From: Formosa sp. Hel1_31_208
Lineage (GTDB): Bacteria; Bacteroidota; Bacteroidia; Flavobacteriales; Flavobacteriaceae
Length of the DNA stretch: 64,000 nt
NCBI RefSeq assembly: GCF_900104785.1
Contig: NZ_LT629733.1
Span: 94,501 to 158,500 of the forward strand
Direction of reading: 5' to 3'
Shown here: piece after piece, positions 1 to 64,000 of the stretch
Layout of the letters: each line of letters opens with the position of its first letter
How positions within the stretch are numbered: position 1 is the stretch's first letter
Translations under genes and position numbers: made by a program
Notes under the pieces: generated by a model
Told to the model about the DNA's origin: nothing
Databases searched by the model: none
Seen by the model: only the letters and a program-made list of their open reading frames with translations

Positions 1-398
1 ACTTCCTTTATGCATTTATTAGCAATGGCTGATAAGGTTAAGTCTGTACTCTTTTGCAATTCTCCTAGAAATGCAAGGTGATATACATCAAATAAAAATT
101 GCCTACCAATAGTAAAGGCAAAATTCGTATTGGGCTGTTCTACCAATAGTACATTTTTATAGTCACGCTCTTTTCTGAGCATTGCAATATCGTCTTCAGA
201 ACGCCCATCTCCGGCTATTTTTCCTGCATATTGAAAATAGCTTCGTACTTGTCCGAATAAATCTAAAGAAATATTGGTACAAGCAATATCAGTTTCTAAA
301 CTTGGACCATGTCCTGTTATTTCACCTAGGCGTTGACCGAGAATTAATGAATTATCAGCAATACCGAGGATATAATTATATAAATTTTCGTTTTTCAT
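1..398 (-). CDS. paaC: 1,2-phenylacetyl-CoA epoxidase subunit PaaC (partial, C-terminus beyond window)
   Basis: PaaC is the structural, non-catalytic partner of the di-iron subunit PaaA in the phenylacetyl-CoA epoxidase complex. The first 132 codons are present. Reading from the ATG at 398 gives a protein starting MKNENLYNYILGIADNS, followed by LILGQRL and the motif GHGPSLETDIACTNISLDL. These are the N-terminal signature of the PaaC ferritin-like helical family. The remainder lies before base 1. It is the last visible gene of paaE-paaA-paaB-paaC, 92 bp after paaB, in the usual family order, with paaD expected next. No ORF in the supplied set covers it because the stop codon is outside the window. 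Confidence 0.88.
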   Translation of the reverse strand, partial: MKNENLYNYILGIADNSLILGQRLGEITGHGPSLETDIACTNISLDLFGQVRSYFQYAGKIAGDGRSEDDIAMLRKERDYKNVLLVEQPNTNFAFTIGRQFLFDVYHLAFLGELQKSTDLTLSAIANKCIKE

Positions 399-490
399 TT
401 TAACTGTAAAACCTCTCGACTCTGCTCGAGGTGTTGTTTTAGTTATTGTTAATTATACAATTCCCACACAAGTTGGGACTCATAAGAGTA

Positions 491-778
491 TTACATGTGT
501 TTTATCTCATCTGGCACATCATAAAATGTGGGATGACGATACACTTTATCTTGAGCAGGCTCAAATAATTCTCCGTTATTTTCAGGATTTGAAGCGGTAA
601 TATGTTTTGATTCTACCACCCAAATACTTACACCTTCATTACGTCTTGTATAGACATCACGGGCATTCTCTAGGGCCATTTCTGCATCTGCAGCATGGAG
701 GCTTCCGAAGTGCCTGTGTTCTAATCCGTTTTTACTTCTCACGAAGATTTCCCAAAGCGGCCAGTTTTTTGTTGACAT
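491..778 (-). CDS. paaB: 1,2-phenylacetyl-CoA epoxidase subunit PaaB
   Basis: This 95-residue protein is the small subunit of the phenylacetyl-CoA epoxidase, which converts phenylacetyl-CoA to its ring-1,2-epoxide. The N-terminus WPLWEIFVRSKNGLEHRHFG and the following HAADAEMALENARDVYTRR stretch are characteristic of PaaB, and the length is normal for the family. It lies 12 bp downstream of paaA, so the two are probably translated from one message. PaaB is required in vivo for the complex but has no catalytic residues of its own. The assignment is secure from both sequence and position. Confidence 0.93.
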   Translation of the reverse strand: MSTKNWPLWEIFVRSKNGLEHRHFGSLHAADAEMALENARDVYTRRNEGVSIWVVESKHITASNPENNGELFEPAQDKVYRHPTFYDVPDEIKHM

Positions 779-790
779 AAGCTTATAGTT

Positions 791-1747
791 TTAAACTGCT
801 TGTTTTTCTTTTCTTGTTCGTTTTTTTTCTGCATGTACCATGGCAGCATCACGCACCCACTCTCCATTTTCCCATGCACCAACACGTGCTTTCATTCGTT
901 CTTTGTTCATTGGACCGTGCCCTTTGACTACTTGCCAGAATTCGTCCCAATCAATAGCTCCAAAATCATAACTCTGACGCTCTTCATTCCATTTTAGGTC
1001 TGGATCTGGAATCGTTAAGCCTAAAACATCTGCCTGAGGCACCGTTTGATCAATAAATTGTTGGCGCAATTCATCGTTAGTTTTACGTTTTAATTTCCAT
1101 TTCATGGACTGTTCGGTATGCACAGATTTGTCATCTGTTGGACCTAACATCATTAAACTTGGCCACCACCAGCGATTTAATGCGTCTTGAGCCATATCTT
1201 TTTGCTCAGGGGTTCCATTTGCAAGTTTTAACATGATTTCAAAACCTTGTCTCTGATGAAAGCTTTCTTCTTTACATACACGAATCATAGCTCTTGCATA
1301 AGGACCATAAGAGGTATTGCATAATGGCACTTGATTAATGATAGCGGCACCGTCAACCAACCATCCAACAGCACCCATATCTGCCCACGTAAGAGCAGGA
1401 TAGTTGAAGATACTTGAATATTTTGCTTTACCAGAATGAAGTTGTTGGTACAATTCATCTCGAGAGACTCCTAAAGTTTCACATGCGCTGTATAAGTACA
1501 GCCCATGACCGGCTTCATCTTGCACTTTTGCCAATAAGGCTACTTTACGTCGTAACGAAGGCGCTCTGGAAATCCAGTTCCCTTCAGGTAACATCCCAAC
1601 AATTTCAGAATGTGCATGCTGAGAAATTTGCCTAATATGTGTCTGTCGATACTTTTCGGGCATCCAATCTTTTGGTTCAATTTTCTCATCACGCGAAATG
1701 CGCTCATCGAATTGTCTTTCTAAACTTCTAATTTGTTCTTCACTCAT
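791..1747 (-). CDS. paaA: 1,2-phenylacetyl-CoA epoxidase catalytic subunit PaaA
   Basis: This is the 318-residue catalytic di-iron oxygenase subunit, which epoxidises the aromatic ring of phenylacetyl-CoA using O2 and electrons from PaaE. The carboxylate and histidine iron ligands of the ferritin-like fold are recognisable: the glutamate in [11 protein letters not shown], the EAGH motif in [12 protein letters not shown], and the EESFH motif in [12 protein letters not shown]. The length matches characterised PaaA proteins. The gene lies 91 bp after paaE and 12 bp before paaB. Expression probably follows the TetR-controlled promoter upstream of paaE. Confidence 0.95.
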
Positions 1748-1838
1748 AGTTTTTAGCTTTTAGCTGTTGGCTTGAGGCCACAAGCGAGTTTCTTTTTCTT
1801 TTTCATTTATGTTGATTGATGTAAACTTCTCATATCAT

Positions 1839-2912
1839 TTATACATCAAAATCCACTACTACTTTTTCAGCTGTTGGAACAGCTTGACAACTTAATACGA
1901 GTTGCTGTGACACTTCTTTTTCGTCTAGTGCATAATTGATTTTCATTTCCACAGACCCCTCTATAACTTTACATTTACAAGTGCTACATACCCCTCCTTT
2001 ACATGCAAAAGGCAAATCGGCTCCGGCATTTAAAGCCGCATCCAAAATATTATCATAATCTTTAGTCATGGTAAACTCAAATTCTTTACCACCATCAACA
2101 ATTGTAATTTCTACACCATCAACATTTTGTTGCGCGAGACGTTCAGCCCTTTTAATATCTTCTTCTGACAATCCCGACACAAACAGCTCGAAATGCACCA
2201 GTTCTTTTGGTAGTCCCTTGTTTATGAGATACTCACTTACATAATTTACCATTTTTTCTGGACCACAAAGAAACACTTCACTTGTATCAGGAATATCGAT
2301 AAATGTTTTTGTGAGAACTTGCATTTTATCGTCATCAAATCTTCCATTAAACAACTCGATATCTCGACGTTCTTTAGTTAAGAAATAGTAGATTTCTAAT
2401 CTTCCAAAAAAGGCATTTCTTAGTTGCTCAAGCTCTTCTTTAAAGATAATAGATTTAGCCGTCTTATTTACATAAAACAACTTACATGTCGAATTTGGTT
2501 CTACTTTAAGATGTGTCTTTATCATGGACAAAACTGGCGTTATCCCGCTACCTGCAGCAAAGAATAAATAGTTTTTATGTTCTTCCGGTTTAACAGGAAC
2601 TCCAAATGTTCCACTTGGCACCATCACTTCGAGATGGTCACCAGTTTTCAACTCTTCATTAATAAAGGTTGAAAATTTTCCGCCTGGAATTAGCTTAACC
2701 GCTACTTTCCATTCGTGTTCAATAGGACTTGAACACAACGAATATGATCGACGCACGTCTTCGCCATTGATATCAGCTTTTAAGGTCAAATGCTGTCCTT
2801 GTCTAAACTCATACACCTCCTTTAATTCTGAAGGAACCTCAAAAGTAACCACAGAAGTATCTTCAGTTTCTTTATATATATCTGCAACTTTTAAGTTGTG
2901 AAATTCTGCCAT
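1839..2912 (-). CDS. paaE: phenylacetyl-CoA epoxidase reductase subunit PaaE (FAD, 2Fe-2S)
   Basis: This 357-residue electron-transfer subunit passes electrons from NAD(P)H through FAD and a plant-type 2Fe-2S cluster to the PaaA di-iron centre. The N-terminal FAD domain carries RRSYSLCSSP, which binds flavin. The middle holds a nucleotide-binding segment (FFAAGSGITPVLSMIK) and the VFLCGPEKMV motif. The C-terminus has the cluster ligands in a CX4CX2C pattern at residues 304, 309 and 312, with the fourth cysteine at 342 (LSCQA). It is the first gene of the paa transcription unit. An 18-bp palindrome and a TATCTTTG -7 element lie just upstream. Confidence 0.94.
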   Translation of the reverse strand: MAEFHNLKVADIYKETEDTSVVTFEVPSELKEVYEFRQGQHLTLKADINGEDVRRSYSLCSSPIEHEWKVAVKLIPGGKFSTFINEELKTGDHLEVMVPSGTFGVPVKPEEHKNYLFFAAGSGITPVLSMIKTHLKVEPNSTCKLFYVNKTAKSIIFKEELEQLRNAFFGRLEIYYFLTKERRDIELFNGRFDDDKMQVLTKTFIDIPDTSEVFLCGPEKMVNYVSEYLINKGLPKELVHFELFVSGLSEEDIKRAERLAQQNVDGVEITIVDGGKEFEFTMTKDYDNILDAALNAGADLPFACKGGVCSTCKCKVIEGSVEMKINYALDEKEVSQQLVLSCQAVPTAEKVVVDFDV

Positions 2913-2931
2913 ATCTAATCCTGAATCTTTT

Positions 2932-2949
2932 AACTAACACTTGTTAGTT
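2932..2949. promoter_or_regulatory. palindromic TetR-type operator upstream of paaE
   Basis: An 18-bp inverted repeat with perfect 8-bp arms, AACTAACA-CT-TGTTAGTT, lies between the TetR gene and paaE, 20 bp before the paaE start codon. It follows directly after the predicted transcription start. The size and symmetry are typical of TetR dimer sites. I infer that the adjacent TetR protein represses the paa operon here and releases it with an aromatic CoA thioester, by analogy with PaaR-type regulators. Confidence 0.7.
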
Positions 2950-2956
2950 TGGTGAA

Positions 2957-2964
2957 CAAAGATA
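2957..2964 (-). promoter_or_regulatory. -7 promoter element for paaEABC
   Basis: The minus strand reads TATCTTTG, an exact match to the Bacteroidota -7 consensus TAnnTTTG. It sits immediately after the TetR stop codon and 45 bp before the paaE ATG. No convincing -33 TTTG is visible. Transcription from it would begin at the edge of the palindromic operator, which fits repression by steric block. Confidence 0.55.
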
Positions 2965-2981
2965 CAAAATATAATTCTTAA

Positions 2982-3551
2982 CTAATTGTTAATTCCTTCA
3001 ATGAGAACATCACTAAGGCTCTGAGCTAAATCCTTTGCGTTAAGGTCTTCTTTTTTGGGTATCCATAGGTAGAGTGAACGCAATGTTGTAAGCATTGAAA
3101 ACATAATAAGTTCTGGATTATTCTGTTTGACTTCAGCGGTAGAGATTCCTTCTTCTATAATCGCAAGAAAGTTCGCTTCATACTCATTTCTCAATTGCAA
3201 GTAATACTCCAATTGATCCTCGAGATGCATCCAATCATTATTTAATGATGCCATGCCATTTGTATTTAAAGCGGTAATATTGACATGTAATGACACAATT
3301 GCTTTAAGCTTTTCAATCGTGGATATTTCAGATAAAATAATAGTTTGCATTCCAGTTGTAAACGCCTCTGCAATATCAATAATAATAGCTTTTAGGATGT
3401 CTTGCTTAGAATTGATGTGGTTATACAAACTAGCGGCTTTCATGCCCATGGCAGTTGCTAAATCACGCATGGTCACAGCGCTGTAGCCCTTTTCTTTGAA
3501 AAGTCTAGCTGCGGTGGTGATAATTTCATCCTTACGTGTTTCTTGCTTCAT
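2982..3551 (-). CDS. TetR/AcrR family transcriptional regulator
   Basis: This 189-residue protein has a classic N-terminal TetR helix-turn-helix: KDEIITTAARLFKEKGYSAVTMRDLATAMGM, then AASLYNHINSKQDILKAI. The C-terminal ligand domain is divergent, as usual. It lies directly upstream of paaE with an 18-bp palindrome between them, so it is probably the phenylacetate-responsive repressor of the paa genes. Its own start codon abuts the stop of the DUF4230 gene with no gap, so it may be co-transcribed with gldB-gldC-DUF4230 while controlling the next promoter downstream. The ligand is inferred, not shown. Confidence 0.88.
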   Translation of the reverse strand: MKQETRKDEIITTAARLFKEKGYSAVTMRDLATAMGMKAASLYNHINSKQDILKAIIIDIAEAFTTGMQTIILSEISTIEKLKAIVSLHVNITALNTNGMASLNNDWMHLEDQLEYYLQLRNEYEANFLAIIEEGISTAEVKQNNPELIMFSMLTTLRSLYLWIPKKEDLNAKDLAQSLSDVLIEGINN

Positions 3552-4166
3552 TTAAAACTTAATATTTTGCAAGGCATCAATTTCAGTAATTGGAGACCCA
3601 TCATACTGAAGTGTCCAGCCTAATGAATTCGTCAAAATATAGAATTTCGCTAATTCGCTAATTAATCGGTTTTGTGCATTCAATTTCAAGTCTGATGCTT
3701 CCACTTTCTTCATCAATGAGGCTCTAACCGTTGCTTTGATGTCATTATAGTCTTGAGCTTCAAATTGATTAAAGAAATCGGCCTGAATGTCATAATATTC
3801 AAAATCTGGACTGATTGTAATTTCTTCTTCTGGGATGGATAAAATTAGAAGTGTTTTGCTAGTTTCATCAATTTCATATTCTATTTGACTCAAATCGTAA
3901 CCAATGGTGACATCGGCATTAACAATAACTATAGCTTGTTTTTTAGCTTCGAGTAAATCGCCAAATATGGCTTTAGAATTTTTATAGGTAAACACTTCAC
4001 TAAAGTGACCTTCAGTCACTACAAGTTTACCAACATTTCTCACCTGTTCTTTTATAAGTGCCGAATGTTCTTGAAGCACCATCTTATCCTCTCTTTTATC
4101 TCCACAATATTTGAACGTGAACAAAATGATAAGCGTAATGACAACTCCAAAAACTATTTTTCTCAT
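3552..4166 (-). CDS. DUF4230 domain-containing membrane-anchored protein
   Basis: This 204-residue protein has one N-terminal hydrophobic segment (about residues 4-20, IVFGVVITLIILFTF) and then an extracytoplasmic DUF4230 domain. The domain is recognised from its VGKLVVTEGHFSEV segment, a central region like QAIVIVNADVTIGYDLSQIEYEID, and an alpha-helical C-terminus ending in ILTNSLGWTLQYD. The biochemical role of the family is unknown. It sits between gldC (5 bp away) and the TetR gene (no gap), so it is probably part of the gldB-gldC transcription unit. No catalytic motif can be pointed to. Confidence 0.75.
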   Translation of the reverse strand: MRKIVFGVVITLIILFTFKYCGDKREDKMVLQEHSALIKEQVRNVGKLVVTEGHFSEVFTYKNSKAIFGDLLEAKKQAIVIVNADVTIGYDLSQIEYEIDETSKTLLILSIPEEEITISPDFEYYDIQADFFNQFEAQDYNDIKATVRASLMKKVEASDLKLNAQNRLISELAKFYILTNSLGWTLQYDGSPITEIDALQNIKF

Positions 4167-4171
4167 ATCGA

Positions 4172-4507
4172 CTACTTTTTAAGCTCTAACTTTTCAGCAA
4201 AATAATCACAAAAATCTTTCATAGTTGCGGTCATTTTTTCATCTTGCGTTGCTCTATAGAATGTATTGCTCATTTCAACTAGCGTTTGATGAAAAAATTG
4301 CTTCATTTCATCAACAGGCATATCTTTGGTCCAAAGGTCAATACGCAAGGTTTCTTTTGCATTCGAATCCCAAACTGCTAGCATCATTGCTTTCGCCTCT
4401 TCATTTGTAATCCCTCCATCTTCGGCGGTCCAATGCAATTGTTCTGGAACTTTATTTTCGTCTAATTGCACTTTAAGTTCAATAGTTGATGTATGATTCT
4501 TTCCCAT
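4172..4507 (-). CDS. gldC: gliding motility protein GldC
   Basis: This small cytoplasmic protein of 111 residues is the normal size for GldC. It begins with the family pattern STIELKVQLDENKVPEQLHW and carries the AEDGGITNEEAKAMMLAVWD segment typical of flavobacterial GldC proteins. In Flavobacterium johnsoniae, GldC is not essential but improves gliding, apparently by helping GldB accumulate or work. The gene overlaps the stop codon of gldB by one base, the conserved gldB-gldC arrangement. No signal peptide is present. Confidence 0.9.
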   Translation of the reverse strand: MGKNHTSTIELKVQLDENKVPEQLHWTAEDGGITNEEAKAMMLAVWDSNAKETLRIDLWTKDMPVDEMKQFFHQTLVEMSNTFYRATQDEKMTATMKDFCDYFAEKLELKK

Positions 4508-5466
4508 TATTTAGGTGGTTTATAATTTGATTTATTAAATATTTCCGCTGCTTCAGTTTGCAACATTTCTTTGAGAGACACCTTATTATTTCTCATATAA
4601 GCTCTCACAATTTGCCAGCCCAAAAACTGACCTAGGCGTCCTGGAGTTTCATTATCAATCTCTAAATAAAATTTCGAGAATGGTGCATCTGCAATAAATC
4701 GTGCGGGCAAACTACTATCTGAATCGAATAACATTTCATTTTCTACAAAATGTGTCCATATCATATCTTCGTTAGCTATTGCAAATTCTAGTTGCTGTTC
4801 TGTATAACCTATTTTTTCAGCGTCCGTTTTAAAAGGAATCATTTTATCTTTAAAATACAATTGCTTTCCAAAAAATATCATTTCGTCTAACAAGGTCTTT
4901 TTCTCAGTTTGAAAAATTTGCTTTTCGCTATATGCCTTTGCCAGATCAACAACTATTTGAGAGGGCCTCATGTTTTCGGCCAGATATTGTGGAATATTAT
5001 TGTAGAATTCATGATCACTCCCTAAATAATTATCTATGGCGACTAGAACAATTGTATCCGTAACGGCAATTTTAGTTCTGTATTTTACAAAATTGGTCAA
5101 TGTAATTACTCGAGGCTCACGAAAACTTTTATCATAATATTTCAAATGTTGAAATAACCGTTGAATGTCTGTAGTTACCGTTTTGAAATCACCGAACTTG
5201 GTATTTGTTGCGTCGTGTAATGCTAACTGAAAAGAATCTCTCATTCGTTCTATCCAAATGGAATCGGGAATGTTTTTAGAAAACAAAAACGGGAAGCCCG
5301 ATTTCAAACTTGATAATTCGTTTGGTTTTGCAGATGCAAATGCACGATCAAAACGTTCAACGATAAAACTAGTTTCAATTTTTGAAATTTTAGCCTCCAA
5401 GGCGTCATCACTTTTGCAACTCAAGAATGTGACTAATAATAGACTTAATATGGTAAATTGTTTCAT
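4507..5466 (-). CDS. gldB: gliding motility lipoprotein GldB
   Basis: This 319-residue lipoprotein has an N-terminal signal with lipobox LLVTFLSC (Cys at residue 17). GldB is needed for gliding and, in the wider family, supports the GldKLMN/T9SS machinery. Supporting segments are IVERFDRAFA near the N-terminus, DNYLGSDHEFY in the middle and a C-terminal GRLGQFLGWQIVRAYM stretch, all usual for GldB. It is divergent from nadE across a 105-bp spacer. A minus-strand TACCTTTG -7 element at 5536-5543 is the likely promoter for gldB-gldC and the genes downstream. Confidence 0.9.
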   Translation of the reverse strand: MKQFTILSLLLVTFLSCKSDDALEAKISKIETSFIVERFDRAFASAKPNELSSLKSGFPFLFSKNIPDSIWIERMRDSFQLALHDATNTKFGDFKTVTTDIQRLFQHLKYYDKSFREPRVITLTNFVKYRTKIAVTDTIVLVAIDNYLGSDHEFYNNIPQYLAENMRPSQIVVDLAKAYSEKQIFQTEKKTLLDEMIFFGKQLYFKDKMIPFKTDAEKIGYTEQQLEFAIANEDMIWTHFVENEMLFDSDSSLPARFIADAPFSKFYLEIDNETPGRLGQFLGWQIVRAYMRNNKVSLKEMLQTEAAEIFNKSNYKPPK

Positions 5467-5524
5467 ATGTGACTTTACAAAAACTTAATTAGAGTAAATT
5501 TTTATAACTAACGCTATTACATTA

Positions 5525-5554
5525 TTTTTGTTACGCAAAGGTACTTATTCTTTG
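5525..5554 (+). promoter_or_regulatory. candidate nadE promoter overlapping the divergent gldB promoter
   Basis: On the plus strand TTTTTG (5525-5530) is followed about 16 bp later by ATTCTTTG (5547-5554), close to the Bacteroidota -33/-7 pair, with nadE starting at 5572. The divergent gldB element TACCTTTG (complement 5536-5543) lies inside this interval. The two promoters are face to face and may exclude each other. Confidence 0.45.
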
Positions 5555-5571
5555 CAAAAAATCTCATTAAA

Positions 5572-6360
5572 ATGCAAACAGAAAAAGTTGTAGACCATAT
5601 TGTAAATTGGCTAAAGAACTATGCCATGAATGCTCGTGTCAATGGATTTGTTATTGGAATTTCTGGCGGAATAGACTCTGCAGTTACCTCATCACTTTGC
5701 GCCAAAACAGGATTAGAAGTTTTATGCATTGAAATGCCAATTCATCAAGCCGCTAGTCATGTAAGCAGAGCGCAAGAACATATTACTCATTTGAAATCAC
5801 GTTATTCTAATGTAAGAGCTACTCGAGTAGATTTGACACCTGTTTTTGAAGAGTTTAAAACCGAAGTCTCACTTGATGGCACACAAACTACTGTTGATAT
5901 GGCTTTGGCTAATACGAGAGCTAGATTAAGAATGACTGCCCTATACTATCACGCGGGTCTACTTGGAATGCTAGTAGCTGGTACTGGGAATAAAGTTGAA
6001 GATTTCGGTGTTGGTTTTTACACAAAATATGGTGATGGCGGAGTCGATTTGAGCCCGATTGCCGATCTTCTAAAGTCTGAAGTCTATAAGATTGGTGAAT
6101 ACCTTGAAGTACCCGAATCCATTATGAAAGCAGCACCTAGTGATGGGCTTTTTGGCGATGCGCGTAGTGATGAAGATCAAATTGGTGCTTCTTATCCCGA
6201 ATTAGAATGGGCCATGGAAATGAAAGATCAAGGACAAACAGAAGATGATTTTGAAGGACGCCAAAAGCAAGTGTTTCAAATCTTTATGAGATACAATCGC
6301 TCAAATACTCACAAAATGATTCCGATTCCAATTTGTGAAATTCCTAAAAATTTAAAGTAA
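5572..6360 (+). CDS. nadE: NAD+ synthase (ammonia-dependent type)
   Basis: The enzyme adenylates nicotinic acid adenine dinucleotide and amidates it to NAD+. At 262 residues it lacks the N-terminal glutaminase domain of longer NadE proteins, so it is the ammonia-using form. The ATP-binding loop GISGGIDSAVTSSLC lies at about residues 29-43. GTGNKVEDFGVGFYTKYGDGG and a C-terminal KAAPSDGLFGD region follow, both standard for the family. It is divergent from gldB and followed at a 147-bp distance by an orphan response regulator. The cluster of gldBC and nadE recurs in flavobacteria, from general knowledge. Confidence 0.95.
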   Translation: MQTEKVVDHIVNWLKNYAMNARVNGFVIGISGGIDSAVTSSLCAKTGLEVLCIEMPIHQAASHVSRAQEHITHLKSRYSNVRATRVDLTPVFEEFKTEVSLDGTQTTVDMALANTRARLRMTALYYHAGLLGMLVAGTGNKVEDFGVGFYTKYGDGGVDLSPIADLLKSEVYKIGEYLEVPESIMKAAPSDGLFGDARSDEDQIGASYPELEWAMEMKDQGQTEDDFEGRQKQVFQIFMRYNRSNTHKMIPIPICEIPKNLK

Positions 6361-6507
6361 TCCTTGTCTTTATTGCCTTAAATTAAGGTTTATATTGATT
6401 TTTTTAGTAATTTTATAAGGCAAATCTCCACATTCTTGAATTTATTTTTTTAAGTTCTGGCACCTAATACCAAATAACCAACTAACTAACTAATTAATTA
6501 ATATATT

Positions 6508-7137
6508 ATGATCAAGGTACTCGTCGTTGACAATCATCCTATCGTAACTACTGGATTTAAACTTTTGTTTGAAAATCATGATGAAATTCAAGTTATAGGC
6601 ACCGTTAGTAACGGTGTTGATATATTTGAATTTGTGAGACGGCACGATGTTGATGTTATTGTTTCAGAAATAGAACTTCCAGAGTTGAATGGAATTACAG
6701 CACTAAGAGCCATAAAAAAAGAACATGGCCACATCAATATTGTAATGTTTAGTTATCATCCTGAAGAAATTTATGCTATTAGCACTATAAAAGCTGGTGC
6801 ATCTGGATATGTTTCAAAGTCCGAATCTATTGAAGTTATCATTAAAGCTATTAAAAAAGCTTATCAGGGTGAAATTCACTTAAGTGATAAAATGTCTAAA
6901 CACCTCAATTACAATGACACCAAACAATCTAAAAGCAGAATTTACAAACGCTTATCAACTCGTGAAGTTGAAGTATTAAAATTGTTATCCTCTGGAAAAA
7001 AGAACAAAGAAATTGCTCAAGAACTGGATATTAATGAAAAAACAGTAAGCACCTACAAAGCTAGATTGTTTAAAAAGTTAAATGTTACAAATCTTATTGA
7101 TTTAGTCAACCAAGGAAAGCAGTTAGACATTACATAA
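6508..7137 (+). CDS. NarL/FixJ-type DNA-binding response regulator with degenerate receiver
   Basis: The 209-residue protein has an N-terminal receiver domain (1-120) and a C-terminal LuxR helix-turn-helix (about 145-205; LSTREVEVLKLLSSGKKNKEIAQ). The receiver is altered at two key places. The acidic pair that binds Mg2+ reads DN (residues 8-9) instead of DD, and the phospho-acceptor aspartate is Glu54 in VSEIELPELNG. Ser82 and Lys104 of the switch region remain. No sensor kinase is adjacent. I infer a regulator that works without phosphorylation or is permanently in an active-like form. A 4-bp tandem run (ACTA then ATTA units, 6480-6501) fills the ribosome-binding region. Confidence 0.87.
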   Translation: MIKVLVVDNHPIVTTGFKLLFENHDEIQVIGTVSNGVDIFEFVRRHDVDVIVSEIELPELNGITALRAIKKEHGHINIVMFSYHPEEIYAISTIKAGASGYVSKSESIEVIIKAIKKAYQGEIHLSDKMSKHLNYNDTKQSKSRIYKRLSTREVEVLKLLSSGKKNKEIAQELDINEKTVSTYKARLFKKLNVTNLIDLVNQGKQLDIT

Positions 7138-7142
7138 TTCTC

Positions 7143-9101
7143 TCAACCTACAACCTTCCCCAGTTTTCTTGAGAGTAACATTTTTAAACCAACGTAGTCT
7201 TTTATATCCTCTAGAATGCTTCGTGAATTTGCGTTTTCTCTCAAGGTATCATTTTGATACTCTGATACTTTTTTATCAATCAAATAACATCTTAAGGTCA
7301 AAATGGTTTGTGTTACTAGCTGCGAAACTGTGTGCTTTTTTTCCTTCGGAATAATATTATTTCGTTCCCAATCATGTAATCTATAGCGCTCATCATTCAT
7401 CAATATCGTGGTAACATCGCTCGCTAACTGTTGGTCGAGTTTGTTCACAAAATTTTTAGTTGAAAATTCAGGATCCTGATGCAACGTATCAATAATGGTA
7501 TAGTATAGGGTCTTAAAATTCGGGTTTGAAAACTGCATTTCATCTTCTTGTAAATCCAGGTAAATTTTCTCAAAGACTTTCGCACTATGAATAACAGGCT
7601 CAAGGTCTAATTCACCATCTTCCGTTTCCTTTAAGACTAAATCTTCAAAGTCTTCGGTCTCGGTTCCATAGAGTAATAAAATCTCAATAATCTTACGTTC
7701 CAATTCGTATTGCAAATCTACTTTTGGTGCTTTAATTTCAGGTTTAACAACATCAAACGCTTTTTGTTGTGACTTGTAATTTTTGTTCGCTTCTTGTAAC
7801 TCTTTTTTATCAATTTGAGCAAGCGTACTAAATAAGACATCTTCACTTATATCCATGATTCGTGAACACTCTTGAATATAGATCTCTTTTTTAATTTGAT
7901 CTGGAATTTTAGCAATGCTATTAACAATATCTCTTATGGTTTCTGCTTTTTTTATTGGATCGTTATTCGCTTCTTTAATTAATAAAGAGGCTTTGAACTG
8001 AATAAAATCCTGAGCGTTACCTTTTAGATAGGTTTGAAGTTCTTCTAACGTATTTTGTTTTGCAAAACTGTCTGGGTCTTCTCCTTGCGGAAAACCACAC
8101 ACTTTGACATTCATTCCTTGTTCTAGAATGAGGTCAATACCGCGAAGTGAGGCTCTAATTCCAGCAGCATCACCATCAAAAAGCACCGTTATGTTATTGG
8201 TCAAACGGTTTACGAGTCTAATCTGCTCAGGGGTAAGCGCCGTTCCTGAAGATGCAACGACATTCTTGATTCCAGTTTGATAAAATTGAATGACATCGGT
8301 ATAACCTTCCACCAAATAACAATTGTCTTCTTTTGCTATATGTTGTTTAGCATGATAAATTCCGTAAAGTATTTTACTTTTATGGTAGACTTCACTTTCT
8401 GGTGAGTTTAAATATTTAGCCGCTTTTTTATCGGCAGTTAAAATTCGACCTCCAAACCCGAGTATACGACCACTCATACTATGTATTGGAAACATCACAC
8501 GACCCTTAAATCGGTCAAACTTCTTATCTGGTTTTACTATGGTGAGCCCAGTTTTATCGAGATAATCTATGAGATAACCTTTTTTAAGAGCTTCATCTGT
8601 AAAGCCTTGCCATTCGTCAAGACAATATCCTAAATTGAATTGTTTAATGGTGTCGTTGGTAAAGCCCCGTTCTTTAAAATAGCTCAAACCAATGGCTTGC
8701 CCTTGATCGGTTTTAAACATTACTCGTTCAAAATAATCTTTAGCAAATTCATTGACGAGATACAAACTCTCACGTTCATTAGCTTCTTGTTTCTGTTCGT
8801 CAGTTTGTTCTGTCTCTTCTATTTCAATATTGTATTTTTTAGCTAAGTATTTTATCGCTTCAGGATATGTGAAATGTTCGTGTTCCATTAAAAAGGTCAC
8901 GGCATTTCCACCTTTTCCGCTAGAAAAATCTTTCCAAATTTGCTTAACGGGAGACACCATAAAACTTGGTGAACGTTCATCACTAAACGGACTCAAGCCT
9001 TTAAAGTTACTTCCTGCTTTTTTCAATTGCACAAAATCGCCTATCACCTCCTCAACTCGAGCGGTTTCAAATACTTGTTCTATGGTGGATTTTGATATCA
9101 A
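7143..9101 (-). CDS. dnaG: DNA primase DnaG lacking the canonical zinc ligands
   Basis: DnaG makes RNA primers at the replication fork. The 652-residue protein has the expected order: N-terminal zinc-ribbon-like domain (1-100), RNA polymerase/TOPRIM core (about 120-370) with EGYTDV and DGDAAGIRA metal-binding motifs, and a C-terminal helicase-interaction region. In the N-terminal domain the usual CPFH is SPFS (residues 37-40) and the second Cys pair reads D58 and S61, so none of the four zinc ligands is kept, although PSFMVSPVKQ and GGNAVTFLM are conserved. The gene converges on the upstream response regulator, with only 5 bp between their stop codons. Confidence 0.95.
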   Translation of the reverse strand: MISKSTIEQVFETARVEEVIGDFVQLKKAGSNFKGLSPFSDERSPSFMVSPVKQIWKDFSSGKGGNAVTFLMEHEHFTYPEAIKYLAKKYNIEIEETEQTDEQKQEANERESLYLVNEFAKDYFERVMFKTDQGQAIGLSYFKERGFTNDTIKQFNLGYCLDEWQGFTDEALKKGYLIDYLDKTGLTIVKPDKKFDRFKGRVMFPIHSMSGRILGFGGRILTADKKAAKYLNSPESEVYHKSKILYGIYHAKQHIAKEDNCYLVEGYTDVIQFYQTGIKNVVASSGTALTPEQIRLVNRLTNNITVLFDGDAAGIRASLRGIDLILEQGMNVKVCGFPQGEDPDSFAKQNTLEELQTYLKGNAQDFIQFKASLLIKEANNDPIKKAETIRDIVNSIAKIPDQIKKEIYIQECSRIMDISEDVLFSTLAQIDKKELQEANKNYKSQQKAFDVVKPEIKAPKVDLQYELERKIIEILLLYGTETEDFEDLVLKETEDGELDLEPVIHSAKVFEKIYLDLQEDEMQFSNPNFKTLYYTIIDTLHQDPEFSTKNFVNKLDQQLASDVTTILMNDERYRLHDWERNNIIPKEKKHTVSQLVTQTILTLRCYLIDKKVSEYQNDTLRENANSRSILEDIKDYVGLKMLLSRKLGKVVG

Positions 9102-9149
9102 TTTCTAAATTATTAGAGAACTGTAAATTTAGGCTATTATTAGAAAACA

Positions 9150-9184
9150 AAAAAGCTCCATGACGAATATACATGGAGCTTTTT
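9150..9184 (-). terminator. intrinsic terminator of the sigma/anti-sigma/barrel operon
   Basis: Perfect 13-bp arms (AAAAAGCTCCATG / CATGGAGCTTTTT) flank a 9-nt loop, and on the minus strand the stem is followed by a run of T. It lies 18 bp beyond the stop of the outer-membrane protein gene and before dnaG, separating the two transcription units. Confidence 0.85.
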
Positions 9185-9202
9185 ATGGATTGATTGATTA
9201 GA

Positions 9203-10303
9203 CTAATCCAAATCGAGTCGGAATCCTAATGAAATATTATTTTGCTCAACCGTTTGATCTTTAAAAAGTGGATTGAGATCATATTTAGCATAGAGTGCTA
9301 GGTCTCCAAAACCAACGTAGGCACTTAGACCATAAACAAAATTTGAAACATTATAGTTACGTCTAATCTTGTCTTTGACACGATCGCCATCTACTTTGTA
9401 TTTTAATTTTTGCTGTGTTCCAACTCTGAAGCCACCATAAGCTCCTATTCCAACCTTAAATTGATTATCTGTGGTATATCTAATTCTGTTATCATATTCT
9501 CTCTTTCTTGACGGACCAAACTCAAGGTGCATTGGAAATACCAGATTAGTAACTCTAAATTGAGACTTGTTTAATTCTAAAGGGAATTCTTGTAATGTAG
9601 TTGCATTCCCATCTTGAACAAAGTAGAGATTATCCTTAATATTGAGTTTATTCCATTGAAATGAAAATCCATAATTCAATCGAAAAAAGTTAGAATCTTT
9701 CAATAAGCGTGTACTCCAAACCCAACCTAACTCCACAAATCCAGAACCACCGATTTTGTATGGTGAATCGTCCAAACTTTGACCATCAATGAGAGTATTA
9801 TTAATTCCAATAGCAAAAAGAAGCTTATTACTTGTTCGAATATCATACTTAGGAGGTGTTTTATTCCCTGTGTTAATTGACAAGCCTATTCTACCTCCAT
9901 TTTCGCTATCTGTCACAAAACCAATATAAGAGACATTACCACTGTCTAAATCTTCTTTATATGGATTTCTCTTTATTAATTCTATTCTTTTATCAATGAT
10001 AGCTAATCGGTCTTCTATATTTGCAGCTCTTTTTTTTGCAGCTTCTTTTTTTAATTGCTCAGCTTCATCAGCAGTAATTTTACCATCATTTAATCTCTTA
10101 TTAATGGCTTCTACTTCTGCCTTTAAGTATTCTCGTTCTTGAGTTTCAATATTCTTTTTTGTTTCTATTAAGGTATTAATCTGCATTTGTTTAAATGCAT
10201 TTGAAGTTTCAATAATAGAATCTTTTTGTTTTTCTTGTGCCGTTACGCTGGTTGTTATAAAACAAAAGGTAAGCAGCACTACATACTTTGTAATAGTGTT
10301 CAT
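9203..10303 (-). CDS. outer-membrane beta-barrel protein with N-terminal coiled coil
   Basis: This 366-residue protein has a Sec signal peptide (cleavage near VTAQ, residue 22), then a charged helical segment (about residues 35-110, many Lys/Glu, probably coiled coil). A C-terminal half of alternating strands ends in LGFRLDLD, the pattern of a small outer-membrane barrel. It is the last gene of a three-gene unit starting with an ECF sigma factor. The segment NDGKITADEAEQLKKEA resembles KNGTVTDAEIENLLKQAEK in the anti-sigma candidate just upstream. I do not recognise a named family. A role as the surface or sensor component of the sigma system is inference from operon position. Confidence 0.7.
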   Translation of the reverse strand: MNTITKYVVLLTFCFITTSVTAQEKQKDSIIETSNAFKQMQINTLIETKKNIETQEREYLKAEVEAINKRLNDGKITADEAEQLKKEAAKKRAANIEDRLAIIDKRIELIKRNPYKEDLDSGNVSYIGFVTDSENGGRIGLSINTGNKTPPKYDIRTSNKLLFAIGINNTLIDGQSLDDSPYKIGGSGFVELGWVWSTRLLKDSNFFRLNYGFSFQWNKLNIKDNLYFVQDGNATTLQEFPLELNKSQFRVTNLVFPMHLEFGPSRKREYDNRIRYTTDNQFKVGIGAYGGFRVGTQQKLKYKVDGDRVKDKIRRNYNVSNFVYGLSAYVGFGDLALYAKYDLNPLFKDQTVEQNNISLGFRLDLD

Positions 10304-10332
10304 AATGTTTGTTTTTTAATGATGAATATTAA

Positions 10333-11151
10333 TTAATTGTTACGCTCGGCTACAGCAGTTTTTACCGTTTTATAACTTGATTTTAAAGTTTCAAATACTC
10401 TAGTTCTAAACGATTGTTCGAGATCATCTTCAACGTCTTGAAGTAATGCATTAGCGTCTACCGTTCGAGTTGTTTCATTATATATCTGTTGTCTGACTAT
10501 ATCTTTTTCTGCCTGTTTTAAAAGGTTTTCAATTTCGGCATCGGTAACGGTTCCATTTTTGGTTTCTAAATCTTTTATTTGGTTCACCACCTCAACTACC
10601 TTGGCTTCATCTAAGGTTAGTTTATTAACAGGCAATTCTTGTTTTTTGATTGCACGTTCATTCACCATCGCAACAGATTGTTCTGACGCACTTGTATTAA
10701 TGAGTTCCTTTTGATTAGCATTTTCAACGTTCCTTCCTTCGGAAATAGCAGTTACTTGCACTTCCGTCTTTTGTATTATTAGGTTTTTCGTCGTTTCTAT
10801 CTTTTCCGCTTTCACATCCTGAAGAGCATCGTCGTTTGAATTCGCCATTTCAGTTTGTTTGGATGCTTCCAGTTCTATACTTTCTTTATTTTTAGTAGCA
10901 TTCTTAATTTCAGTATCGACGACTTTTGGCAATAGCGTTGCATCTTCCGAAGTATTGAAAAATAAGGTCGAGACAAACAATACACCAATGATACTAGCGG
11001 CTATTCCGATATATAAATACAGGCCTTTATTGTTCTTTTTGTCATGAGTGTTCAGTCTCTCAGCTAAGGAATTCCAAGCATCACTAGATGGTTCTAGTAT
11101 TCGCTTTTCTAACTTATCTTTAATGTTCTCGTCAAACTTAATTGGTGCCAT
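10333..11151 (-). CDS. single-pass membrane protein, probable anti-sigma factor
   Basis: This 272-residue protein has a cytoplasmic N-terminus of about 42 residues, one membrane segment (43-65, YLYIGIAASIIGVLFVSTLF) and a long, low-complexity, Glu/Lys/Asn-rich periplasmic part. Its start codon lies inside the end of the ECF sigma gene (14-bp overlap), so translation is coupled. Short cytoplasmic domain, one membrane pass and coupling to an ECF sigma gene are the usual features of an anti-sigma factor, but there is no clear zinc anti-sigma HxxxCxxC motif. The function is therefore inferred from context. Confidence 0.65.
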   Translation of the reverse strand: MAPIKFDENIKDKLEKRILEPSSDAWNSLAERLNTHDKKNNKGLYLYIGIAASIIGVLFVSTLFFNTSEDATLLPKVVDTEIKNATKNKESIELEASKQTEMANSNDDALQDVKAEKIETTKNLIIQKTEVQVTAISEGRNVENANQKELINTSASEQSVAMVNERAIKKQELPVNKLTLDEAKVVEVVNQIKDLETKNGTVTDAEIENLLKQAEKDIVRQQIYNETTRTVDANALLQDVEDDLEQSFRTRVFETLKSSYKTVKTAVAERNN

Positions 11152-11704
11152 AACTTGTTGTGTTTATGTCCTTAATTTTTTTCTGAAGCATTTGTCGTGC
11201 TTTAAACAATTGTGATTTGGAAGTGCCTTCTGAAATGTTCAATAACTCTCCAATTTCACTGTGCTTGTAGCCTTCTATCGCATACATGACAAATACCATT
11301 TTATAACCTTCTGGAAGCTCATCAATGATTTGTTGAATTTGAGCAACTTCAATTTGAGACTCTACATTATTGTATTGCTCCTGATGGACAACTTCATCTT
11401 CAACAGAAAATTCTACATGTTTTTGCTGTCTCAAAAACGAAATAGATTCTCTAACCATAATTCGTCTTAACCAACCTTCAAAACTCCCTTCATTTTTAAA
11501 AGTTTTCATATGAGTAAAGGCTTTAAAAAACCCAGTTAACATCACAGACTCGGCATGTTGTATGTCTTTGATATAGTAGCGACAAACACTCAACATTTTT
11601 GGCGCATGAATTTCAAACAACATATGCTGAGCATCACGTTTTCCTTTTGCTGCTTTTTTAATAAGCGCTGTATTATTCTTCTGATGTAGTTGAATGACTT
11701 TCAA
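11138..11704 (-). CDS. RNA polymerase sigma-70 family (ECF) factor
   Basis: This 188-residue protein has region 2 (about 25-95, with HMLFEIHAPKMLSVCRYYIKD and FEGWLRRIMVRESISFLR) and region 4 (about 125-180, IDELPEGYKMVFVMYAIEGYKHSEIGELL, then SEGTSKSQLFKARQML). It heads the unit sigma / membrane protein / outer-membrane barrel on the minus strand, the gene order of envelope-responsive ECF systems. It overlaps the following gene by 14 bp. The target promoters cannot be named from the sequence. The upstream 106 bp contain no clear TAnnTTTG element, so it may be autoregulated by a different promoter type. Confidence 0.9.
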   Translation of the reverse strand: MKVIQLHQKNNTALIKKAAKGKRDAQHMLFEIHAPKMLSVCRYYIKDIQHAESVMLTGFFKAFTHMKTFKNEGSFEGWLRRIMVRESISFLRQQKHVEFSVEDEVVHQEQYNNVESQIEVAQIQQIIDELPEGYKMVFVMYAIEGYKHSEIGELLNISEGTSKSQLFKARQMLQKKIKDINTTSYGTN

Positions 11705-11810
11705 AATAACTTTCGTTTGGTCTTCTATTTATAAAGACGCAAAAATCGTGAAAAAGGTTGCCTAAGTATAGAAAAAAAATTATAATGCTTGATTACCAGT
11801 TAAATACATG

Positions 11811-12788
11811 TTATTTTTTTCTGTCTATAACGTAATTCACCATTAATTCTAAGGCTATTTTATACTCAGACTCGGGATAGTGATTTAAAATTTGAAGCGC
11901 TTCTTCCTGAAATTGCTTCATTTTAGAAACGGCATAATCGAGACCATCATTTGCTTTAACAAAAGTGATAACTTCCTTGACGCGCTTTTTGTCTTTATTG
12001 TGGTTTTTCACAGAATTGATTAACCAGGACTTGTCTTTTTTAGAACAATTATTGAGGACGTATATAAGCGGAAGCGTCATTTTTTGTTCTTTGATATCGA
12101 TGCCTGTCGGTTTACCGATAGCCTCTTGACCATAATCAAACAAATCATCTTTGATTTGAAAGGCCATCCCAATTAATTCACCAAATTTTCGCATAGATTC
12201 AACATCGGGAGAATTAGGTTTTACCGATGCCGCACCCAAACTGCAACAAGCAGCAATAAGGGTTGCTGTTTTTTGCCTAATGATTTCAAAATAAATTTTT
12301 TCTGTAATATCTAATTGACGTGCTTTTTCAATTTGTAACAACTCTCCTTCACTCATTTCACGCACAGCGACAGAAATTATTTTTAGAAGATCAAAATCAT
12401 TATTATCAATTGACAATAGCAAACCTTTTGATAATAGATAATCTCCAATAAGCACTGCTATTTTATTCTTCCAAAGAGCATTTATTGAGAAAAACCCGCG
12501 TCTGCGGTTACTATCATCTACCACGTCATCATGCACTAGAGTCGCAGTATGTATTAGTTCTATAACCGAGGCTCCTCTATAAGTGCGCTCGCTTACTTGT
12601 CCGTTATCAACCATCTTTGCCACTAAAAACACAAACATAGGTCGCATTTGCTTCCCTTTTCGGTTGACAATGTAATGGGTAATTCGATTTAATAACGCAA
12701 CTTTACTAGACATGGAGAGCAAGAACTTTTGTTCAAAAAGCTCCATTTCATAGGCAATCGGTTGTTTTATTTGTTCAGTAATCTTCAA
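11811..12788 (-). CDS. polyprenyl (octaprenyl/heptaprenyl) diphosphate synthase
   Basis: This 325-residue trans-isoprenyl diphosphate synthase makes the long prenyl chain for menaquinone. Both Asp-rich motifs are present: DDVVDDSNRRRG at about residues 83-94 and DDLFDYG at about 210-216. Other supporting segments are GKQMRPMF and the LIHTATLVHDD helix. Small residues at the position before the first Asp motif suggest a long-chain product, but the exact chain length cannot be read from sequence. It is a single gene with its own 157-bp upstream region, divergent from the T9SS-sorted protein gene. Confidence 0.9.
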   Translation of the reverse strand: MKITEQIKQPIAYEMELFEQKFLLSMSSKVALLNRITHYIVNRKGKQMRPMFVFLVAKMVDNGQVSERTYRGASVIELIHTATLVHDDVVDDSNRRRGFFSINALWKNKIAVLIGDYLLSKGLLLSIDNNDFDLLKIISVAVREMSEGELLQIEKARQLDITEKIYFEIIRQKTATLIAACCSLGAASVKPNSPDVESMRKFGELIGMAFQIKDDLFDYGQEAIGKPTGIDIKEQKMTLPLIYVLNNCSKKDKSWLINSVKNHNKDKKRVKEVITFVKANDGLDYAVSKMKQFQEEALQILNHYPESEYKIALELMVNYVIDRKK

Positions 12789-12945
12789 TTATCGCGGGAA
12801 TTCTTTTGTGGTTTTTACAAAATTACTAATTAAGTCGCTATAGAACTGAATAACTAAAAATAATTAGATAAAATTTAAGACTTAAAAAAAGCTGTTTTAT
12901 AATTTTTGTATATTTAATAGCTAATTAATTCAAAATCCATACTTT

Positions 12946-14160
12946 ATGAAAAAAATTACTTTATTATTTTTATGCTTAATCGCATTTCATTTTGGTCAAG
13001 CTCAAAATGATTGTGCTAGCGCATTACCAGTAACTGCTGGTACAACCACTGTGAGTGGTTATGATGGCGCCTTACCAAACCCAGATTGTGCGGAAAATGC
13101 CGGTCTAGACCCAAGAGAATTTGGAGAATGGTATGTGTTTACTGCCACTGTAGATGGTGTTGTTAATGTTACTACCGACATCCCAGCAAATATTGGAGGT
13201 GACACACGATTACATGTCTATTCTGGAACTTGTGTAGCCCTCACTTGTGTGGCTGGTTCTGATGATGTAGACGGAACTAACTTCCTTTCAGATGTGACCT
13301 TTCCTGTGACAATTGGTGAGACTTTTTATATCGCATGGGACAATCAATGGTCTGATGCTGCCTTTGATTTTGTTATAACAGAAACCAGTGTCTCTTGTAA
13401 TTACACCTTACCATTTGCAGAAACATATGATGATGGAAATGCGTTTTCTGTCTGCTACATAACTGAAGATTTAGATGGTGACACCATTTCATGGATTTCA
13501 CAACAAGATTTAGATTTAGATGGCGACTTAATCCCTGAAACATTTGCAACTAATGGTAATTCAACAGCAGGTGCTAAAGATGACTGGCTATTTTCTCCAG
13601 CACTAGACCTAACTGGCGGAACAGATTACACCGTAACGTCTATTTTTAATACCTTTTCAGGAAATGGAAGTTTAGAAGCATTTTTAGTGAATTCAGCGTC
13701 ATCAGCTGCCACTATACAATTACCACTATTTTCTCAAACGAATATTGCACCAATGGGAGATTTTGCAACGTTAGAAACCATGGCTTATCAGGAAATTAAT
13801 ACGGTCATTCCGCCCACTGATGGAGACTGGCACATCGCATACCATTCTTTTGGCCCTGCTTCAAGCGGGTTCATTTTGCTATTTGATACAGAATTAGAAG
13901 CGACACTTAGTGTAGAGGAATTCAATTCTAATGTATTTACACATGCTTATAATAAAACAAATGACTTATTGAGTTTACAATCGTCTAACCTAGCGTTTGA
14001 TGCTATTGTTATTTACAATATTCTTGGTCAAGAAGTCATTAACAAATCTTTATCCCAAACGGAAGAAACCGTGGAAATGAAGACATTGAAAGACGGTATT
14101 TATTTGGCTAACGTGTCCATACAAGGCCAAAGTAAAACGATTAAAATTCTAAAGAATTAA
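12946..14160 (+). CDS. secreted protein with T9SS type A sorting domain
   Basis: The 404-residue protein has a Sec signal (residues 1-19, ending GQAQ) and a first beta-rich domain (about 20-145) that begins NDCASALPV and contains FGEWYVFTATVDG. A choice-of-anchor-J-like domain (about 150-310, CNYTLPFAETYDDGN ... DDWLFSPALDL) follows. The C-terminal sorting domain (about 325-404) includes IVIYNILGQEVINKSLS and LKDGIYLANVSIQGQSKTIKILKN-type ends. Such proteins cross the outer membrane by the type IX system and are anchored at or released from the surface. No catalytic motif is visible. It is likely an adhesin-like or binding protein. The next gene, rlmN, converges and shares a terminator. Confidence 0.85.
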   Translation: MKKITLLFLCLIAFHFGQAQNDCASALPVTAGTTTVSGYDGALPNPDCAENAGLDPREFGEWYVFTATVDGVVNVTTDIPANIGGDTRLHVYSGTCVALTCVAGSDDVDGTNFLSDVTFPVTIGETFYIAWDNQWSDAAFDFVITETSVSCNYTLPFAETYDDGNAFSVCYITEDLDGDTISWISQQDLDLDGDLIPETFATNGNSTAGAKDDWLFSPALDLTGGTDYTVTSIFNTFSGNGSLEAFLVNSASSAATIQLPLFSQTNIAPMGDFATLETMAYQEINTVIPPTDGDWHIAYHSFGPASSGFILLFDTELEATLSVEEFNSNVFTHAYNKTNDLLSLQSSNLAFDAIVIYNILGQEVINKSLSQTEETVEMKTLKDGIYLANVSIQGQSKTIKILKN

Positions 14161-14180
14161 ATAAAGTATTGTTTATTTAG

Positions 14181-14207
14181 AAAAAGCGACCAATTGGCCG
14201 CTTTTTT
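14181..14207. terminator. bidirectional terminator between the T9SS-sorted gene and rlmN
   Basis: The arms AAAAAGCGACC and GGCCGCTTTTT pair with one mismatch around AATT, with T runs on both strands. It lies between two convergent stop codons (14160 and 14210). Confidence 0.75.
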
Positions 14208-14209
14208 TA

Positions 14210-15250
14210 TTAACTTTTATTTGCGAGTTGACCACATGCGGCATCAATATCTTTACCACGAGAACGTCTGACGGTTACGGTAATATGATTTGCTTCGAGC
14301 ATAGCCACATACATGTCTATTGCCTTAGAACTTGCTTGTTGAAATTCGCCATCATCAATAGGGTTGTATTCAATTAAATTGACTTTACTGGGTGCAAATT
14401 TGCAAAAAGCAATGAGTGCCTCTACATCCTTTTCAGTATCATTGATGCCTTCCCAAACCACATACTCATAAGTGATTCGGTCTTTAGTTTTGGCATACCA
14501 ATATTCTAATGCTTCTCTCAAATCTTCTAACGGAAATGTCGCATTAAAAGGCATTATTGATGTACGAACTTCATTTATTGCTGAATGTAACGAAACAGCT
14601 AATTTAAACTTAACGTCATCATCGGCCATCTTCTTAATCATTTTAGGCACTCCTGATGTCGAAACCACGATACGCTTTGGCGACATCCCTAGGCCTTCAG
14701 GGGAGGTAATCTTATCAATGGCTTTAAGCACATTATTATAATTCATAAGTGGTTCTCCCATACCCATAAATACAATATTGCTTAAAGGTCTATCAAAGTA
14801 TAAACGACTTTCATTATCGATGGCTACCACCTGATCAAAAATTTCATCTGGATTTAGATTACGCATGCGTTTTAATCGTGATGTAGCACAAAATCTACAA
14901 TCTAAACTACAACCTACCTGACTAGACACACAGGCTGTTGTTCGTGTTTTTGTTGGTATTAAGACAGACTCTACAACTAAACCATCATGAAGGCGTACTG
15001 CATTTTTAACTGTACCATCAGAACTACGTTGCATTTGGTCAACTTTGATGTGGTTAATCACAAAGTTGTCTTGAAGCTTTTGACGCGTTTCTATTGAGAT
15101 ATTCGTCATATCATCAAAAGAGTGGGCACCTTTACTCCAAAGCCATTCGTAGACCTGATTGCCTCGGAAAGCTTTATCTCCCTCTTTAACAAAGAACTCT
15201 CTTAACTGCTCTTTTGTTAATGCTCGTACGTCTTTCTTTTTAGTGTCCAT
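14210..15250 (-). CDS. rlmN: 23S rRNA (adenine(2503)-C(2))-methyltransferase
   Basis: This radical-SAM enzyme methylates A2503 of 23S rRNA and A37 of some tRNAs. The 346-residue protein shows the radical SAM motif CSLDCRFCATS at about residues 115-125 (CX3CX2C), GMGEPLMNY, KRIVVSTSGVPKMI and the C-terminal catalytic region RRSRGKDIDAACGQL, which holds the cysteine that becomes methylated. Length and motifs are normal. It follows queA on the same strand after a terminator hairpin and is read from its own promoter or by read-through. Confidence 0.95.
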   Translation of the reverse strand: MDTKKKDVRALTKEQLREFFVKEGDKAFRGNQVYEWLWSKGAHSFDDMTNISIETRQKLQDNFVINHIKVDQMQRSSDGTVKNAVRLHDGLVVESVLIPTKTRTTACVSSQVGCSLDCRFCATSRLKRMRNLNPDEIFDQVVAIDNESRLYFDRPLSNIVFMGMGEPLMNYNNVLKAIDKITSPEGLGMSPKRIVVSTSGVPKMIKKMADDDVKFKLAVSLHSAINEVRTSIMPFNATFPLEDLREALEYWYAKTKDRITYEYVVWEGINDTEKDVEALIAFCKFAPSKVNLIEYNPIDDGEFQQASSKAIDMYVAMLEANHITVTVRRSRGKDIDAACGQLANKS

Positions 15251-15330
15251 AGATTATGCAAAAATAAACAAACCATTTTTGATTTTAGTTGATGATTTGA
15301 GCTAGTCGTTATAATTTCCGAAGCATAAAA

Positions 15331-15356
15331 AAAGCCTTACGATGACATAAGGCTTT
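15331..15356 (-). terminator. intrinsic terminator after queA
   Basis: AAAGCCTTA and TAAGGCTTT form a 9-bp stem with an 8-nt loop. On the minus strand the stem is followed by T residues. It lies 22 bp past the queA stop codon. Confidence 0.75.
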
Positions 15357-15377
15357 GATTATAAACTATATGTGTAA

Positions 15378-16427
15378 TTAAATAATCAACATTGCATCAC
15401 CATAGGTGTAGAAACGATATTTTTCTTTAACCGCTTCCTCATAGGCTCTTTTCATAAAATCATGACCAGCAAATGCAGATACCATCATCAATAAAGTTGA
15501 TTTTGGCGTATGAAAATTAGTAATCATACTGTTGGCAATGCTGAATTCATAAGGTGGAAAAATAAACTTATTGGTCCATCCAGAATATTCATTCAATAAT
15601 CCGCTAGACGACACTGAACTCTCAACAGTACGCATGGCTGTTGTTCCAATGGCACAGACACGTTTTTTATCTTGAATTCCTTTATTTATAATTTCCGTTG
15701 CCTCTTTAGTAATAAAGATCTCCTCACTATCCATTTTGTGTTTAGACAGATCTTCTACTTCTACTGGATTAAACGTCCCTAGACCTACATGGAGTGTTAC
15801 TTCTGGTAATTCTACACCTTTAATTTCAAGACGTTTTAATAAATGTTTTGAAAAGTGCAAACCAGCGGTTGGTGCTGCAACAGCACCTTCATTTTTAGCG
15901 AATATTGTTTGGTAACGCTCTTCATCTTCAGGTTCTACATCTCTCTTGATGTATTTTGGCAAAGGTGTTTCGCCAAGTTCGGTCAATTTTCTTCTAAACT
16001 CGCTGTAAGACCCATCATATAAGAATCTCAAAGTACGTCCTCTAGAGGTCGTGTTATCAATAACTTCAGCAACTAACGTTTCATCGTCACCAAAGTATAA
16101 TTTATTACCAATTCTAATTTTACGCGCTGGATCTACTAAAACATCCCAAAGACGTTGCTCTTCATTTAACTCTCTTAACAAGAACACTTCAATTCTCGCT
16201 CCTGTTTTCTCTTTGTTTCCGTACAAACGTGCTGGAAACACTTTGGTATTATTTAAAATCATCACGTCACCTTCATCGAAATAATCAATAATATCTTTGA
16301 ATAATTTGTGTTCGATGGTTTGATTTTTTCGATCCAGAACCATTAATCTAGACTCATCTCGAATATCGGAAGGACGTTCTGCTAATAATTCCTCAGGAAG
16401 GTCAAAATTAAAGTGTGATAATTTCAT
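15378..16427 (-). CDS. queA: S-adenosylmethionine:tRNA ribosyltransferase-isomerase
   Basis: QueA transfers and isomerises the ribosyl part of SAM onto 7-aminomethyl-7-deazaguanine in tRNA, giving epoxyqueuosine. The 349-residue protein starts [19 protein letters not shown] and carries [28 protein letters not shown] and [16 protein letters not shown], all hallmark segments. The start is supported by alignment with family N-termini. It has its own promoter within the 157-bp gap after aroA, giving an unusually long leader of about 107 nt with possible stem-loops. Confidence 0.95.
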
Positions 16428-16538
16428 CTTTTAGTTTTTATGTATTTTAATTTTCAGATAAATTTCACCAAGGGTAATTGCCTTAAGTATGGCCTTAATT
16501 TTCTTGGTTCTTTTTATTTCTACTGTTTTTAGAAGTTG

Positions 16539-16570
16539 CAAATATACAATCTCGAGATAGGCGTTGTCAA
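16539..16570 (-). promoter_or_regulatory. queA promoter (-33 TTG, -7 TATATTTG)
   Basis: The minus strand has TTG (complement 16568-16570), a 21-bp spacer and TATATTTG (complement 16539-16546), a good Bacteroidota -33/-7 pair. The -33 TTG lies in the loop of a 7-bp hairpin (AGGCGTT/AACGCCT, 16559-16581) that follows aroA. Transcription would start near 16534, about 107 nt before the queA start codon. Confidence 0.6.
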
Positions 16571-16584
16571 GTAAAACGCCTTAT

Positions 16585-17811
16585 TTATTTCGAAATTCTA
16601 AATCCTATGGTTTCCAAATCATTCCAAAACGCAGGATAGGACTTAGACACAACCTCATGGTCATCAATATTTAATGTTGTTTTTAATGCTAATGGCGCAA
16701 AAGCCATAGCCATTCTGTGATCGTTATATGTAGAAATGGAAATCCCAGTTTTTATCTTTGAAGACCTATGAAGTTTTAGAGATTTATCCGTAATATCAAC
16801 CTGAGCCCCTAGTTTCTCTAATTCAATTTTAAGTGCAACTAATCTATCGGTCTCTTTAATTTTAAGTGTATGCAACCCTGAAAGGTAACATTCAAGACCT
16901 AAGCCAAAACAAGTAACCGCAATGGTTTGTGCTATGTCCGGCGCACTGTTAAGCTCAAAGCTCAAGGCTTGTTTGGTAATTTCATGTGTCTTTTTCAAGG
17001 TCATGATATTACCATTGAAAGATGTTGACACTCCAAATTCCTTGTAAATCCCTGTTAATACAGCATCCCCTTGTAAAGAATTGGGTTTATAAAATGAAAG
17101 TGCAATTTGAGTATCTATAGGACTCAGTGCAATGACACTAAAGAAATAGGATGCCGAGGACCAATCAGACTCTACCGTTAAGGTCTTAGATAGTATATTT
17201 TTTAACTGAGGCTTAACTGTTATAACTTGACCTTTAAAGACTGATGAGATACCTACCTGATTTAATAAACTCAAGGTCATTTTAATATAAGATACTGAGG
17301 TAATCTCGCCTTCTAATGTGAGTTCTAATCCGTTTTCTAAACGAGAAGCTATCAATAGTAATGCAGAAATATACTGACTACTCACATTGGCATGCAATGT
17401 GACTTTGTTATTGATTAGTTTTTTACCTTTTATTTTAAGTGGCGGGCAGCCATGTTGCTCTAGATAACTCACATCTGCCCCTAAGTTATTTAAAGCAGTT
17501 ACTAAAATTTCTATAGGTCGTTCTTTCATACGATCAGAACCTGTAAGGATGACCTCTCGTCCTACTTGACATGCAAAATAGGCAGTAAGAAAACGCATTG
17601 CTGTTCCTGCGTGATCAATATCTATGACGTCAGCAGTAGACACGAGTCCTTTTGACATCACTTCACTATCATCTGAATTAGACACATTGTTAATTTTTAA
17701 CTCGGGATAGAGTGCCTGTAGCAATAACAATCGATTTGATTCACTTTTAGAACCTGTGATTGTGAGGTTAGATTGTTTTTTAACTTCTGATTTATGGAGT
17801 TTTATTGTCAT
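16585..17811 (-). CDS. aroA: 3-phosphoshikimate 1-carboxyvinyltransferase (EPSP synthase)
   Basis: AroA joins shikimate-3-phosphate and phosphoenolpyruvate in the sixth step of the shikimate pathway. The 408-residue protein has the substrate loop TGSKSESNRLLLLQAL near the N-terminus, DIDHAGTAMRFLTAYFA, LTGSDRMKERPIEILV and the C-terminal TYNDHRMAMAFAPLAL. It is slightly shorter than the usual 420-430 residues. The ATG is preceded by a run of seven T and a perfect hairpin that begins 3 bp after the upstream MazG-like stop codon. The hairpin arm contains AGGA at a spacing suitable for ribosome binding. Expression may therefore depend on terminator read-through or hairpin opening. Confidence 0.94.
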   Translation of the reverse strand: MTIKLHKSEVKKQSNLTITGSKSESNRLLLLQALYPELKINNVSNSDDSEVMSKGLVSTADVIDIDHAGTAMRFLTAYFACQVGREVILTGSDRMKERPIEILVTALNNLGADVSYLEQHGCPPLKIKGKKLINNKVTLHANVSSQYISALLLIASRLENGLELTLEGEITSVSYIKMTLSLLNQVGISSVFKGQVITVKPQLKNILSKTLTVESDWSSASYFFSVIALSPIDTQIALSFYKPNSLQGDAVLTGIYKEFGVSTSFNGNIMTLKKTHEITKQALSFELNSAPDIAQTIAVTCFGLGLECYLSGLHTLKIKETDRLVALKIELEKLGAQVDITDKSLKLHRSSKIKTGISISTYNDHRMAMAFAPLALKTTLNIDDHEVVSKSYPAFWNDLETIGFRISK

Positions 17812-17817
17812 AAAAAA

Positions 17818-17837
17818 ATTCCTGCTTAAGCAGGAAT
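17818..17837 (-). terminator. hairpin with T-run abutting the aroA start codon
   Basis: ATTCCTGC-TTAA-GCAGGAAT is a perfect 8-bp stem with a tetraloop, followed on the minus strand by seven T residues and then directly by the aroA ATG. It may end MazG-like transcripts, act as an attenuator for aroA, or hide the AGGA ribosome-binding sequence in its 3' arm. Confidence 0.7.
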
Positions 17838-17840
17838 GGT

Positions 17841-18167
17841 TTATTTTAACTTATCGTTGTTGTGATGCCTATCGTGATCGCGTTTGGTTTTTTTGTCCAT
17901 TTTCAAATCGAAAGCACTCTGTAAATCTATTCCTGTTTGATTTGCCAAGCACAAAACTACAAAAACTACATCGGCTAGCTCCTCACCAAGATCTTTATCT
18001 TTATCACTATCCTTTTCACTCTGTTCTCCATAGCGTCTAGCAATGATTCGAGCCACTTCTCCAACTTCTTCTGTAAGTTGCGCCATATTGGTAAGCTCAT
18101 TAAAGTAGCGAACCCCATGTTCTTTTATCCACTTGTCTACTTCTGATTGTGCGTTTTTAATATTCAT
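17841..18167 (-). CDS. MazG-like nucleotide pyrophosphohydrolase
   Basis: This 108-residue all-helical protein belongs to the MazG/dUTPase-like superfamily, which hydrolyses (d)NTPs to monophosphates and pyrophosphate. The metal-binding pattern is visible: LTEEVGEVARII (EExxE type) and, further on, LGEELADVVFVVLCLANQ (ExxxD type). The C-terminus is short and rich in His, Asp and Lys (RDHDRHHNND). It overlaps the end of the preceding hydrolase gene by 11 bp and is followed by the aroA hairpin. Its physiological substrate cannot be told; removal of damaged or excess nucleotides is the usual view. Confidence 0.85.
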   Translation of the reverse strand: MNIKNAQSEVDKWIKEHGVRYFNELTNMAQLTEEVGEVARIIARRYGEQSEKDSDKDKDLGEELADVVFVVLCLANQTGIDLQSAFDLKMDKKTKRDHDRHHNNDKLK

Positions 18168-18681
18168 TATTCTTGTTTCTAATTAAGAACAAAGTTATTA
18201 AAATAATAAAACAAGGCATCGCAATATATTTAAACTCACTAACGAGGACATTAATTCCCCATTCTGAAAAGAATTTTTCCACACCAATAGGCGAGACTTT
18301 TATCATTCTAAACGGAAAGAAATATTTAGAGTTCTCAAATGGAATAAAAAAACCAACGCCTCGCCCTCCTGTGGTCATTGCATCTAAAATACCATGAGAT
18401 ACTGTAGATAAGAATAAGACGATCACAAAAATCGTTTTTCTAGTCTTTCCGAAGAAAAAAGCCAGCAATCCACTCCAAATAAACGCAAATAGTATAGAAT
18501 GTGTAAACCCGCGATGGCCTAATGGATGAAGATAAGGAATGCCAAATTTAAAAGCCAACACATCTAAATCGGGAAATATAGCAGAACTAATAGCCAGAAA
18601 AACCAACAGCTTATTAGTCTTCGAATCTATGAGCTCAGTTGTGGTGTATGCAACCAATGCGTGACCAAAGAGAGATGCCAT
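18157..18681 (-). CDS. membrane-bound metal-dependent hydrolase (YdjM/DUF457 family)
   Basis: This 174-residue protein has four to five hydrophobic segments and the family's conserved metal-binding residues: the HALVAYTTTEL start, FPDLDVL, and HRGFTHSILFA, followed by VSHGILDAMTTGGRGVGFF. These Asp/His motifs place it in the YdjM/DUF457 family of integral membrane hydrolases. The substrate is unknown. It overlaps dtd by one base and the MazG-like gene by 11, so the three are translated as one unit. Confidence 0.82.
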   Translation of the reverse strand: MASLFGHALVAYTTTELIDSKTNKLLVFLAISSAIFPDLDVLAFKFGIPYLHPLGHRGFTHSILFAFIWSGLLAFFFGKTRKTIFVIVLFLSTVSHGILDAMTTGGRGVGFFIPFENSKYFFPFRMIKVSPIGVEKFFSEWGINVLVSEFKYIAMPCFIILITLFLIRNKNNEY

Positions 18682-19133
18682 TAGGTTTTATCCTTAGTAT
18701 CAATGATGATTGTTACAGGCCCGTCATTGAGCAACTCAACTTTCATGTCGGCTCCAAATTGTCCAGTTTGTACTTTTTTGTTTATGTCGATTTCCAACTG
18801 GGCGATAAACGCCTCATACAATGGAATGGCAATATCTGGCTTCGCCGCTAATATATAGCTTGGTCTATTGCCCTTTTTTGTACTTGCATGAAGGGTAAAC
18901 TGACTCACAACAATGACATCGCCTTGAGATTGCAGAAGTGAGGTATTCATGACTCCATTTTCATCGGGAAAGATGCGAAGATTGGCAATCTTATTAGACA
19001 ACCATTGAATATCGTTTTGTGAATCTGCATTTATTATTCCGAGAAGGATTAGTAATCCCGTTTTAATCTCAGCTACTTTTTGTCCTTTAATAGTTACTGA
19101 AGCTTGAGATACACGTTGAATGACTGCTTTCAT
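18681..19133 (-). CDS. dtd: D-aminoacyl-tRNA deacylase
   Basis: Dtd removes D-amino acids and glycine mischarged on tRNA. The 150-residue protein has the normal length, the N-terminus MKAVIQRVSQASVTI, the active-site motif VVSQFTLHA in the middle and the C-terminal NDGPVTIII cross-subunit motif. It lies one base after rsgA and overlaps the next gene by one base, so it is part of the rsgA-dtd-hydrolase-MazG unit. Confidence 0.95.
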   Translation of the reverse strand: MKAVIQRVSQASVTIKGQKVAEIKTGLLILLGIINADSQNDIQWLSNKIANLRIFPDENGVMNTSLLQSQGDVIVVSQFTLHASTKKGNRPSYILAAKPDIAIPLYEAFIAQLEIDINKKVQTGQFGADMKVELLNDGPVTIIIDTKDKT

Positions 19134-19134
19134 A

Positions 19135-20085
19135 TTATTGCTCTTCCCAATTATCGGTTCGGTAATGTTCGTCTTCGCCCTCTAAAATTTGCAGATAGCT
19201 TCGGTATCTCGAATAGGAAATTTCATCCTTATCTAAGGCAGCTTTAACGGCACATTTTGGCTCCTCAACATGAAGACAATTATTAAATTTACAATCTTGT
19301 TTGAGTTCGAAAAATTCTGGGAAGTAATCCCCAACTTCTTCTTTATCCATATCTACAATACCAAAACCTTTTATCCCTGGTGTATCAATAATTTTAGCAT
19401 CAAAACTGAGGTCGAACATTTCGGCAAATGTTGTGGTATGTTGTCCTTGACTATGCTGCATTGATATGGCTTTAGTTTTCAAATCAAGATTAGGTTCAAT
19501 GGCATTAACCAAGGTCGATTTTCCAACGCCCGAGTGACCTGCAAACATACTTACTTTCCCTATCATCAGGGCTTTCACCTTGTCTACATTTTTTCCAGTT
19601 TCCGCAGAAATACCTATGCAGTCATACCCGATCTTGCGATAGACATGTGCTAAATAGCGCACCTCGTCTAGGGTTTCCTCATCATAGGTGTCAATTTTAT
19701 TAAACAGTAAAATTGTTTTAACTGAATACGCTTCGGCAGTCACTAAAAAGCGATCAATAAAACTCGTGAATGTTGGCGGATTGTCAATTGTAACTAGCAG
19801 AAATACTTGATCTATATTAGACGCAATGATATGTGTTTGTTTGGATAAATTAACCGACTTACGCACAATATAATTTACGCGATCATGAATTTTATGAATA
19901 ACTCCTGTCACATCATCGTTATTGGTTTCTAGTTCAAAATCAACACGATCACCAACAGCAATTGGATTGGTGCTTTTAATGTCCTTTAGTCGAAATTTCC
20001 CTTTAATTCTGCATTGATAGGTAGCCCCTAAATTTGTTTTTACGGTGTACCAACTTCCTGTAGATTTATAAACGGTTCCAGTCAT
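19135..20085 (-). CDS. rsgA: ribosome small subunit-dependent GTPase A
   Basis: RsgA is a circularly permuted GTPase that helps mature the 30S subunit. The 316-residue protein has an N-terminal OB-fold (about 1-65), then G4 LFNKID, G1 GHSGVGKSTLVNAI and G3 DTPG in the permuted order. A C-terminal zinc-binding region follows, with Cys/His ligands in QDCKFNNCLHVEEPKCAVKAAL. All are normal for the family. It heads a tight five-gene cluster ending in aroA. The divergent neighbour is a small secreted protein gene. Confidence 0.95.
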   Translation of the reverse strand: MTGTVYKSTGSWYTVKTNLGATYQCRIKGKFRLKDIKSTNPIAVGDRVDFELETNNDDVTGVIHKIHDRVNYIVRKSVNLSKQTHIIASNIDQVFLLVTIDNPPTFTSFIDRFLVTAEAYSVKTILLFNKIDTYDEETLDEVRYLAHVYRKIGYDCIGISAETGKNVDKVKALMIGKVSMFAGHSGVGKSTLVNAIEPNLDLKTKAISMQHSQGQHTTTFAEMFDLSFDAKIIDTPGIKGFGIVDMDKEEVGDYFPEFFELKQDCKFNNCLHVEEPKCAVKAALDKDEISYSRYRSYLQILEGEDEHYRTDNWEEQ

Positions 20086-20166
20086 AATTTATGCAGTTGC
20101 AAATTAAGGTTTTTCATTTTAAGAATTAGCCGTATCTTAGATCAAATTTTTTATATAATATACAAC

Positions 20167-20622
20167 ATGAAAAAAATAGTACTATTAATTACCCTAATTT
20201 TTGTGTCATTTACAGACGCATTTGCCCAAGTGGAATACAAAATTATTACGAGTGTAGAATCTATTGTCCCTAATGGTTTAGGTCGATCAAGAATTGTATC
20301 AGCAACCGAAGATCGAGATTATAAAGAATATACTTCGCTGCGTTCTGATGACAAAAAAGAAGACAAGAGAAATAAAGCGGATAGAAGTGAAATTAGAGTT
20401 AAGAACTTTGAAGAAACAAAATTATTAAACTTTTACAACTTAGGTGGTATCCGTTTTCAGAATATTGCAGCTAACGATGCTGTTTTGACTTCAAAAGTAA
20501 ATACAATGATTGAAGAAGGCTGGGAATTGGCTTTTGTCACCAGTGCTGTTGAGAGTGCGGGTAAAGGAGATGGTAACGGTATTTTTATCACACGTTTTAT
20601 ATTTAAACGAAACAAAGAATAA
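20167..20622 (+). CDS. small secreted protein of unknown function
   Basis: This 151-residue protein has a clear signal peptide (residues 1-20, ending AFAQ) and a mature part rich in charged residues. It ends in ...MIEEGWELAFVTSAVES...IFITRFIFKR, which recalls the DUF4177-like pattern (a Gly-Trp-Glu-Leu segment followed by two strands). No enzymatic motif is seen. It is a lone plus-strand gene between rsgA and the aromatic operon, with a TATCTTAG -7-like element about 30 bp before its start. Function unknown. Confidence 0.7.
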   Translation: MKKIVLLITLIFVSFTDAFAQVEYKIITSVESIVPNGLGRSRIVSATEDRDYKEYTSLRSDDKKEDKRNKADRSEIRVKNFEETKLLNFYNLGGIRFQNIAANDAVLTSKVNTMIEEGWELAFVTSAVESAGKGDGNGIFITRFIFKRNKE

Positions 20623-20642
20623 CACTCATTATAACACCGTAA

Positions 20643-20666
20643 AAAGCCTCGAACAATCGAGGCTTT
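20643..20666. terminator. bidirectional terminator between the secreted protein and the aromatic operon
   Basis: AAAGCCTCGA-ACAA-TCGAGGCTTT is a perfect 10-bp stem with a tetraloop and A/T runs on both sides. It lies between convergent stops at 20622 and 20674. Confidence 0.85.
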
Positions 20667-20673
20667 ATTTTAT

Positions 20674-21756
20674 TTAGTGGTTTATAATTTTTTCTTGATG
20701 ATTAATTGATTCTTGGTGAATCGCCTTGAACATTCGTAAGATAAATTCTTCGCTTAACCCCTTTTCATCACCTTCCAAGACCATTTTACCTAAAATCTCA
20801 TTCCAACGTTTGCTTTGTAAAACGGCTACGTTCTTTTGTTTTTTAAGCTCACCGATTCCATCAGCTACTTTCATACGCTTTCCTAACAGTTCAATAATTT
20901 GATTATCTACCACATCTATCTGAGCTCTTAAATTATTAAGCTCAGTATTATAAGCGGCTTCAGGGTCTGATTCTTTTCTAATTTTAAGATCTTCCATTAT
21001 TTGGACTAAGGTCTTTGGTGTAACTTGTTGAGCAGCATCACTCCATGCATTATCAGGATCTGTATGTGTTTCAATCATTAATCCGTCAAAATTAAGATCT
21101 AAAGCGGTTTGAGAGACATCAAAAATCATATCTCTTTTTCCTGTAATATGAGATGGGTCATTAATTAATGGTAAGTCGGGAAACTTCGTTTGCAGTTCAA
21201 TGGCTATTTGCCATTCTGGATTGTTACGGTATTTGGATTTTTCATAAGTTGAAAACCCTCTATGAATCACACCAAGATTTTTGATATTTGAAGATGCTAA
21301 ACGCTCGATAGCACCTAACCACAATGGCAAATCTGGATTTACCGGATTTTTAACCAAAACAATTTTATCTGTGCCCTTCAGAGCATCTGCAATTTCTTGA
21401 ACTATAAAAGGGCTTACTGTTGAACGTGCGCCAATCCATAATAAATCGATATCGTGTTCTAAGGCCAATTCAACATGATTTCTATTAGCCACTTCTGTGG
21501 CCGTTTTCAAACCAGTTTCTGATTTTACTTTTTGCAACCATTTTAAACCTAATGCACCTACACCTTCAAAATTCCCTGGACGTGTTCGTGGTTTCCATAT
21601 GCCAGCTCTATAATAATTGACATCGGTATCTTTAAGCTCATGCGCTATTTTTAATACTTGATCTTCAGTTTCTGCGCTGCATGGTCCTGCAATTACTAAT
21701 GGATGATTTAATCCTAAATCATCTAACCATGTTCTCATTTCTCTCTTATTCTCCAT
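20674..21756 (-). CDS. bifunctional DAHP synthase / chorismate mutase
   Basis: The 360-residue protein fuses a type I-beta (KDO8P synthase-like) 3-deoxy-7-phosphoheptulonate synthase (about 1-265: VIAGPCSAET, GIWKPRTRPGNFEG, LINDPSHITGKRDMI) to an AroQ-type chorismate mutase (about 270-355: LNNLRAQIDVVDNQIIELLGKRM). It catalyses the first step of the shikimate pathway and the branch to prephenate. In related fusions the mutase domain also serves as a feedback sensor for prephenate or aromatic amino acids. It is the last gene of the pheA-aminotransferase-tyrA operon, 9 bp after tyrA. Confidence 0.93.
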   Translation of the reverse strand: MENKREMRTWLDDLGLNHPLVIAGPCSAETEDQVLKIAHELKDTDVNYYRAGIWKPRTRPGNFEGVGALGLKWLQKVKSETGLKTATEVANRNHVELALEHDIDLLWIGARSTVSPFIVQEIADALKGTDKIVLVKNPVNPDLPLWLGAIERLASSNIKNLGVIHRGFSTYEKSKYRNNPEWQIAIELQTKFPDLPLINDPSHITGKRDMIFDVSQTALDLNFDGLMIETHTDPDNAWSDAAQQVTPKTLVQIMEDLKIRKESDPEAAYNTELNNLRAQIDVVDNQIIELLGKRMKVADGIGELKKQKNVAVLQSKRWNEILGKMVLEGDEKGLSEEFILRMFKAIHQESINHQEKIINH

Positions 21757-21765
21757 AATATTCTC

Positions 21766-22617
21766 TTAAGCAATTCCTTTTAAAATATCTTTAATTCGAT
21801 TTGTGTTTTTCATTTCCTTATAGATTTCATCAAAATTATCAGATTCCATAAAGGCTTTGAATTGTTTTAAATTGTTAATATATTCGTCTAATGTTTCTAC
21901 AACATTATTGCGATTTTGTTTAAAAATAGGAGTCCACATTTCTGGAGAACTCTTTGCCAAACGCACTGTACTCTCAAAACCAGAGCCCGCCATATCAAAA
22001 ATATCACGTTCGTTTTTCTCTTTTTCGATAACCGTTTTTCCCAACATAAATGAACTGATATGTGATAAATGCGATACATAGGCAATGTGTTTATCGTGTG
22101 CTTCAGGATTCATATAGCGAATACGCATTCCTAAGTCTGAAAATAACTCTAAAGCTTTCTCCTGAAGTTTAAATGTTGTTTTTTCTACTTCGCAAATGAT
22201 ATTTGTTTTCTTCTGAAATAGTCCATGGATAGCCGCTTTCGGTCCAGAAAATTCAGTTCCAGCAATTGGGTGCATCGCCAAAAAATTACGTCGTCGTTCA
22301 TGATTTACAACTGCATTACAAATCGGTAATTTAGTCGAACCTGCATCAATCACCAAGGTCGAATCTGAAATAGCATCCAACACTTTTGGTAATTCTATTA
22401 CAGCTTTATCTACAGGAATAGAAAGCACAACCAAATCGGCATCTTTTAAATCCTCATAAGTCGCTTTCTTATCAATAATATGAAGTTCTAAGGCTTCATC
22501 TAGATGATGTTCTTTGGTATCTATTCCAAAAATCTGAGCTTCTTTATTAGTTGCCTTGATATCTAATGCTAGACTTCCGCCAATTAATCCAACACCTATA
22601 ACATATATCTTGTTCAT
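21766..22617 (-). CDS. tyrA: prephenate dehydrogenase
   Basis: TyrA oxidatively decarboxylates prephenate to 4-hydroxyphenylpyruvate. The 283-residue protein starts MNKIYVIGVGLIGGSLALDIK, an NAD(P)-binding Rossmann loop (GxGxxG). It has MHPIAGTEFSGPKAAIHGLF and SHLSHISSFMLG, both typical of prephenate dehydrogenases. It contains no ACT domain, so feedback regulation must come from elsewhere. It lies 6 bp after the aminotransferase gene and 9 bp before the DAHP synthase gene. Confidence 0.93.
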   Translation of the reverse strand: MNKIYVIGVGLIGGSLALDIKATNKEAQIFGIDTKEHHLDEALELHIIDKKATYEDLKDADLVVLSIPVDKAVIELPKVLDAISDSTLVIDAGSTKLPICNAVVNHERRRNFLAMHPIAGTEFSGPKAAIHGLFQKKTNIICEVEKTTFKLQEKALELFSDLGMRIRYMNPEAHDKHIAYVSHLSHISSFMLGKTVIEKEKNERDIFDMAGSGFESTVRLAKSSPEMWTPIFKQNRNNVVETLDEYINNLKQFKAFMESDNFDEIYKEMKNTNRIKDILKGIA

Positions 22618-22623
22618 ATTATT

Positions 22624-23769
22624 CTATCTCAATCGTTCTAATGCTTCCTCTAGTTCTTCTTGTGGCGCGCAAAGTGATATGCGAATATATCTATCTCCAT
22701 TACTTCCAAAAATTGTTCCTGGCGCGATAAAAACTGACTTTTCTTTCAGTATCAGATCGACGTATTCTTCGGCATCAATGTAGTCGGGTAGTTTTGCCCA
22801 AACAAACAAACCTGTCGCACCTTTATCATACGTGCAATTCAAGGCTTCTGCAATTTGCCATACAATTTTTCGACGTTGTTCGTACACGCTATTTAAACTT
22901 AAGTACCACATTTCCGAACAGTTTAAGGCCTCAATAGCACCTTTCTGAATCCCTAAAAACATTCCAGAATCCATATTACTTTTAACGCGTAATACCGCTT
23001 TCACATACTCTGTTTTACCTAAGAGCATGCCAACACGCCAACCCGCCATGTTAAACGTTTTACTCAAGGAATTCAACTCTAAACATACCTCTTTCGCATC
23101 TTTATATTTTAGAATACTTCGCGGATAACGATTTAATATAAAACTGTAAGGATTGTCATTTACAATCAAAATATCGTTGCGTTTTGCAAAGGTGATTAAA
23201 TCTTCAAACAACTTATTTGAAGCCTGTGCACCAGTAGGCATATGCGGATAACTGACCCACATTAATTTAACCTTTTCTAAACCTCTTTTTTCTAAGGCCA
23301 CCAAATCTGGAAACCAATTGTTTTCTTCTGTCAAATCATAAGCAACAGGCACAGCGCCAACTAAATTAGTCACTGAATTATAGGTGGGATATCCAGGATT
23401 CGGGATTAACACCTCATCACCTTCATTTAAAAATGCTAAAGAAATATGCAATATCCCTTCTTTGCTTCCCATGAGCGGAAGGACTTCTGTTAACGGACTT
23501 AAAGGAACACCAAATTGTCTTTTGTAAAAGTTAGCAATAGCTTCACGTAATTCGGGAGTGCCTTGATAGCTCTGATACTTGTGCGCACCAGTTTCATTAA
23601 AGGTTTCCACAAGAGCATTGAGTACGCGTTCTGGTGGATTTAAATCTGGGCTACCAATTCCTAGATTAATAATAGGTTTTCCTTGTGACTGAAGCAATCT
23701 TACTTCTCGCAATTTCTTAGAGAAATAATATTCTTCTACATGTTTAAGTCGGTTCGCAATCTGTATCAT
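22624..23769 (-). CDS. class I/II aminotransferase (aromatic pathway)
   Basis: This 381-residue pyridoxal-phosphate enzyme shows the fold-type I pattern: INLGIGSPDLNPPERV near the start, NDNPYSFI and the PLP-lysine region LNSLSKTFNMAGWRVGM at about residues 230-247. Its place between pheA (4-bp overlap) and tyrA (6-bp gap) suggests it transaminates phenylpyruvate and 4-hydroxyphenylpyruvate to Phe and Tyr, or prephenate to arogenate. Which of these it prefers cannot be read from sequence. Confidence 0.88.
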   Translation of the reverse strand: MIQIANRLKHVEEYYFSKKLREVRLLQSQGKPIINLGIGSPDLNPPERVLNALVETFNETGAHKYQSYQGTPELREAIANFYKRQFGVPLSPLTEVLPLMGSKEGILHISLAFLNEGDEVLIPNPGYPTYNSVTNLVGAVPVAYDLTEENNWFPDLVALEKRGLEKVKLMWVSYPHMPTGAQASNKLFEDLITFAKRNDILIVNDNPYSFILNRYPRSILKYKDAKEVCLELNSLSKTFNMAGWRVGMLLGKTEYVKAVLRVKSNMDSGMFLGIQKGAIEALNCSEMWYLSLNSVYEQRRKIVWQIAEALNCTYDKGATGLFVWAKLPDYIDAEEYVDLILKEKSVFIAPGTIFGSNGDRYIRISLCAPQEELEEALERLR

Positions 23770-24593
23770 AGTCTTGCATTTTTATATTCTCCCAATACTT
23801 TAAAATCTTGTGCCATAATTTCCATTATGGATTTTGCTTTATGATAATCACTATACATTTCGAATGTAACATCAACAAAAAAAGCATATTTCCAAGGTGT
23901 ATCTATCTTCGGAAGTGATTGTATTTTAGTTAAATTTAACTTACAATCGCTTAATACGTTCAATATCGTCGCCAAACTTCCTCTTTTATGGTCTAGTTCA
24001 AATTTAACAGAGGCTTTATTAATCTCATCTTCTGAAATTTCAGAGTTTTGAGTTTTTACAATGAAAAAACGCGTTTCGTTATGTGTAATCGTTTGAATAC
24101 TTCTCGCCACAATCTCTAAATTAAATAATTGAGCTGCCAATTCTGAGGCTATCGCTGCCACGTGTTTTGTTTGCGACTTTTGAATACGTTGTGCGACTTC
24201 AGCCGTGTCTTTATCTTCTATAAGCTTGATGTGTGGATATTGCTTAAAAAACGTCTTACATTGCAACAGTGCCATAGGATGTGAATATACTTCCTTAATA
24301 TCATTTATCGACTGATCTGGCAAGGCCATCAAATGATGCTGAATATCTAAATAATGCTCCCCTACAATACGTAAATCATGTTGGTCAATTAATGCATAAT
24401 TAGGGATGATAGATCCCGCAATTGAGTTCTCAATAGCCATAATCGCGGCACCATCTTTTTGATTTAAAATACTATCTACGACGCTATCAAATGACAAATA
24501 TTCATTGACATTTATCGACTCATCAAAAAATTGCTGTGATACAATGTGATGAAAAGATCCTCTAATTCCTTGTATGGCTACTGATGTTATCAT
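23766..24593 (-). CDS. pheA: prephenate dehydratase
   Basis: PheA converts prephenate to phenylpyruvate. From the ATG at 24593 the protein has 275 residues: a catalytic domain (VAIQGIRGSFHH near the start, ENSIAGSI, the ETRFFIV motif at about 200) and a C-terminal ACT domain (KRGSLATILNVLSDCKLNLTKIQSLPK) that normally binds Phe for feedback inhibition. A longer frame starting at 24614 adds MKIETFF, but that stretch is encoded by the terminator hairpin and its T-run, so the start directly after the T-run is preferred. It is the first enzyme gene of the operon and follows the leader peptide. Confidence 0.93.
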   Translation of the reverse strand: MITSVAIQGIRGSFHHIVSQQFFDESINVNEYLSFDSVVDSILNQKDGAAIMAIENSIAGSIIPNYALIDQHDLRIVGEHYLDIQHHLMALPDQSINDIKEVYSHPMALLQCKTFFKQYPHIKLIEDKDTAEVAQRIQKSQTKHVAAIASELAAQLFNLEIVARSIQTITHNETRFFIVKTQNSEISEDEINKASVKFELDHKRGSLATILNVLSDCKLNLTKIQSLPKIDTPWKYAFFVDVTFEMYSDYHKAKSIMEIMAQDFKVLGEYKNARL

Positions 24594-24620
24594 AAAAAAA
24601 GTCTCGATTTTCATCGAGAC
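24594..24620 (-). terminator. attenuator terminator directly before pheA
   Basis: On the minus strand GTCTCGAT-GAAA-ATCGAGAC forms a perfect 8-bp stem with a GAAA tetraloop, followed by seven T residues and at once by the pheA ATG. Together with the aromatic leader peptide 26 bp upstream it forms a complete attenuation signal for the Phe/Tyr operon. Confidence 0.82.
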
Positions 24621-24645
24621 TCATATTATATTTATTGTTCATAAA

Positions 24646-24723
24646 TTATACATATATCGCCTCTCTCTTTTCGTTAAAAAAGAAATAAAACCAGCTGTAA
24701 TATGTATGATTTATTGAATTCAT
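24646..24723 (-). CDS. aromatic leader peptide of the pheA operon (attenuator)
   Basis: This short frame encodes a 25-residue peptide starting MNSINHT and then YYSWFYFFF, ending EAIYV and TAA. Nine consecutive positions hold three Tyr, one Trp, four Phe and one Ser. It ends 25 bp before a terminator hairpin that touches pheA. This is the design of a transcription attenuator: ribosome stalling at Phe/Tyr/Trp codons would favour read-through, smooth translation would favour termination. A TACATTAG element (complement 24739-24746) is a weak -7 candidate placing the message start about 10 nt before the ATG. The alternative antiterminator fold was not resolved; a GA-rich segment (ctctctctt on the plus strand, 24661-24669) could pair weakly with TCTC of the terminator. 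Confidence 0.8.
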   Translation of the reverse strand: MNSINHTYYSWFYFFFNEKREAIYV

Positions 24724-24849
24724 ATCGTTATTAAAGTGCTAATGTACTTATTATTTTAAGAAATTAAAATTGTTATAACATAATTTTTAGGGTTGAAGAA
24801 TGAGTTTTAAAGATTTAGCAATTTAAAGCATCTCCTGAGTAATAATTAT

Positions 24850-24857
24850 TATTTTTG
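24850..24857 (+). promoter_or_regulatory. -7 element for gldA
   Basis: TATTTTTG matches TAnnTTTG and lies 17 bp before the gldA ATG. No clear -33 TTTG was found. Any leader would be only about 12 nt. Confidence 0.45.
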
Positions 24858-24874
24858 AATAAATAAATCGATGT

Positions 24875-25771
24875 ATGTCAATTGAAGTAGCAAATATTTC
24901 TAAACTATATGGCGAGCAAAAAGCGCTAAACAATATTTCATTTTCTATAAACAAAGGTGAAATCGTAGGTTTTTTAGGACCGAATGGCGCAGGCAAATCA
25001 ACATTGATGAAGATTTTAACCACTTATATCAATGCCTCCGAAGGTGTTGCTAAAGTGAGCGGTTTTCATGTGGAAACACAAAAACAAGATGTGCAACATA
25101 ATGTTGGGTATTTACCCGAACACAACCCGTTGTATTTAGATATGTATGTAAAAGAATATCTAACATTTAATGCTGGCATCTACAAGGTTTCTAAATCTCG
25201 AATTCAAGAGGTCATTGAACTTACTGGTTTGACGCCAGAAACACATAAAAAAATTGGTCAATTATCTAAAGGTTATCGTCAGCGAGTTGGTATAGCGACT
25301 GCTTTGCTACATGATCCTTCAGTTTTAATTTTAGACGAACCAACTACGGGTCTTGACCCTAATCAACTGGTAGATATAAGACATCTAATTACCACTATAG
25401 GAAAAGATAAAACTGTATTTCTTTCGACTCATATCATGCAGGAAGTTGAAGCCATTTGTGATCGTGTCATTATTATTGATAAAGGAGTCATTGTTGCCGA
25501 CAAAAAATTAGAGGCATTAAGAGATGATAAAGAGCAAACCGTTATTGTAGAATTTGACTATCGTGTGGAAGACACCTTTCTTCTAAAGCTCCCTAATGCC
25601 AAATTGGTTAAAAACACACATGGTTTTATTTATGAAATTACATTTGCCACAACCCAAGATATGAGATCTCATGTATTCGATTTTGCACATGACAATGATC
25701 TAAAAATTCTTCAGTTGAACCAAAAAAATGCGAGTTTGGAAAGTTTGTTTAGAGAATTAACTTCAAAATAA
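24875..25771 (+). CDS. gldA: gliding motility ABC transporter ATP-binding protein GldA
   Basis: This 298-residue ATPase subunit shows Walker A GPNGAGKST (about 35-43), signature LSKGYRQRVGIATAL, Walker B VLILDEPTTGLDP and the H-loop STHIMQEVE. The overall sequence (YGEQKALNNISFSINKGE, HNVGYLPEHNPLYLDMYVKEYL) matches GldA, which works with the membrane proteins GldF and GldG. Those partners are not in this window. It is divergent from the aromatic operon and converges, with a 3-bp gap, on the DUF2807 gene. A general ABC exporter ATPase is the alternative, but GldA fits best. Confidence 0.85.
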   Translation: MSIEVANISKLYGEQKALNNISFSINKGEIVGFLGPNGAGKSTLMKILTTYINASEGVAKVSGFHVETQKQDVQHNVGYLPEHNPLYLDMYVKEYLTFNAGIYKVSKSRIQEVIELTGLTPETHKKIGQLSKGYRQRVGIATALLHDPSVLILDEPTTGLDPNQLVDIRHLITTIGKDKTVFLSTHIMQEVEAICDRVIIIDKGVIVADKKLEALRDDKEQTVIVEFDYRVEDTFLLKLPNAKLVKNTHGFIYEITFATTQDMRSHVFDFAHDNDLKILQLNQKNASLESLFRELTSK

Positions 25772-25774
25772 AGA

Positions 25775-26524
25775 CTATTCAAAAATCAGCTGACCTGTAT
25801 AGAATTGTTGCACATTCACGGCTAACGGCGTATTAACTAGAATAACATCACCTGTACTTCTAATTTCACCGGTTAATGATTGCTGTGCGTTAATAATCAT
25901 ATCATTACTACTGCGCTGAAAAATGGACACATCTTGTGCTACCAAATCACGTCCTTCAAATCGGGCGTCTCCTGAGTAATATCCAACAAATAAAGTCTCA
26001 ACAAATCCACTTATATATATGGTAGATAAGTTATTAATCACAATATCTATAGCATCACAATCAACTTCTAAATCAAACATCCCATTGGTGTTTACACCAT
26101 TATCTTCAATAAAGTCTTCAGAAACTAACTTAAGGGTTTCATAATTTAATACGCCATTACTACTCACGGTATAACTCGATCCATTTCTTATTTCAGTAAG
26201 ATTTGGCGCACTCACGAATACTTTAGTAATCCCATAGTCTCTTGTGAGATTACATGCATTATCGTTAAATAGCTTTAATCTCCCATTTTCAACACGAACA
26301 TCAATTTCAGGCATTAAATATTCACCAGTTTGAACTCGTACTTTTTGAGTTGGTGCATCTGTTACAATTAATTCTATACGAGGGTAAACGGTAATTTGTG
26401 AAAAGGCATCTACGCTGAATTCTTTTTCAATAATATCACCAGCATTTTGAAAGCAATCTGGCACATTTTCGCCGTTACATGATACGAGTAAAACCGCAAC
26501 TACTATGTAAACTATTTTTTTCAT
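25775..26524 (-). CDS. head GIN domain (DUF2807) lipoprotein
   Basis: This 249-residue protein has a lipoprotein signal (VAVLLVSC, Cys at about residue 17) and a beta-helical DUF2807 'head GIN' domain. The domain is seen from repeated short strands such as FSQITVYPRIELIVTDAP, VRVENGRLKLF and LTEIRNGSSYTVSSNG. The family is common in Bacteroidota and may form surface or periplasmic beta-solenoids; its function is not established. It overlaps the upstream deacylase gene by 4 bp, so the two are co-expressed. Confidence 0.82.
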   Translation of the reverse strand: MKKIVYIVVAVLLVSCNGENVPDCFQNAGDIIEKEFSVDAFSQITVYPRIELIVTDAPTQKVRVQTGEYLMPEIDVRVENGRLKLFNDNACNLTRDYGITKVFVSAPNLTEIRNGSSYTVSSNGVLNYETLKLVSEDFIEDNGVNTNGMFDLEVDCDAIDIVINNLSTIYISGFVETLFVGYYSGDARFEGRDLVAQDVSIFQRSSNDMIINAQQSLTGEIRSTGDVILVNTPLAVNVQQFYTGQLIFE

Positions 26525-27618
26525 AATCTTACGCCTATTCCAAATTCAACTGCTTCAGCTTTTGCTCCATGAGATTTAAGTGTTATGGCGCCAAAAAATG
26601 TGTCGCCAAAATAACGTTTCATTCCAACCCGATTGTACACCTGCCCCTCAAAATCGTATGGGTAATAGATATAATAGCCTAATTGTGTAATTATGGACAT
26701 CTTATTAATAAATAATTCATGTCCAACAAATATACCAACGCGTTTCCAGTCTTCATCACCGGACACATTCAATTCGGGAAAAGCAACCGAATAAAAATAA
26801 ATCAATTCCTCTAAAAACTTAGAAAAGAACACATCTGTACCCACTTGAATGGCGCTTTTACGATTTAAACGCTTATCGGCATATGCAGAGAAAATAAAGA
26901 ATGGGTGTTGTCCTAATCCAATGACGTCACTTTCATTGACACCTGTGCGAAATACAAAGTTATATTTTATCTTTTCTGTATACTTTTTAGTTTCTGTTGA
27001 AGCCATATATTCTGGCTCATTTTCAGAATCGAACACATAATTAGTCCCAATATTAAAGGCAAAAGTATTAGTAGATGTATTTGGAGCCCTAAAATTCGCG
27101 TTAGAATAGTGAATTAAAGAAATTCCTGCTTGCAAGCCAAAACCCTTAAATATATTTTCTTTCTTATAATTAAACATAAGATAGGTCGTACTTAACAAAT
27201 CTGAACCATAAGCACTATTTCTGAAGTTTGACACCTTATCATACGGATTTGTAGTATAGGCTACCCCTTGTCCGATTCTCAAATTAAGATTCCGTTTTAG
27301 GAAATAAAAGTTATAATGTGCATAGAGCCCGTAATTCTCACCGAGTGTCTCGTTTGCCATGTTTTGATACACCATCGAAAACCCCCAATCTGGATAGTTG
27401 AAACGACTTTCCCAATCATTAAATCCATAGGTTTTCCGGTTGTAAGCAAGAATAAAGCCTGTTGGATGTTCCGTTATTAAATGAGAAATATCAGGATTAT
27501 GCTCTAGTATGGTTCCATAGAATATATTGGCGTCAATACTGAAACGTTTAGGGTCTTCATCTTGAGCACTTACAAGGAGGTAAAAAAAGCAAAATAAGTA
27601 GGATAAAAAGCCCTTCAT
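26521..27618 (-). CDS. acyloxyacyl hydrolase / lipid A 3-O-deacylase (PagL-like)
   Basis: This 365-residue outer-membrane barrel has a signal peptide ending LVSAQ (residue 18). The segment GLQAGISLIHYSNANFRAPNTSTN contains the His-x-Ser pair of the PagL catalytic centre, and strands with aromatic ends (WGFSMVYQNM, YGLYAHYNFYFL) support a barrel. PagL-type enzymes trim an acyl chain from lipid A in the outer leaflet. A TATTTTTG element (complement 27636-27643) is the probable -7 site. The protein is longer than proteobacterial PagL, as usual for Bacteroidota members. Confidence 0.8.
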   Translation of the reverse strand: MKGFLSYLFCFFYLLVSAQDEDPKRFSIDANIFYGTILEHNPDISHLITEHPTGFILAYNRKTYGFNDWESRFNYPDWGFSMVYQNMANETLGENYGLYAHYNFYFLKRNLNLRIGQGVAYTTNPYDKVSNFRNSAYGSDLLSTTYLMFNYKKENIFKGFGLQAGISLIHYSNANFRAPNTSTNTFAFNIGTNYVFDSENEPEYMASTETKKYTEKIKYNFVFRTGVNESDVIGLGQHPFFIFSAYADKRLNRKSAIQVGTDVFFSKFLEELIYFYSVAFPELNVSGDEDWKRVGIFVGHELFINKMSIITQLGYYIYYPYDFEGQVYNRVGMKRYFGDTFFGAITLKSHGAKAEAVEFGIGVRL

Positions 27619-27652
27619 TAAATTTAGTTATGGCACAAAAATAACAGAATAT

Positions 27653-28072
27653 TTAGATTTCCTTGTCTTCTGCTACTTTAAAGCCACTTCTTCTTACCCA
27701 AGACACATGTAAGTCTTTGTTTATTAGACTATAAGCCTCACTAGAAGCGTACGCCACAGAACAATGTTAAAAATAAAATATGCAACTATAGATGAGTAAG
27801 GACGTTTAAGTTATCTATCCAAGTCTGCAATAAATGAATCGCCTCTTTAATAGAATATAGTATTTTCTTAAATAAACTGAGGGTTGCTATGGCTTCATCG
27901 GGTCCTATCCTTCTGCCTTTCTTGATACCATTTCAATAAGTTTTTCAACTTTGTTTCCGACAGAAAATTTAATATCCAAACTTTTTGCAAAATAATTAAC
28001 TCTCGCTTTTATTTTTTTTACTTTTACGCCGTAATAATTTGGAGGAAAAATTTGTTCTGATTGCAACCTCAT
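27653..28072 (-). pseudogene. decayed reading frame, product not recognised
   Basis: On the minus strand, three coding-like pieces follow one another. Piece 1 (27905-28072, 55 codons) starts MRLQSEQIFPPNYYG and ends at a TAG. Piece 2 (27786-27911) continues in the next frame with GPDEAIATLSLFKKILYSIK and ends NVLTHL; one base inserted near 27908 would join the two into a protein of about 95 residues. Piece 3 (27653-27766, no start) reads AYASSEAYSLINKDLHVSWV and ends at a TAA. The amphipathic, Lys-rich text looks like real protein, but I cannot name a family. The first codons lie antisense to the SAM-II riboswitch of metK. This interval makes up most of the 546-bp gap before metK. Confidence 0.5.
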
Positions 28073-28091
28073 AAAAAAAATGCTAAAGCAG
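28041..28091 (+). ncRNA. SAM-II-type riboswitch upstream of metK
   Basis: The sequence has the SAM-II layout. P1 is GAGG (28042-28045) with CCTC (28067-28070). The loop contains ATTTG and ends ATTGCAA. A 3' tail has a 17-nt stretch ending GCTAAA (28082-28087), with CAG that can pair with the CTG of loop 1 to close the pseudoknot. Spacings from ATTT to GCA (16 nt) and from P1 to the end of GCTAAA (17 nt) equal those of the structurally solved SAM-II RNA as I recall it. Downstream, CTTTAGC (28106-28112) can pair with GCTAAAG of the aptamer, a possible switch hairpin. The metK gene 73 bp downstream fits control by SAM. Rfam RF00521 would settle it. Confidence 0.72.
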
Positions 28092-28164
28092 TTAGTTTAA
28101 GACTTCTTTAGCGACCAAGCAATCTCTACTAGTTTTTCAAAAACACACAAAACAAAAGGTTTAT

Positions 28165-29418
28165 ATGGCATATTTATTTACTTCGGAAAGTGTCTCTGAA
28201 GGACATCCAGATAAAGTCGCAGATCAAATTAGTGATGCGTTAATTGACAATTTTTTAGCTTTTGATCCAGAATCAAAAGTAGCATGTGAAACTCTTGTGA
28301 CTACTGGACAAGTTGTACTTGCTGGTGAAGTGAAATCAAATACGTATCTCGATGTGCAAAAAATTGCGCGTGATACTATTAATAAAATTGGATACACTAA
28401 AAGCGAATATATGTTTGATGGCAATTCTTGTGGTGTCTTCTCTGCTATTCACGAACAATCTGAAGATATTAATCGTGGAGTAGATAGAGCAAATAAAGAC
28501 GAACAAGGAGCTGGTGACCAAGGTATGATGTTTGGTTATGCAACTCGTGAAACAGAAAACTATATGCCTTTGGCTTTAGATCTTTCGCATCGCATATTAA
28601 AAGAGCTCGCCGATTTAAGACGTGAACATGAAGACATCACCTATTTACGTCCAGACTCTAAAAGTCAGGTAACTATTGAGTACAGTGATGATAATATTCC
28701 ACAGCGTATTGATGCAATAGTGGTTTCAACACAACATGATGATTTTGGAGCTGATGAAGATATGCTTACCAAGATTAGAAAAGATATTGTCGACATTTTG
28801 ATTCCAAGAGTGATCGCTAAATTACCCGAACATATTCAAGTATTATTCAATGACAACATTACCTACCACATTAATCCAACAGGGAAATTTGTGATTGGTG
28901 GACCTCATGGAGATACTGGATTGACTGGACGAAAAATCATTGTAGACACTTACGGTGGAAAAGGTGCTCATGGTGGTGGTGCTTTTTCAGGTAAAGACCC
29001 AAGTAAAGTAGATCGAAGTGCAGCTTATGCCACACGACATATTGCTAAAAATATGGTCGCAGCGGGTATTTGTGACGAAGTATTAGTGCAGGTGAGTTAT
29101 GCTATTGGTGTGGTAGAACCTACTTCTATTTATGTTGACACCTATGGTACCTGTCCGTTTAATCTAACCGATGGAGAGATTGCCTCAAGAATTAAAAACA
29201 TTTTCGATATGCGCCCTGCTGCTATCGAAAAGCGCTTAAAACTGCGCCAACCGATGTATAGTGAAACAGCAGCTTATGGTCATATGGGTCGCAAGTCTGA
29301 AACAGTAAGTAAAACATTTGAACAGCCAAACGGAGAACCAATAAGCCTGGAGGTTGAATTGTTTACGTGGGAAAAACTAGATTACGTAGATAAAATAAAA
29401 GCAGCGTTTGAATTATAA
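28165..29418 (+). CDS. metK: S-adenosylmethionine synthetase
   Basis: MetK makes SAM from methionine and ATP. The 417-residue protein begins [23 protein letters not shown] and carries [12 protein letters not shown] and [19 protein letters not shown], the ATP- and metal-binding signatures. It is somewhat longer than E. coli MetK (384), as is usual in Bacteroidota. It is a single gene closed by a strong terminator and preceded by a SAM-II-type riboswitch, which suggests product feedback on its own synthesis. Confidence 0.96.
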
Positions 29419-29439
29419 AAACGGATCATTTATGTAACA

Positions 29440-29476
29440 AAAAAGTCCTCTCAAAATAATTTTGAGAGGACTTTTT
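29440..29476 (+). terminator. intrinsic terminator of metK
   Basis: A near-perfect long hairpin (core GTCCTCTCAAAA / TTTTGAGAGGAC) with A and T runs on its two sides lies 21 bp after the metK stop codon. Confidence 0.88.
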
Positions 29477-29598
29477 ATTTCAAAGCATTTCGAGATATGA
29501 CGCAACCAATTCCTATATTCTGCATCTTACATTTATATAACACTTAGGAATTTTTACCTTTTGACTGTTATATATAAAACAACGTTAAAACAACTTAT

Positions 29599-31413
29599 AT
29601 GAAATCAATGCAACAGTTATCAAAATCCATTACCCTCGTTTTAATTAGTATGTTACTTGTATTTTCCTGTGAAACCGATGATGGTCCGAGCACTCCACCA
29701 AATCAAAATCAAGGCCCAGACCCCACAGCTTTTATTCAAAATTTCGGAAGTGAAATCACAAGAGACTTTTTAGGAACCATCGTAGACACCAATAATAATC
29801 CCATTGAAAATGTGATGGTAAGTATTGGCTCTTCTTCAGTAATGACTGATAGCAATGGTGTGTTTATTATCAATAATGCAATTGTTAATCAGCGCTTTGG
29901 ATATGTAAAAGCTGATAAAACGGGTTATATCCATGCGTCAAGAGCTGTTGTACCTAGCAGTGGTACGAATAAAATTCGCATTATGATGCTTCCAGAAACA
30001 GTGGCGGGAACTACTGCAAGTGGTACTCAAGAAACCATTAGCTTAGGAAATGGTGCTTCGGTTGCACTTGAAGGCGATTATATAAAACCTGACGGAACAA
30101 TTTACTCAGGAAATGTGAATGTCATCATGCATCACTTAGATCCAGTTGATGAAGATATGCCAGATCAAATGCCAGGCATGTTATATGCGGCAAATGCACA
30201 AAATGAAGAGCGTATGCTGCAAACTTTAGGGATGTTAGCTGTAGAACTTAGAGGTGATGGAGGTGAAGATTTAAATCTGGCTGAAGGTTCAACTGCTGAA
30301 ATCAGAGTACCGGTAGATGCGAGTTTAATTGCCACGGCTCCAAATACGATTCCGTTGTGGTATTTTGATGAAACCAATGGGTTTTGGATTGAAGAAGGTC
30401 AAGCAACTTTAGTAGGCAACGAATATATAGGAAATGTATCACATTTTTCATTTTGGAACTGTGATATTCCTGCTGAAGCGGTGAATTTATGTATTACGGC
30501 TTCAGATGAAACTGGTAGTTTATTATCAAATTTAAATATCACTCTAACGAGTAACACATTTGGCACTAGTAGTGGAAATACCAACGAAAATGGTGAAGTT
30601 TGCGGATTGGTCCCAAGTAATGAAACCCTAGAACTTAATGTCTATATTTTTGATGTTTGTGGTAACAATTCTATATATACTCAAACTATCGGGCCATTTA
30701 ATGCAGATTCTTCTATAGGTATTGTTATTCCTGACAACCTTGATATCGTTTCTGAGACAGTTATTGGCACGTTTAATACTTGTAATGGTGATTCAGTAAC
30801 AGATGGTTATGTGCAATTAGGTTTTGGCAATCAGGTTTTTACTGATGCCGTAACTGACGGAAATTTTGAAATCAATCTTATTAGATGTAATAGCTCTGAT
30901 ACGTTTTCAATTGAAGCGAGTGACTTTGTAAACCTTCAAGTGACTGATAGCATTAACTATACGTTTACCACCCCTTTAACAGACATTGGAACTATTTCTG
31001 CATGTAATGCGGTGACTGAGTTTATACAATATACAATTGATGATGGTGCTGAGAGCTTATTTATTGTAGATGGCATTTCGGCTGATTTCACAACATCAAG
31101 TCCGAATACAAACGGTCCGAGTTTAACTATCTTTGGGAGTCAACAAGAGTGTTTTTATTTATTCGGAGTACTTAATGAAGCACCTTATGTAGGCGAATAC
31201 GGTTATTTAGAGTGGAACGATGTGACTTCTATTGGTTTTAATATTTCAGAATGCAACAATATTAATGACAACAATAATGGTATCGTATTCAATCTAACAG
31301 CCTTAGGCGACGTTGGAGAATATATCGATATCAACTTTAGTGGAAGTTATGAAGACTTTAATGGCAATCCACATACTATAACTGGTATTGTTCATGTCAT
31401 AAGAGATAATTAA
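29599..31413 (+). CDS. large carboxypeptidase-regulatory-like lipoprotein of unknown function
   Basis: The 604-residue protein has a lipoprotein signal (LVFSC, Cys at about residue 25) and a Pro/Asn/Asp-rich spacer. A carboxypeptidase-D-regulatory-like Ig fold (about 55-110, GTIVDTNNNPIENVMVSIG) follows, then long beta-rich regions with repeated small domains (ITLTSNTFG...NENGEVCGLVP). Cysteine pairs are scattered through the C-terminal half. There is no T9SS sorting tail. It is probably surface-exposed and binding, but no substrate is indicated. It is a single gene between two terminators. Confidence 0.72.
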   Translation: MKSMQQLSKSITLVLISMLLVFSCETDDGPSTPPNQNQGPDPTAFIQNFGSEITRDFLGTIVDTNNNPIENVMVSIGSSSVMTDSNGVFIINNAIVNQRFGYVKADKTGYIHASRAVVPSSGTNKIRIMMLPETVAGTTASGTQETISLGNGASVALEGDYIKPDGTIYSGNVNVIMHHLDPVDEDMPDQMPGMLYAANAQNEERMLQTLGMLAVELRGDGGEDLNLAEGSTAEIRVPVDASLIATAPNTIPLWYFDETNGFWIEEGQATLVGNEYIGNVSHFSFWNCDIPAEAVNLCITASDETGSLLSNLNITLTSNTFGTSSGNTNENGEVCGLVPSNETLELNVYIFDVCGNNSIYTQTIGPFNADSSIGIVIPDNLDIVSETVIGTFNTCNGDSVTDGYVQLGFGNQVFTDAVTDGNFEINLIRCNSSDTFSIEASDFVNLQVTDSINYTFTTPLTDIGTISACNAVTEFIQYTIDDGAESLFIVDGISADFTTSSPNTNGPSLTIFGSQQECFYLFGVLNEAPYVGEYGYLEWNDVTSIGFNISECNNINDNNNGIVFNLTALGDVGEYIDINFSGSYEDFNGNPHTITGIVHVIRDN

Positions 31414-31430
31414 TTAAAATTATTAGTACA

Positions 31431-31460
31431 AAAAAGCCTTCTCGATTGAGAAGGCTTTTT
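31431..31460. terminator. bidirectional terminator after the large lipoprotein gene
   Basis: Perfect 13-bp arms (AAAAAGCCTTCTC / GAGAAGGCTTTTT) with a GATT loop lie between convergent stop codons at 31413 and 31480. Confidence 0.88.
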
Positions 31461-31479
31461 TTATATTTTAAAGTTTTGC

Positions 31480-32331
31480 TTATCCTCTACTTCGTCCCAT
31501 ACGATTGTTACGAAATTCTTGCATTTTAGTAACAATGGTTTCTTGATACGCTTTTTTCGTGATTTCTTTTCCTTTGTCTGGTGCTTGAATCTCTACTTTC
31601 TCTTCAGGGTTGATAACCAATTTAGAGCATAACATTGTCGTGTCTCCTGCACTTACTTCAAGTATTAATCCAGGAAGTCCCCAATATTCTGATGGACCAT
31701 GACTTACGGGGATTTGAGGTGTATACCAAGCCTCAACTTCTGTCATTGGAATCTCTGTCTCTGTGGTTTCTCCTTCAGCTGTTTCTCCTTCTGCTTTATC
31801 TGCAGCTGGAGCGTTACGTCTTAGTTTATCCCATGAGAAGGCATACCATGTTAGATCATCACTAGGTATGGTCGCCGTAGCTTTAAAACACATATAGTTT
31901 CCAATTTGTCTCGACTCTGTGCCCATTTTCCATTCTATTGGCTGTAACTTATCTTTAACTAAAAAGCGCTTTCCATAAAACTCTTGGTCTTGTATCTGTA
32001 CGTTATCTTTAACGTTCTTGTATTGTTCTCCTGCAGCAAAATTTTTACCCCAAGAATCTGTGGCACCAGACATGGCATCTAGCTTATCACCTTCATTAAA
32101 TATAGATTCTTCTTTGTTGAAGGTTAAGATATATGTCTTTTCAAGTCTGTTTTTTAAACGTGCCATGACTTGCTTTTTTTGAGCTTCACTCATTCGCGCT
32201 CCCCAAGCTCCTAAATCCATAGTAGATTTTGAAATATAAGTTGCTTGTCCTTGAAAGTCTTGAGCATTAACGTTTAAAGTAAGTAGTAAACCTAACGTCA
32301 AAATGCCTATATGCTTCATACGTATTTTCAT
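31480..32331 (-). CDS. GLPGLI family protein (paralogue 1)
   Basis: This 283-residue secreted protein has a signal peptide ending NVNAQ (residue 24). It contains the family signature WGLPGLILEVSAGDTTMLCSK and the typical motifs DFQGQATYISKS, KTYILTFNKEES and AWYTPQIPVSHGPSEY. GLPGLI proteins are abundant in Bacteroidota, usually near outer-membrane receptors; their function is unknown. Two further paralogues lie at 35482 and 36567. About 14 bp upstream of its start codon begins a 9-bp inverted repeat and then TTGTTAAACAA (32376-32386), a motif shared with paralogue 2. Confidence 0.88.
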   Translation of the reverse strand: MKIRMKHIGILTLGLLLTLNVNAQDFQGQATYISKSTMDLGAWGARMSEAQKKQVMARLKNRLEKTYILTFNKEESIFNEGDKLDAMSGATDSWGKNFAAGEQYKNVKDNVQIQDQEFYGKRFLVKDKLQPIEWKMGTESRQIGNYMCFKATATIPSDDLTWYAFSWDKLRRNAPAADKAEGETAEGETTETEIPMTEVEAWYTPQIPVSHGPSEYWGLPGLILEVSAGDTTMLCSKLVINPEEKVEIQAPDKGKEITKKAYQETIVTKMQEFRNNRMGRSRG

Positions 32332-32446
32332 AATAAAAGTAAATAATTGATTAAATGTCTAACAAATCTAATCAATTGTTAAACAAATATTGTGTCTTTA
32401 TCATAAAATTAACAGTATAATCCTTTCATCTCTCGGGTTTTAAAAT

Positions 32447-32480
32447 AACCGAAGTCACCTCAAAAGAGGTGACTTCGGTT
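32447..32480 (-). terminator. intrinsic terminator after the TonB-receptor-like gene
   Basis: Perfect 15-bp arms (AACCGAAGTCACCTC / GAGGTGACTTCGGTT) with an AAAA loop; the minus strand continues into an AT-rich T-run. It is placed 113 bp beyond the barrel gene's stop codon. Confidence 0.8.
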
Positions 32481-32592
32481 TTGCGTTAAGGATGGAAATG
32501 GCATCCTTTTGTTTACAAAAGATATAATGGACAGCCTGACCTCAACCTTGCATAACGTTTCGTTGTGAAAATGAGGGAACGCCCAAATTACG

Positions 32593-35343
32593 TTATAATG
32601 TATATATTACTCTAAATGTAATGAATCGCGGTTGAATAAACGTTGATGAATTAAATACTGAAATATTACCAGCACTATTGTTTATTCTAGCATCGATATC
32701 TAATAAGTTAGAGGCTTTTACTTCATATTCCCATTTTGCGTCTCTATCTTTTCTATAGGCTAAACTCGCATCCCAAGTTTGGAAGGATTGCGAAGGCCTA
32801 ACACCATCATCTTGATTGGTATAGGTATAATCTGTTCTAAAGGTTAATGACTTCCATATATATGCATCAAATTCAATCGATGGTGCATTGGTAACAAATT
32901 TTGTTGATGTCGTACCTTGATCATTATTTGTAATAGAGTATTGATATCTCAATCGTACATTTGGTGCTTCTCTAAAATTAGTACGCAACTCTGGTGTATA
33001 AGATTGACTAAAGCTTTCACTTACTGTTCGCAAGTCTTGAACGAATTGGTTTCTTTTAGAGTAAGAAAAACGCACACCCATTCTAGCTCTAATCTTTTTA
33101 AAGGTACGTTCAACACGACCGAATACACTAGCGGTTTCATCTGCGAAGTTTGAATTGAAAAACGAACTTGTTCTAATGACATTATCAAAATTCGTTGCAC
33201 TTCTAATTTGATCAATATTCTTACTATAATTTGCAATGGCAAATACGTTGGTATAATTAAAAAGATTGAAACTAAAATATCTCAAACTCAAGTTATGTGA
33301 TAATGAGTTTTGCAATTCAGGGTTACCAAAACTAATATTGTTAAAACTGTTTAATACTAGGCCTTCAGCTAAACTATTAACATCAGTAAACGAGTTACTC
33401 ATGTTGTAACGGAAGGTTAAGGTTTCGCTCTTTTTAAATTGAATTAAGGTTTCAAATTCAGGCAACACTCTAAAGAAATTATCTTTAAACTCTTCTCCAA
33501 ATTGTGTGTTTTTGTTTCCGTATGCGTGTAGTGATAATCCAGGAGTAATTGTGAACTTTCCCGATTTTACACGGTAGCGGAATCCCAAATACACATCGCT
33601 AAAGTTGTACTCTGTATCATTTTCATTTCTTAGAAGATTGCCTTCGCTATCTGTTAATTCTGCTACGGGATCAAAAAATGAGCCATCATCTAAGAATTGA
33701 AATATGTTGGAATTAAAACGTTGATTACTTAGAATCGTACCTAAGGTGACATTAATATTACTCTTATTATTTAAGATATAATAGTAATCTACTTTAGCGT
33801 CTAATTGATTCGACTTGATTCGTCTGTCTTGATTAAGGTTATAACCAAATTGATCTCTATCAAATCCTAAAGCAGTAGCTGTATTATCAAAAGCATCCTG
33901 GTCTTGAGGATCGTCATCATTGTTTGTTGGGTCATTCACTAACAACGCATTATAAAATGGATCTTCATCTTTTATTAAATGCTGTGCTTCAAGTGCAAAA
34001 ATATTCTTTTCGTCTAGCGTGTAATAATAGTTGAAATTTTGATTGATACTAAATGGTGTCACCTCTTCTAATTCATTTGTACCACCAACAACTGATGAGA
34101 ATACATTTTGCCGTTCTGAATCTTTTGAAAGTCGACCAAGAAGGTCATAATCCATTTGATTATTAAAGTTAGGTTTGTAAGAGGCACTTAACTTTGCGAC
34201 ACCCTGGTTACTGGCCTCTCTGCCCGTTTGTACCGTTTCTTCATCGGGAATTCCTAAATCTGAATTGATATATCTCACAAAGCTTTCTTGACGTGTTCTT
34301 AAACGGCTACTGTTGTAGATTACAAATCCACTAAGATCTAAAGCTTTGTTTGGAGAATAACTAAAGTTACCTGCACCTAGCTTTGTTTCAATCTCTTGAG
34401 CATTACCAAGGTTGGTTAATCCTCCAAGTCCGTTATCCCCTAAATTAATGTTGGTTCCACTACCTTGGCTAGGACGTCTAAATCCACCTCCAAAATTTCT
34501 AATATCACGATTGGTCAATGCGACTTCACCGATATTATTCATATCACCTATGACGTTAATGCTATATTTCGGACTATAATAAAAGAGTTTAGGTTGTACC
34601 AAATACAATTCATTATCGGGAGCTGTTCCGGCGCCAACGGTAACATCACCAAACCAGAAATTCTCTTTTCCTTCTTTCAGTTTGATATTAATCGCCACAT
34701 TATCTTGGTTGTTAGTCACGCCTCTTAATTGACCAACTTCTGAGTAATTTCGTAATACTTGAATTTTATCTACGGCATTTGAAGGAATATTTTTAGTCGC
34801 TAATTTTGAATCCCCATCAAAGAAATCTTTTCCATTTACCATCAATTTATTAACGACTTTACCTTCGACTTCAATTTGTCCGTCGTCATTAATTTCCACA
34901 CCCGGTAATTTTTTCAGGACATCTTCAAGCTTTCGCTCTGAGCCATCTTTAAAAGAATCGGCATTATAAACTAGGGTATCACCTTTAATAGTTACAGGCA
35001 TTTCATAGGTTAACTCTATTGCATCAAGGGCATTATCAAGTTGGAGCTTATAGTCCTTAGTAATATTTGTTTCCTTGGTTGTTATTTCTTCAGAAAGTGT
35101 CTTCATCCCAATATAACTTACCTGCACCGTGTAGGTCGTGTTTTTTTCAAGATCAAGTTTATAGAGCCCTTTATCATTTGTAATGGCATATGATGCCATT
35201 GCTTTAGTGGCTTTGTTAATTGCAATAACATTAGCAAGTTCTAGTGGGTTACCAATACTGTCTTTAATTACGCCTCTAACTGTCACTTGAGCACTAACTA
35301 TACTTGTTACAAACAAGACTGTTAGTAGAATTAGTTTTTTCAT
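32593..35343 (-). CDS. TonB-dependent receptor-like outer-membrane protein
   Basis: The 916-residue protein has a signal peptide ending VSAQ (residue 19), then a carboxypeptidase-regulatory-like domain (about 20-100, VRGVIKDSIGNPLELANVIA). A plug-like domain (about 120-220, LEDVLKKLPGVEINDDGQIEVEGK, DKIQVLRNYSE) and a long C-terminal barrel ending FITFRVIYTL follow. This is the SusC-like/OMP_b-brl_3 architecture used for import of large substrates or export-linked functions. No SusD partner is present. It lies between GLPGLI paralogues 1 and 2 on the same strand, so the four genes probably form an envelope module. Its substrate is unknown. Confidence 0.85.
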   Translation of the reverse strand: MKKLILLTVLFVTSIVSAQVTVRGVIKDSIGNPLELANVIAINKATKAMASYAITNDKGLYKLDLEKNTTYTVQVSYIGMKTLSEEITTKETNITKDYKLQLDNALDAIELTYEMPVTIKGDTLVYNADSFKDGSERKLEDVLKKLPGVEINDDGQIEVEGKVVNKLMVNGKDFFDGDSKLATKNIPSNAVDKIQVLRNYSEVGQLRGVTNNQDNVAINIKLKEGKENFWFGDVTVGAGTAPDNELYLVQPKLFYYSPKYSINVIGDMNNIGEVALTNRDIRNFGGGFRRPSQGSGTNINLGDNGLGGLTNLGNAQEIETKLGAGNFSYSPNKALDLSGFVIYNSSRLRTRQESFVRYINSDLGIPDEETVQTGREASNQGVAKLSASYKPNFNNQMDYDLLGRLSKDSERQNVFSSVVGGTNELEEVTPFSINQNFNYYYTLDEKNIFALEAQHLIKDEDPFYNALLVNDPTNNDDDPQDQDAFDNTATALGFDRDQFGYNLNQDRRIKSNQLDAKVDYYYILNNKSNINVTLGTILSNQRFNSNIFQFLDDGSFFDPVAELTDSEGNLLRNENDTEYNFSDVYLGFRYRVKSGKFTITPGLSLHAYGNKNTQFGEEFKDNFFRVLPEFETLIQFKKSETLTFRYNMSNSFTDVNSLAEGLVLNSFNNISFGNPELQNSLSHNLSLRYFSFNLFNYTNVFAIANYSKNIDQIRSATNFDNVIRTSSFFNSNFADETASVFGRVERTFKKIRARMGVRFSYSKRNQFVQDLRTVSESFSQSYTPELRTNFREAPNVRLRYQYSITNNDQGTTSTKFVTNAPSIEFDAYIWKSLTFRTDYTYTNQDDGVRPSQSFQTWDASLAYRKDRDAKWEYEVKASNLLDIDARINNSAGNISVFNSSTFIQPRFITFRVIYTL

Positions 35344-35353
35344 CTGCTAATTT

Positions 35354-35439
35354 CTGTTTTTGGTTTGGTGAGTTTTTACATCCATACGCTAGTCATTGAT
35401 TTAATTGACTACTGAACGCATGACTGTTTTTGGTTTGGT
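35354..35439. repeat. 16-bp direct repeat pair in the leader of the receptor gene
   Basis: The sequence CTGTTTTTGGTTTGGT occurs at 35354-35369 and again, exactly, at 35424-35439, with starts 70 bp apart in the 138-bp gap between the GLPGLI paralogue 2 stop and the receptor start. A 6-bp palindrome pair ACTGAT-TT-ATCAGT follows at 35455-35468. It may be a duplicated promoter or leader segment. Confidence 0.75.
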
Positions 35440-35481
35440 TATATTTAATTTTAAACTGATTTATCAGTGGATCATTCTAAT

Positions 35482-36399
35482 TTAATTTCGACGCCCCCTT
35501 CCGCGTCCGCCATACATCTCTCTCATTTCTTCGATTTTATCTTTCATGATTTTATTATATTCATCACGAGTTACAATTTCACCTTTATCTGGCATTTGGA
35601 TTTCAGCTTTATCTTTAGGGTTCATTATAATTTTGGTACAAAGCATGACCGTTTTATCTGCGGTAACTTCTAAGATTAAACCTGGTAATCCATGATATTC
35701 ACCCGGACCTGTACTCACTGGAATTTGCGGTGTATACCAAGCCGTGACAACTACAAATTTTGGTACTTCAACACCATCAAAAATATTTTCAGATTTCGTT
35801 GTGGTTGAATCTGTTGCTACTGAATCTGTCTTTGTTGAATCTGTTGACTCTTCACTTTCATTCTTTTCATCATTACCTCTACCTCTTCTACGCATGCTCA
35901 TAAAGTCCATCTCATCAACAGGTTTTGTTGTTGTTGCTTTAAAACACGTGTACTGGCCAATCTGTTTTGATTCACTACCGAGTTTCCATTCTAGCTTAGG
36001 TAAGGAATCTTTAACCAAAAATGATTTTCCAAAGAACTCTTGCTCTTGCAAGATTAAGGCTTCTTTTATATTCTTATATTGAGGTCCACCAGTAAAGCTA
36101 CTCATCATACCTCCCCAACGACTACCACCAGATCCTGGTGCTGCAAGTTTATCTTCTTCTTTATAAGTGGATTCACTACGGTTAAAATTGAGTACATAGG
36201 TTTTTTCTAACATACTCTTCATTCGTTCTGCAATCTGCTTTTTTTGCTGTTCAGACATTTGACCGCCACCCCATCCGCTCATATCCATGGACGTTTTGGT
36301 TTGATAAATCGCTTGCCCTTGAAAATCTTGGGCATTTAAATTGAATGATAAAAGTAGGAGTAAAACCGCACTACTGAATTTAGTTACTAGTGTTTTCAT
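35482..36399 (-). CDS. GLPGLI family protein (paralogue 2)
   Basis: This 305-residue protein has a signal peptide (ending NLNAQ, residue 24) and the GLPGLI core: DFQGQAIYQTKTSMDMSG, KTYVLNFNRSEST and AWYTPQIPVSTGPGEYHGLPGL. A Ser/Thr/Glu/Asp-rich linker (about 185-205) and a basic Arg/Gly-rich C-terminus (RGRGRRN) set it apart from the other two copies. It is upstream of the receptor gene. The upstream region holds TATTTTTG (complement 36482-36489) as a likely -7 site and, 19 bp before the ATG, a 9-bp inverted repeat containing TTGTTTAACAA. Confidence 0.88.
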   Translation of the reverse strand: MKTLVTKFSSAVLLLLLSFNLNAQDFQGQAIYQTKTSMDMSGWGGGQMSEQQKKQIAERMKSMLEKTYVLNFNRSESTYKEEDKLAAPGSGGSRWGGMMSSFTGGPQYKNIKEALILQEQEFFGKSFLVKDSLPKLEWKLGSESKQIGQYTCFKATTTKPVDEMDFMSMRRRGRGNDEKNESEESTDSTKTDSVATDSTTTKSENIFDGVEVPKFVVVTAWYTPQIPVSTGPGEYHGLPGLILEVTADKTVMLCTKIIMNPKDKAEIQMPDKGEIVTRDEYNKIMKDKIEEMREMYGGRGRGRRN

Positions 36400-36417
36400 G
36401 ATAGAGTCAAGTCTTTA

Positions 36418-36442
36418 ACTTGTTTAACAAAACTAAACAAGT
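36418..36442 (-). promoter_or_regulatory. inverted repeat in the leader of GLPGLI paralogue 2
   Basis: ACTTGTTTA-ACAAAAC-TAAACAAGT has perfect 9-bp arms and contains the 11-bp palindrome TTGTTTAACAA (36420-36430). A very similar arrangement (AATTGATTA ... TAATCAATT, 32345-32377, next to TTGTTAAACAA) precedes paralogue 1. It is a candidate operator or a start-site stem-loop. Confidence 0.5.
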
Positions 36443-36566
36443 ATTAAACATAAGTTATTTATTTATAATAACATTAACGTTCAAAAATACTTTAATTAAA
36501 CACATAAGACTTTAAAAACAAGCAATAGTTAACTATGAAAAGGTTAAAATTTTCTTAATTAATTTA

Positions 36567-37415
36567 CTACCCTCCAATTCTAATCTCAACACGCTCACCA
36601 TCACGACCATTGGTATTGACTCTTGTCCGTTCTTCCATTTCTTTTAGCTTTTTTTCCATGATTTGATCATAGGCATCTTGCATGATTTCTTTTCCCTTAA
36701 CAGGTTCAGAAATATCTGTTGCGTTTTTTGGATTGATTACAATTTTACTGCATATTACTGTTTCGCTTCCGTCATTGACTTCAAGAATCAATCCTGGAAG
36801 TCCGTGATAATTTCCAGGTCCAGCACTCACTGGGATTTGAGGCGTATACCAAGCAGTAATTGTAATTAGTTTCATTTTAGGTTCCTTATCAGCTGTACTT
36901 AAATCTTTATCTCCATTAAAACTAATTCCGCTTTCGACATCTTCAACCTCACGGGTTGTTGTTGCTTTAAAACAGGTGTATTCTCCTATATTTTTAGTCT
37001 CCGATTCCAAGTTCCATTCAATATCTTTTAAATCATCTTTAATTAAAAACAGTTTACTAAAGGATTCGTTTTGATTGGTATATCGCTTTTCCTTGATATT
37101 CTTATATAGCAAATCAGAACCTCCAGAGCTCACCATAACCACGAAGCCTCCTTGTGGCTGCGGTGGCGCCAATGACTCTTCCTCTTTATAAATTGATTCC
37201 TCTTTATTAAAGGAAAGGATATAGGTTTTTTCAAATTGCTTCTTAAGCATTTCCATCATTTGTTGATGCATTTCAGAATTCACTTGAGTGCTGTCGAGTT
37301 TAATGTCAATTTTTCGTTTAGACTTGTAGGTAGCCTCACCTTGAAACTCTTGACCATTCACTTTTGTTATTAATAAAAGTGTTGATATAATGATTAATTT
37401 AACTACTAATTTCAT
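36567..37415 (-). CDS. GLPGLI family protein (paralogue 3)
   Basis: This 282-residue protein has a signal peptide ending VNGQ (about residue 22) and the GLPGLI core: EFQGEATYKSKRKI, KTYILSFNKEES and AWYTPQIPVSAGPGNYHGLPG, followed by ILEVNDGSETVICSKI. It lies 10 bp after the small secreted protein gene (37426-37794), so those two genes share a transcript starting at the divergent promoter opposite the two-component system. The function is unknown. Its C-terminus is acidic and Arg-rich (EERTRVNTNGRDGERVEIR). Confidence 0.87.
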   Translation of the reverse strand: MKLVVKLIIISTLLLITKVNGQEFQGEATYKSKRKIDIKLDSTQVNSEMHQQMMEMLKKQFEKTYILSFNKEESIYKEEESLAPPQPQGGFVVMVSSGGSDLLYKNIKEKRYTNQNESFSKLFLIKDDLKDIEWNLESETKNIGEYTCFKATTTREVEDVESGISFNGDKDLSTADKEPKMKLITITAWYTPQIPVSAGPGNYHGLPGLILEVNDGSETVICSKIVINPKNATDISEPVKGKEIMQDAYDQIMEKKLKEMEERTRVNTNGRDGERVEIRIGG

Positions 37416-37425
37416 CTGTTTGGAT

Positions 37426-37794
37426 TTATTTATTTTGATAATATTTGATTGCAGCTTTTCTAATTTTCTTTAAACTTTTTAAAAAGCCATTTATATCCTT
37501 TGTGTTTCCAGTTACGCTATAAGATAATGTACTTTTAGCTCCGTTAGACATGTTGTTACCGTTACAAATAATTTCGAATGAAATATCTTCATTTTCTTTT
37601 ACTTCTCCTAAAAGCGCCTTAATATCTTTTAAATCAAAAACAGCTTCCACTTCTTTGGCTGAATCAACCGTTACCGAAACTTTCAAATCTTTCAATTGAA
37701 TGTCCTCCATGGTCACTTGGCCTTTGATATCTTGCGCATAACTCATGCTTACAGTGGCAATTAATAACCCTAAAATAGTTAATACTTGTTTCAT
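37426..37794 (-). CDS. small secreted protein of unknown function
   Basis: This 122-residue protein has a signal peptide ending MSYAQ (residue 20) and a compact mature domain with strand-helix alternation (VSVTVDSAKEVEAVFDLKDIKALL, FEIICNGNNMSNGAKSTLSYSV). I do not recognise a family. It is the first gene of the transcript that includes GLPGLI paralogue 3 and possibly the receptor locus. A TACATTTG -7 element (complement 37824-37831) lies 30 bp before its start, and GTTAAC repeats sit just upstream of that. It is therefore a likely target of the divergent two-component system. Confidence 0.72.
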   Translation of the reverse strand: MKQVLTILGLLIATVSMSYAQDIKGQVTMEDIQLKDLKVSVTVDSAKEVEAVFDLKDIKALLGEVKENEDISFEIICNGNNMSNGAKSTLSYSVTGNTKDINGFLKSLKKIRKAAIKYYQNK

Positions 37795-37823
37795 TCTCTT
37801 TGGTTTTAATGATTAATACACTA

Positions 37824-37831
37824 CAAATGTA
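37824..37831 (-). promoter_or_regulatory. -7 element for the GLPGLI transcript
   Basis: The minus strand reads TACATTTG, an exact TAnnTTTG match, 30 bp before the start of the 122-residue secreted protein. The nearest GTTAAC site lies about 23 bp upstream, overlapping the -33 region. Confidence 0.6.
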
Positions 37832-37853
37832 ATTGACACTATAATGGTTTTGC

Positions 37854-37879
37854 GTTAACCAGTGTTAACGTGTGTTAAC
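37854..37879. promoter_or_regulatory. three GTTAAC sites at exact 10-bp spacing (candidate response-regulator operator)
   Basis: GTTAAC occurs at 37854-37859, 37864-37869 and 37874-37879, each one helical turn apart, in the 124-bp divergent region between the GLPGLI transcript and the histidine kinase gene. Two weaker TTTAAC copies follow at 37889 and 37898. Tandem repeats spaced one turn apart are the usual target of OmpR/PhoB-type response regulators. The encoded response regulator of this locus is the likely binder (inference). Confidence 0.6.
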
Positions 37880-37906
37880 CGATTAGTTTTTAACCGTTTT
37901 AACATT

Positions 37907-37914
37907 TACATTTG
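37907..37914 (+). promoter_or_regulatory. -7 element giving a possibly leaderless histidine kinase mRNA
   Basis: TACATTTG is an exact TAnnTTTG match that ends only 4 bp before the ATG at 37919. With usual spacing the transcript would begin at or next to the start codon, so the message may be leaderless. The GTTAAC array lies 28-53 bp upstream of this element. Confidence 0.55.
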
Positions 37915-37918
37915 ACCT

Positions 37919-39460
37919 ATGAATGATTCTAAATACAAATATATACTCTATGTAATTGTCATTGTTATTCTTTCTACTATCGGCATACAGGCCTTCTGGA
38001 ATTATAAGAACTATCAAACAAATAAGCAGCAACTAACTAAAGACGTGCAAACCAGTCTTGATAAAGCCGTAGACGATTATTATACCGCATTAGCTCAAAA
38101 TACCACACTGGGTTTAAAACTTGAAGGAAACGCTCAAAAAAATGTCTTCGATGACGGTGGATTTCTCGACGAACTTTCTTTATCTATTGATGAATCTAAC
38201 AAACGGTTTAATCACTTAGATTCTCTTAAAATTGGGGATTTAAAAGGAGTTACTGTATTAAGAGGGTTACAAATAGATTCTGTAGAAAAACTGGAAAAAA
38301 GTGAGAATAAAAGTATATCTCCAAAAGAGTTCAAACAAAAACTTAAGGAGATTAAGGCTAATTATGAAACGGACAGCTTTAAAGTCGATATCTCAGGCAT
38401 TGAAATGCTTACCTCAAAAATCTTCATATCGATCAATAATGACACTTTGGATTTAAAGAAAATTGATAGCTTGTTCAAATCAGATTTAACCAGAAAAAAT
38501 ATAAATCTCGAATATCGCTTAGATTTCAATGACTCCATAGCAGAAGACCATAACAATATAAATCTATTGGAGTATAAGAACTCAGATAAAAACCATAAAC
38601 TCGTTTTGAGCAATACCGCTAAATCTACATTACTACCAAAAAACAGTGAACTTAATATTTACTATGAAAATGAGACATGGGTGGTTTTAAAGCGAATTGT
38701 TTGGACTATTATCATTTCGACACTTTTAGTGCTCGCTGTTATTAGTTGCTTATTTTACCTATTGAAAATTATCAAACACCAAAAACAATTAGCCGAAGTA
38801 AAAAATGACTTGATTAGTAATATTACCCATGAATTCAAAACACCAATAGCCACCATAGGTGTTGCATTAGAGAGTATACAAAATTTTAATGCTCTAAATG
38901 ATAAAGCCAAAACAAATAATTATTTAGACATGTCTACCCTACAACTCTCTAAATTAAATACCATGGTAGAAAAGCTTTTGGAAACGGCCACTCTAGACAG
39001 TGAAAACTTAGAACTCAATATTGACACTTATAATATTTCCGAGGTGATTACAGCGATAATTGACAAACATAAGATTCAGAATGATCTCAAATCTATACAA
39101 AGCAATATCCCTAGCGATATTATAGCAAAGGTTGATGTTTTTCATTTTGAAAACGCCGTTAACAACATTATTGACAATGCCTTTAAATATGGTGGTGATG
39201 ACATTATTGTGGATTTGAAACAAAGCGAATCAAAAATTGAACTTACCATTTCTGATAACGGTCACTCATTATCTAAAACGAATAAAGAACGTATTTTCGA
39301 GAAATTTTATCGCGTCCCTAAAGGCAACACACATGATATAAAAGGGTTTGGGATTGGTTTGTATTATGCCAAAAAAATTATTGATAAGCACCATGGAAGT
39401 CTCACACTTGATCTAAAAAACAAACGAACCACATTTAAAATCTCCTTGCCCAATGTCTAA
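37919..39460 (+). CDS. sensor histidine kinase
   Basis: The 513-residue protein has one membrane segment at about residues 7-27, a large extracytoplasmic domain (about 28-255) that matches no family I know, and a second membrane segment at about 261-282. The kinase core follows: HisKA with the phospho-accepting His304 in SNITHEFKTPIATI, N box NNIIDNAFKYGG, G1 DNGHSLSKTNKERIFEKFYR and G2 KGFGIGLYYAKKI. It overlaps the response regulator gene by 8 bp, so the pair is translated together. The signal it senses is unknown; the adjacent GLPGLI and receptor genes suggest an envelope cue. Only two membrane passes and no HAMP are evident. Confidence 0.9.
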   Translation: MNDSKYKYILYVIVIVILSTIGIQAFWNYKNYQTNKQQLTKDVQTSLDKAVDDYYTALAQNTTLGLKLEGNAQKNVFDDGGFLDELSLSIDESNKRFNHLDSLKIGDLKGVTVLRGLQIDSVEKLEKSENKSISPKEFKQKLKEIKANYETDSFKVDISGIEMLTSKIFISINNDTLDLKKIDSLFKSDLTRKNINLEYRLDFNDSIAEDHNNINLLEYKNSDKNHKLVLSNTAKSTLLPKNSELNIYYENETWVVLKRIVWTIIISTLLVLAVISCLFYLLKIIKHQKQLAEVKNDLISNITHEFKTPIATIGVALESIQNFNALNDKAKTNNYLDMSTLQLSKLNTMVEKLLETATLDSENLELNIDTYNISEVITAIIDKHKIQNDLKSIQSNIPSDIIAKVDVFHFENAVNNIIDNAFKYGGDDIIVDLKQSESKIELTISDNGHSLSKTNKERIFEKFYRVPKGNTHDIKGFGIGLYYAKKIIDKHHGSLTLDLKNKRTTFKISLPNV

Positions 39461-40130
39461 AATCACCATTTTACTCGCTGAAGACGAACCAGCATTAGGG
39501 CAAATTATCAAGGAGAGTTTAGAAACAAGAGACTTTCACGTACTTCTATGTGAAAATGGTGAATTAGCACTTGAATCATACCAAAAAGAATCCCCAGAAC
39601 TTTTAATATTAGATGTGATGATGCCTAAAAAAGATGGCTTCACTTTAGCTAAAGAAATAAGAGCCATTGATGATAGGATTCCTATAATATTTCTCACCGC
39701 AAAATCACAAACTCAAGACGTCGTTGAGGGATTCACCATTGGAGGCAATGATTATTTAAAGAAGCCCTTTAGCATGGAAGAACTCATTGTTCGAATTAAC
39801 AACCTACTCAACCGCACTAAAACTCAAAAAACTTCAGAGATTTTTGAGGTTGGAGCTTACACCTTCGATTTCCCGAAGCAACAATTACACTTCGAAAATG
39901 AATCGCAACAGCTCACACACAGGGAGGCACATTTATTATTTCATTTGATTAAAAACAAAAATCAGGTCTTAGATCGGTCATTAATTCTCAAAAAACTATG
40001 GGGAAATGACGACTTTTTCTCTGCTCGAAGCATGGATGTTTTTATTTCTAAACTGCGCAAAAAACTACAAAAAGACGAAAGTGTACAAATCATAAACGTA
40101 AGAGGATTTGGATATAAGTTGGTGAATTAA
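39453..40130 (+). CDS. OmpR-family response regulator
   Basis: This 225-residue protein has a receiver domain (1-118) with the acidic pair DE at residues 11-12, phospho-acceptor Asp54 (ILDVMMPKKDG), Thr82 and Lys104 (the KPF segment), and a winged-helix DNA-binding domain (about 130-225, LTHREAHLLFHLIKNKNQVLDR ... INVRGFGYKLV). It is fully conserved, unlike the NarL-type regulator at 6508. It is coupled to the kinase gene by an 8-bp overlap. The likely targets are the divergent GTTAAC array and its own promoter. Confidence 0.92.
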   Translation: MSKITILLAEDEPALGQIIKESLETRDFHVLLCENGELALESYQKESPELLILDVMMPKKDGFTLAKEIRAIDDRIPIIFLTAKSQTQDVVEGFTIGGNDYLKKPFSMEELIVRINNLLNRTKTQKTSEIFEVGAYTFDFPKQQLHFENESQQLTHREAHLLFHLIKNKNQVLDRSLILKKLWGNDDFFSARSMDVFISKLRKKLQKDESVQIINVRGFGYKLVN

Positions 40131-40156
40131 ACGCCCATTGACCTGCGTTTTATTTA
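40129..40156 (+). terminator. weak intrinsic terminator after the two-component system
   Basis: AAACGC (40129-40134) pairs with GCGTTT (40145-40150) across a 10-nt loop, and the stem is followed by TATTTA. It overlaps the stop codon of the response regulator gene. Confidence 0.45.
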
Positions 40157-40275
40157 CTATGGCATGAGTACTGAGATTACTAAACATCTAAATATGGATA
40201 CATAATTTTTATAATTAAAAGTAGTTTGATTAATAATGGTTCAATTTTTGTATTTTTCAGTTCTATAAAAGTGAT

Positions 40276-41058
40276 ATGACAGTTCTAAGATATGTTTTGA
40301 TGTTTTTTTCTACCCTAGCTGTTGGGCAATCAACTATGACATTAAATATCAAAGAGACTATAGCACTAAAAGCAGATCACATTGTTGCTGTTGACAACTT
40401 TGAAACGATCTATTATACGGTTAGCAATATCCTTTATAAAAAGCCAAAGAACCAGCCATCTATTAATTATAGCAATGTACAACTCGGGATTCCAACAACT
40501 GTAAATGCCTACAACCCTTTAAAAATCAATATGTTTTTTCAGGATTTTAATAGTGTAGTCATCTTGGACAATCGTTTAGCCGAAATTTATAAAATCGATT
40601 TTAATCAACTTCAACCTTATAGATTTGTAACGCATGTCTCAACGGGATATGACAATACACTTTGGGTTTTCAATCAAGAGATCCAACAACTAGAATTATA
40701 CGATTATAAAACTAACAAAAGACGCATCACTACAGTTCCAGTACAATCCAATGTTTTAGATTTAAAAAGCGACTATAATTATTGCTGGATGCTTACTGAA
40801 AACTATCTATATCAATATACTTACTTTGGTAGTTTAATCTCTAAAATTGAAAACAAGGGCTATACTTCTATGGCGCTTAACAATGAAAATCTTGTTCTAA
40901 AATCAGATGCAAGCCTCTTTTATAAATCCAAAAAGAGTGATGCCATCATTCCGCTTAAAACACCAAAATTGTTAATAAATCAGTTTTTACTAACCAATGA
41001 AACCTTGTATATTTACGATTCTGAAAAACTCCACATATACCAATTAAAAATCGAATAG
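40276..41058 (+). CDS. conserved hypothetical secreted protein, beta-propeller-like
   Basis: This 260-residue protein has a short signal-like N-terminus (MTVLRYVLMFFSTLAVGQS, possible cleavage near residue 18). The mature part of regular short strands (TIYYTVSNILYK, VVILDNRLAEIYKIDF, NTLWVFNQEIQQLELYDY) resembles a beta-propeller with about five or six blades. No catalytic residues are visible. It lies 2 bp before the deoxynucleoside kinase gene and was probably transcribed with it. Flavobacteria often have such a protein beside this kinase, but I know no function. Confidence 0.72.
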   Translation: MTVLRYVLMFFSTLAVGQSTMTLNIKETIALKADHIVAVDNFETIYYTVSNILYKKPKNQPSINYSNVQLGIPTTVNAYNPLKINMFFQDFNSVVILDNRLAEIYKIDFNQLQPYRFVTHVSTGYDNTLWVFNQEIQQLELYDYKTNKRRITTVPVQSNVLDLKSDYNYCWMLTENYLYQYTYFGSLISKIENKGYTSMALNNENLVLKSDASLFYKSKKSDAIIPLKTPKLLINQFLLTNETLYIYDSEKLHIYQLKIE

Positions 41059-41060
41059 AT

Positions 41061-41675
41061 ATGCACGTTGCCGTCGCAGGAAATATTGGTGCGGGTAAAA
41101 CCACACTCACGAAATTACTAGCAAAACACTTCAGATGGGAGCCACAGTTAGAAGATGTGGTAGACAACCCTTATCTAGACGATTTTTACAACCAGATGGA
41201 ACGTTGGAGCTTCAATCTTCAAGTCTATTTTTTAAACAGTAGATTTCGCCAGGTGGCACAAATTCGTAAAAGTGGTAAAGACATTATACAAGATAGAACC
41301 ATTTATGAAGACGCTCATATTTTTGCGCCTAACCTTCACGCTATGGGATTAATGACTAATCGCGATTTTGAAAATTACCGTTCATTATTTGATTTGATGG
41401 AAGGTTTTGTAGAAGGGCCTGACTTGCTTATTTATCTCCGTAGCTCAATTCCAAACTTAGTAGCACAAATTCACAAGCGAGGTCGTGATTATGAGAATTC
41501 TATAAGTATTGACTATTTAAGCCGTCTTAATGAACGCTATGAGGCATGGATTCATGGCTATGACAAAGGCAACTTGTTAATTGTTGATGTCGATAATTTA
41601 GATTTTGTGTCAAACCCAGAAGATCTTGGAGGCATCATTAATAAAATTGATGCACAAATTAATGGTTTGTTCTAG
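41061..41675 (+). CDS. deoxynucleoside kinase
   Basis: This 204-residue kinase phosphorylates deoxynucleosides in the salvage pathway. It has the P-loop GNIGAGKTTLT at about residues 7-17, the DR motif in QDRTIYEDAHIFA and the substrate-binding FNLQVYFLNSRFRQ segment of the dCK/dGK family. Which deoxynucleoside it prefers (dA, dG, dC or T) cannot be told. Length is normal. It follows the propeller-like gene by 2 bp and converges on the App1-type phosphatase gene. Confidence 0.9.
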   Translation: MHVAVAGNIGAGKTTLTKLLAKHFRWEPQLEDVVDNPYLDDFYNQMERWSFNLQVYFLNSRFRQVAQIRKSGKDIIQDRTIYEDAHIFAPNLHAMGLMTNRDFENYRSLFDLMEGFVEGPDLLIYLRSSIPNLVAQIHKRGRDYENSISIDYLSRLNERYEAWIHGYDKGNLLIVDVDNLDFVSNPEDLGGIINKIDAQINGLF

Positions 41676-41709
41676 TGTTCGGATTTGGTTATTACGAGTC
41701 AATCTTGAT

Positions 41710-41745
41710 AAGAACCCAGCATTTCTATTTTTTATAGAAGTTCTT
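41710..41745. terminator. possible convergent-transcript hairpin after the deoxynucleoside kinase
   Basis: AAGAAC/GTTCTT and the inner TTCTAT/ATAGAA form a two-part stem with a bulge between convergent stops (41675 and 41781). No proper T-run follows on the plus strand, so its role is uncertain. Confidence 0.3.
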
Positions 41746-41780
41746 GATAGATAAAAAACTAAATCACAATTAAGTGCTCG

Positions 41781-42779
41781 TTAATTTTTTATAAAGCCAT
41801 TTAACTTCGCATGCTTAATGGCTTGGGCACTACTCTCAGCCAACAAAACTGGAATTTGATCATAAGCTTCGAATAGGTCTTTTATGCGTTGCATTTTCTT
41901 TTTATGTTTAACAACCCTTAAGTAGATGGCCGCAACTTGATTAGGAAATTCATTAGCGATGTCAAGATAAATATCAGCATCAGATTCACCACTATCACCG
42001 ATAAGAATAAATTTTAAATGCGGATATGTTTTTAAAATATTGATAATCTCTTTATGTTTTTGAGGCTGATCTCCAGATTTCTTTTTAAAGATATCTTTAA
42101 AACTTCTCAGTAATATCGGACCTTTAGGAAATGCATTTTGCTTAAGAAAGAATTCAAGATAGCGGTAAAGATTCCACGGACTATGACTCACGTAAAAAAT
42201 CGGATTTGCATTCTCTCCCGATGTGCCTCGATGTAATTTATGATAGAATTCGGCTGCCCCTTCCAATGGAATTCGGCTTGCAGCACTTTTGAAAATACTA
42301 TTTAACAGTACCTTCCATTTTAAAGTAGATACCACACCCGTATGAATGATAGTATCATCAATATCACTGATAACACCATAATCAGCATTTTGAGAAGGAA
42401 TTAATAGTTCTCCAGGAAAACGATTCGAATTCTGAATATGCCGCTTAATTTGAGGATCATCATAAGCCACTTCAAAATTTAACCACCCTTCTGCATTAGC
42501 CATTTCTGTTAGGCCATCGACCTTCTCATCAAATTTAAAATAACCGTGATCATCCGTAGAAGCTCTTAAAACAGGCCCTCCTGGTAGTTTAATTTTAAGA
42601 GCTGTATGCTTGATTTCATCGCTTTCAAAACGTTTCCATGAATTAATAAATAATCCAAACAAACCCTTTTGTTCCAAATTAACAGTTTCGTCTTCTAATG
42701 CACGACCACGCATATAGAAATGCGTAGCCGTACCATAACTTTGAAATGTAATAATTTGTAAAGGATCTTTTTTAAACAC
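41781..42779 (-). CDS. App1-type phosphatidate phosphatase domain protein (DUF2183)
   Basis: The 332-residue protein has a first half of about 120 residues that looks like an Ig-type carboxypeptidase-regulatory fold (LPGGPVLRASTDDHGYFKF), then the DUF2183 catalytic domain of the HAD superfamily with VISDIDDTIIHTG (DxDDT), SHSPWNLYRYLEFFL and the acidic loop LIGDSGESDADIY. The family includes yeast App1 phosphatidate phosphatase. The substrate of bacterial members is not settled. It has no signal peptide and so probably acts in the cytoplasm. It is a separate gene. Confidence 0.83.
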   Translation of the reverse strand: MFKKDPLQIITFQSYGTATHFYMRGRALEDETVNLEQKGLFGLFINSWKRFESDEIKHTALKIKLPGGPVLRASTDDHGYFKFDEKVDGLTEMANAEGWLNFEVAYDDPQIKRHIQNSNRFPGELLIPSQNADYGVISDIDDTIIHTGVVSTLKWKVLLNSIFKSAASRIPLEGAAEFYHKLHRGTSGENANPIFYVSHSPWNLYRYLEFFLKQNAFPKGPILLRSFKDIFKKKSGDQPQKHKEIINILKTYPHLKFILIGDSGESDADIYLDIANEFPNQVAAIYLRVVKHKKKMQRIKDLFEAYDQIPVLLAESSAQAIKHAKLNGFIKN

Positions 42780-42832
42780 GCACCAAATAATTAAGTGTTC
42801 AAGATACTAAAATCGTAAATATGAGCGTGAGA

Positions 42833-43399
42833 TTAATGATGCTTATTGAGTTCATTTTTGATAAATAACTCAATATCAGTCTTTAGCTGTTTAAGTTGAT
42901 TCATAAGTCCATCATGTTTCTCTTTCAACAGAGCCTTAGACTCTTCCAATTTTGCCCTCTCATGCATAAGCCCATCAATTTGACAGTGCCCCAACTGATG
43001 TTCCAAATGTCCCATTTGATGATCAGTAGTATAAATCTTTGTAATTGTTGCACTGAACGAGGTTTTTAGACTACTAATTATTTCAGACTTATGAGGCATG
43101 AGGGCTATCAGTTTGTCTAAAGTGCTTTCGAACTTTACATTGACCCCTGAGTGAGCACAACCTAAACGAACGTTTCGCAATTCGTGAGTGCAAAGGGGCA
43201 AACGATCAAAAACCGTGACACTATCCATTGTTGAATATTTTGGTGTTCCGTCAGGATTAATTGCTACTCCTTCATGAAACATGCCGCATTTTACAACTTG
43301 CAGCTGTTCAATATTTTCATATATCGACTGTATATCACTAATTAAATTCACAAGTATAAAATTACCAATCATTTGGCATTTAGAATCAGGTATAAACAC
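42833..43399 (-). CDS. protein of unknown function, Cys/His-rich with a C-terminal coiled coil
   Basis: The 188-residue protein has a globular first part with four cysteines (KCGMFHEGVA, RLPLCTHELRNVRLGCAH) and a helical C-terminal half (about 125-188) with many Lys, Glu and His, likely a coiled coil (LEESKALLKEKHDGLMNQL). There is no signal peptide and no recognised domain. It sits between the App1-like gene and hppA. Several in-frame Met codons near the N-terminus mean the start at 43399 is only one possibility. Function unknown. Confidence 0.6.
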   Translation of the reverse strand: MFIPDSKCQMIGNFILVNLISDIQSIYENIEQLQVVKCGMFHEGVAINPDGTPKYSTMDSVTVFDRLPLCTHELRNVRLGCAHSGVNVKFESTLDKLIALMPHKSEIISSLKTSFSATITKIYTTDHQMGHLEHQLGHCQIDGLMHERAKLEESKALLKEKHDGLMNQLKQLKTDIELFIKNELNKHH

Positions 43400-43412
43400 C
43401 TATTTCTAATCC

Positions 43413-43445
43413 AAAAAAAAAAGCCGCGATATACGCGGCTTTTTT
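43413..43445 (-). terminator. intrinsic terminator of hppA
   Basis: The stem GCCGCG/CGCGGC with an ATATA loop, flanked by long A and T runs that extend the stem, lies 19 bp past the hppA stop codon on its strand. Confidence 0.88.
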
Positions 43446-43463
43446 ATATTTATGTGAACGGAA

Positions 43464-45881
43464 TTATTCTTTAATAACGTTCATTTCTTTAATTATTTTT
43501 TTCGAGTCTCCTTCTAAAACATCATTCGCCTTTTCAAAAGCTCTTAGTTGAGCTTCAACTTCAGCTTCAGTTCCAGAAAATAATTCTTCTTTAGTAACTT
43601 CTTCACCATTTTCAATGGTTGTATACGTAATGGTAGCTTCAGCTATGTCTTTAGACCCATCTACAACCATTTCAATTTCTGATTCGTTGTTTGCTAATCC
43701 TTCTTCCGATGTATGTCCACCTAAAATTGGAGCTATAACTAAACCGATTAAACAGGTTAATTTGATTAAGATGTTCATTGAAGGTCCAGATGTATCTTTA
43801 AATGGATCCCCAACAGTATCTCCAGTTACAGCTGCCTTATGAGCTTCAGAACCTTTGAAGGTCATTTCTCCGTTGATTTCTACACCAGCTTCAAAAGATT
43901 TCTTAGCGTTATCCCAAGCACCTCCAGCATTGTTTTGGAAGATTGCCCATAATACACCAGAAACCGTAACACCAGCCATATAACCACCTAACATTTCAGC
44001 GATAGCTAAATTATCCATACCAAATAACATTGGCAGAAAAGCAATAACTAAAGGAAATCCAATAGTTAATAACCCTGGTAACATCATTTCTCTTAATGAC
44101 GCTTCAGTTGAAATCGCCACACACTTATCATATTCTGGTTTCCCAGTACCTTCCATAATTCCAGGAATGTCTCTAAACTGACGACGTACTTCTTCTACCA
44201 TTTCCATAGCAGCTTTTCCTACTGCATTCATTGCTAAAGCAGAAAATACAACTGGTACCATACCACCAACAAATAGCATCGCTAAAACTGGTGCTTTAAA
44301 GATGTTAATTCCGTCAATTCCTGTAAACGTTACGTACGCTGCAAATAATGCTAGAGACGTTAAAGCTGCAGATGCAATAGCAAAACCTTTTCCTGTTGCC
44401 GCTGTTGTATTACCAACTGAATCTAAGATGTCAGTACGTTCTCTTACGATTGGTTCTTGTTCGCTCATTTCAGCAATACCACCTGCATTATCAGAAATTG
44501 GTCCGAAAGCATCAATCGCTAATTGCATAGCTGTTGTTGCCATCATTGCAGAAGCTGCTAAAGCTACACCATAGAATCCAGCAAATGCATAGGATGCCCA
44601 AATTGCTCCAGCAAATAATAATACTGAAGGAAATGTAGATATCATACCTGTTGCTAAACCAGCGATAATATTAGTTCCTGCTCCAGTAGATGATTGTTGT
44701 ACAATATTTAAAATTGGTTTTTTGCCTAATCCTGTATAGTATTCAGTAACAGAAGAAATAACTGCACCTACAAATAATCCAACTAAAGTTGCATAAAACA
44801 CTCGCATTGAAGAGATCTCTTGTAGACCTTCTCCGAAGAAATTCATTTTCATTGTTTCTGGTAACATCCAAGTTACTAATCCGAAACAAGCTGCAGCAAC
44901 TAAAATAATAGATGTCCAGTTTCCAACATTTAAAGCGCCCATGACTTGAGCTTCTTTAGCATCGTTACTTTTTATTTTCACCAACATCGTTCCTATAACA
45001 GAAATAATAATTCCTGCACCAGCTATTGCCATTGGCAATAAGATTGGACCAATACCTCCAAACGCATCAGAAATAGATCCACCCATATCTTTAATCACAT
45101 AGTTACCAAGAACCATTGCAGCTAAAACTGTTGCTACATAAGATCCAAATAAATCGGCTCCCATACCCGCAACATCACCTACATTATCACCTACGTTATC
45201 TGCAATAGTTGCAGGATTGCGAGGATCATCTTCTGGAATACCAGCTTCAACTTTACCCACTAAATCAGCACCTACATCGGCAGCCTTGGTATAAATACCA
45301 CCACCAACTCTTGCAAAAAGAGCAATAGATTCAGCTCCTAATGAGAATCCAGCTAAGGTTTCTAGTACGATAGTCATATCCATTGTACTTGTCCATACAC
45401 CTCCCATAAAGTAATGGAAGAAAAGTATAAAGAACGATGTTAAACCTAATACAGCCAATCCAGCAACACCAAGTCCCATAACTGTTCCACCGCCAAAAGA
45501 GATTTTAAGGGCGTTCGGTAAGCTAGTACGCGCTGCTTGAGTTGTTCTAACGTTTGTTTTGGTAGCGATTTTCATTCCGATGTTTCCAGCGAAAGCAGAA
45601 AATACAGCTCCAAAAACAAATGCGATTACAATTAACCAGTGAGTCGTTGGCACTATAAAAGATACAGCTGTTAGTGCAGCTGCTACGATTACAACAAAAA
45701 TTGCAAGTAATCTATATTCAGCATTTAAAAACGCTAATGCACCTTCGTAGATGTGATCTGAAATTTCTTTCATTTTACCATCTCCAGCATCTTGTTTCAT
45801 AACCCATAATTTTTTAATGATCATGTAAATTAATCCTAAAATCGCCAAAGCTATTGGCATGTAAATCATCAGTGATTCCAT
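43464..45881 (-). CDS. hppA: membrane-bound cation-translocating pyrophosphatase
   Basis: This 805-residue integral membrane enzyme couples PPi hydrolysis to H+ and/or Na+ pumping. It has the substrate and metal motifs DVGADLVGKVEAGIPEDDPRNPATIADNVGDNVGD and DNAGGIAEM, and about 15 membrane segments. At the position that separates subclasses it reads GNTTAATGKG, so Ala is present where K+-independent enzymes have Lys, pointing to a K+-dependent type. Na+ versus H+ specificity is not decidable by eye. A charged extension of about 80 residues follows the last membrane segment (after GGHTSEEGLANN), longer than in many family members. It lies downstream of soluble ppa. Confidence 0.93.
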   Translation of the reverse strand: MESLMIYMPIALAILGLIYMIIKKLWVMKQDAGDGKMKEISDHIYEGALAFLNAEYRLLAIFVVIVAAALTAVSFIVPTTHWLIVIAFVFGAVFSAFAGNIGMKIATKTNVRTTQAARTSLPNALKISFGGGTVMGLGVAGLAVLGLTSFFILFFHYFMGGVWTSTMDMTIVLETLAGFSLGAESIALFARVGGGIYTKAADVGADLVGKVEAGIPEDDPRNPATIADNVGDNVGDVAGMGADLFGSYVATVLAAMVLGNYVIKDMGGSISDAFGGIGPILLPMAIAGAGIIISVIGTMLVKIKSNDAKEAQVMGALNVGNWTSIILVAAACFGLVTWMLPETMKMNFFGEGLQEISSMRVFYATLVGLFVGAVISSVTEYYTGLGKKPILNIVQQSSTGAGTNIIAGLATGMISTFPSVLLFAGAIWASYAFAGFYGVALAASAMMATTAMQLAIDAFGPISDNAGGIAEMSEQEPIVRERTDILDSVGNTTAATGKGFAIASAALTSLALFAAYVTFTGIDGINIFKAPVLAMLFVGGMVPVVFSALAMNAVGKAAMEMVEEVRRQFRDIPGIMEGTGKPEYDKCVAISTEASLREMMLPGLLTIGFPLVIAFLPMLFGMDNLAIAEMLGGYMAGVTVSGVLWAIFQNNAGGAWDNAKKSFEAGVEINGEMTFKGSEAHKAAVTGDTVGDPFKDTSGPSMNILIKLTCLIGLVIAPILGGHTSEEGLANNESEIEMVVDGSKDIAEATITYTTIENGEEVTKEELFSGTEAEVEAQLRAFEKANDVLEGDSKKIIKEMNVIKE

Positions 45882-45943
45882 ATAGTTTTATTATTTGATT
45901 AGTTTTTAACGTGTGCAAAAGTAACAAAATCAATGTTAATAGA

Positions 45944-45976
45944 AAAGCCCTTTTATTTAGAAAACAAAAGGGCTTT
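45944..45976 (-). terminator. intrinsic terminator between ppa and hppA
   Basis: AAAGCCCTTTT and AAAAGGGCTTT form a perfect 11-bp stem with an 11-nt loop, and a T-run follows on the minus strand. It lies 22 bp beyond the ppa stop codon. Confidence 0.8.
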
Positions 45977-45998
45977 GTTGATTTATATATTTTTCCTT

Positions 45999-46526
45999 TT
46001 AAATTGTAAAATCACCATTGACTTTATGCTCGCTAATTTCGTAGCGATTAACACATTTATTAAGAATATCATAGGCTTCATCAGCATTCCCCCAGCCACC
46101 GACATCTACTCTCTTTTTCTCCAAATCTTTATAAACTTGGAAAAAATGTTCAATTTCTTTTATTTGATGAGGGTTCATATCGGCTAAATCATTCAAGTTA
46201 TTCCAAATAGGATCAGAAACAGGCACACAAATTACTTTTTCATCTGGCCCTTTTTCATCGGCCATATGAAATACACCAATTGGTTTTACCTCAACCACAC
46301 ACATTGGAAATGTCGGTTCGCCTCCTAAAACTAAGACATCCAAAGGGTCACCATCTAAAGCTAATGTCTCTGGAATAAAACCATAATCAGCAGGATACAT
46401 CATAGATGAAAATAGCATACGATCAAATCTGATTTTTTTTAATTCAAAATCATATTCATATTTATTACGACTTCCTTTTGGGATTTCAATTAGTACGTCG
46501 AAAGTCACTTTTCCTGCTGCTGTCAT
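45999..46526 (-). CDS. ppa: soluble inorganic pyrophosphatase
   Basis: This 175-residue family I pyrophosphatase carries the metal-binding signature LDGDPLDVLVLGG and the YPADYGFIPET and GDPLD segments of the OB-fold enzyme; length is normal. It hydrolyses PPi without energy conservation. It lies upstream of hppA with an intrinsic terminator between them, so the two pyrophosphatases are neighbours but may be expressed separately. The pairing is common in Bacteroidota, from general knowledge. Confidence 0.95.
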   Translation of the reverse strand: MTAAGKVTFDVLIEIPKGSRNKYEYDFELKKIRFDRMLFSSMMYPADYGFIPETLALDGDPLDVLVLGGEPTFPMCVVEVKPIGVFHMADEKGPDEKVICVPVSDPIWNNLNDLADMNPHQIKEIEHFFQVYKDLEKKRVDVGGWGNADEAYDILNKCVNRYEISEHKVNGDFTI

Positions 46527-46672
46527 ATTGTTATATCATTAAATTTTGGGATGCAAAGATAGTGTATTGTTTGGGCTGGACAATAAAATTAAGTTTGAGT
46601 TTATCAGAAAATTAATCGAACTTAGTTTCCGTTTAAAATAGGTGCCTCATCAAAAAAAAATTAAATATCAAC

Positions 46673-47107
46673 ATGAAATTTCGTACCCTTATTGGTTTTT
46701 CAATTCTAGTATTACTTACAAATCTCATAAATGCTCAAGACCTGTCAAAACATCAATGGAACAATAGAGTCCTATTAATAATAACCGAGGATACAGGAAA
46801 TACTGTTTTTCAAAATCAAATTAATTCATTAAATAATCAAGACCAAGCATTAAAAGAAAGGAAACTCTTAGTGTATCAAATCTCACCAACCCATTATAAG
46901 ATTGGCATTTCAGAGCATCATACTTGGACAGTAAGTCAAAAATTATATAGACAATTCAAAACGGAGAAAACATCATTTGTAGTACTACTCATTGGACTAG
47001 ACGGCAGTGTGAAACAAAAACAAGATCACATATTAAATCCTAAAACACTTTTTAACATCATTGATGGCATGCCCATGAGGCTGTCTGAAATAAGAGGAAA
47101 CAAATAG
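46673..47107 (+). CDS. DUF4174 domain-containing secreted protein
   Basis: This 144-residue protein has a signal peptide ending NAQ (residue 22) and a DUF4174 domain starting DLSKHQWNNRVLLIITED. A central ERKLLVYQISPTHYKIG and a C-terminal TSFVVLLIGLDGSVKQKQDHILNP follow, a thioredoxin-like arrangement of strands. There is no CxxC motif, so it would not be a classical redox protein. It is followed 56 bp later by the DUF2007-type gene on the same strand. The function of the family is unknown. Confidence 0.8.
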   Translation: MKFRTLIGFSILVLLTNLINAQDLSKHQWNNRVLLIITEDTGNTVFQNQINSLNNQDQALKERKLLVYQISPTHYKIGISEHHTWTVSQKLYRQFKTEKTSFVVLLIGLDGSVKQKQDHILNPKTLFNIIDGMPMRLSEIRGNK

Positions 47108-47163
47108 TTCAAAAACTTGATAATTACAGATATATTTGTGATCGGCTCTTTAAATAAAACGAT

Positions 47164-47823
47164 ATGCAAGATCAGTATTCCATTTTTAGAAAATTTAGAA
47201 GCTTAGAGGAAGCTATGGATATCAAAGCCCTCCTAGCTTCCAACGATATAAATTGTATTATTGATGATAATGTCCCAGCCGTAGACATTACTTTCGCTGG
47301 TAGCACTTTAAACAACCAAGTAGAAATTAGAATTAAACAAAACGACTTTGATAACGCCGAATCCGTTTTAGAACAACACTCCAAAACCTTTGTTAGTGAT
47401 GTGGATAAAGATTATTATCTCTTTGAGTTTACTAATGAAGAGCTCTATGAAGTATTATTGAAATCTGACGAATGGAGTTCTTTTGATTATACATTAGCAC
47501 AACATATTTTATCTGAACGTGGTAAGCATATTGATAAAGATTTACTGAGCTCTCTTAAAAAACAACGGTTAGCGCACTTAGCAAAGCCTGAAGGAAACCA
47601 AAAGCCTTGGATTATTTGTGGTTATTTCTTTTCAATCATTGGTGGATTTATTGGTTTAATAATTGGATATTTCCTCTGGACTTCAAAGAAAACATTACCT
47701 AATGGCCAAAAAGTCTATTCATATTCAGCCAAAGACCGGACACATGGAAAATACATCTTTTATATCGGGCTCATTTTCTTTCCTCTCATATTACTCTGGA
47801 GAATCCTTTATCAAAGCTACTAG
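47164..47823 (+). CDS. DUF2007-type putative signal-transducing membrane protein
   Basis: This 219-residue protein has an N-terminal DUF2007 domain (about 5-75: YSIFRKFRSLEEAMDIKALLASNDINCII ... VEIRIKQNDFDNAESVLEQH), a middle helical region of about 60 residues and two C-terminal membrane segments (about 150-172 and 196-215). DUF2007 proteins are regarded as possible PII-like signal proteins, but no ligand is known. The gene ends 4 bp inside the neighbouring convergent gene's stop region. Confidence 0.75.
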   Translation: MQDQYSIFRKFRSLEEAMDIKALLASNDINCIIDDNVPAVDITFAGSTLNNQVEIRIKQNDFDNAESVLEQHSKTFVSDVDKDYYLFEFTNEELYEVLLKSDEWSSFDYTLAQHILSERGKHIDKDLLSSLKKQRLAHLAKPEGNQKPWIICGYFFSIIGGFIGLIIGYFLWTSKKTLPNGQKVYSYSAKDRTHGKYIFYIGLIFFPLILLWRILYQSY

Positions 47824-50330
47824 AAGTTAAACCCAAAACTACCAGTGACACCAAATGGTCTCGCATCTGGAGTAGAAAGATAATTTCCTCTAAAGTTAAA
47901 ATCGATGCGTAAAATTTTAAAAATATTACCAATGCCAAAACTGTACTCGTAATAAATATCTTGACTTGGTGCAACAAGTGGTGTTTCGGCAAGGTTACCA
48001 GTTGTGTTTAAGGCAATATTATCATTAGACAAGTCGCCCCAAACTCCGCGAACCCCTATTATAGCTCTTAGATTATATTTTTTTAGAAATGGGATTCGTG
48101 AAAATATACGTCCATTGAAATTGTGTTCTACATGTAAAGACGTATAGGTATCAGTCACGAATTCATAAAAATCTAATTGCGGAAATGTATTATAGATTGA
48201 GAAATATGATTGATTTCCAGGAACCACACTTAACAAAGATAATGGCACTTCTCCAAAGGTCTTCCCAGCCTCTATGGTAGTTGTTAAACGTCCGAATCCT
48301 CCAACTTGCCATGGTTGAATGTACGAGAATTGCACTTTGGTATAATCAAAATCACTATTAAAAATATCTTGATCTCCTCTTGTAATCTGAGTAAATAAAC
48401 TTGCAAAACCATCATTCGCCACGCGACGTTCTACTCCAAATCCTGTCATTTTTCGCTTCGGAAAATAGGACAGCGATATCGCTGTTTCAAATTGCTTGAC
48501 TTCGGAAGAAATTCCAGATGGTGACTCGGGATCATTATAATCTAAACTGAAAGTTGGTGATGCCGATTCTAAAGTTTTATATGTTCCACTCGTGCGAATA
48601 ACAAAATTCCTTGCGGGTTCAATCTCAAGTGACATCGTTGTCAAATTGATACTGGTAAGCTTATCATTAACGGCTGTTCCTACAACAGCAGATGAGGCTA
48701 AACTTCTACCTAAGACATCTGTTGAAGCGGTTAAGTTTGCACCTATTTGCTCTACGTCACGACGGTTTCCTGCTGAGATGATAATTCGTCGTTTTTTATC
48801 TACCAGCCATTTTCCAGAAATACCATATTTGAATTTATCATCTCTAAATCCGTAGGCTAAAAACCCTTCAATACGCCAAAGATCATTGGGTCCAAAATAG
48901 GTACGTCCTCCTGTTCGAATCCGAGTCCCTTCAACCTCATTAAATCCAAAGGTTGAAAATATCGGACCGTAGTCAAAATTGATACTTGGAAATTCTATGT
49001 AACCTGAAGCCAAAATACTACCAATACTATATAAACGTTTAAATTTTTTCACCGTTTTTAGTGTATCTAGCATTTTATAAACCCCTTTTTCGTCTTTACT
49101 CAAGGATTCCATTCTGTTTTGTGTCCAAAACTTATCATCACGGTTATAGACATCTTCATTATAATTGTATACTTCAACATCATAGAACTTATCATCCTTG
49201 GGAATATCAAAGGTGTAATTATCATATAAAGTTGTACGCTTTCCGTAAACACCACGTGACTTTTCTTTTTTATTCAAGGCGAAATCAGACAACATATAGT
49301 CTCGCTTAATCAAGAATATAGAATCATTCAACACATCAAATTCCTGTTCGATATAAATTTCCTTTACCCAGTTAATATTTGCGCTTTTAGACGCTTGCAG
49401 ATTGATGTCTTTAATGGCGTAGGTAGTATCATTGACCCAAAAATCACCTTTAAAAGTGAGTTCATTTTTTCGTCGTGGATAGTAAATGATGTTATAGCAC
49501 CACTTATTGTCTATAAAGGCACTATCAGATAAGATATAATTATACGTCTGTATTCCCGTTCGCGACAAGGGACTTACAAAACTCTTATCGAAGAACTTCA
49601 AATAGTTATCGTAAATATCAAAATCGGCATACAAATCATCTATGAAATCAATAATAATTTGATTGTTACTAAAGCCTGAGTTTTTATTTCCTTTTATGTC
49701 TTCCTTTTCCTTGCTTAATAAATTATCACCATACACCTTACTCACAGATTCATTAATGAATATTGGTAAATATGTTTTTCCAGTGATTCTTGAGGTATCT
49801 ACTTCTTTAAACACAAATTCCATACCTCTAAACAACTTACTTTTAATCAATGCACTATCTATAGTATTAAGATCAAACTCTACCTTTTCGTACTTATCAT
49901 ACTCATATTGCTTGAACTGTCCCAATCCGTTTTGCCGTTTGCGCTCCCAAATTTTCTGTAGAATTCGTATTGCTGGATTTTCAGAAGCTTTTTTAGATTG
50001 TTTTCCAGTAATGATTACGACTTCGTTAAGGGCATCTGCTTCTTCTTTTAATACGAATTTTAGATCGTAATTAACTTTTTTATCCAGTGTAATTTCTAGT
50101 TGTTGATAGCCTAAAAAAGAAACAACAACAATGTCCCAAGTATTGTCAGACTCAAGGTAGAAGAGCCCATTTTCATTAGTAATAGTACCCTCAGTTGAAC
50201 CTTTAAAAAATACATTAGCAAAGGCAATGGGCTGATTGTTTTCATCATTTACATAACCACTTATTTTGGTTTGTGAAAACGCAATCGAACCACCTAAGAA
50301 TAAAACAAGAATTAGTAGATTTAATTTCAT
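47820..50330 (-). CDS. DUF5686 and carboxypeptidase-regulatory-like outer-membrane protein
   Basis: The 836-residue protein has a signal peptide ending IAFSQ (residue 20), then a carboxypeptidase-regulatory-like domain (about 20-110: ISGYVNDENNQPIAFANVFFKGSTEG). The DUF5686 region (LQKIWERKRQNGLGQFKQYEYDKYEKVEFDLN onward) follows, with a C-terminal beta-barrel ending FGVTGSFGFNF. The family is frequent in Bacteroidota and presumed to sit in the outer membrane; its job is not known. It converges on the DUF2007 gene with a 4-bp overlap and lies downstream of pdhB. Confidence 0.82.
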   Translation of the reverse strand: MKLNLLILVLFLGGSIAFSQTKISGYVNDENNQPIAFANVFFKGSTEGTITNENGLFYLESDNTWDIVVVSFLGYQQLEITLDKKVNYDLKFVLKEEADALNEVVIITGKQSKKASENPAIRILQKIWERKRQNGLGQFKQYEYDKYEKVEFDLNTIDSALIKSKLFRGMEFVFKEVDTSRITGKTYLPIFINESVSKVYGDNLLSKEKEDIKGNKNSGFSNNQIIIDFIDDLYADFDIYDNYLKFFDKSFVSPLSRTGIQTYNYILSDSAFIDNKWCYNIIYYPRRKNELTFKGDFWVNDTTYAIKDINLQASKSANINWVKEIYIEQEFDVLNDSIFLIKRDYMLSDFALNKKEKSRGVYGKRTTLYDNYTFDIPKDDKFYDVEVYNYNEDVYNRDDKFWTQNRMESLSKDEKGVYKMLDTLKTVKKFKRLYSIGSILASGYIEFPSINFDYGPIFSTFGFNEVEGTRIRTGGRTYFGPNDLWRIEGFLAYGFRDDKFKYGISGKWLVDKKRRIIISAGNRRDVEQIGANLTASTDVLGRSLASSAVVGTAVNDKLTSINLTTMSLEIEPARNFVIRTSGTYKTLESASPTFSLDYNDPESPSGISSEVKQFETAISLSYFPKRKMTGFGVERRVANDGFASLFTQITRGDQDIFNSDFDYTKVQFSYIQPWQVGGFGRLTTTIEAGKTFGEVPLSLLSVVPGNQSYFSIYNTFPQLDFYEFVTDTYTSLHVEHNFNGRIFSRIPFLKKYNLRAIIGVRGVWGDLSNDNIALNTTGNLAETPLVAPSQDIYYEYSFGIGNIFKILRIDFNFRGNYLSTPDARPFGVTGSFGFNF

Positions 50331-50395
50331 AAGTAAAAAACTTCATCAACAATCGTGCTAATGAAGTTTTGATAACGCAAAAATTTGCGGTTTAT

Positions 50396-51373
50396 TTATT
50401 TGTAAAGTACTTTTTTTACTGCTTTAATGACTTCATCTTTATTTGGCAACCACTGTTCTAATAAAACAGGTGAATAAGGTGCAGGTGTGTCTGCTGTATT
50501 AATTTTCACAATTGGAGCATCAAGAAAATCAAAAGCTTCAGATTGCACTAAATAGGTAATTTCTGTTGCGACGTTACCAAAAGGCCAAGCTTCTTCTAGA
50601 ACTACGAGTCGGTTTGTTTTTTTAACCGATGCTACAATTGTTTTCCTGTCCATAGGTCGCACCGTTCGCAAATCGATAATTTCACAAGAAATACCTTCCT
50701 TCTCTAACTCATCAGCAGCTTTATAAGCTTCTTTAATGATTTTTCCAAAGGATACAATAGTTACGTCTGTTCCTTCACGTTTGATTTCGGCTACACCTAA
50801 AGGAATCGTATATTCACCTTCTGGCACCTCACCTTTATCGCCATACATCTGCTCACTTTCCATGAAAATTACTGGATCGTCATCACGAATAGCCGATTTC
50901 AATAAACCTTTTGCATCGTAAGGGTTTGAAGGCACGACTACTTTCAGACCAGGAGTATTTGCAAACCAACTCTCAAAAGCTTGTGAGTGCGTAGCTGCTA
51001 ATTGACCAGCAGATGCTGTTGGTCCGCGAAATACAATCGGACATTTAAATTGTCCACCAGACATTTGTCTAATTTTTGCAGCATTATTTATAATTTGATC
51101 AATACCAACGAGAGAGAAGTTAAAGGTCATGTATTCAACGATAGGGCGATTTCCTGTCATTGTAGAGCCAATAGCAATACCTGCAAAACCTAGTTCAGCA
51201 ATTGGCGTATCAATAACACGCTTTGACCCGAACTCATCCAGCATCCCTTTTGAAGCTTTATAAGCTCCATTGTATTCTGCAACCTCCTCACCCATTAAGT
51301 AGATGCTATCATCTCTGCGCATCTCTTCACTCATGGCTTCACAAATCGCTTCTCTAAATTGAATTGTCTTCAT
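50396..51373 (-). CDS. pdhB: pyruvate dehydrogenase E1 component subunit beta
   Basis: This 325-residue protein has the E1-beta features: REAICEAMSEEMRRDDSIYLMGEEVAEYNGAYKASKG at the N-terminus, PIVFRGPTASAGQLAATHSQAFESWFANTPGLKVVVPSNPYDAKGLL in the middle and a C-terminal transketolase-type domain (CEIIDLRTVRPMDRKTIV). Its alpha partner is not in this window, as is common in flavobacteria where pdhB is a separate gene. It is divergent from etfB across 333 bp. Closely related branched-chain E1-beta is the alternative, but the pyruvate type fits best. Confidence 0.9.
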   Translation of the reverse strand: MKTIQFREAICEAMSEEMRRDDSIYLMGEEVAEYNGAYKASKGMLDEFGSKRVIDTPIAELGFAGIAIGSTMTGNRPIVEYMTFNFSLVGIDQIINNAAKIRQMSGGQFKCPIVFRGPTASAGQLAATHSQAFESWFANTPGLKVVVPSNPYDAKGLLKSAIRDDDPVIFMESEQMYGDKGEVPEGEYTIPLGVAEIKREGTDVTIVSFGKIIKEAYKAADELEKEGISCEIIDLRTVRPMDRKTIVASVKKTNRLVVLEEAWPFGNVATEITYLVQSEAFDFLDAPIVKINTADTPAPYSPVLLEQWLPNKDEVIKAVKKVLYK

Positions 51374-51706
51374 GTATTATTTTTTTACGAATAGCAAAAG
51401 TAATAATTATTGACCATAAAATAACAAGAAATTGAGCTTGAAAAACCGAATCAAAACCTAAAGAGGACGGAGACATTCTATATTTTGAATGGATTACACA
51501 TGAAAAGTAAGAAAACATTAGTCAATTCAAATGATAAATATTTGAATTATTAATGATAAAGTGGGCTAATTATAAGAAATCTTCAACTAAAATCACTTAA
51601 ACTCTAATTTTCATAAAATTTTATTATGCACGCATAGTAAAATTAGAATTTTTATAATTATCTTCGTGCTCTAGAAAAAACATTACTCAAAATAAATTAT
51701 TTCGAT
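51374..51706. other. 333-bp divergent region between pdhB and etfB, with palindrome
   Basis: No gene is seen. It contains an 8-bp inverted repeat (ATTCAAAT-7-ATTTGAAT, 51525-51547). It also has a 24-bp near-perfect palindrome TTTTATTATGC-AC-GCATAGTAAAA (51619-51642, one mismatch) placed just upstream of a TATCTTCG -7-like element (51659-51666). The second palindrome overlaps the -33 region of the presumed etfB promoter and is a candidate operator. Confidence 0.5.
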
Positions 51707-52453
51707 ATGAAAATATTAGTATGTATTAGTCATGTTCCTGATACGACTTCAAAGATTAATTTCACCGAAGGCGACACAAAATTTGACACTAATGGTGTTC
51801 AATTTGTGATCAACCCAAATGACGAATTTGGTTTAACTCGTGCCATGTGGTTTAAAGAAAAACAAGGTGCTAACGTTACGGTTGTTAATGTTGGTGGACC
51901 TGAAACTGAGCCTACCCTTCGGAAGGCATTGGCCATTGGCGCAGACGCTGCTATTAGAGTAAATACTGAAGCTAAAGACGGTTTTCAAGTGGCTAAAGAA
52001 TTGACCAATGTTGTAAATGAAGGAGGTTATGATCTCGTTATTGCTGGTCGTGAATCTATTGACTATAATGGTGGAATGGTGCCAGGAATGCTTGCTGCTT
52101 TAACTAATGCTAACTTCGTAACAAACTGCATCAGTCTAGAAATTGAAGGCACAAATGCAACTGCAATGCGTGAGATTGATGGTGGTAAAGAGACCGTATC
52201 TACTAGTTTACCCCTAGTAATAGGTGGACAAAAAGGATTGGTTGAAGAAAGTGATCTTCGCATACCGAACATGAGAGGAATCATGATGGCACGACAAAAA
52301 CCTCTCAATGTCATTGAACCTATTAATGCAAATGTAGAAACTACCGCCGTGAAATTTGAAAAGCCTGCTCCAAGAGGCGCAGTAACTTTAGTTGATGCTG
52401 ATAATATTGATAAATTGATCAACTTATTGCATAACGAAGCTAAAGCGATTTAA
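51707..52453 (+). CDS. etfB: electron transfer flavoprotein subunit beta
   Basis: This 248-residue small subunit of ETF accepts electrons from acyl-CoA dehydrogenases and binds AMP. The segments MKILVCISHVPDTTSKINF, VINPNDEFGLTRA, LVIAGRESIDYNGGMVPGMLAA and GLVEESDLRIPNMRGIMMARQKPL are characteristic. It is followed 22 bp later by etfA in the standard order. A palindrome in the upstream region (51619-51642) may control the pair. Confidence 0.95.
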   Translation: MKILVCISHVPDTTSKINFTEGDTKFDTNGVQFVINPNDEFGLTRAMWFKEKQGANVTVVNVGGPETEPTLRKALAIGADAAIRVNTEAKDGFQVAKELTNVVNEGGYDLVIAGRESIDYNGGMVPGMLAALTNANFVTNCISLEIEGTNATAMREIDGGKETVSTSLPLVIGGQKGLVEESDLRIPNMRGIMMARQKPLNVIEPINANVETTAVKFEKPAPRGAVTLVDADNIDKLINLLHNEAKAI

Positions 52454-52475
52454 TTAACCCTTTAAACGAAAACAC

Positions 52476-53438
52476 ATGTCAGTTTTAGTATATACAGAAT
52501 CAGAACAAGGAAAATTTAAAAAAACAGCATTTGAAGTCGCATCCTATGCCAAAGCTGTTGCTGATGCTATGGGAACTAGCGTTACTGCAATTACAATAAA
52601 TACAGATGACGCCAACGAATTAGGTAATTACGGCGTTGACAAAGTATTAAATGTCAACAATGGTGATTTAAAAACATTTAATGCGAACTCATACGCAAGT
52701 GCAATCGCACAAGCGGCAAAACAAGAAAATGCTAATGTCGTTGTCATTAGCTCTAGTGCAGACAGCAAATACTTAGCACCAATATTAGCGATAGGTTTAG
52801 ATGCCGGATATGCTTCAAATGTAGTCGAGGCACCTTTGAGTACTGCGCCATTCACTGTGAAGCGAACTGCTTTTACTAATAAAGCATTCAATATGACCAC
52901 TATTGATACTGATGTTAAAATTGTAGGTGTTTCTAAAAACGCTTTCGGTTTAGTAGAAACGAATGGAAGTGTTGCTTTAGAAGATTTTACACCAACAATC
53001 CCTTCAACAGGAGTAACTGTAGAATCCGTTGATAGAGCTACGGATAAAGTAACCATAGCCGATGCGGAAATTGTAGTGTCTGGAGGACGAGGACTTAAAG
53101 GACCAGAAAATTGGGGAATGATTGAAGAACTTGCCGATGTCCTTGGAGCAGCCACAGCATGTTCTAAACCAGTATCCGATTTAGGATGGAGACCTCACAG
53201 TGAACACGTAGGTCAGACAGGAAAGCCGGTTGCATCTAACTTATACATCGCAATAGGTATTTCGGGAGCAATACAACATTTAGCAGGAATCAACTCCTCT
53301 AAAATTAAAGTGGTCATCAATACCGATCCAGAAGCGCCTTTCTTTAAAGCAGCTGATTACGGAGTAGTTGGTGATGCCTTTGAAGTTGTACCAGCACTCA
53401 TTGAAAAATTAAAAGCATTTAAAGCTCAAAACGCATAA
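52476..53438 (+). CDS. etfA: electron transfer flavoprotein subunit alpha
   Basis: This 320-residue large ETF subunit carries FAD and passes electrons to the quinone pool through ETF-quinone oxidoreductase. The C-terminal FAD-binding region reads VSGGRGLKGPENWGMIEELADVLGAA, then VGQTGKPVASNLYIAIGISGAIQHLAG and NTDPEAPFFKAADYGVVGD, all typical. The N-terminal domain is the expected adenine-nucleotide fold. Together with etfB it supports beta-oxidation and, plausibly, downstream steps of the paa pathway in this window (inference). Confidence 0.95.
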   Translation: MSVLVYTESEQGKFKKTAFEVASYAKAVADAMGTSVTAITINTDDANELGNYGVDKVLNVNNGDLKTFNANSYASAIAQAAKQENANVVVISSSADSKYLAPILAIGLDAGYASNVVEAPLSTAPFTVKRTAFTNKAFNMTTIDTDVKIVGVSKNAFGLVETNGSVALEDFTPTIPSTGVTVESVDRATDKVTIADAEIVVSGGRGLKGPENWGMIEELADVLGAATACSKPVSDLGWRPHSEHVGQTGKPVASNLYIAIGISGAIQHLAGINSSKIKVVINTDPEAPFFKAADYGVVGDAFEVVPALIEKLKAFKAQNA

Positions 53439-53554
53439 TTTTTTATAAATTGTAGTTTGAAAAGGGCTGTTTTGATTTGGTTCTTTATGAATAAATCTGC
53501 ATGTTGCAGTTTGGTAAAGTCCTAATTAAAACAGTTCTTTGTGTTTTATAAATT

Positions 53555-54163
53555 ATGAGTCTAGTTAGATTAAATATCAAAGGAATATCATATAGCCAAA
53601 CCCAAAATGGCGCTTATGCTCTAATTCTTAATGAAGTGGATGGTGATCGCAAATTACCAATAGTTATTGGAGCTTTTGAAGCCCAATCGATTGCTATCGC
53701 TTTAGAAAAAGAAATTAGACCTCCTAGACCCCTCACGCACGACTTGTTTAAAAATTTTGCAGATCGATTTGATATTGTTGTCAAACAAGTGATTATACAC
53801 AAACTAGTTGACGGTGTATTTTACTCGAGTCTTATTTGTGAACGTGATAAAATTGAAGAAATTATTGACGCCAGAACAAGTGATGCCATTGCCCTAGCCT
53901 TGCGCTTTAAAGCGCCTATTTTTACGTATAAAAATATTTTAGACAAAGCCGGTATATACTTGAAAGTGAATCCTAAAAAAGAAAATGAAGATCAAGATTC
54001 AATTCTTGTTGATGACTTGGTCGTGGAAGAAATTGAAGCGAGCATCCAAGATAATTATATGGATAAATCTCTTGAAGAATTGAATACGCTCCTAGACGAA
54101 GCTGTCAAAAATGAAGACTATGAAAAAGCCGCTAAAATAAGAGACGAAATCTCCAAACGTTAA
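53555..54163 (+). CDS. bifunctional nuclease domain protein with UVR motif (DUF151)
   Basis: This 202-residue protein has a DUF151 (BFN) domain at about residues 1-140: YALILNEVDGDRKLPIVIGAFEAQSIAIALE, RPLTHDLFKN and ARTSDAIALALRFKAPIF. A C-terminal UvrB/UvrC motif follows (about 170-202, LEELNTLLDEAVKNEDYEKAAKIRDEI). The combination is common in Bacteroidota. The BFN family was named for bifunctional nuclease activity in a plant homologue. The bacterial role is unclear; coupling to DNA or RNA repair proteins is possible. It lies 10 bp before the nupC-like gene. Confidence 0.87.
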   Translation: MSLVRLNIKGISYSQTQNGAYALILNEVDGDRKLPIVIGAFEAQSIAIALEKEIRPPRPLTHDLFKNFADRFDIVVKQVIIHKLVDGVFYSSLICERDKIEEIIDARTSDAIALALRFKAPIFTYKNILDKAGIYLKVNPKKENEDQDSILVDDLVVEEIEASIQDNYMDKSLEELNTLLDEAVKNEDYEKAAKIRDEISKR

Positions 54164-54173
54164 TCCGATTCAT

Positions 54174-55889
54174 ATGAGACATTTTTTACTAGCTATTACA
54201 GCTATTTTTTTTGGAATTACGACAACACTCGGACAAGACTTAGAAAAAAAATGGCAGTTTGAAGCAATACAAAATGACACTGGCGAGTCTTTATTTGAAA
54301 TTTCCAACTCTGATGTCTTAAACCTAAATAGTGGTGAATTTGACTATACATTAATAGCCAAAGATAATTTAAAAGCATCTGGAGATTACCTCTATCAAAA
54401 TAACTTATTAGTGTTCTATTATTCTAAACCTAATGACACGATAAGACGCTATAAGATATCTGAACTTACCGATTCTACCCTCGTGTTTAAAGAGAATTCT
54501 ATATCATATAAATTTATAAGCCCTAAAACTGATGAATTAGTTATACCAATAACAGATGTAGATAGCAATGGGATCATTCCGAGTCAGGGTTTTTCGATGA
54601 ACAGCCTCTGGAGAGGCACACTGGGTATGGTGACCTTGATATTTGTTGCTTTTCTATTTAGTAGTAATCGCAGAGCTATCAATTGGAAAACAGTTGGAAT
54701 TGGACTAGCATTTCAATTAATAATAGCCATTGGTGTTTTAAAAGTAGGGTTTGTAAAAACAATTTTTGAATGGGTAGGGCAGCGATTTATTGATTTGCTG
54801 GATTTTACAAAAGCAGGAAGTAAATTTTTATTTGAAGGCTTGGTTATGGACATGGATACCTTTGGATTCATTTTTGCATTTCAGGTATTACCTACCATTC
54901 TGTTTTTCTCTGCTTTGACCTCGGTTTTATTTTATTTAGGCATTATTCAAAAAGTTGTAAAAGCTATGGCTTGGCTCCTTTCTAAAACATTACAGATTTC
55001 AGGTGCTGAAAGTTTAAGTGTTGCGGGAAACATCTTTTTAGGACAAACCGAAGCTCCTTTGCTTATAAAAGCATACTTAGAAAAGATGTCAAAATCTGAA
55101 ATTCTCCTAGTAATGATTGGTGGTATGGCCACAGTGGCTGGTGCTGTTCTTGCAGCATATATAGGTTTCTTGGGTGGTGATGATCCAGAATTGAGATTGG
55201 TATACGCTAAACACTTGTTAGCAGCTTCAGTAATGGCTGCTCCTGGCGCTATTGTGATTTCCAAGATTTTATATCCACAAACCGAAACAATAAATACCGA
55301 TGTTTCAGTTTCTCAAGAAAAAATAGGCTCTAATTTATTAGATGCCATTGCTAATGGAACAACAGAAGGTCTTAAACTTGCAGTCAACGTTGGGGCCATG
55401 TTATTAGTTTTTGTCGCATTTATTGCCATGATCAACGGACTATTAGGTTGGGTTGGAGATGTGACTACTTTAAATGATTGGGTAGTAGCAAATACGCCTT
55501 ATCAAGCACTATCTCTTGAGCTCATCTTAGGTTATGCTTTTGCACCACTCATGTGGCTTATTGGAGTGGCCACCGATGACATGGCCCTAATGGGGCAACT
55601 ACTTGGAATCAAATTAGCAGCGAGTGAGTTTATTGGTTATATTCAATTAGCTGACTTAAAAAATGCAGCGAATGCAACGCATCTACAATATGAAAAGTCA
55701 ATTATCATGGCGACATATATGCTCTGCGGTTTCGCCAATTTTGCCTCTATTGGCATACAGATAGGTGGGATTGGTTCTTTGGCACCAGGTCAGTGTACTT
55801 TGTTGTCAAAATTTGGAATGAAGGCTTTAATTGGCGGTACTTTAGCATCGTTAATATCAGCAACGATAGCAGGAATGATTATTGGTTAA
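54174..55889 (+). CDS. NupC-family nucleoside transporter with an extra N-terminal extracytoplasmic domain
   Basis: This 571-residue protein is much longer than the roughly 400-residue NupC. After a signal peptide (ending TLGQ, residue 21) comes an N-terminal beta-rich domain of about 120 residues (WQFEAIQNDTGESLF ... SYKFISPKTDELVIP), lipocalin-like in pattern. The CNT transporter core follows from about residue 145 (MNSLWRGTLGMVTLIFVAFLF), including the ESLSVAGNIFLGQTEAPLLI, MAAPGAIVISKILYPQT and GFANFASIGIQIGGIG segments that form the nucleoside- and Na+-binding site. It probably imports nucleosides, with the extra domain facing the periplasm. Confidence 0.88.
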   Translation: MRHFLLAITAIFFGITTTLGQDLEKKWQFEAIQNDTGESLFEISNSDVLNLNSGEFDYTLIAKDNLKASGDYLYQNNLLVFYYSKPNDTIRRYKISELTDSTLVFKENSISYKFISPKTDELVIPITDVDSNGIIPSQGFSMNSLWRGTLGMVTLIFVAFLFSSNRRAINWKTVGIGLAFQLIIAIGVLKVGFVKTIFEWVGQRFIDLLDFTKAGSKFLFEGLVMDMDTFGFIFAFQVLPTILFFSALTSVLFYLGIIQKVVKAMAWLLSKTLQISGAESLSVAGNIFLGQTEAPLLIKAYLEKMSKSEILLVMIGGMATVAGAVLAAYIGFLGGDDPELRLVYAKHLLAASVMAAPGAIVISKILYPQTETINTDVSVSQEKIGSNLLDAIANGTTEGLKLAVNVGAMLLVFVAFIAMINGLLGWVGDVTTLNDWVVANTPYQALSLELILGYAFAPLMWLIGVATDDMALMGQLLGIKLAASEFIGYIQLADLKNAANATHLQYEKSIIMATYMLCGFANFASIGIQIGGIGSLAPGQCTLLSKFGMKALIGGTLASLISATIAGMIIG

Positions 55890-55950
55890 TTCAAGATTTT
55901 AAGATTATCTACTAATTGCAATATAATAGTTAATAACTTTTGATATAATA

Positions 55951-55980
55951 AAGGGTTGAACTCATGGAGATTCAACCCTT
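55951..55980 (+). terminator. intrinsic terminator after the NupC-like gene
   Basis: AAGGGTTGAA and TTCAACCCTT form a perfect 10-bp stem with a 10-nt loop, followed by ATTTTTATTTTT. It lies 61 bp after the stop codon. Confidence 0.8.
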
Positions 55981-56050
55981 ATTTTTATTTTTATTTTCTG
56001 AAAAATTTAAGTTAAACTAAAAGAAACTTCTGCTACTGCGGAACAGGCAT

Positions 56051-56875
56051 ATGAAGCAATATCACGATTTAGTTAAGCACGTTTTAGAACACGGCAACCA
56101 AAAAGAAGACCGAACAGGAACAGGTACAAAAAGTGTTTTTGGATACCAGATGCGTTTTGATTTGAGTGCGGGTTTCCCCATGGTAACTACTAAAAAATTA
56201 CATTTAAAGTCAATCATTCACGAATTACTTTGGTTTTTAAATGGTGACACCAATATCAATTATTTAACTGAAAATGGTGTGCGTATCTGGAATGATTGGG
56301 CAGATGATAATGGCGATTTAGGTCCTGTATACGGTCATCAATGGCGTAATTGGAACAGTGATGATATCGATCAAATTAAAGACGTTGTGGATACATTAAA
56401 GAAAAATCCTGATAGCAGACGTATGTTAGTTTCGGCTTGGAATCCATCTGTTTTACCTGATACATCTAAATCATTTAGTGATAATGTGGCTAACGGAAAA
56501 GCTGCCCTACCACCTTGTCACGCTTTTTTTCAATTCTATGTGGCCAACGGAAAACTATCTTGCCAATTATACCAGCGTAGTGCAGACATCTTTTTAGGCG
56601 TCCCGTTTAACATTGCATCTTATGCATTATTCACGATGATGATGGCTCAAGTTTGTGGCTATGAAGCTGGTGAATTCATTCATACATTTGGCGATGCTCA
56701 TATTTATAGCAATCACTTGGAGCAATTAGAATTGCAATTATCAAGAGATCTAAGACCCTTACCAAAAATGGTTATAAATCCTGAAGTAAAAGATATTTTC
56801 GGTTTTAAATTTGAGGACTTCACATTAGAGAATTACAATCCGCATCCACATATTAAAGGTGTTGTAGCAGTTTAA
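56051..56875 (+). CDS. thyA: thymidylate synthase
   Basis: ThyA methylates dUMP to dTMP using methylene-tetrahydrofolate. The 274-residue protein shows the N-terminal [19 protein letters not shown], the catalytic cysteine in [12 protein letters not shown] and [22 protein letters not shown], then [16 protein letters not shown] and the [11 protein letters not shown] tail. Its length is close to the standard 264. It is followed 427 bp later by the folA fusion, so the two folate-cycle enzymes are neighbours. Confidence 0.96.
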
Positions 56876-57302
56876 AATGTTTTTACAAAAATCACACATA
56901 ACAGCATTTTTAGTTTTTAGTATTTCAGTTGCTGTTCAATAAACGTTCAAAAAAAAGCTTTCAGTGATGAAAGCTCTTTTTTTTATTGATTTTTAATTGC
57001 CATTATAATTATGAATTGATTTCCAATTTAAATGTATGAAAGTAACTATCGTACTGAAACGATTAGTTTCTTAGAAATACAAGGTTTGCTCTTTTGATGA
57101 TTTTAGACTGATTATAGATTCATATCTGAAATAAATCGCAACGAAAACTGTTAGGTTATCAACAACAAAAACGGTTTTGTTTACTGATTTCCATCAGTTT
57201 AAACACTTAAACATTTTCGTAGACTCCCATTTTCCGTAGAAAAAAATAATTACAACCTTTACGTTAAAAAGACTAACTTTACAATTCATAATTTTTTAAT
57301 TT
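56876..57302. other. 427-bp region between thyA and folA
   Basis: No gene is seen; frames are full of stop codons. It holds the thyA terminator (56956-56975, stem AGCTTTCA/TGAAAGCT), two short inverted repeats (AACAAAA-ACGG-TTTTGTT and ACTGAT-TTCC-ATCAGT near 57161-57198) and, just before folA, TAACTTTA as a weak -7-like element. Confidence 0.5.
56956..56984 (+). terminator. intrinsic terminator of thyA
   Basis: AGCTTTCA-GTGA-TGAAAGCT is a perfect 8-bp stem with a tetraloop followed by C and eight T, 80 bp beyond the thyA stop codon. Confidence 0.82.
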
Positions 57303-58235
57303 ATGTTCGGAAAAAAGAAACAAATTCCTGAAATAGATGCAGCCCAACTAGCACTTATTAAATACGCTGAAAAACGTATCAAACAGAAAAAACGCGTGTA
57401 CCTTCATTTCGTGGTTTTTTTAATTGGAGCCGTCTTTTTGATTCTTGCCAATACCGTCTTGGGTATCGGAAAAGACATTAAAATTGCCGGTCTTGATTGG
57501 TTTGTTATTGCCATAGTATTATGGTTATTTTTATTTGTCTATCATTTTGTTCGTGTTTTTATTACACACTCTTTCATGGGTAAAGACTGGGAAGATCAAC
57601 AACGTGAGGTTTTAGTAGCAAAGCAAAAAGAACGAATTGAAAAATTAAAGCTACAGTACCTAAAAGAAGAAACTGAAATTGCTAAATCTGAAGCTTACAA
57701 CCAAACCTTAGATAAACAGATAGTAACTCAAAAAAAAAAATCTGAGTTAACAATTATCGTTGCCGCTGGAGAGAACAACGCCATAGGCAAAGACAACGAC
57801 CTTATCTGGCATTTGAGTGATGACCTTAAACGTTTTAAATCCCTAACCAATGGTCATCACATTATCATGGGACGAAAGACCTTTGAAAGTTTCCCAAAAC
57901 CTTTACCCAATCGCACACATATTGTCATAACACGACAAGAGGATTACAAAGCCCCAGATGGCGTGATTATTGTAAACAATATGGGCGACGCTCTTGATGC
58001 TGCACGTCTAGACCAACAGCCTTTTATTATTGGTGGAGGAGAAATATATAAACAAGCGATGCCTCTAGCTGATCGACTTGAAATTACACGTGTGCATCAC
58101 AGCTTTGAAGATGCAGATACGTTTTTTCCAGTAATTGATTTATCAGTCTGGAAAGAAACACACAGCAAGTTTCATGAAAAAGATGACAATCATGAATTTT
58201 CGTTTACATTTTCAACCTATGAAAGGAACAACTAG
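57303..58235 (+). CDS. folA: 2TM-domain / dihydrofolate reductase fusion
   Basis: The 310-residue protein is dihydrofolate reductase in its C-terminal half (about 149-310: LTIIVAAGENNAIGKDNDLIWHLSDDLKRFKSLT, IMGRKTFESFPKPLPNRTHIVITR, IIGGGEIYKQAMPLADRLEITRV). Its N-terminal half is a 2TM domain with two membrane segments (about 34-54 and 65-84) and a charged helix (about 95-142). The two parts are joined across a run of eleven A (57730-57740, coding QKKK), flanked by the inverted repeat AACTCA/TGAGTT. No internal Met allows a separate DHFR start, so the reductase would be membrane-tethered, or made by slippage at the A-run. DHFR alone is usually about 160 residues. Confidence 0.88.
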   Translation: MFGKKKQIPEIDAAQLALIKYAEKRIKQKKRVYLHFVVFLIGAVFLILANTVLGIGKDIKIAGLDWFVIAIVLWLFLFVYHFVRVFITHSFMGKDWEDQQREVLVAKQKERIEKLKLQYLKEETEIAKSEAYNQTLDKQIVTQKKKSELTIIVAAGENNAIGKDNDLIWHLSDDLKRFKSLTNGHHIIMGRKTFESFPKPLPNRTHIVITRQEDYKAPDGVIIVNNMGDALDAARLDQQPFIIGGGEIYKQAMPLADRLEITRVHHSFEDADTFFPVIDLSVWKETHSKFHEKDDNHEFSFTFSTYERNN

Positions 58236-58262
58236 TACTTAATAAAACGCTTTAAAAAATTC

Positions 58263-59822
58263 ATGATCAAACAACTCCAACTCCGTATTACCCTTCAAGA
58301 AGAACGACAAGCGGATATTTTGATCAAGAAGGCTTCTCATTATCTCAATGTTAAAGTAGCCGATATTTCCGGTGTTAAAATACTTCGGAAATCGATTGAC
58401 GCTAGAAAAAAACTCATCATTTTAAATTATAAAGTCGACGTCTATATCAACGAAAAACTTCCTGAAGATTCTGCTTTTGTATTTGATTATAAAGACGTAT
58501 CCAAGGCAAAACCAATTCATATTATTGGTTTTGGTCCTGCAGGCATGTGGGCAGCGTTACGCTCTATTGAACTCGGCTATAAACCTATTGTTCTTGAACG
58601 TGGAAAAAACGTGCAAGACAGACGTCGGGATTTAAAAGCTATAAATCAAGATCATATTGTTAACGAAGATTCCAACTATTGCTTTGGAGAAGGTGGCGCC
58701 GGAACCTATAGTGACGGGAAATTATATACAAGAAGTTTGAAACGTGGCGACGTAAGAAAGGTATTCGAAAGCTTAGTATATCATGGTGCTACTGATCAAA
58801 TATTGATTGATGCACATCCTCATATTGGAACGAACAAACTCCCAAAAGTCGTTAAAAACATTAGAGAAACTATCTTAAAATTTGGAGGTGAAGTCCATTT
58901 TGAAACTCGGGTAACCGATTTCAATGTTAAAAATGGTCTTATAAAGACAATCGTGCTACAAAACGGAGATGATATGAATGTTGATAAAGTTATTTTAGCA
59001 ACAGGACATTCCGCTCGCGATATCTTTTATTTACTCAACGAAAAAAACATCCAACTAAAAGCTAAATCTTTTGCTATGGGTGTTCGCGCAGAACATCCAC
59101 AACAAATTATCGATAGTATTCAATACCACTGCAAAGGTGAACAACGCGATGAGTTATTGCCTGCCGCGGCTTACAGTTTAGTCCATCAAGTAAACGATCG
59201 AGGTGTCTATTCATTTTGTATGTGCCCTGGAGGTTTTATCGTTCCTGCAGCAACAGCCAATGGTGAAGTTGTTGTCAACGGAATGTCGCCTTCAAAACGG
59301 AATAATGAATTTGCGAATTCAGGTATTGTCGTTGAAATCAATGCCGACAGAGACTTATACAAATATGAACATCATGGTGCGCTCAAAGGACTAGAATATC
59401 AAAAAGATTTAGAACGACTGGCTTTTACAGCTGGTGGAAGAACACAAACAGCACCAGCTCAGCGCTTAACCGATTTTGTTGAAGGTAAGCTATCTTCAGA
59501 TTTAAATCCTACATCCTACCAGCCGGGACTTAAATCAGCCCCACTGCATTCGCTTTTACCAAAACTAATTGGAAGTTCACTTCGGAAAGGGTTTAAAGCT
59601 TTTGGAGAAAAAATGCATGGCTATTATACGGCTGAAGCTAATATTATTGGTGTAGAATCTAGAACCTCATCTCCTGTAAATATCCCTAGAAGTGAAAGTT
59701 TAGCACATCCTGAAATCTCTAATTTATTCCCCTGTGGTGAAGGTGGTGGTTATGCTGGTGGAATAGTTTCAGCTGCAATGGATGGCGAGCGTTGTGCAGA
59801 AGCCGCAACTAGACATGTATAG
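58263..59822 (+). CDS. FAD-dependent oxidoreductase
   Basis: The 519-residue flavoprotein has an N-terminal helical domain (about 1-85), a dinucleotide-binding loop GFGPAGMWAALRSIELGYKPIVLERG at about residues 91-116, CFGEGGAGTYSDGKLYTR and a C-terminal FAD-contacting segment (IPRSESLAHPEISNLFPCGEGGGYAGGIVSAAMDGERCAEA). It belongs to the broad group of uncharacterised FAD-dependent dehydrogenases. A quinone or redox role is possible, but no substrate is indicated. It follows folA by 27 bp and may be expressed with it. Confidence 0.85.
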   Translation: MIKQLQLRITLQEERQADILIKKASHYLNVKVADISGVKILRKSIDARKKLIILNYKVDVYINEKLPEDSAFVFDYKDVSKAKPIHIIGFGPAGMWAALRSIELGYKPIVLERGKNVQDRRRDLKAINQDHIVNEDSNYCFGEGGAGTYSDGKLYTRSLKRGDVRKVFESLVYHGATDQILIDAHPHIGTNKLPKVVKNIRETILKFGGEVHFETRVTDFNVKNGLIKTIVLQNGDDMNVDKVILATGHSARDIFYLLNEKNIQLKAKSFAMGVRAEHPQQIIDSIQYHCKGEQRDELLPAAAYSLVHQVNDRGVYSFCMCPGGFIVPAATANGEVVVNGMSPSKRNNEFANSGIVVEINADRDLYKYEHHGALKGLEYQKDLERLAFTAGGRTQTAPAQRLTDFVEGKLSSDLNPTSYQPGLKSAPLHSLLPKLIGSSLRKGFKAFGEKMHGYYTAEANIIGVESRTSSPVNIPRSESLAHPEISNLFPCGEGGGYAGGIVSAAMDGERCAEAATRHV

Positions 59823-59870
59823 AATTAATCTGAGTTATAGTAGTCCCTCTTAATTTTAAGATATTATTCC

Positions 59871-59878
59871 TATTTTTG
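59871..59878 (+). promoter_or_regulatory. -7 element for fabD-lspA
   Basis: TATTTTTG is an exact TAnnTTTG match 20 bp before the preferred fabD ATG at 59899. No convincing -33 site was found. Confidence 0.5.
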
Positions 59879-59898
59879 TCGCATAAAAATTGATTACA

Positions 59899-60792
59899 AT
59901 GAACGCATATATATTTCCTGGTCAAGGCGCCCAATTCTCTGGAATGGGACTTGATCTCTATGAAAACTCTCCATTAGCACAAGAACTGTTTGAAAAAGCA
60001 AATGCTATTTTAGGCTTTCCAATAACAGACATCATGTTTGAAGGGACTCCTGAAGATTTAAAAGAAACGAAAGTGACACAACCAGCTATCTTTTTACACT
60101 CTGTGATTCTCGCGAAGACACTAGGTGATAGCTTTAAACCAGATATGGTAGCAGGTCATTCGCTTGGAGAATTCTCAGCATTAGTTGCTAATGGCGTGTT
60201 AAATTTCGAAGACGGACTTAAATTGGTTTCTCAACGCGCTCAAGCCATGCAAAAAGCTTGTGAACTTCAACCAAGCACAATGGCTGCTGTTCTGGGATTA
60301 GACGATGATATTGTAGAAAAAGTATGTGCAATGACTGATGGTATTGTGGTTGCAGCCAATTATAACTGCCCAGGACAATTGGTGATTTCTGGAGAAATAG
60401 ATGCTATAAATACTGCTTGTGAAACTTTGAAAGAAGAAGGCGCTCGTCGTGCTTTAGTGCTTCCTGTTGGTGGTGCATTTCACTCGCCTTTAATGGAACC
60501 TGCTCGTGAAGAATTGGCTGCTGCTATTGAAAACACAACATTTAACAAACCGAATTGTCCAATCTATCAAAATGTAACCGCCTCTGCGATTATTGATGAA
60601 AATGAGATTAAAGCCAATTTAATTTTACAATTAACTGCCCCTGTGCGTTGGACTCAATCTGTACAGCAAATGATTACCGATGGCGCTGCGCACTTCACAG
60701 AAGTTGGACCAGGAAAAGTTTTACAAGGATTAGTCAAAAAGATCAACAGAGAAGTAGAAACTGCTTCTGCAACTTTAGAATCAAACGCATAA
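59899..60792 (+). CDS. fabD: ACP S-malonyltransferase
   Basis: FabD loads malonyl groups from CoA onto acyl carrier protein for fatty acid synthesis. From the ATG at 59899 the protein has 297 residues; a TTG start 9 bp upstream is possible but the ATG fits the family better. It shows FPGQGAQFSGMGLDLY, the catalytic serine in GHSLGEFSALV, the arginine region VSQRAQAMQKACE and GGAFHSPLMEPAREEL with the catalytic His. All are normal. It is followed 6 bp later by lspA. Confidence 0.94.
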   Translation: MNAYIFPGQGAQFSGMGLDLYENSPLAQELFEKANAILGFPITDIMFEGTPEDLKETKVTQPAIFLHSVILAKTLGDSFKPDMVAGHSLGEFSALVANGVLNFEDGLKLVSQRAQAMQKACELQPSTMAAVLGLDDDIVEKVCAMTDGIVVAANYNCPGQLVISGEIDAINTACETLKEEGARRALVLPVGGAFHSPLMEPAREELAAAIENTTFNKPNCPIYQNVTASAIIDENEIKANLILQLTAPVRWTQSVQQMITDGAAHFTEVGPGKVLQGLVKKINREVETASATLESNA

Positions 60793-60798
60793 GCCCCT

Positions 60799-61296
60799 AT
60801 GAAATTATCAAGAACTGCTGGCATAATTTTGCTTATAGCCTTTAATATTGCGATTGACCAAATTTCAAAGATTATGGCTAGAGCAAACATTGACCCTAAT
60901 GAACGTATAAATGTTATAGGTGATTTCTTCATCATGATGAATGTTGAAAATACAGGTGCTTTCTTAGGTATGGGAAGCGATATGAATCCTACATTAAAAC
61001 TGATCTTCCTTCTTGTTTTGCCTATTGGTGTCTTAGGTTATTTAATTTATTATATCCTTAAAACAAAATCTCTAGACCGCCTCAGTTTGATTGCGCTTTC
61101 TTGTATCGCTGGAGGAGGTGTAGCCAATGTATTTGATCGGATTGTCTATGGTTCGGTAACTGATTTTTTCTATCTACATATCAACGACACTTTAAGAACA
61201 GGCATCTTTAATGTAGCAGATATGTCGGTGACCTTTGGAATGATTGTTTTATTATTAACGACGTTATTTCCAAAAAAGAAAAATACACTTGAATAA
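60799..61296 (+). CDS. lspA: lipoprotein signal peptidase
   Basis: LspA cleaves the signal peptide of lipoproteins such as GldB and the lipoproteins of this window. The 165-residue membrane protein has four hydrophobic segments and the two catalytic Asp motifs: GGVANVFDRIVYGSVTDFF and FNVADMSVTFGM. The VENTGAFLGMG signature is also present. It lies 6 bp after fabD and ends in a terminator. Confidence 0.95.
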   Translation: MKLSRTAGIILLIAFNIAIDQISKIMARANIDPNERINVIGDFFIMMNVENTGAFLGMGSDMNPTLKLIFLLVLPIGVLGYLIYYILKTKSLDRLSLIALSCIAGGGVANVFDRIVYGSVTDFFYLHINDTLRTGIFNVADMSVTFGMIVLLLTTLFPKKKNTLE

Positions 61297-61328
61297 AAAA
61301 CCTCATTCAAAAATGATGAGGCTTTTTT
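61295..61328. terminator. bidirectional terminator between lspA and the small hypothetical gene
   Basis: CCTCAT (61301-61306) pairs with ATGAGG (61316-61321), and the stem is flanked by A and T runs on both sides. It is placed between convergent stops at 61296 and 61331. Confidence 0.7.
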
Positions 61329-61330
61329 AA

Positions 61331-61522
61331 CTATCTAGCTAAACTAATATTTTCACAATCTTTCACTTCTCCATAATAGGTTTCGCGATATTTATGAATT
61401 GTTTTGTAAGGAATTTTTAAAAACTGTTTTTTAATATAGGTGACATTAGTTGTCAACTCTCCCATTTTTCTTGTGAACCTCACTTCTAGTTTTGTTTCAC
61501 GTTTGATACTAATCAATTTCAT
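61331..61522 (-). CDS. small basic hypothetical protein
   Basis: A 63-residue, Lys/Arg-rich protein without signal peptide: MKLISIKRETKLEVRF, then a central ITYIKKQFLKIPYKTIH-like part and the end YYGEVKDCENISLAR. The distribution of residues looks coding, it has a convergent terminator at its 3' end, and the reading frame fills the space between lspA and the amidohydrolase gene sensibly. No family or function is known to me. Confidence 0.6.
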   Translation of the reverse strand: MKLISIKRETKLEVRFTRKMGELTTNVTYIKKQFLKIPYKTIHKYRETYYGEVKDCENISLAR

Positions 61523-61691
61523 TGGTTTTCATTTAGCATTAGTTTCAAAGAAACAAAGATGTCTGTTAATCACCAAGCTTTTAGCATTAAATGATTGTTA
61601 ATCAATTTATTGAGCGAACACTCTTTAAAAATTAAGGGTAATCATTGAAAGAATCTTAGTATTAATCACAATGTATTACAAGTTTTATAAT

Positions 61692-62969
61692 CTACTGTTT
61701 ATAGACTTTCCCTTCCTTCATAACAAAAGTGACATTTTCCATAGTAGCAATATTTTTGGTAGGGTCACTATCTACGGCAACAATATCTGCAATAAAACCT
61801 TCTTTTAACTGTCCCAATTCATTTTCCATATCGAGTAATTTCGCATTCGTAATCGTGGCACTTTGTATTGAAAACATTGGTGACCATCCTACTTCAACCA
61901 TATAAGCAAACTCTTTGGCATTTTCTCCATGAGGAAAAACACCTGCATCAGTACCAAAAGCGATTGGAACACCTTCCCTAAGCACCATTTCTAATGTTTC
62001 ATCAAGCACTAGCATTGTACTTTCTATTTTTGGAAGAATTACGGGAGGATAGTAATTTGGGATTTTTGCTTTCTTTTCAACATAACGTCCTGCGGAAAGT
62101 GTTGGCACCAAATAGGCACCATATTGCTTCATTAAAGTCGCTGCTTCTTTATCCATAAACGACCCATGTTCTATCGTTTGAACTCCAGCCTTGATAGCGC
62201 GCTTCATCCCTTCTTTCCCGTGGGCATGGGCGGCAACCACCATTCCATATTCACGTGCTATTTTTACAATTTCATCCACTTCTTCTTGCGTAAATTGAGC
62301 GTTTTGACCATTTTTAGCCACACTCAACACACCACCCGTTGCGGTTATTTTTATTAAATCGGCTCCATTCTTATATCTCTGTCTCACGGCTTGCCTGGCA
62401 TCTTCAACACCATTAATAACACCTTCCATTGGACCAGGATTACCCATTAAAGATTTCTTCCTTCCATTAGTAGGATCTGCATGACCTCCTGTAGTTGAGA
62501 TAGCTTTTTCAGCAGTGAAAATTCGAGGTCCAGATACTTTTCCTTGAGCAATCGCATTACGCAAAGCGACATTGACTCCCGATCCTCCCAGATCTCTTAC
62601 TGTGGTAAAACCAGCCATGAGGGTTCTATTAGCAATTTCAACTGAGGTAAATGCTACATCAGCCTCATTTTTTGTAAAAACATCTAAATACCTCGTCGGA
62701 CTCGTTTCTCCTTCAATATGTACATGCATGTCTATAAGTCCTGGCATAACCGTTTTGCTTTTAAGATCAATAACGCTATCATCTGAAGCCTTCGGAGATA
62801 TATATCCGTTCTCGATAGCAATTATTTTACTCCCAGATACTATGATTGTTCTTTCTGTTAAAATAGTTCCAGATTTCGTATCTATTAGTTGCCCACAGTG
62901 TAAATAGGTATTTTGTCCAGTTACTGATAGTGTCAGTAAAAGGATAATAAGTTGTAGTAATGATTTCAT
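61692..62969 (-). CDS. amidohydrolase family protein (prolidase/imidazolonepropionase-like)
   Basis: From the ATG at 62969 the protein has 425 residues and starts with a signal peptide (MKSLLQLIILLLTLSVTGQ). A longer frame from 63035 would add 22 residues and overlap galE, so the shorter start is preferred. The amidohydrolase metal site is visible in MPGLIDMHVHIEG, the carboxylated-Lys region ADLIKITATGGVLS, HAHGKEGMKRAI, TIEHGS and the FGTDAGVFPHG segment. Family members hydrolyse dipeptides with C-terminal Pro or cyclic amides. It is exported, so it probably acts on peptides in the periplasm. It lies 10 bp after galE on the same strand. Confidence 0.86.
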   Translation of the reverse strand: MKSLLQLIILLLTLSVTGQNTYLHCGQLIDTKSGTILTERTIIVSGSKIIAIENGYISPKASDDSVIDLKSKTVMPGLIDMHVHIEGETSPTRYLDVFTKNEADVAFTSVEIANRTLMAGFTTVRDLGGSGVNVALRNAIAQGKVSGPRIFTAEKAISTTGGHADPTNGRKKSLMGNPGPMEGVINGVEDARQAVRQRYKNGADLIKITATGGVLSVAKNGQNAQFTQEEVDEIVKIAREYGMVVAAHAHGKEGMKRAIKAGVQTIEHGSFMDKEAATLMKQYGAYLVPTLSAGRYVEKKAKIPNYYPPVILPKIESTMLVLDETLEMVLREGVPIAFGTDAGVFPHGENAKEFAYMVEVGWSPMFSIQSATITNAKLLDMENELGQLKEGFIADIVAVDSDPTKNIATMENVTFVMKEGKVYKQ

Positions 62970-62979
62970 TATAGTTGAA

Positions 62980-64000
62980 TTAAATATTTCTAATTTGTTT
63001 TTCCCAGTGCCATGCCGAACGTATTGCATCGTCAAGTGTTAATACTGCTTTCCAGCCTAAGATTTTATTTGCTTTTTCAGTATGTGCATAAGCCGAAATA
63101 ACGTCCCCTTGTCGTCTTGGAGCAAATATATAGTTAAGTGACTGACCTGAAACACGCTCAAAAGTTTTAATAACTTCAAGCACAGAACTACCAACTCCTG
63201 TACCAATATTAAAGGATTCAAAATTAGAAGTGTTTTTGCCATTAAGTAGCCGTTGCAATGCCACAACATGAGCTTTGGCTAAATCTACAACATGAATATA
63301 ATCTCTTATGCAAGTTCCATCTTCAGTTGGATAATCGTTTCCGAAGACAGATAAACATTCTCTGAGTCCTGCTGCCGTTTGCGTGATATAAGGTACTAAG
63401 TTTTGAGGAACTCCAATAGGTAATTCACCAATTTTTGCACTTGGATGTGCTCCAATAGGATTAAAATAGCGCAAAGCAATCGCATTGAGCTCAGGGTTTA
63501 CATAGCAAGTATCCATAATAATCTCTTCTCCAATTTGCTTGGTATTTCCATAAGGAGATTCTGCTGGTTGCACAGGTGCTTTTTCAGTAATTGGCATTTC
63601 CTCAGCCTGACCATATACCGTACATGACGAACTAAAAATAAAATTTGACTCGTCGAGACCTATAACTTCCTTTAAGGTATAAATGAGTGTGTTTAAATTG
63701 TTTTCATAATAGTGTAAAGGCATTTGCACACTTTCTCCTACCGCTTTACTTGCCGCAAAATGAATGACGCCAGAAATATCTTTATGTTTTTGGAAAAATT
63801 GTTCAACTAGGGCTTTTTCTTTAAGATCTATGTTTTCGTAATTTGGAGTTTTTCCTGTAATTGAACTAATGCCTTTTAAAACATCGAGGGAAGAATTGGA
63901 TAAATCATCAATAATGACAACTTCAAAACCCTCATTTTGTAATTCTACAACCGTATGAGAGCCAATAAATCCAAGCCCTCCAGTAACAAGGATTTTTTTC
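62980..64000 (-). CDS. galE: UDP-glucose 4-epimerase (start codon cut by window edge)
   Basis: GalE interconverts UDP-glucose and UDP-galactose. The frame runs from the stop at 62980 to the window end, where the last base is the G of the start ATG, so only the first two bases are missing. The 340-residue protein begins KKILVTGGLGFIGSHTVVELQ (NAD-binding Rossmann loop). It has HFAASKAVGESV, the catalytic Ser/Tyr/Lys set in FIFSSSCTVYGQAEEMP and SPYGNTKQIGE, and C-terminal GTGVGSSVLEVIKTFERVSG and RRQGDVISAYAHTEKANKILGWK. Its normal length and motif order support a true galE. Confidence 0.95.
   Translation of the reverse strand, partial: KKILVTGGLGFIGSHTVVELQNEGFEVVIIDDLSNSSLDVLKGISSITGKTPNYENIDLKEKALVEQFFQKHKDISGVIHFAASKAVGESVQMPLHYYENNLNTLIYTLKEVIGLDESNFIFSSSCTVYGQAEEMPITEKAPVQPAESPYGNTKQIGEEIIMDTCYVNPELNAIALRYFNPIGAHPSAKIGELPIGVPQNLVPYITQTAAGLRECLSVFGNDYPTEDGTCIRDYIHVVDLAKAHVVALQRLLNGKNTSNFESFNIGTGVGSSVLEVIKTFERVSGQSLNYIFAPRRQGDVISAYAHTEKANKILGWKAVLTLDDAIRSAWHWEKQIRNI

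Follow-up and report, generated by a model that had tools for sequence, protein, structure and literature searches.

The window, a stretch of 64,000 nucleotides from Formosa sp. Hel1_31_208, carries on its minus strand a pheA operon preceded by a short open reading frame rich in aromatic codons and by a hairpin with a T-tract. The features of the locus are given below in the direction of transcription of the operon, with positions in the window.

24875-25771, plus strand: divergent gene for an ABC transporter ATPase (PF00005), which bounds the leader, lies outside the attenuator and serves as synteny anchor
24739-24768, minus strand: promoter-like element read from the sequence, with TTTA at 24768-24765 and the -7-like box TACATTAG at 24746-24739, spaced by 18 nt
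24723-24646, minus strand: leader ORF of 25 codons plus stop, MNSINHTYYSWFYFFFNEKREAIYV* (25 aa), from the sequence and the ORF translation, present at 57/57 genus and family loci
24676-24702, minus strand: putative control codons Y-Y-S-W-F-Y-F-F-F, from the translation of the leader ORF
24700-24718, minus strand: segment 1, predicted by the minimum-free-energy fold to pair with 24638-24655 (1:2, ribosome-free state)
24641-24663, minus strand: segment 2, 5' side of the predicted antiterminator, in which GAGGC (24663-24659) pairs with GUCUC (24620-24616) in the fold lacking the terminator 3' arm
24616-24635, minus strand: segment 3, 3' side of the predicted antiterminator, shared with the terminator 5' arm, from the folds and the alignment of relatives
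24594-24622, minus strand: segment 3:4, intrinsic terminator with a perfect 8-bp core, GTCTCGAT-GAAA-ATCGAGAC, followed by T7, from sequence and pairing
23766-24593, minus strand: pheA, prephenate dehydratase (PF00800, E 2.8e-54)
22624-23769, minus strand: aminotransferase class I/II (PF00155)
21766-22617, minus strand: tyrA, prephenate dehydrogenase (PF02153 and PF20463)
20674-21756, minus strand: DAHP synthase-chorismate mutase fusion (PF00793 and PF01817)

The initial annotation had described the leader ORF, the YYSWFYFFF run, a 25-nt gap, a perfect hairpin, T7 and an abutting pheA ATG, and all of these are present where it placed them. The leader stop codon is separated by 25 nt from the hairpin GTCTCGAT-GAAA-ATCGAGAC (24620-24601), T7 occupies 24600-24594, and the pheA ATG (24593-24591) follows directly. 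We took 24593 as the start of pheA, while the mechanical ORF caller picks an in-frame ATG at 24614, inside the hairpin. The Pfam matches of pheA, the aminotransferase, tyrA and DAHP synthase also bear out that the downstream genes make Phe and Tyr. Phe and Tyr are direct products of the operon, which also provides the Trp precursor.

Since the upstream gene is divergent, the terminator on the minus strand could act only on a transcript begun in the leader gap. Promoters of Bacteroidetes have a -33/-7 consensus. The box TA..TT[TA]G is found at 54 of the 57 genus and family loci, and TTTG stands exactly 18 nt 5' of the box at 42 of them; the window has TTTA at this position. A -7 promoter element is given for F. 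johnsoniae in a passage of PMC6847099. Judging from the promoter-like boxes, transcription probably starts just 5' of the leader ORF.

Conservation of the leader and terminator

The detector used for relatives requires an ORF of 8-45 aa that begins with ATG and has five or more F, W or Y in 12 residues, followed by a stem and a T-tract. The first 57 pheA loci comprise that of the window, 22 from the same genus and 34 from other genera of the family. An aromatic leader with a terminator is found at 57/57 of these first-fetched loci, 55 by the detector and two by eye. In L035 the leader lies farther 5', behind inserted repeats, and in L038 the start codon is lost at the contig edge with the aromatic run and terminator visible. 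Among 80 named loci, in which species are partly repeated and which overlap with the 57, the detector finds 79 and L235 is recognized by eye (80/80). A stricter stem rule gave 51/80 named loci and 18/40 loci of the phylum-wide draw described below; with just three G-C pairs in the terminators of Flavobacterium, a looser rule was adopted.

The 38 further loci consist of 28 from the family (13 missed by an RNA model and 15 among model-positive genomes) and 10 from the order outside the family. The leader is present in 33/38 (31 detected, L094 and L095 by eye), namely 26/28 in the family and 7/10 in the order. The 15 add little, as they were picked among genomes positive for the model, the covariance model R1. 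The stretches L115, L118 and L119 were cut around model matches, and a pheA start is confirmed downstream in all three. R1 has matches in 164 of 199 family genomes (E up to 0.01) and, by comparison of genome tables, in 161 of the 178 with pheA, leaving 17 without; these matches were counted without singly checking their positions and E near 0.001 can be background, so direct inspection was relied on instead. Thirteen of the 17 missed genomes were inspected (G158, G193, G211 and G227 were left out), and 11 of the 13 have the leader and terminator.

The controls should be noted. On the opposite strand the detector responds in 0/57, 1/38, 0/80 and 0/40 loci of the four sets (1/215 in total), and on shuffled sequences in 0/570, 0/380, 3/800 and 1/400. 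At other genes it finds nothing in 89 stretches or in 890 shuffled versions of them. These 89 stretches are 60 upstream of window ORFs of at least 100 aa, 21 near kdsA and eight near pabB, the placement of the latter 29 being approximate. A terminator scan alone gives eight hairpins against 6.4 expected in 12 kb, which is not significant; the significance therefore rests on the conservation. The alignment of the upstream regions of relatives proposed in the initial annotation thus comes out in its favor, the aromatic frame and the terminator being conserved across the family and beyond.

A phylum-wide draw gave 148 genomes, 128 with a pheA match, of which 40 were inspected: 16/16 of the class in other orders, 5/14 further members of the family and 19/95 that belong to the phylum only. 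The leader and terminator are present in all five family members and in 14/16 of the class, where 12 were detected and two seen by eye (in L321 the leader begins with GTG, and L322 has two leaders in tandem). The other two of the class, L307 and L308, have no leader, and their pheA directly follows a coding stretch resembling EPSP synthase (by eye). In the phylum-only genomes a leader is found in 2/19, a weak negative since 7/19 have open frames of at least 337 aa and the stretch may miss the region before the gene. Two genomes outside the class, L323 and L324, carry an aromatic leader and match the Flavobacteriaceae PheA profile at E of about 1e-86; their leader and PheA were possibly acquired through transfer.

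The initial annotation had named intact pheA operons devoid of an aromatic codon run or of a terminator as evidence against attenuation. Such exceptions occur; all of the first 57 loci keep the leader. In G080, pheA, tyrA and DAHP synthase stand together, with no leader within the 382 nt available before pheA. G068, in which the three genes are dispersed, likewise has no leader, and none is found before pheA in G044, G050 and G037. Two variations in architecture are also observed. In L096, L319 and L322, two tandem aromatic leaders precede pheA, each with its own hairpin and T-tract (L322 by eye). In L035 and in L235, the latter from an uncultured Gelidibacter, repeats with GCGGGAT hairpins are inserted between the attenuator and pheA.

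Alternative RNA structures and the proposed mechanism

When the leader is folded without the terminator 3' arm, GAGGC pairs with GUCUC and an AU-rich inner stem forms. Adding the 3' arm yields the terminator, and the sequence 5' of it then adopts the 1:2 helix, in which segment 2 is hidden. Folding in both states, which the initial annotation had suggested, thus gives a terminator and an antiterminator that are mutually exclusive. The full-length fold favors the terminator, so that antitermination would depend on kinetics.

The pairing was compared among 30 diverse relatives. In the terminator, 100% of 298 cells are paired. The outer helix of the antiterminator is paired in 88.8% of cells. For the whole antiterminator the value is 76.9% versus 75.0% in shuffles (reached by 10/500 shuffles), its covariation score is reached by 3/500 shuffles, and its two-sided changes are few (18 cells). 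The duplex between strand and arm outranks 95% or more of its 50 mononucleotide shuffles in 46/57 loci and falls short of this in 11/57. For the 1:2 helix the support is mixed and weaker than for the other two structures: it is paired in 70.1% of cells; the count of pairs with two-sided changes is reached by 281/500 shuffles, and the cells paired and the covariation by 0/500. Alignment column 142 should be noted, since it belongs to the shared strand. L027, L028 and L030 have C for U in this column, with G instead of A at the antiterminator partner; the terminator partner in the same sequences is G, a letter often seen at that place in G-U pairs. Such changes would be expected if one strand serves both hairpins, as far as three sequences can show it.

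The most telling feature is the distance between the aromatic run and the antiterminator, which is nearly constant. In 57/57 loci, 9-13 nt (11 nt in the window) lie between the last aromatic codon and the beginning of the antiterminator 5' strand, whereas the stop codon is found anywhere between 8 nt on the 5' side and 23 nt on the 3' side of that beginning. Judging from the size of the ribosome footprint, a ribosome on the stop codon would cover the antiterminator strand or its start in 57/57, and one on the run would not reach that strand. Exclusive folds combined with a fixed spacing from run to strand are, at the sequence level, the signature of classical ribosome-mediated attenuation.

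The aromatic leader before pheA is thus very probably a classical ribosome-mediated transcription attenuator that gauges the supply of charged aromatic tRNA. A ribosome slowed on the YYSWFYFFF codons would leave GAGGC free to pair with GUCUC, and with the antiterminator formed, RNA polymerase would continue into pheA, the aminotransferase gene, tyrA and the DAHP synthase gene. A ribosome reaching the stop codon would cover GAGGC, so that the GUCUCGAU/AUCGAGAC terminator forms and transcription ends before pheA. If the leader is untranslated, segment 1 would pair with segment 2, and termination would be favored again. Ribosome stalling, termination and a contribution of the Tyr and Trp codons besides Phe are what we infer from the architecture. 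The claim of the initial annotation that a peptide-leader attenuator fits the products of the operon is supported by the aromatic run, the conserved terminator and the predicted exclusive folds.

Two other roles can be considered for these elements. The T-run touches the pheA start in the window and the alternative ATG at 24614 lies within the hairpin, as would suit a hairpin that mainly blocks access of the ribosome to pheA and not RNA polymerase. Contrarily, the T-tract is conserved, a gap of 20-111 nt lies between the stem and the beginning of the pheA match in 20 of 46 parsed loci (57 given), and repeats separate the hairpin from pheA in L035 and L235. Since the stem is often distant from pheA and the T-tract is conserved, occlusion of the ribosome cannot be the general role of the hairpin, and we regard such translational attenuation as very unlikely. 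The other role is that of a small functional membrane peptide next to an unrelated terminator. The peptide is hydrophobic and partly conserved, but its aromatic run is kept while its length and stop position vary, some leaders stop right after FFFS or FFFN (L002, L004 and L011), and the codons after the run track the RNA pairing strand. A functional peptide is accordingly a most improbable explanation, and transcription attenuation remains the preferred reading of this conserved and almost certainly functional element.

Attenuation of this kind, if true, relies on a ribosome trailing RNA polymerase and so would imply functional coupling of transcription and translation in bacteria lacking Shine-Dalgarno sequences; the absence of these sequences from Bacteroidota mRNAs is stated in PMC6847099. 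The locus offers a clear, testable case of ribosome-mediated attenuation in Bacteroidota, in which one can address both the coupling and the question whether a single leader responds to all three products. The leaders also flag short genes below the length of standard gene calling.

Putative control codons and genomes lacking pheA

In all 57 leaders, the last aromatic codon is directly preceded by three further aromatic codons (171/171), with F and Y interchanging. W occupies one fixed position in 47/57 leaders and is found anywhere in the core in 49/57. The Flavobacterium leaders, as printed from the named loci, have no W. The initial annotation had proposed that the leader senses several aromatic amino acids; the support for this is indirect, namely the shared DAHP synthase in the operon, the 171 aromatic codons and the fixed W. 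A control specific for Phe, in which the Tyr and Trp codons are incidental and TTT and TAT drift into each other, would explain the interchange of F and Y in the core, the absence of W from the 12-residue core window of 8/57 leaders and the Flavobacterium leaders. However, TGG is two changes away from TTT or TAT, yet W keeps one position in 47/57; DAHP synthase serves all three amino acids; and leaders with Trp codons occur where pheA is gone and trpE is kept, as described below. Phe-specific control is thus rather unlikely, and sensing of all three amino acids is preferred.

Twenty-one family genomes have neither pheA (by protein search and PF00800) nor PF02153 above the cut-off, though a contig-end fragment in G106 still matches tyrA. 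The region upstream of DAHP synthase is readable in 14 of the 21: G160 and G106 end at contig ends, G209 has none, and G101, G123, G180 and G205 give a single KdsA-type row only and so fall outside the 14. trpE is kept in 8/14 and absent in 6/14; three of the latter six assemblies (G133, G099 and G067) are 82-88% complete, and trpE could be missing from the assembly. A Trp-codon leader with a terminator precedes DAHP synthase in 7/8 genomes with trpE and in 0/6 without it (Fisher test, p 0.005); the cases are phylogenetically non-independent, so no weight is placed on this test. The one genome that keeps trpE but has no such leader, G087, carries a second DAHP-synthase-like gene some 6.7 kb away from trpE. 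In G099 and G086, both lacking trpE, an ORF containing aromatic residues is seen with no terminator detected. Six of the seven Trp leaders have WW, and G145 has a single W (by eye), possibly a chance occurrence. Trp codons appearing in genomes that have lost the Phe/Tyr branch amount to a natural experiment on a change of attenuator specificity.

The divergent ABC ATPase flanks the leader in 6/7 Trp-leader loci, and because the same gene flanks the pheA attenuator, these six loci are orthologous to it. In a tree of the ATPase, whose bootstrap is not settled, the six genomes form one supported clade, in which G086 and G133, without leader or trpE, are nested. G078 stands elsewhere on a long branch, and its ATPase is non-syntenic. 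For these reasons the tree is not taken as proof of two switches to Trp. The switch to a Trp leader appears to have occurred at least once, and possibly twice.

Whether the Trp leaders before DAHP synthase are copies of trp-operon leaders, and not a re-specified pheA attenuator, should be considered. They share WW with the trp leaders. Their Trp codons lie 23-25 nt from the antiterminator strand in six loci and about 30 nt in L198, a spacing unlike the 9-13 nt of pheA leaders, and the pheA-leader model finds only the leader of G078 (E 2.6e-4). On the other hand, Rfam, Bacteroid-trp included, gives no match at the seven loci when E values of up to 1 are admitted, whereas the trpE leaders of 3/5 scanned Trp-leader genomes match Bacteroid-trp at the gathering score. 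The stem letters AGTCCC..GGGRCT resemble those of pheA terminators (by eye), and six loci are syntenic with the pheA attenuator. Copying is therefore unlikely, and re-specification is the preferred origin.

Taken together, these observations favor, with reasonable though not high probability, a trivalent Phe/Tyr/Trp attenuator spread across Bacteroidia whose codons evolve with the pathway. It would have become a Trp attenuator on at least one occasion, and possibly on two, once pheA, the aminotransferase gene and tyrA had been lost, and would have been erased where trpE is also gone.

Comparison with other leaders and known attenuators

Other amino acid operons in the genome of the window have similar leaders. 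hisG is preceded by MFFIQFRHHHFHSCNQAS (HHHFH leader; L132) and trpE by MNTNLNHTWWWSSRNSNVVN (WWW leader; L138), each followed by a hairpin and a T-tract (by eye). The trpE leader matches RF01692 at 63.1 bits, while Rfam gives no match for the hisG leader when E values of up to 1 are admitted. In eight chosen genomes, His leaders are found in 7/7 with hisG and Trp leaders in 8/8 with trpE; an ilvD search in the same number of genomes gave no match in that of the window. Judging from these leader sequences, attenuation looks like a general control mode for amino acid operons in the group. Two RNAs of other types also lie in the window on the plus strand: a SAM-II riboswitch at 28036-28096 (64.8 bits), ahead of an ORF at 28165 for a putative S-adenosylmethionine synthetase, and a Flavo-1 RNA (Rfam RF01705) at 32478-32545 (49.5 bits).

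The initial annotation had regarded the leader as not described in this group. This is not supported, as PMC9723704 names a pheA 5' element and Rfam has a Bacteroidete Trp peptide leader. For Flavobacterium psychrophilum, PMC9723704 (2021) reports strong clues that leader peptides attenuate amino acid operons. It also names a structured 5' element before pheA whose conservation extends to other genera of the Flavobacteriaceae and which has no Rfam hit. That element stands before the same gene in the same family as the present leader; that passage describes neither a peptide nor codons nor an antiterminator for it. The two are presumably the same element, F. psychrophilum being a species outside the named loci. 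In Bacteroides thetaiotaomicron, long 5' UTRs with short ORFs reminiscent of attenuation leader peptides are mentioned in PMC7366714. For the mixed aromatic codons, the class-wide spread and the switch to Trp, we found no published description in a search lying mostly outside subscription journals and supplements, where earlier comparative work may hold them.

Bacteroid-trp (RF01692), the Bacteroidete tryptophan peptide leader RNA (listed in a table of PMC2864571), is a peptide leader from the same phylum, which stands before trpE with WWW in the genome of the window. Neither Bacteroid-trp nor a T-box or other Rfam cis-regulator matches at the pheA leader, whether the window is scanned at the gathering score or the stretch L001, in which the leader is contained, with E values of up to 1 admitted.

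In E. coli and Salmonella, pheA is controlled by attenuation according to PMC1183508, which also lists ilvGMEDA. The present locus shares with the pheL/pheA attenuator an aromatic leader peptide, alternative hairpins and an intrinsic terminator before pheA. However, the pheL peptide of enterobacteria is Phe-only, in contrast to the mixed Tyr, Trp and Phe codons found here, and the present operon adds tyrA and DAHP synthase. The ilvGMEDA leader of E. coli is multivalent. Like the attenuator proposed here, it places one leader in charge of several end products of a branched pathway, which are branched-chain amino acids in E. coli and would be aromatic ones in the present operon.
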